Below, in pieces: positions 1 through 38,342 of a stretch of 38,342 nt of DNA; position 1 is the first letter of the stretch; the number at the start of each line of letters is the position of its first letter. Source of the stretch: a virus; IMG/VR virus record IMGVR_UViG_3300013120_000020, positions 1 through 38,342 of that record; one strand, written 5' to 3'. The translations under genes and the position numbers were made by a program. Under the pieces are notes generated by a model. It did no database searches and had not been told where the DNA came from. It saw nothing but the letters and a program-made list of their open reading frames with translations.

Positions 1-119
1 CATTTTGGGGACAGTGATCATTCTTTCTTATCCTCTCCTACATCAAAGATAATCTTCTTGTCACCTATTGTTACTGTCGGCATCTTCACCACACTCAATG
101 TTTGTTCGACTTCTCGCTT
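1..119. repeat. Direct terminal repeat, left copy (119 bp)
   Basis: Bases 1-119 are identical to 38224-38342. The repeat covers the 3' end of terS and the first bases of terL. Removing one copy joins the two genes with a normal ATGA overlap, so this is most likely the overlap left when a circular or terminally redundant genome is assembled as a linear contig. It does not by itself show what the physical virion ends are. Confidence 0.97.
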
Positions 120-479
120 ATCTCTCCATCCATAAACGTTTTTGCCCATAAATATAGCAAAAGCTGGATTATATAAGCCCTTCAAAGCGTTTTTTTGCCA
201 AATATCCTCTTGTAATTCTGTGGCTCTTTTATAAGCGGCGGAAAATTCAGGATACTTATCTGCCCATTCCCTTAAGGTACAACGGTTTACATCAATCGAG
301 TGAGCAAATCTTGCAAGTGTGGGAAGTTCATTGGCAACTTCAATTTCTTTTTCTTTCTCGTCACCATTTTTATAATAAAATCTTTCGTGGGTTATTTTGG
401 TTGGTTTTATATCGAAGTACGCTACTATCTCTTCACAATACTTGGGGTCGTAATCAGTAGGCCTTCCGGCTGGGGACAT
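18..479 (-). CDS. terS: Terminase small subunit
   Basis: A 153-residue protein that probably recognises phage DNA and recruits the large terminase for packaging. It opens with a GRPTDYDPKYCEEIV segment typical of phage small terminases. A helix-turn-helix-like stretch follows around residues 53-75 (LARFAHSIDVNRCTLREWA), which would bind DNA. A C-terminal part ends in acidic and basic residues. The start follows AGGAGG at good spacing and lies only about 15 bases below a consensus promoter. Its stop overlaps the terL ATG (ATGA) once the genome is circularised, which supports the pairing. The family assignment rests on sequence character and on adjacency to a clear large terminase. Confidence 0.85.
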   Translation of the reverse strand: MSPAGRPTDYDPKYCEEIVAYFDIKPTKITHERFYYKNGDEKEKEIEVANELPTLARFAHSIDVNRCTLREWADKYPEFSAAYKRATELQEDIWQKNALKGLYNPAFAIFMGKNVYGWRDKREVEQTLSVVKMPTVTIGDKKIIFDVGEDKKE

Positions 480-499
480 AACGCTATCCTCCTGTGGCC

Positions 500-528
500 A
501 TTATACAGGAAGAAGCAACACATGTCAA
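500..528 (-). promoter_or_regulatory. Consensus sigma70 promoter for the packaging/late operon
   Basis: On the minus strand the -35 is TTGACA (528-523), the spacer is exactly 17 bases and the -10 is TATAAT (505-500). The region above the -35 is AT-rich. Transcription should start near 493-495, giving a very short leader with AGGAGG before the terS ATG at 479. A 6-bp inverted repeat, TTATAC and GTATAA, flanks the -35 and overlaps the -10 (501-506 and 529-534), so a regulator could sit here. It is the only strong promoter I see ahead of the structural genes. Confidence 0.85.
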
Positions 529-540
529 CGTATAACAATA

Positions 541-825
541 TTAAACTTTATTTTTTTCTCTCAGGCGAGACATCAAAATCTCCCCGGTATCGTGAAGATC
601 AATCTCTCCTATCTTTTTTGCTATCGCTCCTAAGACTTCCCATTGGCCTTTCGTATACATTCCAGCAAAAGGATATCGGGCTTCTTTAAATTTTCCATTT
701 ATAAAAATGATAACCACCTCTCCAAACACATCTGGCTCATGACATCCAAGACTGTTTATCTGGTAAGTATATTTCTCCGTGATTTCTTTTTCTTCATTAT
801 ACAATCTTCGTTCTACTACTGCCAT
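541..825 (-). CDS. Hypothetical protein, 94 aa
   Basis: I do not recognise this family. The protein is soluble and mixed alpha/beta in character. A hydrophobic beta-like segment (GEVVIIFINGKF, about residues 35-46) lies in the middle and a helical tail (GQWEVLGAIAKKIGEIDL) toward the end. The ATG follows TAGGAGAATAAG, a good ribosome site. It is the last gene before the late promoter, so it ends the early operon. Confidence 0.7.
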   Translation of the reverse strand: MAVVERRLYNEEKEITEKYTYQINSLGCHEPDVFGEVVIIFINGKFKEARYPFAGMYTKGQWEVLGAIAKKIGEIDLHDTGEILMSRLREKNKV

Positions 826-839
826 CTTATTCTCCTATT

Positions 840-1043
840 TTACTTCTTTATCAACCCTTCTTTTATCCACCTCCGATATTTTCTTCGATATTCTTTGTGA
901 TACTCTGGGTTGTTTTCGTTCCATCTTTTAATAGCGAAGTCTCTACTCTGTTTACTGCATATCTTACTACACATCCTCTGGTTGCCATGATCCTTTTTAA
1001 ATCTTCTCTCACAAACCTCACAAATCGAATATCTTTCCCTCAT
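840..1043 (-). CDS. Small treble-clef zinc-finger protein
   Basis: A 67-residue basic protein with an N-terminal four-cysteine finger (CEVC, then CSKIC about 16 residues later) and a long arginine/lysine-rich helix. It probably binds DNA or RNA. The same finger layout occurs in the two HNH endonucleases and the first early protein of this genome. The ATG at 1043 follows GGAGGAGGTGATTG, which favours it over an upstream in-frame TTG. The function is unknown: it could be a regulator or a remnant of an HNH endonuclease N-terminus. Confidence 0.7.
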   Translation of the reverse strand: MRERYSICEVCERRFKKDHGNQRMCSKICSKQSRDFAIKRWNENNPEYHKEYRRKYRRWIKEGLIKK

Positions 1044-1057
1044 CAATCACCTCCTCC

Positions 1058-1231
1058 TTAGGGCCCAAGGCGAGTTCCACCTCCCCACAAATGTTTAATA
1101 ATTCCAAAATCCATTATTAACCCCATAACTATGGACATAGTACACAAGCAAGCAACAATAGTTTTCCCAGAGCTGTCTTCTTCTTCCCACTTAAACCTAT
1201 CCAGTAGGAAAAGTATAAGCATAGTTATCAT
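1058..1231 (-). CDS. Small membrane protein, 57 aa
   Basis: The gene starts at ATG 1231 behind AGGAGGTGAGAG. The short N-terminus MITMLILFLLD is hydrophobic and is followed by an acidic stretch (WEEEDSSG). A second hydrophobic segment (TIVACLCTMSIVMGLIMDFGII) makes a likely membrane helix. It packs 3 bases after the preceding small gene and shares the same strong ribosome-site style, which supports it being translated. I do not recognise the family. Confidence 0.55.
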   Translation of the reverse strand: MITMLILFLLDRFKWEEEDSSGKTIVACLCTMSIVMGLIMDFGIIKHLWGGGTRLGP

Positions 1232-1234
1232 CTC

Positions 1235-1366
1235 TCACCTCCTTCTATTTCTCATAAACCACACCCATTCTATCAAATCAATGATCTTCACGCTCACAAA
1301 AACAGAGATCATTATTCCGAACCCGAATGCTATCCCCCGCAAAATTGCCTCTAATAAATCAATCAT
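1235..1366 (-). CDS. Small single-pass membrane protein, 43 aa
   Basis: It starts at ATG 1366 inside the end of the preceding gene, an 8-base overlap suggesting translational coupling. One long hydrophobic segment (about residues 8-33) is followed by a basic tail (MRNRRR), so the tail would be cytoplasmic. Its final codons AGAAGGAGGTGA also provide the ribosome site for the next gene. The function is unknown. Confidence 0.5.
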   Translation of the reverse strand: MIDLLEAILRGIAFGFGIMISVFVSVKIIDLIEWVWFMRNRRR

Positions 1367-1538
1367 CTGGTAAATTATCTATTCTGATCTCATCTTCGCT
1401 ATCTCGATATATCTGGTAGACTCCATAGGTGGTTGCTACAATTATACTATTCTTATACCTACAGATCCCCTTTACCTCTTCACCATCGCCAAATGCCAAT
1501 AAAGTCTTAAACCTCGCGTTTTCTTTTGGATCACTCAT
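1359..1538 (-). CDS. Hypothetical protein, 59 aa
   Basis: It starts at ATG 1538 after GGAGGAGGTGATTG with a 6-base extension through a short ATGTATG. The sequence begins MSDPKENARFKTLLAFGD and contains beta-like segments (SIIVATTYGVYQIYRD). It ends in an acidic tail overlapping the next small membrane protein. It is a small soluble protein with no family I recognise. Coding is supported by the ribosome site, the overlap with its neighbour and the packing of the whole train. Confidence 0.5.
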   Translation of the reverse strand: MSDPKENARFKTLLAFGDGEEVKGICRYKNSIIVATTYGVYQIYRDSEDEIRIDNLPDD

Positions 1539-1572
1539 ACATCAATCACCTCCTCCTTTATCCTCTTGATTT

Positions 1573-1731
1573 CTATTGAACAAACATTGAACAAACAATG
1601 TACATGCTACCCCTCAAGCAATCAATAAATGTACTCAATGCATCCTCATGAATTATAAATCTGTGTATACACTGGGAATCAGAGAAAGTAACTGCTACCT
1701 CATATTCGCAGCCATCATTTATGTCAATCAT
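1573..1731 (-). CDS. Hypothetical protein, 52 aa
   Basis: It starts at ATG 1731, overlapping the end of the nuclease-HNH gene by 8 bases, with AAAGAG just upstream. The protein begins MIDINDGCEYEVAVTFSDS and carries four cysteines. I see no known motif. The overlap is what supports translation, because the ribosome site is only moderate. A TTGACA occurs inside it (1727-1722) but has no good -10. Confidence 0.4.
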   Translation of the reverse strand: MIDINDGCEYEVAVTFSDSQCIHRFIIHEDALSTFIDCLRGSMYIVCSMFVQ

Positions 1732-2587
1732 ACATCTCTTTCACCCACCCCCATCGATTTATTCTCTGCTCTACCGTCATATGGCAACTCGGGCAAAAAG
1801 TAACAAGATTGGCTTCAGAATTATCTTGGCTTATTCTATAAGGCACAATATGGTGAATATGTAATTCGTTACTCGTAGCCCTACATCTTTGGCATCTATG
1901 GTCATCTCTTTTTAGTATGATCTTGCGAATCTTTTGCCACGCCATGCTGTTCAAGCCTTTTTTGTGGGCCGTGTCTATTCCTCCTCTCCATCGCGGATGC
2001 TTTTCTCCTTCCATACTTTTCCCCAAAGCCACCCCGTAGCACTTCCTCGAACAATGCTTTAAGATAATCGATGCTGATTTTGATACTGTAAACTCTTTGT
2101 TGCATACCTCACATATCTTAATTATTTGATTCTTCCTTTGCTGTTTTCGGTAACAATCCATCCCACAATATATTTGATCTTTATCCACCGATTCTATATC
2201 AAACCATTCTCTACAATTTGGACAGCATCTACTTCGGATGATTCGTCTACAATCCACATTCTTCTCTTTTCTGAATTCTCCTCGCACATTCCTCCGACGG
2301 TAAATATCTCTATATACCCAAGTCTCTTCCCAACATTTTACTGGCATTTTCAAACTCTTTATAGCATCCCTCGTTTTCTGGTCAATTCTGTTTGATTTTA
2401 CTTGGATGAAGCGAATGTGCTCACCCTCCGGATGAAGGGCCACCACATCAAAGAGCCCAAAAAGATCAATATTCAGAAACTTATGCCGGACAGTTTTCCA
2501 AATAATGTAGCCTTCGGCCCGGAGTTCATCAGCACAGAGCTTCTCTTTGCGTTTTCCTTTAGCTACTTTGATAATCCCTTTCTTCAT
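1724..2587 (-). CDS. PD-(D/E)XK-like nuclease fused to zinc fingers and an HNH endonuclease
   Basis: A 287-residue protein made of three parts. Residues 1-105 resemble a small resolvase or VRR-type nuclease: an N-terminal KGKRKEKLCADEL helix with a Glu, a DLFGLFDVVA strand with the likely catalytic Asp 47, and IQVKSN (62-66) as the (D/E)XK-like strand. Residues 121-185 hold two four-cysteine fingers (CPNC...CGMDC and CEVC...CSRKC). Residues 200-287 form an HNH domain with CQRC (232-235), HIHH (243-246) and CPSCH (265-269). The ATG overlaps the upstream small gene by 4 bases. It is probably a Holliday-junction or repair-type nuclease that has acquired a homing-type HNH module. The roles are inferred from motifs. 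Confidence 0.75.
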   Translation of the reverse strand: MKKGIIKVAKGKRKEKLCADELRAEGYIIWKTVRHKFLNIDLFGLFDVVALHPEGEHIRFIQVKSNRIDQKTRDAIKSLKMPVKCWEETWVYRDIYRRRNVRGEFRKEKNVDCRRIIRSRCCPNCREWFDIESVDKDQIYCGMDCYRKQQRKNQIIKICEVCNKEFTVSKSASIILKHCSRKCYGVALGKSMEGEKHPRWRGGIDTAHKKGLNSMAWQKIRKIILKRDDHRCQRCRATSNELHIHHIVPYRISQDNSEANLVTFCPSCHMTVEQRINRWGWVKEMYD

Positions 2588-2745
2588 GGTCTTTTCCCAA
2601 ATGCTCCTTTTTGATTTACTATTTTCCCGGTGTATTTACTCTTGCGTGGTAATGTTCCGTAAGGAGCCGTAGATATCTCTATATGAGCCTTCTTTATTTT
2701 CCTCTTATTATGACTAACATTTTTGCCTACTAAATTTTCATTCAT
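2584..2745 (-). CDS. Small basic protein, 53 aa
   Basis: It starts at ATG 2745 behind GGAGGGGATAGA, overlaps the stop of the upstream gene by 4 bases, and overlaps the nuclease-HNH start by 4 bases (ATGA). It is lysine-rich with no cysteines (MNENLVGKNVSHNKRKIKKA at the start). The basic character suggests binding to nucleic acid. No family is recognised. Overlaps at both ends make translation likely. Confidence 0.55.
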   Translation of the reverse strand: MNENLVGKNVSHNKRKIKKAHIEISTAPYGTLPRKSKYTGKIVNQKGAFGKRP

Positions 2746-3008
2746 TCTATCCCCTCCATCGCATAATCAACTATGGCTTGAGCAATATGCCTTTTATATC
2801 TTCCTGAATACCCATCTTCAAAAGTTTTATCTGCCTTTTTTATAATTTCTACCACCTTCTCCACCGTAAAGCGGGATTTGAGGGCTTGGGTGAAATCCAT
2901 ACACTTTATAGCACATTTAAGGGCTTCTTTTTGGGAATACCCACCGCCTCTTTCTTCATAGAGTTTTATCATTAACCTCAAAACATTTATTTCTGATTGA
3001 TACCCCAT
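2742..3008 (-). CDS. Hypothetical helical protein, 88 aa
   Basis: The protein is almost wholly helical, with an N-terminal helix (SEINVLRLMIKLYEERGGG), a second region with a KCAIKCMDF core and a C-terminal helix (RHIAQAIVDYAMEGIE). It is small, soluble and unrecognised. The ATG follows GAGGAGTGAT, and the gene is one base from the stop of the upstream gene, so it is probably translated with its neighbours. Confidence 0.65.
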   Translation of the reverse strand: MGYQSEINVLRLMIKLYEERGGGYSQKEALKCAIKCMDFTQALKSRFTVEKVVEIIKKADKTFEDGYSGRYKRHIAQAIVDYAMEGIE

Positions 3009-3009
3009 A

Positions 3010-3216
3010 TCACTCCTCTAGTTTCTTACTATTCTCCCATTCTTCATATAACCGATATAACTCATCTCCACTATATTTTCTGGGGTCTTTGGGCAATTGG
3101 AGGGCAAATTCCATCAACGTATCATAGTCAGTATAATATATGTTTCCCCACACAATATCCATTGTATCGCAACCAAAACAACTAGTCCTACCATCGCTAA
3201 TAATTACCCAACTCAT
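3010..3216 (-). CDS. Hypothetical protein, 68 aa
   Basis: I chose ATG 3216, which follows GGAGGAGTGAT, over an upstream in-frame start lacking a ribosome site. The N-terminus looks beta-rich (MSWVIISDGRTSCFGCDTMD) and the C-terminus is a charged helix (YRLYEEWENSKKLEE). A CFGC pair is present but no second pair, so a zinc site is not evident. Function unknown. It lies directly downstream of the tRNA-like element. Confidence 0.6.
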   Translation of the reverse strand: MSWVIISDGRTSCFGCDTMDIVWGNIYYTDYDTLMEFALQLPKDPRKYSGDELYRLYEEWENSKKLEE

Positions 3217-3277
3217 ATCACTCCTCCTTACTACCCCCAATTGTATTTTGCTATCTCGTATCTAATTTACTATGTAA

Positions 3278-3393
3278 GGCTACGGCTCGGCAGGATTTAA
3301 TACCTGCACGCTAGGGAGTTTGCCCCATACCTTCCTGTAAGCTTTTTACCAACCTTGGTCAGTTAGCGTCTAATTCCGCCACGAGCCGTAACC
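3278..3393 (-). ncRNA. tRNA-like structured RNA, possibly a degenerate class II tRNA
   Basis: The minus strand has a 7-bp acceptor-like stem (CGGCTCG 3388-3382 with CGAGCCG), extended outward by further pairs. After TG comes a 3-bp D-stem, GCG/CGC, around a loop like that of tRNA-Leu but lacking the GG pair. At the 3' end a 5-bp T-stem (GCAGG/CCTGC) abuts the acceptor strand exactly as in a tRNA, though its loop has 8 bases. The middle is too long (about 58 bases) and holds a possible CTAAC/GTTGG arm and a GGG/CCC hairpin. No CCA is encoded. It could be a decayed tRNA, an unusual tRNA-Leu/Ser type, or an RNA that mimics tRNA ends. No protein gene fits the interval. Confidence 0.4.
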
Positions 3394-3407
3394 GATTATC
3401 AAATTTT

Positions 3408-4013
3408 TTAATCCCTCCGGAAAACGAATGTCAATATATCCTCTCGCCCTAATTTTGTCTCAAAATCCTCTATCCACAACATTCTGAAACCGTTTACTGC
3501 CATATATTCCATCAGACCAACCATTGTGAAATAATGATAATGTTCATCAGGGCGAAAATGTTTGCTTTGGAGAATGTGACTTAGATTGCGAAATACCGGC
3601 ATTGATATAATAACTATCTGCTTGGCAATCCTTTCAAGGGCTCCGGCAGTATCCTTTATGTGCTCAAAACTATCGAAAAATGTGATCGCTGAGAACTTAT
3701 TCAGATCATCATTCCAAAAATCACAATACCGGTCAATCATTTTTAATAATTTTATGGCTTTGGGGTTTACATCGTATCCCCATGCCTTATCAACGCCCCA
3801 TGCTTCAATCAAATTACCTGCCCCAATACCAATATCAAGTATATTGCCGGATGATGGAATATAATCTAAAAGTAGTCTTATCCGATGCTCTGTGAGTACC
3901 TTCCCCATATCTGTATATCCATATTGACGATATTTCTCAAAGTAAGCATCGTCATACACAAAATCTTCTACCGGGTAATAGCCATATCCTTTTTCTTTAT
4001 TCCACTTCAGCAT
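3408..4013 (-). CDS. Class I SAM-dependent methyltransferase
   Basis: A 201-residue Rossmann methyltransferase. Motif I is NILDIGIGAGNL (58-68), an acidic ribose-binding position follows in WGYDVNPKAI (79-87), and the FFDSFEHI strand (112-119) matches the motif IV region of UbiE/COQ5-like small-molecule methyltransferases. It is the last gene of a three-gene glycan block with a second methyltransferase and a GT9-like transferase, overlapping the former by 17 bases. By context it probably methylates a sugar or glycan, but the substrate is unknown. Bases 3706-3727 are repeated exactly at the 3' end of the YqaJ gene. Confidence 0.8.
   Translation of the reverse strand: MLKWNKEKGYGYYPVEDFVYDDAYFEKYRQYGYTDMGKVLTEHRIRLLLDYIPSSGNILDIGIGAGNLIEAWGVDKAWGYDVNPKAIKLLKMIDRYCDFWNDDLNKFSAITFFDSFEHIKDTAGALERIAKQIVIISMPVFRNLSHILQSKHFRPDEHYHYFTMVGLMEYMAVNGFRMLWIEDFETKLGREDILTFVFRRD
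3706..3727. repeat. 22-bp exact repeat, copy inside methyltransferase gene
   Basis: Identical to 11827-11848 in the same orientation, starting TCATCATTCC and ending TCACAAT. Here it encodes part of the YCDFWNDD segment. In the other copy it is read in a different frame as the C-terminus of the YqaJ protein, so shared protein ancestry does not explain it. Confidence 0.9.
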
Positions 4014-4524
4014 ATTCTTCTATTATTGCCTTTCCTTTTCGCCATACTGTTAGAAAGTTATGCCATTCATCAGCTTCATCTTCGCCATGAACAAGACAAT
4101 ACCTATGATGAAGTTCCTGATAAATCACATCAAAATCAAAGTCATGTCGGTGTTCGGGCTCATTTATTGCAAGGTATTTCTCCCAAGATTTGTGCGGAAG
4201 GTAAAGAACCAAATATCCTTGAGGCTTCAACACTCTCGTCCATTCAGAAATAGCATCTCGCCAATCAACTAAGTGCTCAAGGCAATGGCTACTGAATACA
4301 AAATCCTGGGTAGCCGGCCCTATCCCATATAAATCTATCGCATCTCTTACATAATGAACAGTACCTACTTGTTGCATGAATTTGATACATTCTGTCTGGA
4401 TATCTACTCCGCTTGCGGAAGGAAAAGGCTGATACCCACATCCAATATCTATGCCAAATCCCCGGCAATACTTTTCAATTTCCTGAGTTCTCCAAATCCA
4501 TCCTGGTAAGCTTTTTGGTATCAT
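3997..4524 (-). CDS. Class I SAM-dependent methyltransferase
   Basis: A 175-residue methyltransferase with motif I as GFGIDIGCGYQPFP (22-35), an acidic residue in GVDIQTE, and the FVFSSHCLEHLVDW segment typical of Methyltransf_11-type enzymes. LKPQGYLVLYLPH is the late strand common to the fold. ATG 4524 follows GGAGGAAAT and is preferred over the in-frame ATG 4539, which lacks a ribosome site; it overlaps the glycosyltransferase end by 4 bases. The tight coupling suggests that both methyltransferases and the glycosyltransferase work on one glycan. The substrate cannot be read from the sequence. Confidence 0.82.
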   Translation of the reverse strand: MIPKSLPGWIWRTQEIEKYCRGFGIDIGCGYQPFPSASGVDIQTECIKFMQQVGTVHYVRDAIDLYGIGPATQDFVFSSHCLEHLVDWRDAISEWTRVLKPQGYLVLYLPHKSWEKYLAINEPEHRHDFDFDVIYQELHHRYCLVHGEDEADEWHNFLTVWRKGKAIIEEYAEVE

Positions 4525-5393
4525 ATTTCCTCCAACCATTCAAAAGTGTGTAATATCTCTGTCTCCGATATCTCTTTATTACAAGCTCTGTGCTGATTCT
4601 GTATACAATTACAGAATGGATCGGGAGCAACGAACTTGAATTTATCTAAGTCCATAATGCTTTTATCTAGCAATATGCTCGGTTTGATGCTTCCTCCAAA
4701 AATACAAAAGCACTTCGCCTTCATTGCGATACTAGCGAGCATGATGAATCCAGGAGAACATAAAACCATATCTGATAGTGCTATGAGCCCGAATACTGTT
4801 GTCCAATGAAGATTTCCATGATTGAATTCTAAATCTACTTTCTCGGGGATACCATCAAACCATTCCTCAGTATTATCTGCCACACTAATAAATGTGTAAT
4901 CTTTTCGGTGTTTTTTTATTATGAGATTGATATATTCCATACGAGGGTTACGGCTGAAGTTGTGCCATTCATGGCGGCATGAAGGGAATTTGACGAGGCA
5001 GATCTTTTTGCCATTGGCGATCATCTTAGCCCGGTAGATCCATTCAGGGTTAATGGGGATATAAAAAGAATTAGGCTCAAAAGCAGAATCAAGCCTGAAA
5101 GACTCAATTATCGTTTTTCCGTCATATATTTTTTGATCATGGTAGCACATCCTAATGACTTCGCACTTCGGAGGTAACTCTGCCCATAAAGATTCACTCT
5201 GCAATTTAATGTTCTTTTTCTGAGTTTTTAGTTCTGTATCTGGTTTCAAGAATTTTATTCCATAATCAGCCCAATAAAGTTCAGGAAAAGGCGTACAAAC
5301 ATAGACCTCATCGTGATACTTCTTGGCCTCCATTACAAAAGGCCTCATGTAAAGAGAATCACCAAGTCCGTAGTATCTGTCAAATGCTATCAT
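4521..5393 (-). CDS. GT9-like glycosyltransferase
   Basis: A 290-residue protein resembling the heptosyltransferase (GT9) superfamily. It has an N-terminal glycine loop, GLGDSLYMRPFV (9-20), a central Rossmann half with KICLVKFPSCRHEW, and a late segment (ALSDMVLCSPGFIMLASIAMKAKCFCIFGG) matching the nucleotide-sugar side. It ends with a cysteine-bearing DPFCNCIQNQHRACNKEI, as in many GT9 enzymes. It probably transfers a sugar to a surface glycan or a virion glycan. The ribosome site is weak (AAAGAAAA). Bases 4845-4866, encoding EWFDGIP, are repeated exactly at the end of recT. Confidence 0.7.
   Translation of the reverse strand: MIAFDRYYGLGDSLYMRPFVMEAKKYHDEVYVCTPFPELYWADYGIKFLKPDTELKTQKKNIKLQSESLWAELPPKCEVIRMCYHDQKIYDGKTIIESFRLDSAFEPNSFYIPINPEWIYRAKMIANGKKICLVKFPSCRHEWHNFSRNPRMEYINLIIKKHRKDYTFISVADNTEEWFDGIPEKVDLEFNHGNLHWTTVFGLIALSDMVLCSPGFIMLASIAMKAKCFCIFGGSIKPSILLDKSIMDLDKFKFVAPDPFCNCIQNQHRACNKEISETEILHTFEWLEEI
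4845..4866. repeat. 22-bp exact repeat, copy inside glycosyltransferase gene
   Basis: Identical to 9702-9723 in the same orientation, starting GGGGATACC and ending ACCATTCC. Here it is coding (EWFDGIP). In the other copy it spans the recT stop codon and forms one arm and the loop of a hairpin. Confidence 0.9.
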
Positions 5394-5464
5394 TTTTCTT
5401 TTTGGTAGCTTAGATTACAAGGATTATACGTTTACGAGCACCTCTGCTTGCTTGATTATCTCAA

Positions 5465-6208
5465 TCATTTCGCACCTCCTCCGATTTTTTTAATAATATC
5501 CTTAACCTTCTTTTGCCCCTCCGGATCTACCGGATACTTAAATTTTGGCATATCGGGTTTCTTAATCTCGGCCTTATCCATCCAGGAGCGGAGAGTAAAG
5601 TAATGAGACGCATATCGTTTGTTCTTGCTTCCAATATGGTTATTAAGTGAAATAATATATTTTTCTGTATTGCTCTGACCGTAATCCTCGATTAGTTGAT
5701 TGTATTCTTTCTCTGTTAATTTGACGAAGTCGAGATGGAGTATATATATATGTTTAGGATTAGGATTAGGATTAGGATTCAAGGATTTTGTCGGAGATTG
5801 TCGGAGATTGTCGGAATGTTCTTTAATATACTGCTGGAGAAGGTCTTGTGGTGGTTCTGGTGTCTTTCTCCTATGCTTCGTATATTTGCCCTCTTCATCA
5901 ACCCCAGAGGCATTACAGTATTGATGATTAGCCCAAGATGTAAAAAAACCCCACTCTCGTTGCCCCCCGTTCCACAGAAAAAGCAAGCCTGCCTTGTAAA
6001 ATTCGCTCTTGATCTTTTTTATGTCATTTACTCTCATCTTAGGTCGTTTTGGGTAACACATACCCTTAATTACGTCAGTGTCTGCCAAAAAACACCCCCA
6101 GTCATCCGCGAGAAGCAACCATCGTGGCCACTGATCGGCAATTCGGTCTGGTAGCTTAGCAAGCGTAGGGCTTGTCCAGATGCTATCTTTAATTACTCTG
6201 TTCGACAT
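5465..6208 (-). CDS. DnaD/lambda-O-like replication initiation protein
   Basis: A 247-residue protein. The N-terminus (MSNRVIKDSIWTSPTLAKL, then WPRWLLLADDWGCFLAD and GFFTSWANHQYC) matches the winged-helix N-terminal domain of phage replisome organisers. A low-complexity linker with four Asn-Pro repeats follows around residue 140, and then a helical C-terminus that would contact host replication proteins. The linker DNA holds iteron-like repeats (5741-5815), as in lambda O, where the origin lies inside the gene. ATG 6208 follows GAGGATAGGAA. No helicase or polymerase gene is visible, so host enzymes are probably recruited. Confidence 0.72.
   Translation of the reverse strand: MSNRVIKDSIWTSPTLAKLPDRIADQWPRWLLLADDWGCFLADTDVIKGMCYPKRPKMRVNDIKKIKSEFYKAGLLFLWNGGQREWGFFTSWANHQYCNASGVDEEGKYTKHRRKTPEPPQDLLQQYIKEHSDNLRQSPTKSLNPNPNPNPKHIYILHLDFVKLTEKEYNQLIEDYGQSNTEKYIISLNNHIGSKNKRYASHYFTLRSWMDKAEIKKPDMPKFKYPVDPEGQKKVKDIIKKIGGGAK
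5741..5815. repeat. Iteron-like repeats and AT-rich tract, putative replication origin
   Basis: Three adjacent features lie inside the replication gene. There is an alternating TA tract (5741-5751), four tandem TTAGGA units (5754-5777), and three copies of TTGTCGGAGA in tandem, the last cut to TTGTCGGA (5788-5815). The 10-bp unit is not a multiple of three and is read as different residues each time, so selection acts on DNA. Iterons beside an AT-rich tract within the initiator gene is the lambda arrangement. The origin role is inferred. Confidence 0.55.
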
Positions 6209-6360
6209 TTCCTATCCTCTTTATCAAAGCTATTAAAAGCATCCTTTAGTGTAGTAAACAAATCTGGACATTCATGCGAAAAGCCACTAGCATCGAGAGC
6301 CTCGATTATCGTAATCAATTCTGAACGGGTTAAGTGTAGCCGAGCTGCCTTAATCCACAT
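6193..6360 (-). CDS. Small hypothetical protein, 55 aa
   Basis: ATG 6360 follows AAGGAGGTTAGATT, one of the best ribosome sites in the window, and the stop overlaps the start of the replication gene by 16 bases. The protein starts MWIKAARLHLTRSELITIIE and is helical and polar, with two cysteines. The overlap suggests translation coupled to the replication protein. The family is not recognised. Confidence 0.65.
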   Translation of the reverse strand: MWIKAARLHLTRSELITIIEALDASGFSHECPDLFTTLKDAFNSFDKEDRKCRTE

Positions 6361-6802
6361 AATCTAACCTCCTTTTCTGTGAAAAATCTGTGTTTATAAC
6401 TCCAATAAAATCAAGCATTTGCGACGGTATCCCACCCAATCAACTACAACATGCCAGCACAAGCCCTACGACCACGACATGAAAAATAATTTTTAATATC
6501 ACTGACAAAATGCGCCTCGCCCGACCCTCGGCCAAACCGCCCCGGGAAGGACCCGCAAATATTCTGTGGCTTAAAAAGTTACGCATGCTGTCAACACTCC
6601 AGCCGCAAACCAGTAAATAGCACGGCGCACGTCACCACCGCACCCATACACAACGCTTGCGCATATGTCTAAAAATATCAACATTATCGGAAATACTTTT
6701 TCCATCCTTTTTAAATTCAGTTAGAAACGACCTTGTTCTTTTGACCCTTTTTTCTACCACCTCTCGCACCATAATATCTGGCAGAATAGCAGGTCAAAAT
6801 CT
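6361..6802. other. Interval without a confident gene, compositionally distinct
   Basis: About 440 bases separate the methyltransferase from the small gene at 6360, in a genome where genes usually touch. Bases 6500-6560 are markedly richer in C on the plus strand than the surroundings. A minus-strand hairpin, CCGA-GGG-TCGG, lies near 6515-6530, and CCCGGG at 6541 is palindromic. A TTGACA (6594-6589) has no matching -10. Three tiny frames occur: 6440-6586, 6632-6772 (46 aa, basic, poor ribosome site) and 6717-6806 (29 aa, overlapping the methyltransferase stop by ATGA behind AGAGGATATT). The last two exclude each other in part. Another structured RNA or a packaging site is possible but not shown. 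Confidence 0.5.
6440..6586 (-). CDS. Possible tiny membrane protein, 48 aa
   Basis: An open frame from ATG 6586 lies in the GC-rich interval after the methyltransferase. The N-terminus is arginine/glycine-rich. The C-terminus is a hydrophobic helix (IIFHVVVVGLVLACC) ending in a lipobox-like cysteine. A GGAG lies 10 bases before the ATG. The codon composition differs from its neighbours. I cannot tell whether it is translated. Confidence 0.25.
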   Translation of the reverse strand: MRNFLSHRIFAGPSRGGLAEGRARRILSVILKIIFHVVVVGLVLACCS

Positions 6803-6806
6803 TCAT
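6717..6806 (-). CDS. Possible 29-aa protein coupled to the methyltransferase
   Basis: ATG 6806 overlaps the methyltransferase stop (ATGA) and follows AGAGGATATT at ideal spacing. The peptide starts MKILTCYSARYYGARGGRKK and is strongly basic. Only the ribosome site and the overlap support it. It could equally be a non-functional frame in a decaying region. Confidence 0.3.
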   Translation of the reverse strand: MKILTCYSARYYGARGGRKKGQKNKVVSN

Positions 6807-8710
6807 AATATCCTCTGCCAATTCTTCTTCATATTTCTGTTGTTTTGTATATCATTTATACGCCTTTGTGCTATTTTGAAATATTCAGATTCTTTTTCTA
6901 TACCAATAAAATCTCTATCAGTATTTACGCAAGCTATTCCAGTAGTTCCAGCCCCCATAAATGGGTCTAATACAACCCCGCCAGTTGGAGTTTTAGTTAG
7001 TGTACATAAATATTCCATGAGTTTAAGTGGTTTTACTGTTGGGTGGTTGTTTTTGTTTACCATTGGTGTTTTTTCAGGGTCGCTATCTGGTGGTCTGTGC
7101 ATTTTATATTTCTTATCCTCCAACCCCTCACACCCCTCATTCCTTTCCTTCTTACTTGCCTTTGCTTGGTATAGAAATCTTTTTGGTTCTGACTTTTCTG
7201 TTTTTCGGATGTAATTTTTGATGGCAGGAAGCACATAACCAAACAATTTCAAAAGGTTTTGAGTAGTCTGGGTGGTGTCTATGCTGTCCATCTGCTCCAC
7301 ATAGTTGGCAAGGTTCTGGATTAGGATACATTTTCTGTAATTTCCAATAAAGTCCTGAATAACTTGTGATGCCTCTTGGGATTGCACATCCTTTTGGCTC
7401 TCCGATATTGCTACAAGACCTTGAACAATATCTGTTCCGCATGAGTCGCACAGGTTTCCCACATACTTTACAAGCTGGACGGATTTGTCGTTTAGCTTCT
7501 GAGTAGCATTTTTTTGAGCAATACTTTCTGTTGTTTGACTTATACTCCCAGAACTCTCTTTTGCACTTCGGGCAGATTTGCTTTTCCATGTTTCCTCCTT
7601 GTTGGTGTCTTTATGCAAAGTATTATAACAAAGAGAGCATTCATTGTCAAGTGATATAGATTTAAAGAAACGGGCAGCTGAGCCTGAATCACCACCATAA
7701 TTCCCTTTAATAGTTCCACCACCACCCATAAAACTATTACCAGTCCCATCGCCCCTCTTGTGTCCACTATTTAGATTCCCACTTTTCGTATCAGGAAACA
7801 ACCCCACAACCTCATCACTACCATCATGTATTATATTGGCTGGGAAACGGCCTTGGGGGTGTGGTTTATCTCCAAAACTTCCGTTTTTAAATATGTCACC
7901 CTTTTCTTTGCTATTACTCGCCCTCCACTTATATCTGCCTCTAACCCTCCCACCATCTATATTTAATCCACTTACTCCCCATTTAAGAGCATTATTAGCA
8001 TAAGTTCCATCATTAGGTTTCTGTGCTACTATAATAGGCTCATAAGCTGGTTTTAGTGCTGTTCCCCAGCCTTCCCACTTTTTGGCTCTGTCTTCCGTTA
8101 TCTCTGTCTTGTTTTGGTGTTTATTTGAATAGTCGTTAGGTCGGTATCCCTGTCCGTGTTGAAGTTTAGCATACCCTAAAGCACCATTACTGCTATCCCC
8201 AGTACCATTCCAAGAAGCATTGCCTGTTTTTAAGTACTTATCCAAGTTCTTGCCTATATTATAAGATTTAGGAAATCCACTACCGTATAACCACATAATA
8301 CAATCCTTTAATATCCAACCAGCCTCTTCACAAGCACAAGCTACTCTGTGATACAATCTAGGACTTCCAAAACATAATAAATTTCCACCTGGTTTAGTTA
8401 CTCTTAAAAGTTCTTTAAATATAGGTCTAAACCATTCTTGAAATCCTATGTGTCCTTGTAAAGATTGGTCATACAAACCTGCAGCCGCAGCATTACTATT
8501 AATTCCTTTTAAAGGAGACTTCCTAACATCTTTCTTAATCTTTGTTTTTTTGTATCCTTTTGCTACTTTCTCTATTCTATTACTTTTAAAAGTATCCCAT
8601 TCCTTCCCCATAAATCCCAATCCATAAGGTGGGTCAGTAATAACAGTATCTACTGAATTTTCAGCAATAGTTGCCATAGCATTTAAACAGTCATCATTTA
8701 TCAGATTCAT
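6803..8710 (-). CDS. DNA methyltransferase (N6/N4 type) with a 150-residue insert
   Basis: A 635-residue enzyme that should methylate DNA bases, probably adenine-N6, protecting phage DNA or altering its regulation. The catalytic motif DPPY is at 26-29 and the SAM-binding DPFMGAGTTG near 582, the beta-class order (PF01555 family). Between AARFFK and RFLYQAKASKKERN, which normally lie close together, about 150 residues are inserted (roughly 354-505). This block has CxxC pairs (CSLC, CDSC) and coincides with an HNH gene and its promoter in another frame. ATG 8710 follows GAGGTTAAGA; an in-frame ATG at 8722 is possible. Whether the insert is tolerated, spliced or harmful is unknown. Confidence 0.82.
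   Translation of the reverse strand: MNLINDDCLNAMATIAENSVDTVITDPPYGLGFMGKEWDTFKSNRIEKVAKGYKKTKIKKDVRKSPLKGINSNAAAAGLYDQSLQGHIGFQEWFRPIFKELLRVTKPGGNLLCFGSPRLYHRVACACEEAGWILKDCIMWLYGSGFPKSYNIGKNLDKYLKTGNASWNGTGDSSNGALGYAKLQHGQGYRPNDYSNKHQNKTEITEDRAKKWEGWGTALKPAYEPIIVAQKPNDGTYANNALKWGVSGLNIDGGRVRGRYKWRASNSKEKGDIFKNGSFGDKPHPQGRFPANIIHDGSDEVVGLFPDTKSGNLNSGHKRGDGTGNSFMGGGGTIKGNYGGDSGSAARFFKSISLDNECSLCYNTLHKDTNKEETWKSKSARSAKESSGSISQTTESIAQKNATQKLNDKSVQLVKYVGNLCDSCGTDIVQGLVAISESQKDVQSQEASQVIQDFIGNYRKCILIQNLANYVEQMDSIDTTQTTQNLLKLFGYVLPAIKNYIRKTEKSEPKRFLYQAKASKKERNEGCEGLEDKKYKMHRPPDSDPEKTPMVNKNNHPTVKPLKLMEYLCTLTKTPTGGVVLDPFMGAGTTGIACVNTDRDFIGIEKESEYFKIAQRRINDIQNNRNMKKNWQRIL
7152..7589 (-). CDS. HNH homing-type endonuclease, out of frame inside the methyltransferase gene
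   Basis: A 145-residue protein. Two four-cysteine fingers (CPKC...CSKKC at 6-28; CKVC...CSRSC at 40-59) precede an HNH domain with CQLC (94-97), RHHPDY (104-109), VWLCASCH (116-123) and a final QKLH. This is the layout of small phage HNH nucleases that home into phage genes. The frame differs from that of the enclosing methyltransferase, yet both stay open for 146 codons. It has its own consensus promoter (7622-7650) and AAGGAGG four bases before ATG 7589. Its last codons run into original methyltransferase sequence. It is a mobile gene inserted in a conserved gene. Confidence 0.85.
   Translation of the reverse strand: MEKQICPKCKREFWEYKSNNRKYCSKKCYSEAKRQIRPACKVCGKPVRLMRNRYCSRSCSNIGEPKGCAIPRGITSYSGLYWKLQKMYPNPEPCQLCGADGQHRHHPDYSKPFEIVWLCASCHQKLHPKNRKVRTKKISIPSKGK
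7622..7650 (-). promoter_or_regulatory. Consensus sigma70 promoter for the nested HNH gene
   Basis: On the minus strand: TTGACA (7650-7645), a 17-base spacer and TATAAT (7627-7622), with the expected start near 7614 and the HNH ribosome site at 7600-7594. In the methyltransferase frame the same bases encode DNECSLCYN, so the first CxxC pair of the insert is in fact promoter sequence. It matches the early and late promoters in both hexamers and spacing. Confidence 0.85.
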
Positions 8711-8948
8711 TCTTAACCTCATATTTTGTTTTGTAACTCACTTGAACACCATTAGTTATCCGTTTAACTTTAATCTCTGAATCGCTTGTAATTGTTTTAA
8801 GTGCTGTATGGCATGAGCTACAATACTCATGAACTTCGCTTGTGTATACGTCATCTTCTTTCATCCATCTACGGCATGGTATTTCTACACTGTCACAATT
8901 CAATGACATCTCTTTACAAAAAGGACACTCTTTTGGTTTTCTTATCAT
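8694..8948 (-). CDS. Zinc-ribbon protein, 84 aa
   Basis: The N-terminus has CPFC (8-11) and further cysteines (CDS, PCRRW). A YCSSCHTAL motif follows about 30 residues later, consistent with a bound zinc ion. The rest is beta-rich. This CPFC...CxxC layout occurs in restriction-alleviation (Lar-like) and other small phage proteins, but I cannot assign it firmly. The start follows AGGAGAGAAC, and the stop overlaps the methyltransferase start region by 17 bases, suggesting the two are translated together. Confidence 0.65.
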   Translation of the reverse strand: MIRKPKECPFCKEMSLNCDSVEIPCRRWMKEDDVYTSEVHEYCSSCHTALKTITSDSEIKVKRITNGVQVSYKTKYEVKNESDK

Positions 8949-8959
8949 GTTCTCTCCTT

Positions 8960-9187
8960 TTACTTAAAAAAGTTTGGTCGCTCATCGCAATAGCACTTTG
9001 TAGAATTATGAATGGGGCATTTCTTCTCCTTCCGCATATTGCGTATTTGTTCAAGAATAAACTTCTCGTGTTCATCCATTAGTTCCTGCAATTCTTTAAC
9101 TGTCATTCCTTCTTCTAAAGGCTCAAAAAAGTAGACTCTTTCGCCTTCTGTTTCAAAATACTTTTTAGTTACTTTTGTGATTTTCAT
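8960..9187 (-). CDS. Hypothetical protein, 75 aa
   Basis: I chose ATG 9187, nine bases after GGAGGT. The N-terminal part looks beta-like (MKITKVTKKYFETEGERVYFF), then comes a helix (TVKELQELMDEHEKFILEQI) and a cysteine/histidine-rich tail (CPIHNSTKCYCDERP) that could bind metal. It is soluble and of unknown function, placed between the RlpA-like gene and the zinc-ribbon gene. Confidence 0.6.
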   Translation of the reverse strand: MKITKVTKKYFETEGERVYFFEPLEEGMTVKELQELMDEHEKFILEQIRNMRKEKKCPIHNSTKCYCDERPNFFK

Positions 9188-9217
9188 GGTCAATTTACCT
9201 CCAAATGCCCATTGTAT

Positions 9218-9667
9218 TTAATCGTTTCTCATCGACTTTGGGCGGTTTTCGTCAGCAGTTACTACCTCCTCAATAGTCACTTCTATTATCCCTTCATGCA
9301 CACACGATATTTTTACAAAAGCCCCTTTGGTCAGATCAATTATTCGGCGTTTGCTGAATAGATCTCTATTGGGGCCATAATCATTATGCCGGACGATCAC
9401 GCTCTTGTTATTCGCTAGATTAGTCACCTTATAATATTTGCCAAAATCTCTACGCCTCATAGCACAAGTCATAGCATTCTCATCAAATCTTTCCCCCGAA
9501 GCTGTCCATATCCCACTTGTTCCTTCTTTTTTACATGACTTCTCAGAATACCAAGTAGCTGCCCCCATAGTTGGGTAATACTCATGCCTACATTTAGGTT
9601 CAGTGGCGAAAGCACACACATTTATCATAAAGAGAGCCAAAAGAATTAACACCATCCCTTTTTTCAT
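9218..9667 (-). CDS. RlpA-like double-psi beta-barrel protein with signal peptide
   Basis: A 149-residue exported protein. MKKGMVLILLALFMINVCAFA is a clear Sec signal. The barrel motifs follow: GAATWYSEK, TASGERFDENAMTCAM, VTNLANNKSVIVRHNDYGP and RIIDLTKGAF. RlpA proteins are lytic transglycosylases or peptidoglycan-binding proteins. The barrel here is complete but carries no SPOR domain. As no standard endolysin is visible, it is a candidate peptidoglycan-degrading enzyme, although it lies among early genes. The start follows AAAGGAGGAAAATA. Several cysteines (CRHE, SCKKEG, TCAM, SCVHEG) suggest disulfides in the periplasm. Confidence 0.8.
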   Translation of the reverse strand: MKKGMVLILLALFMINVCAFATEPKCRHEYYPTMGAATWYSEKSCKKEGTSGIWTASGERFDENAMTCAMRRRDFGKYYKVTNLANNKSVIVRHNDYGPNRDLFSKRRIIDLTKGAFVKISCVHEGIIEVTIEEVVTADENRPKSMRND

Positions 9668-9701
9668 TATTTTCCTCCTTTTGCTGTACTGACCTTACCA
9701 G

Positions 9702-9734
9702 GGGGATACCATCAAACCATTCCATGGTATCCCC
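9702..9734. repeat. Perfect 10-bp hairpin at the end of recT; contains a 22-bp repeat
   Basis: GGGGATACCA (9702-9711) pairs perfectly with TGGTATCCCC (9725-9734) around a 13-base loop that contains the recT stop codon. There is no following T-run, so it is more likely to stabilise or process mRNA than to terminate transcription. Bases 9702-9723 are an exact copy of 4845-4866 in the glycosyltransferase gene, so one arm and most of the loop match that gene. Confidence 0.75.
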
Positions 9735-10851
9735 GAGTAAGAATCTCAATAAAATAGGATGCTTTTTTCTTATCAAGTTCCCCCACTGAACATCCACAAG
9801 CGATTTTGCAATGGCCTTCAATAAACTTCTTGACTTCCTCCCTGTAGCGTTTCCGCTCCTCTGCTGGTAGTGATTTAGTGTCCTCGGGGCAGACTTTGGT
9901 CAATTTCGCCAATTCTATGCCTGTGGCCCATATTTTCTTGTTTTGGGCATCAGACATAGGGTTGGCTGCTTCCGTGTCTCCTGGGGGCATCGTGGGCTCA
10001 TCCTGGGGGTCTGGAGAAGGCTCTCCGCTAGGAAATCCCAGACCCTCGGCTGTTGGCTCTTTTGTGGGGGGATTCCCAGGAGAAGGGTCAACGTCAATCG
10101 GTTTCGGTGAGTCCTGTGTCCAATCTGTTTCGTCTTTGACTTCAAACATATCGGCCCGGACAGTGTTCTTGGTAGTTCCATCCATAGCAATTGCCTTCTG
10201 AAGTTCAATAGATTTTGGAAGCATCTTGGCAAGCTGGATACAGCAAGTCTTTTTGCCCATTGCATCAGGATCAGTTTGCCAGGGTGATAAGGAAGAACTG
10301 AAGGCCTTTGAATACTTCTTCCCATGAGCCATACAGTCTTTCGCACTCATCACATGAAAGAGACTTGCTCCTCCTTTTAGCCTTGCAATTGCATAATAAG
10401 CTATAACCTCTCCCTTGTCTGCCAAGGCTGGTTTATGCTTCAAGAATGCTTCTGTACCGTACTCATAATCAAAGGAATCATTAGAGTAAACAGCCTGAGC
10501 ATCCATGCTGACTGCTAATCCATGCCGGTAGAAGAGTTCTACATATCCTTTGTAACCAATCTGAAACTGGCATTGTTTACCATAGGGTATTAAATATGCT
10601 TGCCCCTCAACATTCGGCTCTAGTCCAAGCTGTGCTGAAGTAAACAGAGCTCCCAAGAAACTGCTTGGATTGCATTCATAGAGTTTTGGTGTTGTCCTGA
10701 GTGCTGTGAGAGCAATCCTTACGAGCCTTTCCGCATTCATGTGTTTGGGGAGAGCCTTCCCGAGTTCAGTCACAGATCTCTGGATCATCGTTCTAATATC
10801 TGTTGTCTTAGTTGTTGCTACTTGCTTCTTGACTTTCTCCACTTGTGTCAT
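9712..10851 (-). CDS. recT: RecT-family single-strand annealing protein
   Basis: A 379-residue annealase that would pair complementary DNA strands during phage recombination, working with the YqaJ-type exonuclease two genes upstream. The conserved core is present: LVRIALTALRTTPKLYECNPSSFLGAL, AQLGLEPNVEGQAYLIPYG, FQIGYKGYVELFYRHG and the YEYGTEAFLKHKPAL region. The C-terminal third is a proline- and acid-rich linker (about 240-290) and then a helical tail. ATG 10851 follows GGGAGATAAAATC. The last codons and the stop lie inside a hairpin that carries a 22-bp repeat. Confidence 0.9.
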   Translation of the reverse strand: MTQVEKVKKQVATTKTTDIRTMIQRSVTELGKALPKHMNAERLVRIALTALRTTPKLYECNPSSFLGALFTSAQLGLEPNVEGQAYLIPYGKQCQFQIGYKGYVELFYRHGLAVSMDAQAVYSNDSFDYEYGTEAFLKHKPALADKGEVIAYYAIARLKGGASLFHVMSAKDCMAHGKKYSKAFSSSLSPWQTDPDAMGKKTCCIQLAKMLPKSIELQKAIAMDGTTKNTVRADMFEVKDETDWTQDSPKPIDVDPSPGNPPTKEPTAEGLGFPSGEPSPDPQDEPTMPPGDTEAANPMSDAQNKKIWATGIELAKLTKVCPEDTKSLPAEERKRYREEVKKFIEGHCKIACGCSVGELDKKKASYFIEILTRGYHGMV

Positions 10852-11627
10852 GATTTTATCTCCCTTTTAAACATCTTCTTGCAAAATGGACACTTAATCA
10901 TACTTTTTAATTCCTCTTCGGCTTTCTTTTTTGCTTGTCTCGCTTTTTCTTCTTTCTTTCTTGATTCTTCAAGTTCCCTTTCTTTCTCAATACGTTTTTC
11001 CTCAAATTCTCTCTCACGCCTTCTGGCTTCCTCTTGTTTTCTGTGGGCTTCTTTCTCTAATGCTCTTCTTTCTGCTTCTGCCTTTTCTTTTTCCTTTCTC
11101 GCTTTTTCTCTTTCTTCTGCCATTTTCCGTTCTCTTTCTTCTGCCTCTCTCTTTAACCGTTCATTCTCAACCCTAATCCGTTCTCTCTCCTCTGCCTCGG
11201 CCTTCTCTTTCGCAATGCGTTCTTCTTCTGCTTTTCGTTCTTGTTCGATCCGTTCGGCCTCAGCTTTCTCTGCGGCCCTAATCTCAACGAACTTTTCCTG
11301 TTTTTCAAGGTGTTGCTCTATGGGGACAATCAAGGCTTTAAGTACATTAGCAATACCATCAATGGCCTTCCCCTCTCGCAGAGATTGCTCTTTCAGCCGT
11401 TTACGTGCCTTCTCAATAGTAATTCTTTTTTCACGCAGGAAAAGCCTGCCAGTACGGGCCATTTTCATATCGACCTTCTGCTCTGCGTCAGTCACAATTA
11501 TTGCTTTCGCTTTCTCCTCCCATTCTGCCGCAATCTTAAAATAATCTTGAAAATTCTCCAAGATATATTGAGCTTTTGTGGATTCTAAGCCAGCTTTCTC
11601 AATAATCAATTGAAGCTCATTCGCCAT
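10848..11627 (-). CDS. Coiled-coil protein with C-terminal zinc-binding motif
   Basis: A 259-residue protein. The N-terminus is globular (MANELQLIIEKAGLESTKAQ...). About 150 residues of nearly unbroken Glu/Lys/Arg/Ala coiled coil follow, and then CPFCKKMF at the end, half of a possible zinc site. The N-terminal 120 residues resemble DUF1351-like phage proteins found beside RecT, but this is a weak match by eye. ATG 11627 overlaps the upstream stop (TAATG) and follows GGAGGTTATCT. Placed between YqaJ and RecT, it may assist recombination. The biased codons create a long false frame on the other strand. Confidence 0.75.
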   Translation of the reverse strand: MANELQLIIEKAGLESTKAQYILENFQDYFKIAAEWEEKAKAIIVTDAEQKVDMKMARTGRLFLREKRITIEKARKRLKEQSLREGKAIDGIANVLKALIVPIEQHLEKQEKFVEIRAAEKAEAERIEQERKAEEERIAKEKAEAEERERIRVENERLKREAEERERKMAEEREKARKEKEKAEAERRALEKEAHRKQEEARRREREFEEKRIEKERELEESRKKEEKARQAKKKAEEELKSMIKCPFCKKMFKREIKS

Positions 11628-11818
11628 TAGATAACCTCCTTTTGTAATCGTTCTGCTATCCGGACATAGAATGTAGCGATTCTCATATGGTGTGTCCATC
11701 TGCTCATCTGCCACCATCTAGTACAATTAGCCATCTTTCTGTGCTTCTCTGCTTCTAGCAACGCTAAGAAAAGTGCATTGTTAGTCCGGGCATTATGCCT
11801 CTTAAACCTTTTTTGCAT
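11627..11818 (-). CDS. Small basic protein, 63 aa
   Basis: A short basic helical protein with three tryptophans (TRWWQMSRWTHH) and several histidines. It starts at ATG 11818 behind GAGGTGAGTA, three bases after the YqaJ stop, and shares TAATG with the next gene. It therefore sits in a tightly coupled recombination operon. I recognise no family; the basic character would suit nucleic-acid binding. Confidence 0.6.
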   Translation of the reverse strand: MQKRFKRHNARTNNALFLALLEAEKHRKMANCTRWWQMSRWTHHMRIATFYVRIAERLQKEVI

Positions 11819-11821
11819 TAC

Positions 11822-12802
11822 TCACCTCATCATTCCAAAAATCACAATTTCTTTTCTCTTGGTGATCCGCAATAACCTGAATTCCTGGGCTTTGACAACA
11901 TACTCATCTTTCTTAATCTTGCTCCAAAACACCTTATATTTCGGTGTTCTCAGACCGGCATTTGAACCGATCACTTGTTTAATCTTCGCTTCTATTTCCT
12001 TCTTTTCTTTATTCATTTCTGTGATGTGTTTAGAGAGCTCCTGAAAAAGATCAAGAGCTGTCTCTATATCTTCAGTTGCCTCAATAAGTTTTTCATTCTT
12101 CGGGTCAGGATGTAACTCAAGGAGGGTTTCATTGTCAGAGGCAACAGCTATCGGTGGATTATTCTCAAGAATGTTAAATTCCATGAAATGAACAGCAGCG
12201 TCAATCATCTTGTCGTAAAGTTCTTGATCAAACTTTATTTCTTTGTAGCGAAACTTTTGTCCCCCAATGAGCACCGCTATATATGCTGATTTTAGCATAC
12301 CAGTTATGCCCATATACCAAATCACTTGCATGATATACTCTGTGGGTATTTCTTCGCCTTCCCATTCTTTAGCTTTCCATGCTGAACAAGTCTTACACTC
12401 AAGAAGTGCATCTGAACCGGTGATTCTCCTATCAATGTGAGCAACAAGATAATTATGCTTAGGATGAGTGAAAGTTCTGGTGTCTCTACGCACTTTCATC
12501 CCGGTTTCTTTCTCGAACTTTTTAGCAACAAAATCCTCTAGTTCATTCCCAAGTTGAACATATTCTTTATCGGATAAATCTTTTCGTTCAATCTCTCCGA
12601 TCTTCTCAGCCCATATCCGTAAAGGCGTAGTCCACCGTGAAAGCCCCATGATTGCTGCAATTTCCGAACCACCAATAACCTTTTTTCTGTCTTCCATCTT
12701 TCCACTTCCTTCCTTTTCGCAGGGACATTCATTATAATAATAACGATCCCCGTCATCATCGACTGGTTTTTGATATTTACCGCACTTAGGACATACTTTC
12801 AT
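11822..12802 (-). CDS. YqaJ-family viral exonuclease with N-terminal zinc ribbon
   Basis: A 326-residue PD-(D/E)XK exonuclease that would resect DNA ends for RecT. The YqaJ core is clear: VIGGSEIAAIMGLSRW (about 42-57), ELEDFVAKKFEKETG, HIDRRITGSDALLECKT (the catalytic Asp and Glu-x-Lys) and IPTEYIMQVIWYMGITG. Before it lies a CPKC...CPC zinc ribbon (4-30), and the C-terminal third is helical. ATG 12802 overlaps the upstream gene by 4 bases behind GGGGAAAGAAAG. The last codons (EIVIFGMMR) lie in a 22-bp copy of methyltransferase sequence, so the tail may have been replaced. Confidence 0.88.
   Translation of the reverse strand: MKVCPKCGKYQKPVDDDGDRYYYNECPCEKEGSGKMEDRKKVIGGSEIAAIMGLSRWTTPLRIWAEKIGEIERKDLSDKEYVQLGNELEDFVAKKFEKETGMKVRRDTRTFTHPKHNYLVAHIDRRITGSDALLECKTCSAWKAKEWEGEEIPTEYIMQVIWYMGITGMLKSAYIAVLIGGQKFRYKEIKFDQELYDKMIDAAVHFMEFNILENNPPIAVASDNETLLELHPDPKNEKLIEATEDIETALDLFQELSKHITEMNKEKKEIEAKIKQVIGSNAGLRTPKYKVFWSKIKKDEYVVKAQEFRLLRITKRKEIVIFGMMR
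11827..11848. repeat. 22-bp exact repeat, copy at the end of the YqaJ gene
   Basis: Identical to 3706-3727. It encodes the last residues of the exonuclease (IVIFGMM) and reaches to within a few bases of the stop and of the next ribosome site. Confidence 0.9.
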
Positions 12803-13173
12803 CTTTCTTTCCCCTTTTTTTGTTCTTCGATAAAATCTTTTAAATTGAGAAGATCCATCGCACTTAATTTAATCTCAGCCAAACATTCTTGAGGAATTTT
12901 TGTAATCTCAATTTCCACAGTCTCTTCCATGAAAGCATCAAATTCTTTACTAAAATCGTTTGCTTTCTCAGGAATAACGATAAGTTTTCCCTGTTCCTTT
13001 TTACTATACTTTTCTACAATTTCCCTTCTGACTTTTTCAATGATTTTAAATTCACTAACAAGAGACATCGTTAGCCGTTGTAGCCTATACGCAAGCTTGA
13101 ATGGCAACTCTGCTGTCAGTAACTTCTCAATTGCGGCACGCTTATCTATTAATTCCCTGACTGTCAACTGCAT
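12799..13173 (-). CDS. Hypothetical helical protein, 124 aa
   Basis: Mostly helical, opening MQLTVRELIDKRAAIEKLLT and then LPFKLAYRLQRLTMSLVSEF, with a beta-like centre (GKLIVIPEKAND) and an acidic part. The pattern of a leucine-rich N-terminal helix with an LPFKLAY step recalls DUF1617-like phage proteins, but I am unsure. It follows AGGAGGAAGAAATC and overlaps both neighbours, so it is the second gene of the early operon, ahead of the exonuclease. Confidence 0.65.
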   Translation of the reverse strand: MQLTVRELIDKRAAIEKLLTAELPFKLAYRLQRLTMSLVSEFKIIEKVRREIVEKYSKKEQGKLIVIPEKANDFSKEFDAFMEETVEIEITKIPQECLAEIKLSAMDLLNLKDFIEEQKKGKER

Positions 13174-13328
13174 GATTTCTTCCTCCTCTGTTTGCTATGT
13201 TTTTTTGCAAGTTTAACTGCCTGCTGGAGTATCCAACTATTCTTCCGACATCGATCCCCACAGAACCTAGCCCAATAAATTTTCGTCATAAACTCCTTAC
13301 TACAAGCTTGACATTTTTTACGATACAC
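13164..13328 (-). CDS. First early protein: treble-clef zinc finger, 54 aa
   Basis: This is the gene closest to the early promoter. GTG 13328 follows AAAGGAGGTGAGACA; the in-frame TTG at 13352 lies in the -10 box and cannot be used. The protein has CQAC and then CGDRC about 18 residues later, and a basic C-terminal helix (KLAKKHSKQRRKK). The same finger occurs in the HNH enzymes of this phage. Its position suggests an early regulator or an anti-host factor, but nothing in the sequence proves it. Confidence 0.65.
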   Translation of the reverse strand: MYRKKCQACSKEFMTKIYWARFCGDRCRKNSWILQQAVKLAKKHSKQRRKKSCS

Positions 13329-13329
13329 T

Positions 13330-13380
13330 GTCTCACCTCCTTTGTGAGACAATTATAAACTATCGTCTGACGATTGTCAA
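13330..13380 (-). promoter_or_regulatory. Early consensus promoter with two palindromic operators
   Basis: On the minus strand: TTGACA (13380-13375), a 17-base spacer and TATAAT (13357-13352), with the start expected at A 13345. The spacer contains a perfect palindrome, ATCGTC-A-GACGAT (13361-13373). A second, GTCTCAC-7-GTGAGAC (13350-13330), straddles the start point and contains the ribosome site. As transcription should begin inside the left arm, the second is more likely a DNA operator than an RNA hairpin. GACAAT/ATTGTC (13374-13379 and 13348-13353) is a further nested inverted repeat. Confidence 0.85.
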
Positions 13381-13437
13381 GGATTATTTTGAAAATATTT
13401 AGGATGGAAAGAATATAGGTATCTAATGTAAAGAGGA

Positions 13438-13470
13438 CCGGGAAGGGAAAAAAGGAATAAACCTCCCCGG
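13438..13470 (-). terminator. Hairpin terminator between late and early regions
   Basis: A 9-bp stem (13438-13446 with 13462-13470) encloses a 15-base loop. One pair is G-U only when the minus strand is transcribed, and a mismatch on the plus strand, so it is built for minus-strand RNA. A weak T-rich run (TCCTCTTT) follows. It lies after the last late gene and before the early promoter, where a terminator is expected. Twelve-base direct repeats (GATGGAAAGAAT, 13403-13414 and 13484-13495) flank it. Confidence 0.55.
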
Positions 13471-13494
13471 CTATCGTGCGGCAGATGGAAAGAA

Positions 13495-13764
13495 TTATGG
13501 GTTATCTGATTCTTTGAGGATTTTACTCTCTACTATCCCATCATAATCGGTCATTGCCTTGAGATATTCTTTTGAAAGATAAAATCCATCGTGAGGGGCG
13601 GTGAAAGCTTCTCCTTCATCAAGCTGCATATATTCACTTTCATGGAATCCCTGAATGTAGACTCGCTTACTTCCGCAACCGCTTAACAGTACGCAGAGCA
13701 TTAGTAACCCGAGCCCGAGAAGCTTTTGATTTATCTGCTTTCTCAATCTCATCAACTGCAACAT
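13495..13764 (-). CDS. Small lipoprotein overlapping the upstream gene; spanin-like candidate
   Basis: ATG 13764 follows GCGGAGGCAGTTC and is preferred over upstream in-frame starts. The 89-residue product has a basic N-terminus, the hydrophobic stretch KLLGLGLLMLCV and the lipobox LLSGC, so the mature protein would be a lipid-anchored domain of about 60 residues. Its 5' end lies in another frame inside the preceding membrane-protein gene, with about 98 bases of overlap, as in Rz/Rz1. It is the last late gene before the terminator. Outer-membrane spanin is a fair guess; the mature part is not proline-rich. Confidence 0.65.
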   Translation of the reverse strand: MLQLMRLRKQINQKLLGLGLLMLCVLLSGCGSKRVYIQGFHESEYMQLDEGEAFTAPHDGFYLSKEYLKAMTDYDGIVESKILKESDNP

Positions 13765-13867
13765 GAACTGCCTCCGCAATTTTCTTTGTTTTCTTATCAT
13801 GTTTAGCCTTTAACAACTGGAAAATCTCGTAAGCAAATTTGAGCACAATTAAGATCGTTGACAGCAT
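13667..13867 (-). CDS. Small membrane-anchored protein, 66 aa
   Basis: An N-terminal hydrophobic helix (MLSTILIVLKFAYEIFQLL) is followed by a basic, coiled-coil-like helix (KKIAEAVHVAVDEIEKADKSKASRA begins near residue 28). ATG 13867 follows GAGGTATAACC, right after the holin-like gene. The lipoprotein gene begins inside it in another frame. It might be the inner-membrane partner of that lipoprotein, but it is short for an i-spanin. Confidence 0.6.
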   Translation of the reverse strand: MLSTILIVLKFAYEIFQLLKAKHDKKTKKIAEAVHVAVDEIEKADKSKASRARVTNALRTVKRLRK

Positions 13868-13869
13868 GG

Positions 13870-14058
13870 TTATACCTCGTTAGGATCGTTCTTCGCTTTA
13901 CCAATGTTCATGCCAATAGCGTTGATCAGTTTCAGTAGGAAGTTGATTATCTTGTTATCCGTCTTATTCGCTGTAATGGTAGCGAGGATAGCAAAGGCTC
14001 CCACCAACGCCAGAGCGAAATCATAATACTCTTTGATATACCCAAGAATTTTGTCCAT
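13870..14058 (-). CDS. Holin-like small membrane protein, 62 aa
   Basis: One clear membrane helix (YDFALALVGAFAILATITA, about 12-30) and a second, more amphipathic one (INFLLKLINAIGMNIG). The size and position in a run of tiny membrane proteins at the end of the late region suit a holin. ATG 14058 follows GGAGGGTAAT. The family is not certain. Confidence 0.6.
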   Translation of the reverse strand: MDKILGYIKEYYDFALALVGAFAILATITANKTDNKIINFLLKLINAIGMNIGKAKNDPNEV

Positions 14059-14059
14059 A

Positions 14060-14278
14060 TTACCCTCCTGTGTTATCTATAACCCTAGCCTCGTTTTTAT
14101 CCCGAGTTCGCACCAAGCGAACTTCGTTGACTAGGCGTTGTAGCAGAGCCCACTCTTCCGATTCCAACTCACTATATCTAAACAGCAATTCTCTAGCCTT
14201 CTTGCTGATATCTTTCTTTTCTCTTCGTATAGCTGCCAATTGTGATAAGACATGGACATCAATATCAATCAACGCCAT
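14060..14278 (-). CDS. Hypothetical helical protein, 72 aa
   Basis: ATG 14278 is preferred because it follows GAGGAAGAGA and overlaps the upstream gene by 14 bases; in-frame starts further up would lie deep inside that gene. The product is a charged helical protein (LAAIRREKKDISKKARELL, then ESEEWALLQRLVNEV) with no membrane segment. It sits in the lysis-like cassette, function unknown. Confidence 0.6.
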   Translation of the reverse strand: MALIDIDVHVLSQLAAIRREKKDISKKARELLFRYSELESEEWALLQRLVNEVRLVRTRDKNEARVIDNTGG

Positions 14279-14456
14279 TCTCTTCCTCACATTCAAAGAC
14301 AGTCCTCTTGCCTCCTTTGAGTAATCCTTCATGTAACATTGCTGCGTGCTTAAAAGCATGGTCGATTTCGGCAGAATAAATATAGTCAAGAAACATTCTC
14401 TTTCTGCCTTTATAAATTATTACCCCGTCTTTGGTGGCGATAAATTTGATGATCAT
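14265..14456 (-). CDS. Hypothetical protein, 63 aa
   Basis: A short protein with a beta-like start (MIIKFIATKDGVIIYKGRK) and a helical middle with histidines (AEIDHAFKHAAMLHEGLL). It overlaps both neighbours, by 4 bases upstream (ATGA) and 14 downstream. No family is recognised. Coding is supported by the coupling. Confidence 0.6.
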   Translation of the reverse strand: MIIKFIATKDGVIIYKGRKRMFLDYIYSAEIDHAFKHAAMLHEGLLKGGKRTVFECEEENGVD

Positions 14457-14890
14457 TTTTTAAGTAGATAAATGAATCCTGTCAGCATACTTGCGATAAA
14501 AAGACCTAAAATACCATATAGCCACTTAATCGCCAATCCATGCCCCCTATGAACTTCTTTATGGGCCATGCAAGGCTTATCAGATATTTCTTTACTTAAT
14601 GCAGACACATCTCCTTTCATTGTAAATAACTGATTATTAACTACCGCTATGGCGTTGATAACATCATGAAACCTGGTGTGTATATCTGAATGTAATTCTC
14701 CATACTGCTTCTTCTGTTCATCAATCTTACCGCATACATTGTCACGCCACTCTCGACCTGACCTACTATGCTCTTCTATTATCGTTTCAACCTTAGTAAG
14801 CCTTTCCCTAAGTTCTCCATCGAATTTTCTTCTATCAACATACCCCCCACCAAAATTTTCAGTAGCTAGCTCTTCTTTGTGCTTCTTCAT
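14453..14890 (-). CDS. Coiled-coil protein with C-terminal membrane anchor
   Basis: The 145-residue product has a coiled-coil body (RERLTKVETIIEEHSRSG, VVNNQLFTMKGDVSALSKEI) and one C-terminal membrane helix (WLYGILGLFIASMLTGFIYLL, about 123-143) with a KK end. This resembles XhlA-like phage proteins that act with holins, though the match is by architecture only. It heads the lysis-like cassette just after the glycan and fibre genes. Confidence 0.65.
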   Translation of the reverse strand: MKKHKEELATENFGGGYVDRRKFDGELRERLTKVETIIEEHSRSGREWRDNVCGKIDEQKKQYGELHSDIHTRFHDVINAIAVVNNQLFTMKGDVSALSKEISDKPCMAHKEVHRGHGLAIKWLYGILGLFIASMLTGFIYLLKK

Positions 14891-14911
14891 GGTGAAAGAT
14901 TCGACCTTTAC

Positions 14912-15118
14912 CTAGACCAATTGTGCTTTCAAGGCTCTGAGAGCATCAATTTTAGCTTTCAGATCTGCTGCGGTCTGCTGAACTCTTGTGTGGCGTCCTT
15001 GCAATACGGCGATTTTCTTATCTACCATTTTGGCATCCCTAGCTATCGCAGTCACCTTCTCCGGCTGTACGTTAACTACTTTCTTTACACCATCAATAGT
15101 TCTGATTTCGTACCCCAT
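14912..15118 (-). CDS. Small coiled-coil protein, 68 aa
   Basis: Starts behind GGAGGTAAAGT. After a beta-like opening (MGYEIRTIDGVKKVVNVQ) it is one long helix rich in Ala, Lys and Gln (HTRVQQTAADLKAKIDALR). It could be a structural or lysis helper. No family is recognised. Confidence 0.6.
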   Translation of the reverse strand: MGYEIRTIDGVKKVVNVQPEKVTAIARDAKMVDKKIAVLQGRHTRVQQTAADLKAKIDALRALKAQLV

Positions 15119-15139
15119 ACTTTACCTCCTTTTAAATTA

Positions 15140-16006
15140 TTACCCAATAGCTTCTACTATATCCGGGATGCTGAATAAGTCCGTAATATCGTACGGACAC
15201 TCATACAGCTTTTTCCCCGTCCAATCTACTTCAGCAAAACTCTTTGTAATCCCATGCGTAAACTTCTTATCTTGGCAACGGAATATATCCCTGTGGCATT
15301 CGTAGCCATATATTCCTGGTTTTGTTCCAACCCAACAAACAACGCTTGGCAAATCGAAAGCGGCTGCACAATGCTGAGCAAAGCTATCAATAAGCAACCT
15401 TTTATCGCTTATTTTAATCACCGCCATTAGATCACGGATATTTCCGGTTACTGTTTCAACGCCCTGTAATCCAGGTTGGTTTTGTTTCCTAATATGCAGA
15501 ATATGATATTTCTGCTGTAAGATACTAACCAACGCTTGTGCTTGGTTATGGGGCAAGTCTCTTGACCAGGTATACATATCCCCTATACCGCCGTTTGCTT
15601 GCAATACCAAAATGGGTTTTCCTCTTGAGAATTTAGCTTTGGCAAATTCAATCTCAGCTTGGGTAAGATAAATCTGTGGGTTTATTACTACATCATCTAC
15701 ACCGCAAAGATCGCACCAAGTAGTTCTTAGGTGTTGTTCTTTTTTAATGAATGTTCCTTCTTTATATGGTTCCTGGTTAAAAATAATAGTATCATTATGG
15801 ATATAATCCTCTCTGAAATATAAAGGATTATCGATCGGGTATACCCTATAAACGTTGGGATTATTTACAAATATATCCATGTAAGCAGTCAGAACAACTA
15901 TACGATGCTCTGGATATTTTTTCTTTAGTGATGAGATAACTGCTGTTGCAACAATGTTTTTACCTATTCCACCAGCTATCGAAAAAACTAGAAATGGTTT
16001 ATTCAT
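15140..16006 (-). CDS. GT9-like glycosyltransferase
   Basis: A 288-residue protein of the heptosyltransferase-like fold. It has the N-terminal loop SIAGGIGKNIVATAVI (9-24) followed by KKKYPEHRIVVLTAY. Late in the chain come LLIDSFAQHCAAAFDLPSVV and WVGTKPGIYGYECH, the GT9 donor-site signature. It would add a sugar to a surface or virion glycan. ATG 16006 (8 bases of overlap with the sulfotransferase, AAAGAG upstream) is preferred over 16024. Coupling to the sulfotransferase suggests that a sugar is added and then sulfated, or the reverse, but the acceptor is unknown. Confidence 0.8.
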   Translation of the reverse strand: MNKPFLVFSIAGGIGKNIVATAVISSLKKKYPEHRIVVLTAYMDIFVNNPNVYRVYPIDNPLYFREDYIHNDTIIFNQEPYKEGTFIKKEQHLRTTWCDLCGVDDVVINPQIYLTQAEIEFAKAKFSRGKPILVLQANGGIGDMYTWSRDLPHNQAQALVSILQQKYHILHIRKQNQPGLQGVETVTGNIRDLMAVIKISDKRLLIDSFAQHCAAAFDLPSVVCWVGTKPGIYGYECHRDIFRCQDKKFTHGITKSFAEVDWTGKKLYECPYDITDLFSIPDIVEAIG

Positions 16007-16712
16007 AACCAAACTCTTTCCCATCCTTTGCGTATCGTTTCTCTGCCATTTGTCTTAACATGGGAGTGTAGTATCCATTCAAATCATACTTTTTTGACTT
16101 ATTAAGTCTGTCTAATTCAATTTTAATCCCAATTTCTTTGGAGATATTTTTAAGATCATCTGTCAATGTTTCCATCCGGGCCAGATAATCTATCTTTATG
16201 CCCTCAAGAAACGTATGCTGTGGTCGCCAGTGTACATCGCAGTATTGATCTGGCGAATTAGCCACGAATCTAACAAACTGCCCGAAGGAGATCGTGTCGT
16301 TCTCTGATCCGTTAATGTGCCGGTTAATCTGCGGTACGGGTGGATCTTTCTTAGTCAAGAACTTCCAAACGTAAGCTGAGAGTAATCTTTCTATCGGATT
16401 CCTAACTACTGCAAAAACAAAATAGTCATCAAAGAAAAGCTTGTTGTACTTAGCCCCTTGCCCATTGTGAAAATCAGCACTCTTTTCGTGTGTGTACTCT
16501 TCATCTCCTTTTAGCTTTGCATACCAGTTTTTAATGCTAGTACAAGCGTTTTTGGAGATCGGCACATACACAAATTTATGCTCATCATCAACGAGCAACG
16601 GCCGCCAGAAGTTAGACTCTATGACACTAACCCCAGGAAATGAATTGGCAATAGTCTGTTTCACAACAGGCCCAACCATACCGCCATAAACAGGAAGATA
16701 TGCTTTCTGCAT
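15999..16712 (-). CDS. Carbohydrate sulfotransferase-like protein (Sulfotransfer_2 type)
   Basis: A 237-residue protein with both PAPS-binding motifs of the HNK-1/carbohydrate sulfotransferase group: VPISKNACTSIKNWY (50-64) for the 5'-phosphosulfate and VVRNPIERLLSAYVW (102-116) for the 3'-phosphate. This family transfers sulfate from PAPS to sugar hydroxyls. It starts at the fibre stop codon and overlaps the glycosyltransferase, so it belongs with the fibre and glycan genes. Sulfating the host surface, the virion fibre glycan or an exported polymer are all possible. The fold call is strong; the substrate is open. Confidence 0.85.
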   Translation of the reverse strand: MQKAYLPVYGGMVGPVVKQTIANSFPGVSVIESNFWRPLLVDDEHKFVYVPISKNACTSIKNWYAKLKGDEEYTHEKSADFHNGQGAKYNKLFFDDYFVFAVVRNPIERLLSAYVWKFLTKKDPPVPQINRHINGSENDTISFGQFVRFVANSPDQYCDVHWRPQHTFLEGIKIDYLARMETLTDDLKNISKEIGIKIELDRLNKSKKYDLNGYYTPMLRQMAEKRYAKDGKEFGYE

Positions 16713-18721
16713 TATTGCATTTTTGTTTCTATTGCTTTTACTCTCTTCTGTAAATCTTTTGTCGCATTAACCAAAGATGCTATAATAGGTCTATTATTGA
16801 GCGATAAGTAACCGCTTGTCGTAACTCCTACTGCTTCAGGAATAAACTTCTGTACGTTCTGTGCTGAGAAACCAACCTTATTGCCTTGATCTTTCCCGTT
16901 CTTCCAGTTAAAGCGAATAGGTTTAATTTCTTTAATCGCACAACCTCCCCCACAGTAGTCACCTGAGACATTCTTGAGTCTCTCATCAGACACATCATCT
17001 ACTAGGCAGCCACTTGAAAAACAGGCGTTGTTTGTACCTCGTCCGTTAAAGTAGTAATAACAACCACTAAGGACATGAAGCCAAGAATTCTGATAGCCGA
17101 CTATGGTGCTACAGGCTGACGGATTAGAAAGGCATGATCCAAATGCAGCCGCATAATCTGCCTGTGTGGTATTGAAGGATCCGAACGCAGATCCGAACAT
17201 CCCACATGCGGTATTTGTATTACCGATTGCGTTAGCGTCACATTGACACGCTTGGTTAAGAAATCCAATCGCAGATGAGTTTTTACACAAAGCGGTGTTA
17301 GCACCACCTATCGCTGAGCTACAACACCCCCAACCTTGACTTATGTATCCTACTGCCGTAGCGTTTTCCGAACTCGCATTAGAACAATACCCTACTGCTG
17401 TCGCACTTGAATCACTAGCCGAGGCAAATGCACCAACTACTGAAGAACAATTACCCGTTGCATTTGTTGCATCCCCTACCGCAACACTTGAAGGGTTTTG
17501 TGCTAATGCACCTTTGCCAACAGCGACAGAATCAGAGCCACACGCTTGAGCACCGCCTCCTACAGCCGTTGCGGTAATATCAAGTGCTTTCGCTACATTC
17601 CCTACCGCCGTTGCACAGTTATTATTGGCACAAGCTTGTAATCCTACTGCCAATGCTTGATCGCCACCAGATGCTACGATTGCATCTACGCCAATAGCTG
17701 TGCTGTAATTACCACAAGCCCTCGCATTAGGCCCATATGCCGCAGAACAACATCCTGGAGCTATTGCCCGAGAACCACCAGCTATCGAATCATGATTTGA
17801 AGCATTTGCTCGATACCCAATCGCTGTTGCCCTATACCCTGCCGCTGTCGTACAAACACCATGAGCCGAGGCGTAACATTGCGATGCTTGAGACATATAT
17901 CCAATCGCAAGAGTGGCCACATGAGAAGCAACATTGGCATACCCAAACGCTGAACTGTATGTACAAGTTGCACAATTTTGCATACCTGCTGCGGTGTTGT
18001 AATCCTGTGTCGCTTGATTGAGAAAGCCAATTGATGTAGAACAACCACCAGACGCAGTATTGCCATGCCCTACTGCCGTAGCTTGTGTCCCACTTGCAGT
18101 ATTACAATTCCCCAATGCTGTTGTTTCAGCCCCAGATGCAACTTGCGTTGCTAATGATCTACAAGATTGAATGTCAAGAGCGTTTGAACCCCTTGCGTTA
18201 CCAGTCTTATTCAAAGTCATTCCATCGATAGTGCCAAAAGCACCAGCGTTGTTAATCTGTAAATCTCCATCTACACCACCGGGGACTTTGGCGTTTAGTT
18301 GTGCCTGGATACCAGAAGTCACTCCGCTAACATATCCCATCTCGGTGGGCGTAACCCCTCCGATGTTGTTTCCGTTCATATCGAGATTACCACCTAATTG
18401 TGGAGTAGTATCTTCAACTACATTTTGCAGATAACCAGCCAAATCGCTAGTAAGAGCAAACGTACCAGTACCACCTGGGATTGTGTGAGTATTGACTGTG
18501 CCTAAACTGGTGATATTAAATGTTTGGGCGTCAAGATTTCCTCCCAACTGTGGCGTGGTATCCTCAACGATATTCTGTAAAAACGACAGATTACTTTGTA
18601 GAAATGCTTGTATTTGTGTAACCGTTAATTTCTTAGACGTACCAGCTTCATTAATGGCTATCTCATTCGCTCCGGCGGCGGCTGCTGCTGCCGTCAATTC
18701 ACTAATCTTTTTGTCTGCCAT
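16712..18721 (-). CDS. Cysteine-rich YadA-like tail fibre with S74 chaperone
   Basis: A 669-residue fibre that should bind the host. The N-terminal 150 residues contain two VEDTTPQLGGNLD repeats. A long run of YadA-head (Hep_Hag) repeats follows, of the form xAIGYxAxAS (about 180-550), which trimerise into a left-handed beta roll. From Ser 578 (SDERLKN) the C-terminus is an S74 intramolecular chaperone with the Ser-Lys dyad that cleaves itself off. The odd feature is cysteine: 28 by my count, all after residue 180 and repeated at equivalent repeat positions. ATG 18721 follows GGAGGTGTATT. It is transcribed just ahead of the sulfotransferase and glycosyltransferase. Confidence 0.88.
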   Translation of the reverse strand: MADKKISELTAAAAAAGANEIAINEAGTSKKLTVTQIQAFLQSNLSFLQNIVEDTTPQLGGNLDAQTFNITSLGTVNTHTIPGGTGTFALTSDLAGYLQNVVEDTTPQLGGNLDMNGNNIGGVTPTEMGYVSGVTSGIQAQLNAKVPGGVDGDLQINNAGAFGTIDGMTLNKTGNARGSNALDIQSCRSLATQVASGAETTALGNCNTASGTQATAVGHGNTASGGCSTSIGFLNQATQDYNTAAGMQNCATCTYSSAFGYANVASHVATLAIGYMSQASQCYASAHGVCTTAAGYRATAIGYRANASNHDSIAGGSRAIAPGCCSAAYGPNARACGNYSTAIGVDAIVASGGDQALAVGLQACANNNCATAVGNVAKALDITATAVGGGAQACGSDSVAVGKGALAQNPSSVAVGDATNATGNCSSVVGAFASASDSSATAVGYCSNASSENATAVGYISQGWGCCSSAIGGANTALCKNSSAIGFLNQACQCDANAIGNTNTACGMFGSAFGSFNTTQADYAAAFGSCLSNPSACSTIVGYQNSWLHVLSGCYYYFNGRGTNNACFSSGCLVDDVSDERLKNVSGDYCGGGCAIKEIKPIRFNWKNGKDQGNKVGFSAQNVQKFIPEAVGVTTSGYLSLNNRPIIASLVNATKDLQKRVKAIETKMQ

Positions 18722-18731
18722 AATACACCTC

Positions 18732-18872
18732 CTATGCTGCCTCTTGCACTAAATTATCACCTGCTTCTGTTAGCAAGTTATCACTCGCTTCTGTTAATAT
18801 ATTGAAATCACTACTTATAACACCTACGATAATATTCCTATAAATAGGTATGCCTATTCCTACATAAAGCAT
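18732..18872 (-). CDS. Small tail-associated protein, 46 aa
   Basis: ATG 18872 follows AGAGGGGGGAAAG. The C-terminus has near-repeats (ILTEASDNLLTEAGDNLVQE), a pattern seen in short phage proteins beside tail fibres. The first half is hydrophobic (GIGIPIYRNIIVGVI). It fills the only gap between the fibre and the next gene. The function is unknown. Confidence 0.6.
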   Translation of the reverse strand: MLYVGIGIPIYRNIIVGVISSDFNILTEASDNLLTEAGDNLVQEAA

Positions 18873-18887
18873 CTTTCCCCCCTCTAT

Positions 18888-19148
18888 TTAATAAAGAAAG
18901 ACAATCTCGCCAGCCGCAGGTGCAGATTCATCTGAGTTGTCTCTCGCTCCTACCGCTTGCACAGGGATAACCGACCCGGCGACACACCCTTTAAAAGCAA
19001 CCCAAGTAGTAGCATTAACAGCGAAATCATAATCCCCTGCTACGCCGATATAAATCCCCCTACAAGGCCGTCCTGTCGCCGTATTAACTGTAATGCTCTT
19101 CGCAAAAGATGCTGGTGAAATTGATGCGTCATTTCTCTCAATATTCAT
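18888..19148 (-). CDS. Probable small virion or tail protein, 86 aa
   Basis: A beta-rich, low-charge protein: KSITVNTATGRPCRGIYIG, GDYDFAVNATTWVAF, GSVIPVQAVG and GEIVFLY. This matches small phage structural proteins that form beta barrels near tail fibres. It shares ATGA with the upstream basic protein. It may be a minor tail or spike-cap protein; no direct evidence of function. Confidence 0.65.
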   Translation of the reverse strand: MNIERNDASISPASFAKSITVNTATGRPCRGIYIGVAGDYDFAVNATTWVAFKGCVAGSVIPVQAVGARDNSDESAPAAGEIVFLY

Positions 19149-19270
19149 TTCGATGCTCCTTTCTTTGCTCTGTAAGCTTTGTATGCTTTTGTGGCAGACG
19201 CTTTACTTTTATACATTGCTTTGCCACTCCCTATGCGATATTTTCCACTACTCGCTTTTTTAACTGGCAT
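19145..19270 (-). CDS. Small basic protein, 41 aa
   Basis: ATG 19270 follows GGAGGTCAAT. The product is rich in Lys, Ser and Ala (KYRIGSGKAMYKSKASATKA), with no acidic residues, and overlaps the next gene by 4 bases. Very short basic proteins of this kind are common among phage tail genes. It may bind DNA or a structural partner. Confidence 0.6.
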   Translation of the reverse strand: MPVKKASSGKYRIGSGKAMYKSKASATKAYKAYRAKKGASK

Positions 19271-19279
19271 ATTGACCTC

Positions 19280-19741
19280 CTATAATCTTGCTATGATATC
19301 GGCGAATGTGAACCCGACTGCTCCTCCGGCCAAAAGTTCCCATCCCTTCCATATAAAGGTTTGTGCTGTCCCTTTTAGATTGGAAAGAAAGAAATATACC
19401 CATAAAACAATGGGGCATATTACTATCCACCAAGTAAAGCCCATAATAAGCATTGGCACAAAATAGAAAGCCAGGATTGCAGCCCGGATCAGCCATCTTA
19501 GAATAGGATTCTTAGGCAATCCGTCCCCGTATCCTATACAAAACATACCCACAAGGATAGAGCAAGTGATCGCTGCCTTCCACAGGATCGAATATTGAGA
19601 AGCAAGAATACCTGAGATGATTGCCATAATTAATAAGAATCCTGGGAGTACGAATCTTCGTATCCATTTAAACCCTGTGCCACCTATCGCAAACATAGCT
19701 GCGGCTATTGGTGCTGTTATGATATAAGTCCATTCTCCCAC
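19280..19741 (-). CDS. Multi-pass membrane protein, 153 aa
   Basis: Several hydrophobic segments are visible: ITAPIAAAMFAIGG, FVLPGFLLIMAIISGIL, AAITCSILVGMFCIG, AAILAFYFVPMLIMGFTWW and VICPIVLWVYFFL, so about five helices. It sits between the fibre adaptor and small tail genes, in the late operon. It may act in lysis or in excluding other phages, but I do not recognise the family. Confidence 0.7.
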   Translation of the reverse strand: MGEWTYIITAPIAAAMFAIGGTGFKWIRRFVLPGFLLIMAIISGILASQYSILWKAAITCSILVGMFCIGYGDGLPKNPILRWLIRAAILAFYFVPMLIMGFTWWIVICPIVLWVYFFLSNLKGTAQTFIWKGWELLAGGAVGFTFADIIARL

Positions 19742-19757
19742 CTAGTACCTCCTTTTA

Positions 19758-20933
19758 TTATGCACTCGTTAAATAGGTAACATTTACTGTTATCGTCCCC
19801 GAATCAACCGCAGTTGTTAGATCAATCAGGGCTCCCGATGAAGCATTATAGAATGTCAATTCTACCCCTCCGCTTGGACTACGCACTATGGATGCAGCCG
19901 TACCAGATTGATTTCTCCCAATATCCGCAGACAAAACAGCAATTGCAGTACCAGATATAGCTGCATTTAATATTGTAAGAACTCCTCCATTAGCACTCAA
20001 TGAAAAACTTGTAGTAGAGCCACCTTTGCTGAGATTATCTTCAGCAGAGATAACATCTCCATTCCAGTGATTCGCCGTAGAAGGTTTCACGGTAGTTGGA
20101 TTTGTGCCATCTGCTATGGTAAGAGTAACAGCTCGGAGCACTCTTCCTGCTGTTCCATCCCCAAGTATTTCTCCTCCGGTAATTGTCTCGATTTTATCAT
20201 AGATAGCGTTCTTGGTGGGTACTTCTACACTACCATTCCATCCTGCCCCATAAGCCTCATCAGGTACGCTGATATCACTTGTGAATGTACCTCCATCTTC
20301 TAAGTTCACTAATGATTTATCAGCAACAATAGCATCTAATTTAGCGAAAGTGTTTATATCAGTAGAAGCTAATTTCGCATCTAAAGCTGCTTGTAAATCT
20401 AACTGGTCAGATAATGTGCCTGTTATATTTCCCCATGTTCCCCCACCTGTGCCAGCTCTATTCACAAGGGCATCCGCTGCGGCATTCCAACTAATATATT
20501 GGTTAGATTCAGGTGTAGGCCATGAGTAGCCGGTATCTTCCGTAACATCTGCGAGTGTAGCTCGGGCAACTTGTTCATTCAATTGTTGCACCAACATGGT
20601 GAGTCTATCGAGATTATCTTCAACAGTCTGAGCAGGGAAACGATTATAGTCTGTATAATCTGATTCCTGCGTAAGAGGCAATTCACGATATACAATCATG
20701 CTGGAACCACTTGCGAGAGCGACAGTTAGGGTAACAGTTCCATCTTCGCCTGAGCCACCGGAGACAGTATAATCCACTCCTAAAGTAAGAGTTGTTTTGT
20801 CATCTGGTGTAGCGGTTAGATAAGTCTGAACAATAAGATCAGTATTGTCATAAAATGGGTAAGGAAAGTCAAACGCTACTGTCGACCCATCGCCTACATA
20901 AATCTTTTTGTTTAGAGTGGTTTCTACTGTCAT
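19758..20933 (-). CDS. T7-type tail fibre / adaptor protein
   Basis: A 391-residue protein. Its first 130 residues match the N-terminal attachment domain of T7 gp17-like fibres: KKIYVGDGSTVAFDFPYPFYD, TTLTLGVDYTVSGG, SGSSMIVYRELPLTQESD and a helix EDNLDRLTMLVQQLNEQV. The rest is a beta-rich shaft and tip without a recognised binding domain. It probably anchors to the tail nozzle and may carry the large YadA-like fibre encoded downstream. ATG 20933 follows AGGAGGATACC. Confidence 0.82.
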   Translation of the reverse strand: MTVETTLNKKIYVGDGSTVAFDFPYPFYDNTDLIVQTYLTATPDDKTTLTLGVDYTVSGGSGEDGTVTLTVALASGSSMIVYRELPLTQESDYTDYNRFPAQTVEDNLDRLTMLVQQLNEQVARATLADVTEDTGYSWPTPESNQYISWNAAADALVNRAGTGGGTWGNITGTLSDQLDLQAALDAKLASTDINTFAKLDAIVADKSLVNLEDGGTFTSDISVPDEAYGAGWNGSVEVPTKNAIYDKIETITGGEILGDGTAGRVLRAVTLTIADGTNPTTVKPSTANHWNGDVISAEDNLSKGGSTTSFSLSANGGVLTILNAAISGTAIAVLSADIGRNQSGTAASIVRSPSGGVELTFYNASSGALIDLTTAVDSGTITVNVTYLTSA

Positions 20934-20945
20934 GGTATCCTCCTG

Positions 20946-23900
20946 TTATGGGCCAAGCCGTGTTGCTTCCTTTTGCCTGCCGCCGAAAGGCCGTCCCGTT
21001 AGTATTCTCTCGATTCCTTTATAGGGGACTCCCGAGATCATCCCCAATAAGGTCAATCCATGTCTCATCTTTGTGCTCAACTTTTTCCCAGTCATCATCC
21101 ATTGTAATTCTTGCATGGCACTCTGTATGGGGGTTATGCCCCCCCAGTATCCGCTTGACGAAGAATTTATGATATTCCCTAAAATGAACATTGACCCTAA
21201 GTATCCATTGGCAATGTCCCAAAAGAGATCCTCTTCATCCTCCGGCAACCCTTTTCTCGTCATCAATCCTATAACCAAGCCGGGAAGAACGGCATACATA
21301 AATTGTTCCATCGCGAATTTCGAGAATTTACTCTGACCCTTTTTAAGTTTATACCCACTCTCAAGAATAAGATTAAAGTTCTGGTTGGTCTGATTCTTGA
21401 ACATCGTATAAAGCTTCTGTATCTCAGACCCCCGGAAAATAGTCGGCAGGTATAACGTTCCGCCCATTGGCTGCGTCCGGCGAATGACTTTGTCGGCGTA
21501 GTCAACTGCTTCTTTCTCGGACAGATTGCTCTTTATCGCTTTCCTGTATGCTCCCGTCCATACCATCGTGGTTGTGATCTTGTCAGCAGTTTGAATCATC
21601 ATCATCGCCCACCGACGGGCATTGTCGGATATTTTTGCTTGCCCGAATTTCGCAGCAATACTTTGGTTCTTAATCAATAGCTTAAATTCTCGCTCCTGGT
21701 TGAACATCCGATTTTTCATCAACTCTGACTTGCTATCCACCCAGCTCATTAGCTTTTTCCCTTTGACAACAAATTCAGCTGCCCCTCTCACAGCCCACCG
21801 CTTACCCATGTATTGGGCTCCTTGCAGAAATGATACCGGTTGCTTAATGACGGTGTTAAGGTTAAATCCCAATACCGCGAGAACATAATTCGTGCGAATC
21901 TTTCCTGCGAGCCGGTTAATCATATCCCTTTCGATCATCTCTCCGCCGTAGGCAACATCTTTCAGGTGTTTCTCGAATCCTTGCACCCAAGCATCCCCAA
22001 ACCTTTCTCGAACGGCTTGCTGAATATTCTCTGATTGTATCACCCGCCGGACATCCCTAATGACTTCGGCAAATGCGATATAATGCTGAACGTCGGCCAT
22101 GTTCCGATATACATTGCCAAAGTAACTCATTTCCCTAAAGGCCGCACTTGAATTGACGCGGTGTTTCGTAAAAGACTTCTTGGGGGCAGCTTTTCTGGTA
22201 TAAGCTCGCTCAAGGATTCCTTTTTCTATCTCTTCTTTTTTGCTTCGATAATTAGATAATCTCTGTATGGGGAAATAGTTATCTTCTTTCTTGAGGTGTG
22301 TACCTTCAAGCAATGAGAAAACTTTGTCTAATGCCCCGTACTGAGTGGTGTCGTAATAGGTTAGCATCTTATCGACTGCCTTCTTGGCTTCGGGATGTTC
22401 TTTCGAGATCCATGCCTCGAACATATCAATATCGGCGTCAGTCATGCCGCTACCAATTAAGTGTTCCCTGTTGTTCACATTCTGAGAATTGGCATATACA
22501 AACATAGCATAATCGAGGGTGAACCCTTTATACCTTCCAAGATTGTATCTCTTGTGCAGGGCTTTCCCAATATTGATTTTATCGTGCATCTCCTTGAATC
22601 GATCGATCTCCCGGTTGATATTCGATTGACGGGTATTTTGGGCTGTGGCCAATGCCGTGAAAAGATCCTCCATGCCGGCCAACTCATACATGAGCTCTGG
22701 CCGTAAGTGTTCGGAGATGTACCGATTGACAGCTTCTTTGGATTTTCCGATCAAGCTCGCATTAGCATCTTGGAGCACTCTTATCGCTTCATCTTGCATG
22801 GCTCCCTCAAAACCTAGAAATGAAGTAACCCGCTCGATATATCTGTCGAGATCTCTCTTCTCCTGCACCTTGAGCAGTTTTCCTTTGAGCCTGCCCTGAG
22901 CATAAATCTTCATCATCGTATCATGCAACTCTTCTAGTTCTTCAAACGACATCTCCCCGAGAGAAACTTTCTCTGCCTCTTCGAGAATTTCTTTTTGACG
23001 GTCACTGAGATCAACCCCATCCTCGATCGCCCGAGCAAAGAACTCTTTAGCTTTTCCCCTTCGCAGAAGCGTTTTCTTCGTTCTTTTCTTAAGGTCATAC
23101 CCTTTCTTAAGTTCTTCAAGAATATCTTTATACTCAAGGGGCAAGTTCTTCGTAGGTAGTTTCCCAATATCACGGACGTATCTCTTTGTTTTTACCGCTT
23201 GGTCATAAGCGTTATACGCATCAGCCATCTTCTGTATGACCTCGGACATCTTCTTCTCAAGCTGTTTTTCTGTCTGTATCTTGGTAAAGTATGTCATGAA
23301 CTTCGCCTTGCTCGCCTTAGCGAGAGGAGCGGTTCGGATAAGCTCAGATAGTTGTTTTGCCACCCCGCGAGCTTCTTTGACGGCTATTCTTTTGCCTTTC
23401 TTCATTCCACGCTCGATATTCGTGAGTTGTGTTTTGATATATTTCTCTTTAGAAACGGTGACCTCTTCCTTTTGGATAGCTGCGACTTCGCCTTCAAGAT
23501 TCTTAACCGCATTGTCGAGGTTAATTAAATAATCCCGGAAATCCATATCGCTTTCAAATCCAGCCTCGGCAGCAAGAACATCGAGAGGCAAACCGTCTTT
23601 GCTCTTATAATGAGCTGGCAACGCGGCAAGCTCCTCAGCCAAGAAATCTCCCTTATATGGTGCGACTTTATGCAAATACTTCTGACGCTCTTCTTTCCTG
23701 TCGCCAAGCTCTTCTTTGAGAAATTTCCTTTGCTCTTTTCTCTCGGTGATCTCCCCAAGTTCTCTTTCTAGTCTTGCTTCGTATGTCTCGATCTTTCTCT
23801 TAGCGGTTTGAGCAAGGGTTTCCTTGACGGTCGGAGGCGTCACTACTTCTTTCGCTGGCTCTGTTTTCTTTTCTGTCAGGATCTTATCAATCTGTTCATC

Positions 23901-25157
23901 GGTAAGCTCTCTCTCCATCTTCACAGCATCCACTCGTTCCTTAGCTGGATCGAGCTTTTTGTTCTCTCTAATTAATAGCTGAGCCATTGGCTTTGCGGCT
24001 CCCGGAAACGCTAATACTCCTATCTCAACAAGCATCTCTTCCATGTTCGGGATACCAGAGACAACCCTATCCATCACGCTCTCGGGATTCTCGGCCCCAA
24101 AAGTCTCAACCCCGAATAATGCCCTTAAGAAATCGCCTAAGCGTTCTTCTCCTATCTCGGTAATAAGTCCATTCCACCCGGCCTTAGTAAATAGCTTCTC
24201 AACTGCCTCATTGGGCCGCAACCTTTCCCACATCTTTCTGAAACCGCTAACTATCCCCTTTGGCATGAACCTCTGTATATACTTATTAAAATAGAGGCCT
24301 GCCTGCTCAGAGAAGTTCTCGATCGTGACTGTGCCGAAAGATTTGAATAATGATGTCAACGGACTCTCTTGCCCTTGATCTATGATATTGTACCCTTCTG
24401 CCGTAAGCACTAGATTGGAATTGACTTGCCTTTCAGCGTAATTCTCCACGACACGATGAGGCATCCCAGCAGTTCTCATAACTGCGGCCGCTGTACCGCC
24501 AGCAAGCCTTGTGGCGAATGTCTTTGCTTTACTTTTCGCAATAGTCCGTATGGACTTCTCAACTGCTTTCTTAACCCCTTTCTTGCCGATAGTAGCTAGG
24601 CCACCCGTCACCAAGAACTCGATCATATATCCAGGGAGCCCAGCCACACCTTGAGTAATTCTTCCTCCAATTGTATATCCTCTGATTCTTTCTTCTTCTG
24701 CTTTCATGAGAAAAGCATTGACGAGATCGATGTCGTCCTGCTTCCGTTCTTCTGCGTTTCGTGGCTTCTTCACCGCGGCTATGACACCACCAATAGGATG
24801 CCCCGCTAAGCCTCTAGCCCCTCGCGTGAACATTTCTAGTCTACTCTCTGTTTTATAATCATCCGTCTTTAAACGATTAACCGCATCGAGAAGGTCGATT
24901 GCCTTAATCGCTCCTTCTGGATTGAAAGGTATCATTTCTGTTATGTCTTGCCGAACGGCCTGCTCAAAATATCCTATTCTGCCTTTCTCCTTTATCTTTC
25001 GTTCTTCTTCCGGCGAATACTTAAAGAATAGTTCTGGGGCGGCCGTGGGTGGAATATCCTCCCGCCCCATACTCAAGAAATCGCCAAGACGCATCACCTG
25101 TGTGCTTGTCGTCTTTTCGGCGTTCGCAGCTAAATATTGATCTAATCTTTGTGGCAT
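20946..25157 (-). CDS. Large internal virion / DNA ejection protein
   Basis: 1403 residues, by far the largest protein, in the place of T7 gp16. The N-terminus contains glycine/alanine-rich, membrane-active-looking helices (GYMIEFLVTGGLATIGKKG; LAGGTAAAVMRTAG). The middle (about 460-760) is charged coiled coil. The C-terminal part (NRLAGKIRTNYVLAVLGFN, NTVIKQPVSFLQGAQYMG) matches the last domain of large phage ejection or polyvalent proteins. It should leave the head first and help DNA cross the envelope. No lysozyme or transglycosylase motif is evident to me. It begins one base after the preceding stop. Confidence 0.75.
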   Translation of the reverse strand: MPQRLDQYLAANAEKTTSTQVMRLGDFLSMGREDIPPTAAPELFFKYSPEEERKIKEKGRIGYFEQAVRQDITEMIPFNPEGAIKAIDLLDAVNRLKTDDYKTESRLEMFTRGARGLAGHPIGGVIAAVKKPRNAEERKQDDIDLVNAFLMKAEEERIRGYTIGGRITQGVAGLPGYMIEFLVTGGLATIGKKGVKKAVEKSIRTIAKSKAKTFATRLAGGTAAAVMRTAGMPHRVVENYAERQVNSNLVLTAEGYNIIDQGQESPLTSLFKSFGTVTIENFSEQAGLYFNKYIQRFMPKGIVSGFRKMWERLRPNEAVEKLFTKAGWNGLITEIGEERLGDFLRALFGVETFGAENPESVMDRVVSGIPNMEEMLVEIGVLAFPGAAKPMAQLLIRENKKLDPAKERVDAVKMERELTDEQIDKILTEKKTEPAKEVVTPPTVKETLAQTAKRKIETYEARLERELGEITERKEQRKFLKEELGDRKEERQKYLHKVAPYKGDFLAEELAALPAHYKSKDGLPLDVLAAEAGFESDMDFRDYLINLDNAVKNLEGEVAAIQKEEVTVSKEKYIKTQLTNIERGMKKGKRIAVKEARGVAKQLSELIRTAPLAKASKAKFMTYFTKIQTEKQLEKKMSEVIQKMADAYNAYDQAVKTKRYVRDIGKLPTKNLPLEYKDILEELKKGYDLKKRTKKTLLRRGKAKEFFARAIEDGVDLSDRQKEILEEAEKVSLGEMSFEELEELHDTMMKIYAQGRLKGKLLKVQEKRDLDRYIERVTSFLGFEGAMQDEAIRVLQDANASLIGKSKEAVNRYISEHLRPELMYELAGMEDLFTALATAQNTRQSNINREIDRFKEMHDKINIGKALHKRYNLGRYKGFTLDYAMFVYANSQNVNNREHLIGSGMTDADIDMFEAWISKEHPEAKKAVDKMLTYYDTTQYGALDKVFSLLEGTHLKKEDNYFPIQRLSNYRSKKEEIEKGILERAYTRKAAPKKSFTKHRVNSSAAFREMSYFGNVYRNMADVQHYIAFAEVIRDVRRVIQSENIQQAVRERFGDAWVQGFEKHLKDVAYGGEMIERDMINRLAGKIRTNYVLAVLGFNLNTVIKQPVSFLQGAQYMGKRWAVRGAAEFVVKGKKLMSWVDSKSELMKNRMFNQEREFKLLIKNQSIAAKFGQAKISDNARRWAMMMIQTADKITTTMVWTGAYRKAIKSNLSEKEAVDYADKVIRRTQPMGGTLYLPTIFRGSEIQKLYTMFKNQTNQNFNLILESGYKLKKGQSKFSKFAMEQFMYAVLPGLVIGLMTRKGLPEDEEDLFWDIANGYLGSMFILGNIINSSSSGYWGGITPIQSAMQELQWMMTGKKLSTKMRHGLTLLGMISGVPYKGIERILTGRPFGGRQKEATRLGP

Positions 25158-25158
25158 A

Positions 25159-26715
25159 TCATTCTGGTTTAAAACTCGCCGGCTCGATCAATGGTTCACC
25201 ATCTTCGTCAAAGCCTTTAATCTGGACTGCTCCTCCTGGAACATTTATCCAATCGCCAACTTTCTTGCCTATCCATAAAGGATTTTCTTTTTGCACATGG
25301 GCTTTCAATATATCATCAGATTGTTTTTCAAATTCTTCTGGTGAAACATTAGATGGAATTTCAAGCAATTGATTGAGTAGTTCTTTTGTCTCTGCTGGAT
25401 CTCCAGATCCATAGGCATTAACCCAATCTTCCATTTTAGTAACAACACCATCTTCGACTTGGTTCCTCCGCCAAAGTCCAGCAATGCCTCTTTTGAGCCC
25501 TTCCCAAAATCCTTTTCCCTCTAAGAGGTTTGCTTCAATCATACTTTGATCGGCCCCCGTGAGTTTTTGGGTCATTAGCTTATTAGCCTCAGCTTTTGTT
25601 ATCTTTCCTGCCTGGAAAGATTTCCCGATTTCTTCAAATTTTTTATCAAGTTCTATCTCGGGATCAAGAACCATATGGTATAGTTTTATGAATTCAAGAT
25701 TGTCAGTTTCTTTAGCTCCTTCCTTAAAGGCAAAATTGAATATTTCTTTTGCTTTTTGTCCAGAAATTTGTCCAATCTCTGATCCTGTATTTATATACAA
25801 TTCATTAGGATTTAGCGTTCCTCGCATAGCTTGAAGCCATAATTTTGTCTCCGTATTCTTGGAAGCAATTTCTCTTTCTTTCTTTACTTTGTGTTCTTCT
25901 GATTTTGCGAGGGTTCCTGCTGTAGAAATTAAGGTCTTATAATCTTCCGGAGAAATTTCCATACTTTCGAGAATCTTCACTTCATTCGGAGTTATATCAC
26001 CTCTTTTATATGCTTCTGATTCTCTGATCATTTTTGCTGATTCTTTAAATTGTTTATTTATCTCATCAATCTGTATTCTAACTCCTTCTGTTCCTAGATC
26101 AGGATTATCATTCAATATTTTAATAATACGGCTTTTACCCCAATCCCTAATTGTTTGTGTTTGTTTCACGCCAGTTTTTTCATCAATGATTAAACTATTT
26201 ACGCTTCTTTGTATCTCCCCTAGTTCATCCAATATTGCCTGTGGATCTCCAGTATCTACGAAAGTATTCTTATTGACAATTTGACTTTCGAGCCTGCGTG
26301 CTTGGCCCCAATCAATGAATTTGGCATTAACAAGACCGGTTAATTTAATTTCGGCTTGATTTATCGAGTGGCTCTTTTCTGCTTCCCATTGTTTCTTGAG
26401 AATAAGATTCTTGAATGGATATTCTTCGGCTTTGAGTTCGTCGATTTTTCCTTTGTAGGTTTCCCAATCATGAATTGTGCCATTAGTTTTGTACCCATTA
26501 AGAATATTGGATGTCTTTTGGCTTAAAGAAGTCTTAGCGTCGTTATATTGAATCGTATCAACGGCTTGACTAATTCTACCAGCCATTTGACTCATAACAC
26601 TGCCGGCCTGGATAAGAGCTTCTCCTTCACGCCGGGCAGCTTTAGGGCTCATCAACACTGATGCAGGTTGCCGTGATATTTCTCGTCTGCTTTCGTAATG
26701 CGGTAATTTAGGCAC
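25159..26715 (-). CDS. Internal virion protein, 518 aa
   Basis: A largely helical protein with an alanine/glutamine-rich N-terminus (SVMSQMAGRISQAVDTIQYN) and long charged helices. It lies where T7 gp15-type core proteins lie, between the 182-residue protein and the 1403-residue one. GTG 26715 follows GGAGGTATCAA. By position and helical content it is an ejection-complex protein; I cannot confirm the fold. Confidence 0.7.
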   Translation of the reverse strand: MPKLPHYESRREISRQPASVLMSPKAARREGEALIQAGSVMSQMAGRISQAVDTIQYNDAKTSLSQKTSNILNGYKTNGTIHDWETYKGKIDELKAEEYPFKNLILKKQWEAEKSHSINQAEIKLTGLVNAKFIDWGQARRLESQIVNKNTFVDTGDPQAILDELGEIQRSVNSLIIDEKTGVKQTQTIRDWGKSRIIKILNDNPDLGTEGVRIQIDEINKQFKESAKMIRESEAYKRGDITPNEVKILESMEISPEDYKTLISTAGTLAKSEEHKVKKEREIASKNTETKLWLQAMRGTLNPNELYINTGSEIGQISGQKAKEIFNFAFKEGAKETDNLEFIKLYHMVLDPEIELDKKFEEIGKSFQAGKITKAEANKLMTQKLTGADQSMIEANLLEGKGFWEGLKRGIAGLWRRNQVEDGVVTKMEDWVNAYGSGDPAETKELLNQLLEIPSNVSPEEFEKQSDDILKAHVQKENPLWIGKKVGDWINVPGGAVQIKGFDEDGEPLIEPASFKPE

Positions 26716-26742
26716 TTGATACCTCCATAACTAATTATTTTC

Positions 26743-27291
26743 TTACGATAGTATCCATGATCTTTCTGATGCCGATACTGTTCCTGTACCACCTTTTACA
26801 TTAGTAGATCCACCAGTGGCTCCTGCAAAATTAAAGAAGATTTTGCTTGTATCGCTCAAGAGAGAAGTGGCAATCCCAATATTCCTACTTCTACGAATTG
26901 CCCCTATTCTCATATTCCCCATTGTGACAGCACTCAAGGCCTGAGATTTCTCTAGGCTGAGATTATACTGTTCAATATCCTGATCGAGTTGCAATGCAGT
27001 CATTCCACCAATCATTGAATACAAAGCACTCCCACCTAACAAACGCCCCTGGGCAGCAGTTGTGGCAGCATATTTACCGGCCAGTAGCCTCTTCTGACGC
27101 TCTCCTCGCTCTGTGGCTAATCTTTTAGCTTCATCAATTTGCCGAGCCTGCTGTTCATATACAGCTCGGTTATATTTCTCGGCTTCTATTTCAGCCTGAG
27201 AAGCTTGATATTGGCCTGCAATCTGCATCCCCACTCCAGCAACGGCCATTGTTGCCCCAATCATCGCTAATGTTGAAGTTGCTACTGCCAT
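26743..27291 (-). CDS. Internal virion protein, gp14-like, 182 aa
   Basis: It begins with a hydrophobic helix, MAVATSTLAMIGATMAVAGVG. A long Ala/Gln-rich helix follows (YQASQAEIEAEKYNRAVYEQ), then RQKRLLAGKYAATTAAQGRL and an LGGSALYSMIGG segment. This is the usual pattern of the small internal virion protein of podoviruses. The first 20 residues, and the DNA coding them, closely match the start of the small gene at 36654-36923, so the segment seems duplicated. Confidence 0.78.
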   Translation of the reverse strand: MAVATSTLAMIGATMAVAGVGMQIAGQYQASQAEIEAEKYNRAVYEQQARQIDEAKRLATERGERQKRLLAGKYAATTAAQGRLLGGSALYSMIGGMTALQLDQDIEQYNLSLEKSQALSAVTMGNMRIGAIRRSRNIGIATSLLSDTSKIFFNFAGATGGSTNVKGGTGTVSASERSWILS

Positions 27292-27301
27292 ATATCCTCC
27301 C

Positions 27302-29551
27302 TTACCTATCCCATGTATCCATCAATGGCATTGCTGATAGTATGCACATTGGATATGGGTTATCTTGATACACATAGAATTGTCCTTCAAAATCTGCTGT
27401 TGTGTTCGGCAATCTCGCATTTGTTGATCCAGTAAACACTGGCTCAGGATCTCCGAGTAATGTTTGCGGATCTCTAAAATAGACAAGATCAAGATGAGTG
27501 AGATCACCACCTATTTTTATGCCCAATGTCTTATAGACTTTAAGTCCTAATTGATAGACTCTTTTTTTCTTACCCTGGGCTGTTCCTGTTGCTGACCCCG
27601 CTTCAGGCGGCATAGGACGCCAATAAGCAGTATATTGAAGGCCTACTAAAATCACAAAACCATCAGTCTCAATAGATATTGCTCCAGTCGAAACTGTCTC
27701 TTCTTCATCAGTTGCTCCGTCAACATAGACCTGTACAGTTTCTCCTTCTAAATGGTCGAGTCCACTTATATCATTTACACTTACCCCCCATGATCCGGCA
27801 GCATATGAAGTAGCATCAAAGTCAGCTTTGCTCGTTCCAGTGACTACAGTTGGGGACGTATAGCCAGTAATCTCAAGCTCACCAACTCTATTACCGTCTG
27901 TATCGATTGCTCTGATCCTTTGCCCCACGTCCCCAGAAGTAAAATAACTTCCCGAAGCTGTAGCCGTTATCGATCCTGTTTGTGCGTCCAACGAAAGAGT
28001 CACTGAAGCGTCCTCTGTCTCCGTGAATGCGTTATATCGTAAAGCCGAATCAAGATAGTTATATAAATCTTGTCTATCTCCGATGATAGGAGAATCAAAA
28101 TACTCGATATACCTTACCGTAGATCCATCAATAGTCCTGTTGGCTACATACCACACTTGATCGTAAACATCATCTGCTTGAGGTATGGATGCTACTGACT
28201 CATAGAGGCCGTCCGCTCCAGGTGTTTCTTGAGGTGTCCATGCTAAGACTTGCTGATCTATTTCCCGAGTCATACAGGCTATCTTCCCATTGTTCAATAC
28301 AGCATATAGGATATTATAGGGATTCTGCTGAAAGGTCATTTGCTTAATCCCCGACTCGGTGATATGTTCTGATAAGACTGTTACATCTACCGATTTATAG
28401 CTATCGAGATCCCAATAATAATAGAGTTCTCTGACTTTCCTGCCAGGCCTTTGGACATAGTAGACGTAATTACCTATTTTGCGAGGCTGAATAGATTCTG
28501 ATCCCCATCCTGTCTGACGAGCTGTGTTAAGATTAGCAGGGGTAAGACTCTCACCACTGACGCCGGCTGAGATAATAAATTCACCACCAAATGTACCCGC
28601 AGCAAGTCCCTGTCCTGAAGTAAGCCATTTAATATCATTGCTTTGCTCAGTCGCTAAAGTAGCAGCAATACCATCGCCATCAGCTTCGCCTGGAGTATAA
28701 TCTTCATAGATAAATGGCTTTGATCCCCATAGATTCTGTGGTTGATAATCTGTCCTTGCCCAAAATAATCTCTGTTCGTGAAAAGTTACCCGGGCCGGCC
28801 ATCCTCGTTCATCACTCCATGCACCCTCAGCCCAATCATCTGTCGCTGCCGGGCCAGTGCCAAGATCACCAGCTGTACCATCTGAGAGGGCCTGGACATC
28901 TCCGTCTACATGGGTTGTGTCGGTAAAGGCTGTGATCTTAACTGTACCGTCCTTGACTCTCCATACGCTCCCTACATGGTCAGCAGTGAATATGGCGGTT
29001 GATGCTGTAAGTGTAATCCCTGATCCGGTATCAGCTGAGGGGGTAATAGTGGTTGCGGTGATATTGGTATCGATCAATGGGCCTCCAATAAAATCGATAT
29101 CTGAGAGTACCCAATTCGTTGCACCAAATCTCTGTAGTTTAGCCGGCGGATGAGAACCATGAGCTATATAAATCACATCTTTGCTTTGTGCAATATGCAC
29201 ATCGAAAAGCTCATCCTCGGTATATGTATGAGCTACCTCATAAGGAACTGTGCCATCAAAGACTTGCCCTGAATTAGTAAAGAAACGAAAATAATCCTCA
29301 CCAAATTCAATTATTGCTGAATCAGTAGTTGAGAATACAAATTCAAGAAGGCGAGTTTCTTTTGATGAATCTTTAACCTCAGCAGAATAAAAACTCCCTG
29401 GCCTGTTCATATATGGGCCATAAGGAAGAGAGAGGCAATTATAGAGATCATTAGCACCTTGACTATATTGCTGTACGTCACTTCTTCCTTTAAGGAGAGG
29501 ACTCAACTCGCCAGAAGCCCAACTTGTATAGATAGGTGAAACTTTAGGCAT
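27302..29551 (-). CDS. Tail tubular protein B / tail nozzle protein
   Basis: 749 residues, beta-rich. The N-terminus (SPIYTSWASGELSPLLKGRS, DVQQYSQGANDLYNCLSLPYG and MNRPGSFY) is the conserved signature of the podoviral tail nozzle or stabilisation proteins related to T7 gp12. It would assemble below protein A and carry the fibres. Immunoglobulin-like or barrel insertions probably lie at 160-240 and 520-610. It is preceded by a 35-residue gene and followed by the internal virion genes, the normal order. Confidence 0.85.
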   Translation of the reverse strand: MPKVSPIYTSWASGELSPLLKGRSDVQQYSQGANDLYNCLSLPYGPYMNRPGSFYSAEVKDSSKETRLLEFVFSTTDSAIIEFGEDYFRFFTNSGQVFDGTVPYEVAHTYTEDELFDVHIAQSKDVIYIAHGSHPPAKLQRFGATNWVLSDIDFIGGPLIDTNITATTITPSADTGSGITLTASTAIFTADHVGSVWRVKDGTVKITAFTDTTHVDGDVQALSDGTAGDLGTGPAATDDWAEGAWSDERGWPARVTFHEQRLFWARTDYQPQNLWGSKPFIYEDYTPGEADGDGIAATLATEQSNDIKWLTSGQGLAAGTFGGEFIISAGVSGESLTPANLNTARQTGWGSESIQPRKIGNYVYYVQRPGRKVRELYYYWDLDSYKSVDVTVLSEHITESGIKQMTFQQNPYNILYAVLNNGKIACMTREIDQQVLAWTPQETPGADGLYESVASIPQADDVYDQVWYVANRTIDGSTVRYIEYFDSPIIGDRQDLYNYLDSALRYNAFTETEDASVTLSLDAQTGSITATASGSYFTSGDVGQRIRAIDTDGNRVGELEITGYTSPTVVTGTSKADFDATSYAAGSWGVSVNDISGLDHLEGETVQVYVDGATDEEETVSTGAISIETDGFVILVGLQYTAYWRPMPPEAGSATGTAQGKKKRVYQLGLKVYKTLGIKIGGDLTHLDLVYFRDPQTLLGDPEPVFTGSTNARLPNTTADFEGQFYVYQDNPYPMCILSAMPLMDTWDR

Positions 29552-29553
29552 TA

Positions 29554-29661
29554 TTATTCTTTAACCTCTTTCCCACAGATAATACATTCTTTGCTATCCC
29601 CATAAGGTGCTTTTGTACAAGCACCAAAAAAATGAATTATCCATGCGATTATGAAATACAT
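29554..29661 (-). CDS. Tiny membrane or lipoprotein-like protein, 35 aa
   Basis: ATG 29661 starts one base after the tail tubular A stop with AAGGAG ten bases upstream, and the stop is two bases before the tubular B start. The peptide has a hydrophobic start (MYFIIAWIIHFFGAC), a basic patch and CIICGKEVKE, a CxxC pair. It exactly fills the gap between two structural genes. Confidence 0.55.
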   Translation of the reverse strand: MYFIIAWIIHFFGACTKAPYGDSKECIICGKEVKE

Positions 29662-29662
29662 T

Positions 29663-30265
29663 CTATTGAAACTCCTTCATCTGCGGGCCACCCCACTTAC
29701 TATTGACCCAATATTCATCATTCATCTCCGGGGGCGTACCAGTTTGTGAGTTCTCTGATTTCGCTTTCGGCAAAGACACTGATTCATAATATTCAAGCAG
29801 TGCTTGTGATTTAGGCCCTGAGTTGAGAATGGAGAAACTCATTTCATGTGCGAGTTTATCAGAAAAAGCTTCTGAAAACTTAGGAATATATGTACCAGGA
29901 CTCTCATTTTTCCAGACATAGATAATTCCAAGACTTGCTGTATCAGAGAAAATTATATCACCTTCCCGATACCAAGTAGCTCCATCATCAGAGACACCAA
30001 ATATCCTTATTGTATCGTTAGGTACTTGATAGGCGTATGAAAGGGTTGTTCCTGGCGGACTCCATGCTATCTCATCTGATACTTGAGCTAGATTTACCCT
30101 CTTAGTAGCAAACGTCCAAAGACATTCACTGAGGATACTCTCAAGTGAAATGGTATAAACTCTATTCGCTATCCTAGCCTCTTCGCTTGAGTCATCCGTA
30201 GAGGTAATTGGACGTGCCCCAAGTTTGGTTAGTGCTCTATTGATAATTTCGACTTTTGTGGCCAT
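29663..30265 (-). CDS. Tail tubular protein A (adaptor, T7 gp11-like)
   Basis: 200 residues beginning MATKVEIINRALTKLGARPI, the hallmark of gp11-like adaptors. It continues with ANRVYTISLESILSECLWTFATKRVNL and YAYQVPNDTIRIFGV. This protein forms the ring between the portal and the nozzle. ATG 30265 follows AAGGAGGGATTGCA and lies inside the 3' end of the sulfotransferase gene, so the latter is spliced tightly into the structural operon. Confidence 0.9.
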   Translation of the reverse strand: MATKVEIINRALTKLGARPITSTDDSSEEARIANRVYTISLESILSECLWTFATKRVNLAQVSDEIAWSPPGTTLSYAYQVPNDTIRIFGVSDDGATWYREGDIIFSDTASLGIIYVWKNESPGTYIPKFSEAFSDKLAHEMSFSILNSGPKSQALLEYYESVSLPKAKSENSQTGTPPEMNDEYWVNSKWGGPQMKEFQ

Positions 30266-30966
30266 TGCAATCCCTCCTTGACGCTATTTACAAATTCATA
30301 ATCTTCGGGTTTGAATATATTCTTATGATCTCCAACAATGCCTTTCCTCGGCATAATTGAGCGATGTTTTTTAATACTTGGCAATTGATATCCTAAAGGC
30401 TTATGATTTAAGAAATAAGACAATCTATCAATTGAGTTCTCTGTCGACCCTATAATCTCCTCATAAGTGATACGGAAGGTAGAATCGCACCCAAACCAGT
30501 CTTTTCGGTGCAGAAGCACCATTTCAACCATGTTCTTTGCGTCATAAACACGCCATTTTCGCAAGAAAGGGTCATCATTAGGGTCAAACCTTAGATAATC
30601 TGAGAAACTGCTGTTTAAGGGCAAATAATTAGCACACTGCCGAAAGTAATGATATCCACTTACGAGAGTATCATAGAGGCATCTTTCGACATATATAATC
30701 TTCCAATCTAACTGAAGATGATTCTTGAGTTGTGCGAGGGTACTCCAAAGATGGTGGGTTTTGTAGATGCGGCCTTCCATCCTTGCCTCACCTATTGTGA
30801 TGGGCGGCTCTTTCTCGTTAAGATTAAGATAGGGCACACATCCTCCACCATGATCCGGCTTGAAAAAGTTCAAGTAGATCAGATTGATAGTCAAGTTCGT
30901 CCCACTTCTAGGATGAGACGCAACAAGAATGTTTTGCATAGACCCATTCTCTTGTCGGTTCGCCAT
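30229..30966 (-). CDS. Sulfotransferase (Sulfotransfer_1-like)
   Basis: 245 residues. The 5'-phosphosulfate loop is ASHPRSGTNLTINLI (16-30), followed by YKTHHL (68-73) and a 3'-phosphate region VERCLYDTLVSGYHYF (93-108). These are in the order and spacing of PAPS-dependent cytosolic-type sulfotransferases, and the family differs from that of the second enzyme at 15999. It overlaps the Rossmann-like gene by 59 bases and tail tubular A by 37, and so is part of the late structural operon. ATG 30966 follows AGGAAATCTATC; ATG 30939 is an alternative. The substrate could be a virion glycan or a host glycan. Confidence 0.8.
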   Translation of the reverse strand: MANRQENGSMQNILVASHPRSGTNLTINLIYLNFFKPDHGGGCVPYLNLNEKEPPITIGEARMEGRIYKTHHLWSTLAQLKNHLQLDWKIIYVERCLYDTLVSGYHYFRQCANYLPLNSSFSDYLRFDPNDDPFLRKWRVYDAKNMVEMVLLHRKDWFGCDSTFRITYEEIIGSTENSIDRLSYFLNHKPLGYQLPSIKKHRSIMPRKGIVGDHKNIFKPEDYEFVNSVKEGLQWPQKSKLSIEH

Positions 30967-31573
30967 GATAGATTTCCTGCATTGTACCTGACATAAACAT
31001 TACATTGTCCCGTGCGAAAGCATTGTCCCGATAAAATTCTTTCCATACATTTCTCGTTGCCCCATCAAACCAGCTTGAACTATTATCTTTATGGACAGGG
31101 GGGTCAAAGTAATGCCCTGATGTATCAAGCGGCACGCCACATAAGATTATCTTATTATAGCCTATCGCAATAGCTATTTTCACTGCGAGCATAGCTGATG
31201 AACCTCCATTGGTTGATACTTTCTCCCATACAAAATCAAGCCCAGGAGAAGGTTTACTTGAATGTAATAAACAAGCCTCAAGCATTGATTTTTCTTTACG
31301 CATGATGGATAAAGCTTTGGGGAGTCTTTGGTGGCAACTTACAATGTGCTGGATTGTCTCTGCCTTGAATTGACCGGCGATATCGTTAATACACATAATT
31401 TCATACTCACGCTCAGTATTAAATAAAGACTTAGCTTTCCTGTAATCTTCCCATACTGTACGGCCTCCACCGAGGATCAGTAAACCGCCAGGGTAGACTT
31501 CTTCATACGCACCTACTATCCTCGGTTTTTCTCCATAGCCTGATATCTCTCGATATTTCCAAGGCATTATCAT
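30908..31573 (-). CDS. Rossmann-like protein resembling MptE/DUF115
   Basis: 221 residues. A glycine-rich first strand, GGLLILGGGRTVWEDY (29-44), is followed by CINDIAGQF, HIVSCHQRLP, GGSSAMLAVKIAIAIGYNKIILCGVPLD and a histidine/acid-rich end. This pattern is shared with the DUF115/MptE-like group, some of which act in glycan transfer such as flagellin or motility-protein glycosylation. It is followed at once by the sulfotransferase, so a joint role in modifying a glycan is plausible but not shown. Confidence 0.65.
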   Translation of the reverse strand: MIMPWKYREISGYGEKPRIVGAYEEVYPGGLLILGGGRTVWEDYRKAKSLFNTEREYEIMCINDIAGQFKAETIQHIVSCHQRLPKALSIMRKEKSMLEACLLHSSKPSPGLDFVWEKVSTNGGSSAMLAVKIAIAIGYNKIILCGVPLDTSGHYFDPPVHKDNSSSWFDGATRNVWKEFYRDNAFARDNVMFMSGTMQEIYHGEPTREWVYAKHSCCVSS

Positions 31574-31620
31574 CCCTCAAGGACTCGGGAGGAGCATGAG
31601 CCCCTCCCTATCCAATTCAC

Positions 31621-32052
31621 TCATTTTGTCCAACGAACAATACTCTTAATTGTCCCAGTAGCAGCTCCTCCTGCTGTAGTAATCTGAATTCGAGTGTCAT
31701 CATTGGTAGTGTCAGTACCGATCACATACTGAAGCCCGTCCACCCGGATAGCGTCAGTTTCACCGGCACTTGAAGCAGACGTAGCCAAGATATACCTATC
31801 GGCATCCCCGGCATCTCCGACTGCTAAAGTTACTCCTGATCCTAGAGCATCAAAAGCAATGTGAACTCCCGTAACTTTTGCGTTGGAAGGGAGAACAGCA
31901 ATATCAATCGTAGAGTCTGCTGCGAGAGCTGCGGCCTCATACGAATCAGCGATAATCTGTTCATTTGCCTTCCAGAAGCCCTGGCTAATGGCATTGTCAC
32001 CACTCGGGCCTGCATCATACTTCGTAACATTTGCACCTTTTACTGCTGCCAT
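31621..32052 (-). CDS. Capsid-associated protein (possible decoration protein)
   Basis: 143 residues, alanine/threonine-rich and beta-rich, starting MAAVKGANVTKYDAGPSGDN. It continues through ADSTIDIAVLPSNAKVTGVH, GSGVTLAVGDAGDADRYILA and a RIQITTAGGAATGTIKSIVRW end. Proteins of this kind are found right after the major capsid gene in many short-tailed phages. Decoration or head-tail completion is inferred. The start follows GAAGGAGGTTAAATC. Confidence 0.7.
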   Translation of the reverse strand: MAAVKGANVTKYDAGPSGDNAISQGFWKANEQIIADSYEAAALAADSTIDIAVLPSNAKVTGVHIAFDALGSGVTLAVGDAGDADRYILATSASSAGETDAIRVDGLQYVIGTDTTNDDTRIQITTAGGAATGTIKSIVRWTK

Positions 32053-32079
32053 GATTTAACCTCCTTCTTGGTTAATTTC

Positions 32080-32946
32080 TTACGATTCGAGAATGTCAAC
32101 TCTCACTACTCGATCCTCTTCTAATCTGACAGCACCGCAAGAAATCTCATAATAAATCTGCCAAGAATAGGAAAGGTCAGCTCTCTCATCGGTACGGACA
32201 TAGACTTTCTCGGCAATACCGAGGCAAAGACCGTGCTTCTGGAAAGCGAAACACTGGCGAACATTCGCAGTCACATCAAGGCGAGTAGACATAATCCACT
32301 GGAAGCCCATCCATGTTTTACCTGCGAATGAACCATCCATAATCGCACGCAGAGTTGCATAATCACTTGAAGTTGCCTGGGACACTCCGAGCAGATCCTC
32401 AATACCTTGAGGTGAGGTCACGAACACTCGATCTTCCAATTCTACATCAGCATCATTGAGAATCCGGGATGTTTGCTTAACTTTGTTAAAAGTAAGCCCT
32501 GCTGAAGCATTAACGATAATCTGTGAGGAAGGAAGCGTCACTGAAGTTGAACCGGTTTCGCCACTTTTTGCAGTTCCACCTAAAGCTGCGATAACTACAT
32601 CATCATACTGGCGTCCGATTGCTTTACCGGCTGCAATGGTGTAAGCACTACGAGGATCCGAGATAACCTTTAACTCGTCTGCACGATCAAGCTGAACTGC
32701 ATCGTTGTAGTCAAGCATCGTACCCATACGCCGAGCGAGGTTAGGGTCACTCTGGGGGGTTGTCTGGTTACGTCCTGCCTTAGCAGACATACTCCATTCC
32801 CCGATCTGATCCTGGAAAAAAGTCTTGCCCCTTACATTATCCTTGAGATATACAGTCGAGAACAGCTTAGACATCTTCTGCTGTGCCAACTGCATAATGT
32901 TCTCAGAATATTGCTGTGCATAAATAACATTATTAGTGTCAGCCAT
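32080..32946 (-). CDS. Major capsid protein
   Basis: 288 residues with features of the Phage_capsid_2-like group of HK97-fold capsids. It has an N-terminal helix (YSENIMQLAQQKMSKLFSTV), GKTFFQDQIG, AVQLDRADELKVISDPRSAY and AAGKAIGRQYDDVVIAALGG. There is a late domain with TWMGFQWIMSTRLDV and a final EEDRVVRVDI. It lies between the scaffold and the decoration-like gene, as expected, and follows AAGGAGGGCAAAA. A hairpin (33046-33072) sits in its upstream leader. Confidence 0.88.
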   Translation of the reverse strand: MADTNNVIYAQQYSENIMQLAQQKMSKLFSTVYLKDNVRGKTFFQDQIGEWSMSAKAGRNQTTPQSDPNLARRMGTMLDYNDAVQLDRADELKVISDPRSAYTIAAGKAIGRQYDDVVIAALGGTAKSGETGSTSVTLPSSQIIVNASAGLTFNKVKQTSRILNDADVELEDRVFVTSPQGIEDLLGVSQATSSDYATLRAIMDGSFAGKTWMGFQWIMSTRLDVTANVRQCFAFQKHGLCLGIAEKVYVRTDERADLSYSWQIYYEISCGAVRLEEDRVVRVDILES

Positions 32947-33045
32947 TTTTGCCCTCCTTAACTCAATGTCAATAAACTAGAAACACCCATCTTTGCTTGA
33001 TTGGGTATCCTCATTAAAGAGGGCCAATCTTACAAAAAAGTCTTT

Positions 33046-33072
33046 GCAGGCTCTTTTGCAAGAGGTATCTGC
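33046..33072 (-). terminator. Hairpin in the leader of the major capsid gene
   Basis: On the minus strand CTCTT-GCAA-AAGAG forms a stem with a GNRA tetraloop, extended by an outer GCAG/CTGC pairing. A run of six T residues follows at 33039-33034 after a short gap. It lies in a 160-base space between scaffold and capsid genes. It may be a leaky terminator, or a processing or stability element that raises capsid over scaffold. Confidence 0.4.
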
Positions 33073-33109
33073 CTTGAGAGACAGCAATAATAGGCCGAGA
33101 GGGTATCTA

Positions 33110-34084
33110 TTACTGCTGCTGCGATTTCACGATAATCGCTTGTAATCTATTGGCCTCATCAATTAAAGCCTCGTGATCTTTCTTGCTTAATGCTTGTCCG
33201 TCCTCATCTACACCATCAAGATAAGCTTTTGACCTTCTGATCTTAGTTAATTTCTGAGTAGCTTCATCTGGTGTAAGATTGAAGCGGGTCGCCTCAAAAG
33301 AACCGATTTGATTCTCTTTCAAAGTCTCACCAAGTCGAGCAAGAACTCGCATACCCTTCGGATCTCCGCCGAGAGTATTCGTAAGAAACTTGATCTCTTC
33401 TTCATTCTCTGCCAGATATCTAACAGCACGGTTAGAAATTTGTTTCTTTTCTTCAAAAGCCTCACCCCATTCTTTTTGCAAGGCAACGGTGTCCTCCTGG
33501 AACTTAGCATTGTGCTTCGCTACCTGTTTATCATAACTCTCGGTGAGCGTATTGACATAGCTTTTAAATAAGAGTTCTGCTGACTTTTGTGGTACTTTTG
33601 CTTGGTGCATAGCTGCGATAAATGTATCCTTATCAATCGACACACCCTTAAGCTCCTCGGGTAAGTTAGCCTCAGAGAGTTTGTAGCCCGAGACTTCCCG
33701 TGGGACACCTAATTTATCGTGAAGCTTGGCCCATGCTTCGTGATCGTTCTCATCTTTGGGCCAGACAATCTTATCCATTCCAAAAGCTTTCTGCAATTCA
33801 AGGTGACCTTTCACTTGCTCCTCTAATGAGCCGTATTTCTGCACGGTGGCATTGGCCTTGACCTCATCAGGTAATCCATCGTACCATTTGGTGGTGGTCG
33901 CGGCTCCGGCTCCTGCATCTCCGCCTTGATCTCCGTCTCCTCCGTCGCCACCATCTCCACCAGCACCAGCGTCGCCATCACCTGAACCAGAACCATCTCC
34001 TCCTGATCCACCTTCATCTCCGAAAAACGACATGGGCATAAGGTATCTGCTCCAAAAGGGCAGGCTTATGGTATCCATTAACAT
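33110..34084 (-). CDS. Scaffold / capsid assembly protein
   Basis: 324 residues. A Gly/Asp-rich low-complexity segment (about 20-60) precedes KWYDGLPDEVKANATVQKYG, then long helices. This N-terminal WYDGLPDE motif and acidic helical body are usual for podoviral scaffolds. The C-terminus (TKIRRSKAYLDGVDEDGQAL, then helix) should contact the capsid protein. ATG 34084 follows AGAAGGAGATTGCT, but MSFFGDE, beginning at residue 18, could be the true start. Confidence 0.82.
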   Translation of the reverse strand: MLMDTISLPFWSRYLMPMSFFGDEGGSGGDGSGSGDGDAGAGGDGGDGGDGDQGGDAGAGAATTTKWYDGLPDEVKANATVQKYGSLEEQVKGHLELQKAFGMDKIVWPKDENDHEAWAKLHDKLGVPREVSGYKLSEANLPEELKGVSIDKDTFIAAMHQAKVPQKSAELLFKSYVNTLTESYDKQVAKHNAKFQEDTVALQKEWGEAFEEKKQISNRAVRYLAENEEEIKFLTNTLGGDPKGMRVLARLGETLKENQIGSFEATRFNLTPDEATQKLTKIRRSKAYLDGVDEDGQALSKKDHEALIDEANRLQAIIVKSQQQ

Positions 34085-34099
34085 AGCAATCTCCTTCTC

Positions 34100-34357
34100 T
34101 TACGCTCGGTTTGTAAAATACTCAACTACCTGCTCAGGTGTGAGCTTAAGAAGCGTCTTGAGCGTTAAGACTACCTCTCTTCGTCCGGCTGCTATCTGCA
34201 CCGACGTTTCATTCGCCGGATCGTACCCGGGATGCCAGAACCCGGATATATCTTCCAAGAACTCCATCAGGCGTTGGCCCTCCGGGAGTCCGAGTATATG
34301 CAAAAGGTCTTTCTGTATCTGCTCAACGTAAGCTTTGTCGGTCATACGCTTTATCAT
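34100..34357 (-). CDS. Bbp19-like phage protein
   Basis: 85 residues. The pattern LGLPEGQRLMEFLEDISGFW, then NETSVQIAAGRREVVLTL, matches the small Bbp19-type proteins that sit between portal and scaffold in many podoviruses. Their job in head assembly is not known. The start overlaps the portal stop by 4 bases. Confidence 0.75.
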   Translation of the reverse strand: MIKRMTDKAYVEQIQKDLLHILGLPEGQRLMEFLEDISGFWHPGYDPANETSVQIAAGRREVVLTLKTLLKLTPEQVVEYFTNRA

Positions 34358-35982
34358 ACAGACTGTGCCTCCTTACTCTTTAGGTTTGCACTTGCCGCTT
34401 TGTCGGCAATCTCAGCCCCAGCCCCAAGCATCTCAATCCTTTGCTGTGCTGCCTGAGCTTCAGCTCTATTCTCTCTAATCTCACCAACTTCTTGATCGTC
34501 CCTGAGTATCTGCACCGGAGCGGCGGTAATGCCCCACACAACATCAGTAGCCTTATCAGTATTGACTTTATCCAGCACTTGAGGGTCGAATTGAGCCATT
34601 TGCCCTACCATGACAAGAGCTTGTTGTAGTGATTGAAGCTCACTTGACTTTTGTGCTTTTGCCAAAGCTGATACATACTCAATCTCATACTGGGGATTCT
34701 CGATAAGTGCATCCGGCACAGGAGGCAATTTATCAGCTCTAGCCAATATGCCAATAGTTCGAGTAATTATCTTATCGAGTACATCTGATATGAACCTGCC
34801 TACTGCGGGCCCGAGAAGAGTCATCTTCTCAGTTATCCTCTCCATCACTTCAGGTACAGTCATTTGTTTGGTGATCCCTTGAAAGGCCATAAATACATCA
34901 TTAAACATTTGACTTCGTATCCTTTGCACTCGGTATTCCATTTCGGTCAACCCTATCCCGACATTGCCATAATTACCAAAAGGAAACAGTTCTTTTGCGG
35001 TCATCTTGCTACGATCATAATAGTTAATACCCCGAGGGTTAGCGTTGAGAGGCAATAGAAAAGCATTATCAGGCATAGCAACTGGAGGATCAGTGAGTTT
35101 CATCGCAGCTCGAAGTTGTGTCTTTGCTATCGCATTAAGCACTCTCACATCCGGTAAGCACTTCATGGCCGGTGAGAACCCCCATACAATACCTGATCTC
35201 TTGTAAAATCGATGAGCAAAGGCCGGCATTTCATTATAGCCCCCCTCTTGAAGAGTCTTCTGTTGGGCTATATCTATCCATACTGCCTTATATTTCATAT
35301 TCTGGTTATCCTGCTTACGCATATCATAACCATGCCGAGGGCCGATATAGAGTAAGTATTTATATTTTGTCTCAGGACTCAATCCTCTTTGGAGGCCTCG
35401 TCTCATCTCATTAGTAAGTGCTTCTTCACCAAATCTACTGACTACTTGATCTGCAGTATATTCAAGTTCAATATAGAACTCGATTACCCGACCACGTGCA
35501 TCCTCATTAATACATACTTGCTTAATAGGAAGATTGTAGAAACGTATATCATCCTGGAGATCTTCTTCTTCAAGGAGAACTGATGTGCCATAGACTCCCG
35601 ATGATTTATAGAACTCAGGCTTCTGGTTATAGAAATTAGATCGATTGAGAGCATGATATACTTCAGCCTCTAAATCTTTAAGAAACACCATCACATCTTT
35701 AGACTCCATCTGGGTAGGATCAGGCGTACGGAGAGCAAACCATTTAGAGGTAGGCGGAGTGAGATAGTTAAGAAGTCCTGAGCCAAGCACATCAGCAGCC
35801 TCTAAAGACGCTGAATCCCATAGTTGAGTAATGGTGAGCTCCTGTCCTGGGGCATATTGGGTATTGACATCATCGCTCTCGATATAGAAATAATCATGAA
35901 GGCGTTGCCAATAGGTATCCCAATTCGACCGTGCACTCTTTAACCTAGTGAAATTCTTTATGATCTTTTTTGGCTCTGTCAT
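34354..35982 (-). CDS. Portal (T7-type head-tail connector) protein
   Basis: 542 residues. The N-terminus (LKSARSNWDTYWQRLHDYF, then TQLWDSASLEAADVLGSGLL and PPTSKWFALR) is the classic opening of T7 gp8-like portals. KEKNPRGINYYDRSK-like and EMEYRVQRIRSQMFNDVF segments lie further on, with a glutamine/alanine-rich C-terminal helix. It forms the dodecameric ring through which DNA enters and leaves. The start lies 38 bases inside the acetyltransferase gene. Confidence 0.92.
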   Translation of the reverse strand: MTEPKKIIKNFTRLKSARSNWDTYWQRLHDYFYIESDDVNTQYAPGQELTITQLWDSASLEAADVLGSGLLNYLTPPTSKWFALRTPDPTQMESKDVMVFLKDLEAEVYHALNRSNFYNQKPEFYKSSGVYGTSVLLEEEDLQDDIRFYNLPIKQVCINEDARGRVIEFYIELEYTADQVVSRFGEEALTNEMRRGLQRGLSPETKYKYLLYIGPRHGYDMRKQDNQNMKYKAVWIDIAQQKTLQEGGYNEMPAFAHRFYKRSGIVWGFSPAMKCLPDVRVLNAIAKTQLRAAMKLTDPPVAMPDNAFLLPLNANPRGINYYDRSKMTAKELFPFGNYGNVGIGLTEMEYRVQRIRSQMFNDVFMAFQGITKQMTVPEVMERITEKMTLLGPAVGRFISDVLDKIITRTIGILARADKLPPVPDALIENPQYEIEYVSALAKAQKSSELQSLQQALVMVGQMAQFDPQVLDKVNTDKATDVVWGITAAPVQILRDDQEVGEIRENRAEAQAAQQRIEMLGAGAEIADKAASANLKSKEAQSV

Positions 35983-36433
35983 GATTTAAGTCCTTGATTA
36001 AATGGGTTTCAAATTGAGAATACCCTGTTCGTTCATAAAATCTCAATAGTCTATCTGGCATCGAATTGTGCATAAAAGCCATTATTATTTTGTCAATCCC
36101 ATGATCTATGCACCACTTTTCAAGACGTCTTAGGAGTTTAATGCCATGTCTGCGATGTTCCTCTGAGACATACCAGATGACTTCCTGGTAGACTTTCGTA
36201 GGGCTCAAAAGCTCCTCCACTATGAATCCGCCCATTATACCTCTTACCTCTCCATCTACTATAAGGATGAAACTCGTATTCCTGAGTTGCCGTATCAATC
36301 CTTGCAATCTCTTCAGCCCTTCTTCTTTGTCAAATGTGAGTGAATACTGATTAAGAGAGTTCTTGTAAAATTCATGAATAAGCTCTACGATCTTATCGTG
36401 ATCTTTGTCTTGATACATTCGTATCTCCACCAT
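35945..36433 (-). CDS. GNAT-family acetyltransferase
   Basis: 162 residues. The GNAT fold is suggested by IRMYQDKDHDKIVELIHEFY, FILIVDGEVRGIMGGFIVEE, VIWYVSEEHRRHGIKLLRRLEKW (acetyl-CoA loop RRHGIK near 94-99) and a late FYERTGYSQFE. Such genes often occur near terminase and portal genes of podoviruses. The acceptor is unknown; it could be a host protein or a small molecule. It shares TAATG with the upstream gene. Confidence 0.8.
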   Translation of the reverse strand: MVEIRMYQDKDHDKIVELIHEFYKNSLNQYSLTFDKEEGLKRLQGLIRQLRNTSFILIVDGEVRGIMGGFIVEELLSPTKVYQEVIWYVSEEHRRHGIKLLRRLEKWCIDHGIDKIIMAFMHNSMPDRLLRFYERTGYSQFETHLIKDLNHDRAKKDHKEFH

Positions 36434-36651
36434 TACTCACCCAGTAATGTCTTTCTCCTTGTTTCCTGCTCACCGAGACCAAGAGGGGATGTAAGGGTTG
36501 TCTTTGCTTTCTGAGCTGCTTTTTGTCTCTTCTTTGTCTCCTCTTTTGCCTTAGCCGCTGCATCCTCCATCTTAGGTGCTGGAGGCGGAGGAGGCGGTGC
36601 AGGTGTAGTTTTCTTCCCACCACCAAATAATCTTGCAAAGAAACTTGCCAT
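36433..36651 (-). CDS. Small protein sharing a C-terminal module with its neighbour, 72 aa
   Basis: MASFFARLFGGGKK is followed by a polyproline run (PAPPPPPPAPKMED) and an Ala/Lys helix, ending TLTSPLGLGEQETRRKTLLGE. The last 45 residues match those of the next gene up (36654-36923) closely, so the two are tandem paralogues with different N-termini. This TSPLG...RKTLLG ending is seen in short proteins next to podoviral terminases. The function is unknown. Confidence 0.72.
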   Translation of the reverse strand: MASFFARLFGGGKKTTPAPPPPPPAPKMEDAAAKAKEETKKRQKAAQKAKTTLTSPLGLGEQETRRKTLLGE

Positions 36652-36653
36652 AG

Positions 36654-36923
36654 CTATTCTCCTAATAAGGTTTTTTTACGGGTCTGATAATCTTCCACCC
36701 CGAGCGGCGTAGTAAGAATCGTTGCCGATTTCTTCATAGCTTTCCTTCGCCGTACTAATTCTTCCTTTGCTTTTGCTTCAGCATCTCCCATTGAAGGAGC
36801 AGGGGGGGCTGGAGGAGGCATAAGTGGCCCTCTCTTCTTACTCCCAGCTAATCCCATCCCTACCATACCACCTACTGCAAGGCCAGCTCCAATCATTGCT
36901 AGTGTACTTGTTGCTATCGCCAT
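36654..36923 (-). CDS. Small protein with hydrophobic N-terminus and shared C-terminal module, 89 aa
   Basis: The N-terminus MAIATSTLAMIGAGLAVGG is nearly the same as that of the internal virion protein at 26743. The C-terminus (AKAKEELVRRRKAMKKSATI, ending TRKKTLLGE) matches the neighbour at 36433. The protein is therefore a chimera of two modules, joined by a proline-rich linker (MPPPAPPAPSMGD). It may be a minor virion protein; the hydrophobic helix could be membrane-active. Confidence 0.75.
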   Translation of the reverse strand: MAIATSTLAMIGAGLAVGGMVGMGLAGSKKRGPLMPPPAPPAPSMGDAEAKAKEELVRRRKAMKKSATILTTPLGVEDYQTRKKTLLGE

Positions 36924-36933
36924 GAATCACCTC

Positions 36934-38244
36934 TTAGATTATATTTACCTCTTTCGCATATCGAGGCTGCCGATGGTAGATATTGCGTTGTACCCTATGA
37001 ATATTATCACACTCACTTATCGCCATCATTAAAGCATCTGCCTCATCAGGAGATTTCACATTATCACGCCGCATTTTCTCTTTACTTACGATAGATTTTT
37101 GGCCTGTGCTTGAATACTCAAACTTTATCGTCTCAAGCTGTTCAATAATACTATCTTCATTGATACGCAGCCATCCTCGGGTAAGTATGTCTTTAACCTT
37201 ATAATATGACATTGCTTTAAGATTCTTATATCGTTTCGTATCGATATTCTCGATAGTACCACCTCTAAATTCCTTAATCTCTCGCTTCATCTCTCTTAAT
37301 CTATCTACCACACCAGCTCCCATGCCATCACCATCAATTACGACAATACCTGGCTTTTCCATGAGAATGATATCGGTCACACGGCCTGTCGTCTCCATGA
37401 GGTCTTTCCCTTTCCATTTAATCTTTAATGTCTGTTCCCATTGATGAGGGCCTCGTTGAGTTATAATCGTTGCTACAGAATAATCATCTCCATAGCGTGC
37501 TATATCCTGCCCCATAATTTTATTACCCCATAAGGTAGGATCGTAATGGAACTCGGCTTTCTTTGCCCCATTCAACTCTGCGGTATTGAATAAGTAATTG
37601 TCGGCATCCGCAAGGGGCTCACCTAGCCAAATATGATTATAGTCATCAGGGTGACATTGGGCAGCCTCAGCCTTTAATGCCTGAGTGCAGAAAGGATTAT
37701 CAATAAAGTTGATCTTGATATGCTTACAATCATCACGATCAATGAACTGTTTATATACTGCATCATTACGCAAGTATCTATTCATTGTGAAGAATACCCT
37801 TGCTCTGTCTTTTCTGATAGTAGGAAGGATTACATCAAGCGTGGGCTTAGTTATCGCCTGGGCCTCATCTATCCATAAGATATCAACACCCTCCAACCCT
37901 TTAATATTAATCATCCCTTGCTCTCGAAAGCCTTTAAAGCGAATCTCTGATTTAGTCTCTCTGTGTATGATTTTAGAAGAGTATACTTCAAAATTGAGTG
38001 AATACTCTTGGATGATATCCCTGAATACCGTATAGACTGATTCTTCTATGGTATTCTGAATCTCACGACCACAAAATATCCTTATTGCCTTTTGCTCGGC
38101 AATATAGAGAAGTAAACGTGCGACTCCTTGCGTCTTACCACCTCCTCGACCACCCTCAAGAAGAAAGTATCGCCAATCATTAAATTCAGATATTATGGGA
38201 AGTAGCTTGTCGGGGATCTGAAGCATTTTGGGGACAGTGATCAT
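36934..38244 (-). CDS. terL: Terminase large subunit
   Basis: 436 residues. Walker A is GGRGGGKTQG (31-40), Walker B is VDILWIDEAQA (120-130), and the C-terminal nuclease shows GQDIARYGDDYS (about 246-257) and VVIDGDGMGAGVVDRL. It cuts the concatemer and pumps DNA into the head through the portal. The ATG at 38244 equals position 21 of the left end, where it overlaps the terS stop. It is a Terminase_3-like (PBSX-type) protein. The packaging mode cannot be read from the window. Confidence 0.93.
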   Translation of the reverse strand: MITVPKMLQIPDKLLPIISEFNDWRYFLLEGGRGGGKTQGVARLLLYIAEQKAIRIFCGREIQNTIEESVYTVFRDIIQEYSLNFEVYSSKIIHRETKSEIRFKGFREQGMINIKGLEGVDILWIDEAQAITKPTLDVILPTIRKDRARVFFTMNRYLRNDAVYKQFIDRDDCKHIKINFIDNPFCTQALKAEAAQCHPDDYNHIWLGEPLADADNYLFNTAELNGAKKAEFHYDPTLWGNKIMGQDIARYGDDYSVATIITQRGPHQWEQTLKIKWKGKDLMETTGRVTDIILMEKPGIVVIDGDGMGAGVVDRLREMKREIKEFRGGTIENIDTKRYKNLKAMSYYKVKDILTRGWLRINEDSIIEQLETIKFEYSSTGQKSIVSKEKMRRDNVKSPDEADALMMAISECDNIHRVQRNIYHRQPRYAKEVNII

Positions 38245-38342
38245 TCTTTCTTATCCTCTCCTACATCAAAGATAATCTTCTTGTCACCTATTGTTACTGT
38301 CGGCATCTTCACCACACTCAATGTTTGTTCGACTTCTCGCTT
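38224..38342. repeat. Direct terminal repeat, right copy (119 bp)
   Basis: Exact copy of bases 1-119. It contains the first 21 bases of terL and the last part of terS. It is the evidence that the contig closes into a 38223-bp circle. Confidence 0.97.

Follow-up and report, generated by a model that had tools for sequence, protein, structure and literature searches.

What do a sulfotransferase gene and a glycosyltransferase-like gene do directly behind the fibre gene of a phage? The DNA analysed here in its full length of 38,342 bases (the window) is the IMG/VR virus record IMGVR_UViG_3300013120_000020. Its capsid relatives place the virus as an HTVC010P-type podovirus, and its phage genes include a terminase, a portal, RecT and a DPBB lytic-transglycosylase-like gene. 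Thus, the host is most likely a bacterium. An N6/N4 DNA methylase whose conserved domain is seemingly split by a long internal insertion lies at 6803-8722. The three genes in question lie on the minus strand in the arrangement given by the original prediction. The fibre gene (16712..18721) encodes YadA-head beta-roll repeats (Pfam PF05658, 2.9e-16) and a C-terminal Peptidase_S74 intramolecular chaperone (PF13884, 5e-7). Its stop codon shares 1 nt with the start codon of the sulfotransferase gene (15999..16712) in a TAATG junction. The GT9-like gene (15140..16006) overlaps the end of the sulfotransferase gene by 8 nt if translation starts at 16006 (ATGAATAA, MNKPF), which gives a protein of 288 aa. 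An in-frame ATG upstream at 16024 would give 294 aa and an overlap of 26 nt.

The 237-aa product of the sulfotransferase gene belongs to a PAPS-dependent family. The PF03567 (Sulfotransfer_2) profile matches residues 39-229 at 92.5 bits (cut-off 22; E 6e-26). The PAPS-binding motifs are present: SKNACTS at residues 53-59 is an intact 5'-phosphosulfate loop, and RNPIERLLS at 104-112 keeps R104 and S112 of the 3'-phosphate motif RxxxxxxxS. Thus, SKNACTS and RNPIERLLSAY (104-114), which had been singled out as carbohydrate-type sulfotransferase motifs, were read correctly. Both regions are conserved in a homologue from a Diapherotrites archaeon (L230:7115-7861), whose identity to the window protein is 67% over 236 aa. 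The claim that this phage carries two sulfotransferases of different families also holds; the other, unrelated one (30229..30966, minus strand) belongs to PF00685 (Sulfotransfer_1, E 1.2e-13) and lies in a separate insertion. Together with an MptE-like gene (30908-31573), it is inserted between two structural genes (29663-32052), while in the nearest relative this slot is filled by another insert, one part of which encodes a 1029-aa protein (L046 7812-11616). The Pfam matches of the fibre and of both sulfotransferases go far beyond what chance would give.

Is the third protein a GT9 enzyme? Pfam gave no PF01075 match for the window protein, and a sequence profile search of the PDB gave no match. 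The homologue in the Pelagibacter phage HTVC112P scores 22.1 bits with PF01075 against a cut-off of 22. The label "GT9-like", which Pfam does not give to the window protein, agrees with the predicted fold. With an AF2 model built on 17 related sequences (pLDDT 87), Foldseek found 3tov first (E 3.5e-14) and then WaaF, WaaC, and TibC; the PDB matches, which include 1psw, 2h1f, and TibC 4rb4/4rap, indicate a GT9 fold. IMG/VR scans with the single window sulfotransferase or GT protein gave no match, while alignment queries did, and a GT alignment retrieved at least 491 relatives of the GT9-like gene. The window protein is about 40% identical to the viral family and, in the GT domain, 52% identical to the archaeal copy. 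It was revealed that the GGxGK motif of the family aligns on the G-D of E. coli WaaC and WaaF. Thus, the position of the catalytic Asp (WaaC Asp13 or TibC Asp110) is occupied by Lys16 in the window protein and by Lys in 128/131 dereplicated homologues. R149, D150, D207, and H212 are nearly invariant among 133 homologues, as expected of an active site. No Cys column is conserved at 85% among these 133 homologues, and the four-Cys iron finger of TibC was not found. The family has the fold and the C-terminal donor-side D207/H212 pattern in common with WaaC and WaaF, the ADP-heptose:LPS heptosyltransferases of GT9, but it has G-K in place of G-D, a WxRDxP motif of its own, and an identity to them of 15-17%. 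Judged from its sequences, the family has the GT9 fold and is strongly constrained, but the almost complete replacement of the catalytic Asp by Lys sets it apart from canonical GT9 enzymes and from the TibC family. The donor and the mechanism may therefore differ. A second GT9-like-looking gene of the window (4521-5393, phrog_6804) keeps the G-D motif, and its homology to the fibre-linked gene is not detectable by sequence. Two overlapping methyltransferase genes precede it, and the three together span 3408-5393.

The family-wide Lys may also mean that the GT9-like protein is a GT9-derived fibre-assembly chaperone or binding protein, and that the sulfotransferase acts alone, for example on Tyr or Ser residues of the fibre. 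Chaperone genes often follow fibre genes, and the GT9-like gene of HTVC112P has no adjacent annotated sulfotransferase gene. I consider this reading very unlikely, since the four almost invariant residues resemble a working active site and an S74 chaperone is already built into the window fibre.

Is the pair a peculiarity of this virus? I examined 52 viral loci obtained by a scan using GT sequences alone, with two genes on each side of the GT9-like gene. Among the loci listed, which were dereplicated at 95% GT identity and do not represent independent events, 35/52 have a same-strand sulfotransferase gene within two genes of the GT9-like gene, against a background of 11/935 ORFs further away. 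A scan begun from the GT of Marine virus AG-345-L05 was left out of this count because it is biased to the neighbours of that virus. In both scans, adjacent genes of the pair mostly overlap or lie 0-15 nt apart. The two genes are thus coupled, as had been proposed, across unrelated viruses. The usual viral partner is a Sulfotransfer_3 protein (PF13469; Pfam-checked) rather than a PF03567 protein; in the window, this role thus falls to another enzyme. In many of the viral loci, an APS kinase gene (PF01583, 6e-8 to 2e-18) extends the run. APS kinase makes PAPS, and its presence strengthens the reading of these genes as a real sulfation pathway.

The neighbours on the other side are fibres. A beta-roll-like or S74 protein is encoded within five genes of the GT9-like gene in 33/59 viral loci, among the loci listed. 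The score used is a simple home-made motif count, which misses the window fibre, and by the same score beta-roll proteins in the capsid-relative loci numbered 0/236. The isolate HTVC112P is siphovirus-like and has a gene for a tape measure; its S74 tail fibre gene runs into the GT9-like gene through a TAATG junction like that behind the window fibre. In AG-345-L05, the order is a fibre-like LamG gene, a 2OG oxygenase gene, a sulfotransferase gene, the GT9-like gene, and a carbamoyltransferase-like gene. The view that the pair tracks the fibre and not the phage backbone is supported, because tblastn found neither gene in the loaded capsid-relative loci. A PF03567 family search of 43 capsid relatives also found none; this is a weak negative, since the control genomes gave none either.

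Other genes recur in these viral loci. A NodU-like carbamoyltransferase gene directly follows the GT9-like gene in many versions from the second scan (L148-L183 and L064 7992-10576), and the combination with a sulfotransferase recalls Nod factors, which are decorated with sulfate and carbamoyl groups. Two more genes are found repeatedly in the cassette (L109 4669-5500 and L128 10616-10978). One is small and cytidylyltransferase-like (PF01467), and the other is conserved, encodes roughly 150 aa and has no assigned family.

The genes might be auxiliary metabolic cargo whose product is a small molecule or a lipid with sulfate or sugar added, and the place beside the fibre might be a mere cargo hotspot. 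In some cyanophages, the set also has genes for a carbamoyltransferase and a 2OG oxygenase, and the PF03567 gene of Synechococcus phage ACG-2014f (phrog_3347, "galactose-3-O-sulfotransferase") sits among many nucleotide-sugar genes. The ACG-2014f protein shares the family and the PAPS-binding motifs with the window sulfotransferase, but the identity is only about 25%, and its gene is part of a nucleotide-sugar island and stands several genes away from a fibre gene. I regard the cargo reading as unlikely: other cargo is much less constant than the pair, as the above counts of 35/52 and 11/935 show, and the beta-roll partners are still there in cellular genomes, which have no phage hotspot.

Those cellular copies were found in genome_contigs, in which an alignment query matched and a single protein did not. 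The exact triad of a YadA-head/S74 protein, a PF03567 sulfotransferase, and a GT9-like protein exists on a Diapherotrites contig (L230). The S74 protein has a hydrophobic N-terminal segment, and the GT9-like protein is fused to a GT25 domain. Further glycan genes, a Sulfotransfer_3 gene, and a CysC-CysD-like fusion for PAPS synthesis lie downstream. The possibility that L230 is a mis-binned phage contig was rejected; the contig is archaeal because its flanking 808-aa gene is present in 67/83 genomes of the phylum. The window fibre and the archaeal protein (L230:5174-7075) are 41% identical over 511 aa, and in the tree the GT of the window groups with that of L230 as its sister (SH-aLRT 99). 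Diapherotrites as the host of the window phage is disfavoured, since the RlpA-like DPBB protein suggests a murein-bearing bacterial host and the capsid relatives infect bacteria. Within the phylum, the GT9-like family is confined to this genome, which has two copies; the second directly follows an S74 beta-roll gene. The phage-type S74 chaperone beta-roll proteins of L230 and L263, in tandem in L263, have an N-terminal hydrophobic segment and apparently serve as surface proteins. Thus, the predicted order of fibre, sulfotransferase, and GT9-like genes is fully conserved in one archaeon, while about a third of the viral loci have no sulfotransferase gene nearby. A further scan revealed no PF03567 triad beyond the window and this archaeon; the scan with the closest GT sequences returned a 24% match alone.

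The other loci in the genome collection are mostly from Bacteroidota. A few (e.g. L245 and L251) resemble phage or prophage, while several are clearly chromosomal, with lpx or cysC/N/D genes close by. Usually a beta-roll protein comes first, then an NHL protein with a T9SS sorting tail, and then the GT9-like protein, often with a Sulfotransfer_3 protein. Among 23 usable genome-collection loci, L230 included, 20 have a beta-roll or S74 protein gene up to four genes upstream of the GT9-like gene, and a sulfotransferase gene lies within three genes in 10/23. In the tree, 24 Bacteroidota sequences group together in a single clade among the viral ones. The direction of transfer between viruses and cells is a suggestion only, because the root is not fixed.

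Does the pair act on the surface of the infected host instead? It might add sulfate or sugar to the LPS or capsule and thereby block the adsorption of rival phages or the re-adsorption of progeny. The GT9 enzymes WaaC and WaaF build LPS cores, phage-encoded receptor modification is a known strategy, and this phage has the second GT9-like-looking gene and the two methyltransferases. On the other hand, the same triad stands beside a surface beta-roll protein in the archaeon, and in unrelated viruses the pair comes after beta-roll/S74 fibres. Flippases and other membrane glycan genes are absent around the pair, and hydropathy shows no clear transmembrane segment in either protein. Modification of the host surface is thus rather improbable. 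The original prediction had left two sites for the glycan. The fibre-linked one gains support from the archaeal triad and from beta-roll/S74 neighbours above background. The envelope-linked one is disfavoured, because the genes adjoin surface beta-roll proteins in the archaeon and in Bacteroidota without membrane glycan machinery. The partner common to all contexts is a repeat-built fibre or adhesin, and not LPS, the host envelope, or the phage backbone.

The occurrence of these genes beside repeat-built fibres in unrelated viruses, an archaeon, and Bacteroidota suggests that the enzymes decorate the fibre itself. I think it somewhat probable that the three overlapping genes are a portable cassette for fibre-specific glycosylation and sulfation, similar to TibC/TibA. 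The fibre is the presumed acceptor protein; its composition is 4.2% Cys (vs 1.2% elsewhere) and 17.8% Ser/Thr. Cys-rich fibres near GT9-like genes were also seen in the archaeon (5.8%, L230 5174-7075) and in L065 (8009-10285, visibly many). I infer that both enzymes are active and act in sequence on the fibre. The GT9-fold protein would put a sugar on Ser/Thr residues that the neighbouring fibre exposes on its beta-roll repeats, in the manner of TibC on TibA, and the donor sugar is possibly not heptose, given Lys16. The sulfotransferase would then transfer sulfate from PAPS to that sugar, or to the fibre. PAPS would come from the host in the case of the window phage, while many relatives bring an APS kinase. 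The product of the cassette would be a sulfated glycan, which may coat the virion fibre with acidic groups before assembly. The decoration may serve stability, receptor binding, or shielding.

A wider reading is tempting, and I put its chance slightly short of even. A mobile module of a beta-roll fibre, a GT9-fold transferase with Lys for Asp, and a sulfotransferase, often with an APS kinase, may make sulfated glycoprotein fibres and may have been exchanged among tailed phages, a DPANN archaeon, and Bacteroidota; the cells would apparently have taken up fibres of phage type, along with the enzymes that decorate them, for use as surface adhesins. The presence of the cassette in both the archaeon and Bacteroidota points to virus-cell exchange of complete fibre-plus-decoration units. 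If true, a sulfated glycan on receptor-binding fibres would be a post-translational layer of host recognition that is invisible to sequence-based host prediction.

How does the cassette compare with known systems? In the open-access literature, I found no account of a phage sulfotransferase together with a tail fibre and a glycosyltransferase. In their passages on Sulfotransfer_3 genes in OM43 phages, the authors of PMC10580990 call the function of phage sulfotransferases unclear. Those are phage sulfotransferases too, but they belong to a Pfam family other than that of the window gene, and the GT9-like/fibre cassette is absent from these passages. The recurring neighbours suggest an answer for the sulfotransferases of aquatic phages: the substrate is probably the fibre. 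Mycobacteriophages carry glycans on virion proteins, as proposed here, but on the capsid and tail tube rather than the fibre (Freeman et al. 2023, cited in PMC12619734), and sulfation is not mentioned where PMC12619734 cites that work. A close parallel is found in the bacterial autotransporter heptosyltransferases (BAHT), such as TibC/TibA and Aah/AIDA-I (PMC4358343), which have a GT9-type fold as the GT9-like protein does. TibC is a protein heptosyltransferase acting on the beta-helical adhesin TibA, with the catalytic Asp-110 and a four-Cys iron finger (PMC4358343). BAHT enzymes modify a beta-solenoid adhesin, and the window GT9-like gene adjoins the gene of a YadA-head/S74 fibre, its putative substrate. 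In contrast, the viral family has Lys in place of Asp-110 and no conserved Cys in place of the iron finger, and BAHT enzymes have no sulfotransferase partner. Sulfation is thus filed here as the new element relative to the known adhesin or virion glycosylation systems.

Follow-up and report, generated by a model that had tools for sequence, protein, structure and literature searches.

When a sulfotransferase gene is found wedged between genes for a virus particle, a simple question has to be asked: what would such an enzyme sulfate, and could it be the particle itself? The window, by which we mean the whole 38,342-nucleotide stretch analysed here, is the closed record of a small uncultured podovirus with a unit of ~38.2 kb, as can be judged from its first 120 bases, which come back at its end (positions 1-120 recur at 38223-38342 as a 120-bp direct terminal repeat). 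The virion genes of this record lie on the minus strand, and at the site in question the order is head decoration protein, MptE-like protein, sulfotransferase (hereafter ST1) and tail tubular protein A:

31621-32052, minus strand: head decoration/virion structural protein, bordering the insertion on its upstream side (PHROG 486, E 3e-15)
30908-31573, minus strand: MptE-like Rossmannoid protein, a weak assignment (Pfam PF01973, E 0.0019, below cut-off), overlapping ST1 by 59 nt
30229-30966, minus strand: ST1, predicted PAPS-dependent sulfotransferase (Sulfotransfer_1, SULT fold), 245 aa (Pfam, alignment, model)
29663-30265, minus strand: tail tubular protein A, overlapping ST1 by 37 nt (PHROG 394 tail protein, E 2.9e-37)

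The sulfotransferase gene is present where an earlier note on this DNA had placed it: the minus strand is open there for 245 codons, while the plus strand is full of stops. The start may instead be M10, at 30939, where most viral relatives begin. The Pfam family Sulfotransfer_1 (PF00685) matches ST1 with 51.5 bits (cut-off 22, E 1.2e-13), and a search of the whole record with this family independently recovers ST1 as the sole matching place. Relatives were collected by scanning viral contigs for the C-terminal motif KGxxGDxKNxF and by further retrieval, which yielded an alignment of 15 sequences. The motifs that can be recognized in ST1 are as follows:

30895-30915, minus strand: predicted 5'-phosphosulfate-binding loop HPRSGTN, residues 18-24 (15-sequence alignment, profile)
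30751-30765, minus strand: YKTHH, residues 68-72, in line with the SULT region that holds the catalytic His (alignment, profile)
30643-30690, minus strand: predicted 3'-phosphate-binding motif, with R95 and S103 invariant in the 15 sequences (alignment)
30319-30354, minus strand: C-terminal cofactor motif RKGIVGDHKN, R207-N216, with R207, K208, G209, G212 and D213 invariant (alignment, profile)

D99 is likewise invariant in the alignment, and G22 nearly so. Both elements that the earlier note had read from the letters are thus found: the PRSGT loop lies within H18-P-R-S-G-T-N24, a [KR]SGT loop near the N-terminus, and the 3'-phosphate region is present as R95...S103 together with R207-K-G-I-V-G-D-H-K-N216. 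The ST1 loop carries Arg where the eukaryotic PKSGT has Lys, as is the case in most of the viral relatives. A profile search aligns K69-T70-H71-H72 of ST1 with the PTH of 5x2b, leaving both H71 and H72 as candidates for the catalytic base.

Searched against solved structures, the profile of the 15-sequence alignment retrieves SULTs, with E down to 3.8e-38. The structure prediction that had been proposed as a check gave, from the alignment, a confident AlphaFold2 model (pLDDT 82.9, pTM 0.83) that matches SULTs throughout; a single-sequence AlphaFold2 model (pLDDT 32) was discarded. The top Foldseek matches of the model are SULTs with PAP (E 1.9e-10), and VIA-align superposes it on SULT2A1 with PAPS (4ifb) with Z 18.1 and an rmsd of 3.0 A over 213 residues. 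A kinase identity for ST1 was considered and rejected: no Pfam kinase family matches, and the PDB profile matches, like the listed Foldseek and VIA-align PDB matches of the model, are all of the SULT-superfamily sulfotransferase fold. Hence neither of the two findings that the earlier note would have counted against a sulfotransferase was encountered, the PAPS contacts being kept and the homologues being sulfotransferases rather than kinases. With the cytosolic SULTs (PF00685; SULT2A1, 4ifb; SULT7A1, 5x2b) ST1 has in common the whole-domain fold, both phosphate-binding motifs, the RKGxxGDxKN motif and the KTH catalytic region; it differs from them in its ~20% identity, its shorter length (245 aa), an Arg where PKSGT has its lysine and its location in a viral operon. 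Judging from sequence and fold, ST1 is, by class, almost certainly a SULT-type sulfotransferase that depends on PAPS, and it is predicted to be enzymatically active.

Within this class, ST1 has no close homologue (best identity 25-31%), and in a tree of the 15 sulfotransferases it sits on a long branch, the placement of which is not resolved. INPHARED phages and PLSDB plasmids were searched by tblastn with ST1, and INPHARED also with two of its viral relatives; nothing meaningful came of either search. One candidate relative, L002, proved spurious, having only FKPEDYEF in common with ST1 in an unrelated 1195-aa protein.

The overlaps that had been claimed on both sides of ST1 are real, and the ribosome site (Shine-Dalgarno, AAGGAGG) of tail tubular A sits within the ST1 frame. 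Given this arrangement and the lack of terminator-like sites between 29400 and 33300, the earlier suggestion that ST1 is expressed late, with the virion genes, is plausible. The description of the gene as embedded among tail genes holds for the downstream side, where tail tubular A overlaps ST1, but head genes lie upstream, so that the site is better called the head-tail junction. The upstream partner is named MptE-like because its PF01973 score, 18.4 bits, is under the cut-off of 34.6; it is possibly a glycosyltransferase-type partner of ST1, and PDB searches with MptE-like proteins gave chance matches alone. Elsewhere in the head operon, a GNAT acetyltransferase gene (35945-36433, Pfam E 6e-10) overlaps the portal gene, so that there is another possible modifying enzyme among the virion genes.

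How did the two genes come to lie there? Through homologues of the major capsid protein, 43 related loci were gathered, 32 of them with both flanking genes. The gap between the decoration and tail tubular A genes measures 13-92 bp in 30 of these 32 relatives, 551 bp in L017 and 3857 bp in L003. The gap of L017 is occupied by a Methyltransf_24 gene and that of L003 (7831-11616) by a 3.9-kb insert that encodes a 1029-aa protein without a Pfam match and two small frames. Since the flanking genes are less than 100 bp apart in 30 of the 32 relatives, ST1 and its MptE-like neighbour make up a clean insertion of two genes, at a site that varies and accepts cargo. In L004, which is cut by the contig end, a partial homologue of the MptE-like protein, 43% identical, begins at the same junction, and beyond this fragment no relatives of the MptE-like gene were found. 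Matches to PF00685 number zero in the 32 related records, most of which are fragments. The next junction, from tail tubular A to B, varies as well: some relatives (L015, L035, L017) have inserts of 0.9-1.4 kb there.

At least ten distinct other viral contigs carry PF00685 or its C-terminal signature, and in seven of ten the sulfotransferase lies among sugar enzymes or methyltransferases (GT2/GT10/GT9, epimerase, DegT, HldE-like, FkbM, Methyltransf_24), a descriptive count that comes without a background frequency. Specifically, the neighbours are epimerases, a cytidylyltransferase and a PfkB kinase in L053, where a PF00685 and a PF03567 gene are adjacent; a GT2 and a Sulfotransfer_4 gene in L072; DegT-type, HldE-like and GT9-like genes in L073; GT-like, FkbM-like and MptE-like proteins in L048, where the sulfotransferase adjoins the terminase gene; FkbM and GT10 in L056 and L059; and methyltransferases with a large glycosyltransferase-like protein in L077. 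In L071, L074 and L078 no sugar-enzyme cassette was detected nearby by Pfam. L056, L059, L077 and L048 are more distant from ST1 than L053 and L071-L074. The sulfotransferases of the seven contigs are of the same fold family and have the same C-terminal motif as ST1, and those examined belong to longer sugar cassettes, one of them beside a terminase gene (L048), unlike ST1, which shares its insert with a single other gene and lies where head and tail genes meet in a 38-kb podovirus. Taken together, these neighbourhoods favour a glycan as the probable acceptor, without indicating whose glycan it would be. The survey of co-occurrence with the Rossmann-like neighbour that the earlier note had proposed did not reveal the same partner gene, as the MptE-like protein of the window is not alignable by BLAST with that of L048.

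Two of these contigs deserve a separate description. In L048 (6932-11211), a cassette for glycosyltransferase-like, MptE-like, FkbM-like and sulfotransferase proteins immediately adjoins the genes for terminase and portal, and a gene of this cassette is also found in L052, L065 and L069. L071 (G034), a 140 kb viral contig, encodes one PF00685 and two PF03567 sulfotransferases; ~8 kb from them, beside a glycosyltransferase-like protein, is a P-loop kinase that weakly matches APS kinase. It was considered as a source of phage-made PAPS and set aside, since the match is weak and the protein, a P-loop kinase, is not a clear APS kinase.

The earlier note had called ST1 the first of two sulfotransferases. 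A second one, ST2, does exist in the genome, in a Pfam family different from that of ST1, next to the fibre gene:

16712-18721, minus strand: tail fibre/spike that combines YadA head repeats with a Peptidase_S74 chaperone domain at its C-terminus (domain matches)
15999-16712, minus strand: ST2, second sulfotransferase, family PF03567 (Pfam E 6e-26)
15140-16024, minus strand: glycosyltransferase family 9-like (heptosyltransferase-like) protein, overlapping ST2 (NCBIfam RfaQ, E 9e-7, below cut-off)

PF03567 (Sulfotransfer_2) matches ST2 with 92.5 bits (cut-off 22) and, because the Pfam families differ, ST1 and ST2 are, judged by their sequences, not copies of one gene. The start of ST2 overlaps the stop of the tail-fibre gene (junction TAATG), and right after ST2, overlapping it, comes the GT9-like gene, the product of which is weakly similar to LPS heptosyltransferases. 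With these three overlapping neighbours (15140-18721), the genome has another sugar-type module that is linked to a virion gene. Searches for PF03567 and for ST2 in the relatives gave zero matches anywhere and are therefore weak negatives, although the PF03567 model does match in the window itself, and a search for ST2 relatives by exact peptide patterns found none. Elsewhere in the record, two SAM methyltransferases (3408-4539) form a run of overlapping frames (3408-5393) with a 290-aa glycosyltransferase-looking protein without a Pfam match. In a DNA N4/N6 methyltransferase (6803-8722), the Pfam match is split in two stretches, which suggests an insertion of roughly 100-150 residues.

The following scenario can be envisaged, to which we assign a probability of about 0.45: ST1 would be a glycan O-sulfotransferase, brought in with a two-gene insert and acting late, and its acceptor would most likely be a phage-made virion glycan. 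ST1 and its MptE-like neighbour would have been acquired together at the variable site of the virion operon; the active, cytosolic enzyme would be made late, alongside the structural proteins, and would transfer the sulfuryl group from host PAPS to a carbohydrate hydroxyl. The dependence on the host for PAPS, already assumed in the earlier note, is in agreement with a search of the record, in which no APS kinase was found. The acceptor might be a short glycan built with the phage-encoded MptE-like and GT9-like proteins and methyltransferases, most likely carried on virion proteins, with the tail fibre as the prime candidate. We prefer the virion, and especially the fibre, as the target, since each of the two sulfotransferase genes overlaps a virion gene and the cytosol in which the enzymes would act is also where virion proteins are assembled. 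Enzyme activity, late expression and a glycan as acceptor are inferred here, the virion as target most of all, and the position in the virion operon may merely give ST1 its late expression and need not mark its target. It is a tentative, on balance doubtful, extension of this scenario that the two sulfotransferases of different families together build a sulfated glycan on the virion (on fibre or head-tail proteins), which would amount to a negatively charged coat.

The virion has to compete with the host surface, a serious rival that is still weighty even if, in our judgement, it is unlikely to be the right one: ST1 might, late in infection, sulfate a host surface glycan or a lipid- or nucleotide-linked precursor and so block the re-adsorption of sister phages to the dying cell or its debris. 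ST1 is soluble, a heptosyltransferase-like (LPS-type) protein is encoded in the same genome and sugar-nucleotide enzymes accompany the sulfotransferase in the relatives, all of which fits such a role; yet ST1, overlapping virion genes as it does, should be expressed late, at a time when a change of receptor would be of limited use, and no membrane or export component was found adjoining it. The sugar-type neighbours, in the window phage as well as in related phages, indicate a carbohydrate and thereby speak against the direct sulfation of a virion protein (e.g. on tyrosine) without a glycan. Co-expression with the virion proteins in the same compartment would suit such a reaction, but the PDB profile search did not bring up any tyrosylprotein sulfotransferase, and we regard this reading as quite improbable.

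The nearest solved structures, which are small-molecule SULTs, suggest that ST1 could be an auxiliary metabolic gene whose product, like the cytosolic SULTs, sulfates a small molecule (a lipid, a phenol, a sterol-like or a signalling compound). The usual labelling of phage sulfotransferases as auxiliary metabolic genes is consistent with this (PMC8290583, PMC12285232), but the PDB coverage is skewed to animal SULTs and the viral relatives lie mostly in carbohydrate gene cassettes, so that such a role appears improbable, if less so than direct protein sulfation. Finally, the lack of close relatives and the absence from the 32 related records could be expected of a decaying passenger with an inactive product; this is very hard to reconcile with a full-length frame, intact cofactor motifs throughout and a confident SULT model.

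Sulfotransferases as such are not new to phages. OM43 phages encode one of family PF13469, and the role of these enzymes in phage genomes is stated to be unclear (PMC10580990); sulfotransferases are listed as auxiliary genes of glacier viruses (PMC8290583) and among phage auxiliary genes (PMC12285232). Together with the ten or more viral contigs described above, these listings do not fully support the earlier statement that such enzymes are rare in phages. Among BFVD models, ST1 matches the sulfotransferases of Ralstonia phage RSL1 and Synechococcus phage S-SCSM1. The 'sulfotransferase' mentions in PMC10269572 and PMC10434257 turned out to concern PAPS reductases and were set aside. The reported enzymes (PMC10580990, PMC8290583, BFVD) are phage-encoded like ST1 but of other or more distant families, and the accessible parts of PMC10580990 and PMC8290583 describe no position overlapping virion genes, unlike that of ST1. 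It is this position in the virion operon, rather than the presence of a phage sulfotransferase, that is unusual and informative.

The closest parallel for the preferred scenario, a glycan on the virion, is virion glycosylation in the mycobacteriophage Che8 and its relatives, known here via a citing paper (PMC11256854), where the decoration of virion proteins by phage-encoded sugar enzymes has been proposed or demonstrated; the available part of that paper leaves sulfation unmentioned. No report of a sulfated virion was found in the literature searched, the coverage of which was incomplete. The place of ST1 among virion genes makes the virus particle a testable target, and a small closed genome with two sulfotransferases tied to tail and fibre genes leaves a short, testable list of acceptors. 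If virions did prove to carry sulfate, phage particles could be counted among the biological surfaces known to be sulfated, and their adsorption, charge and decay would be affected.
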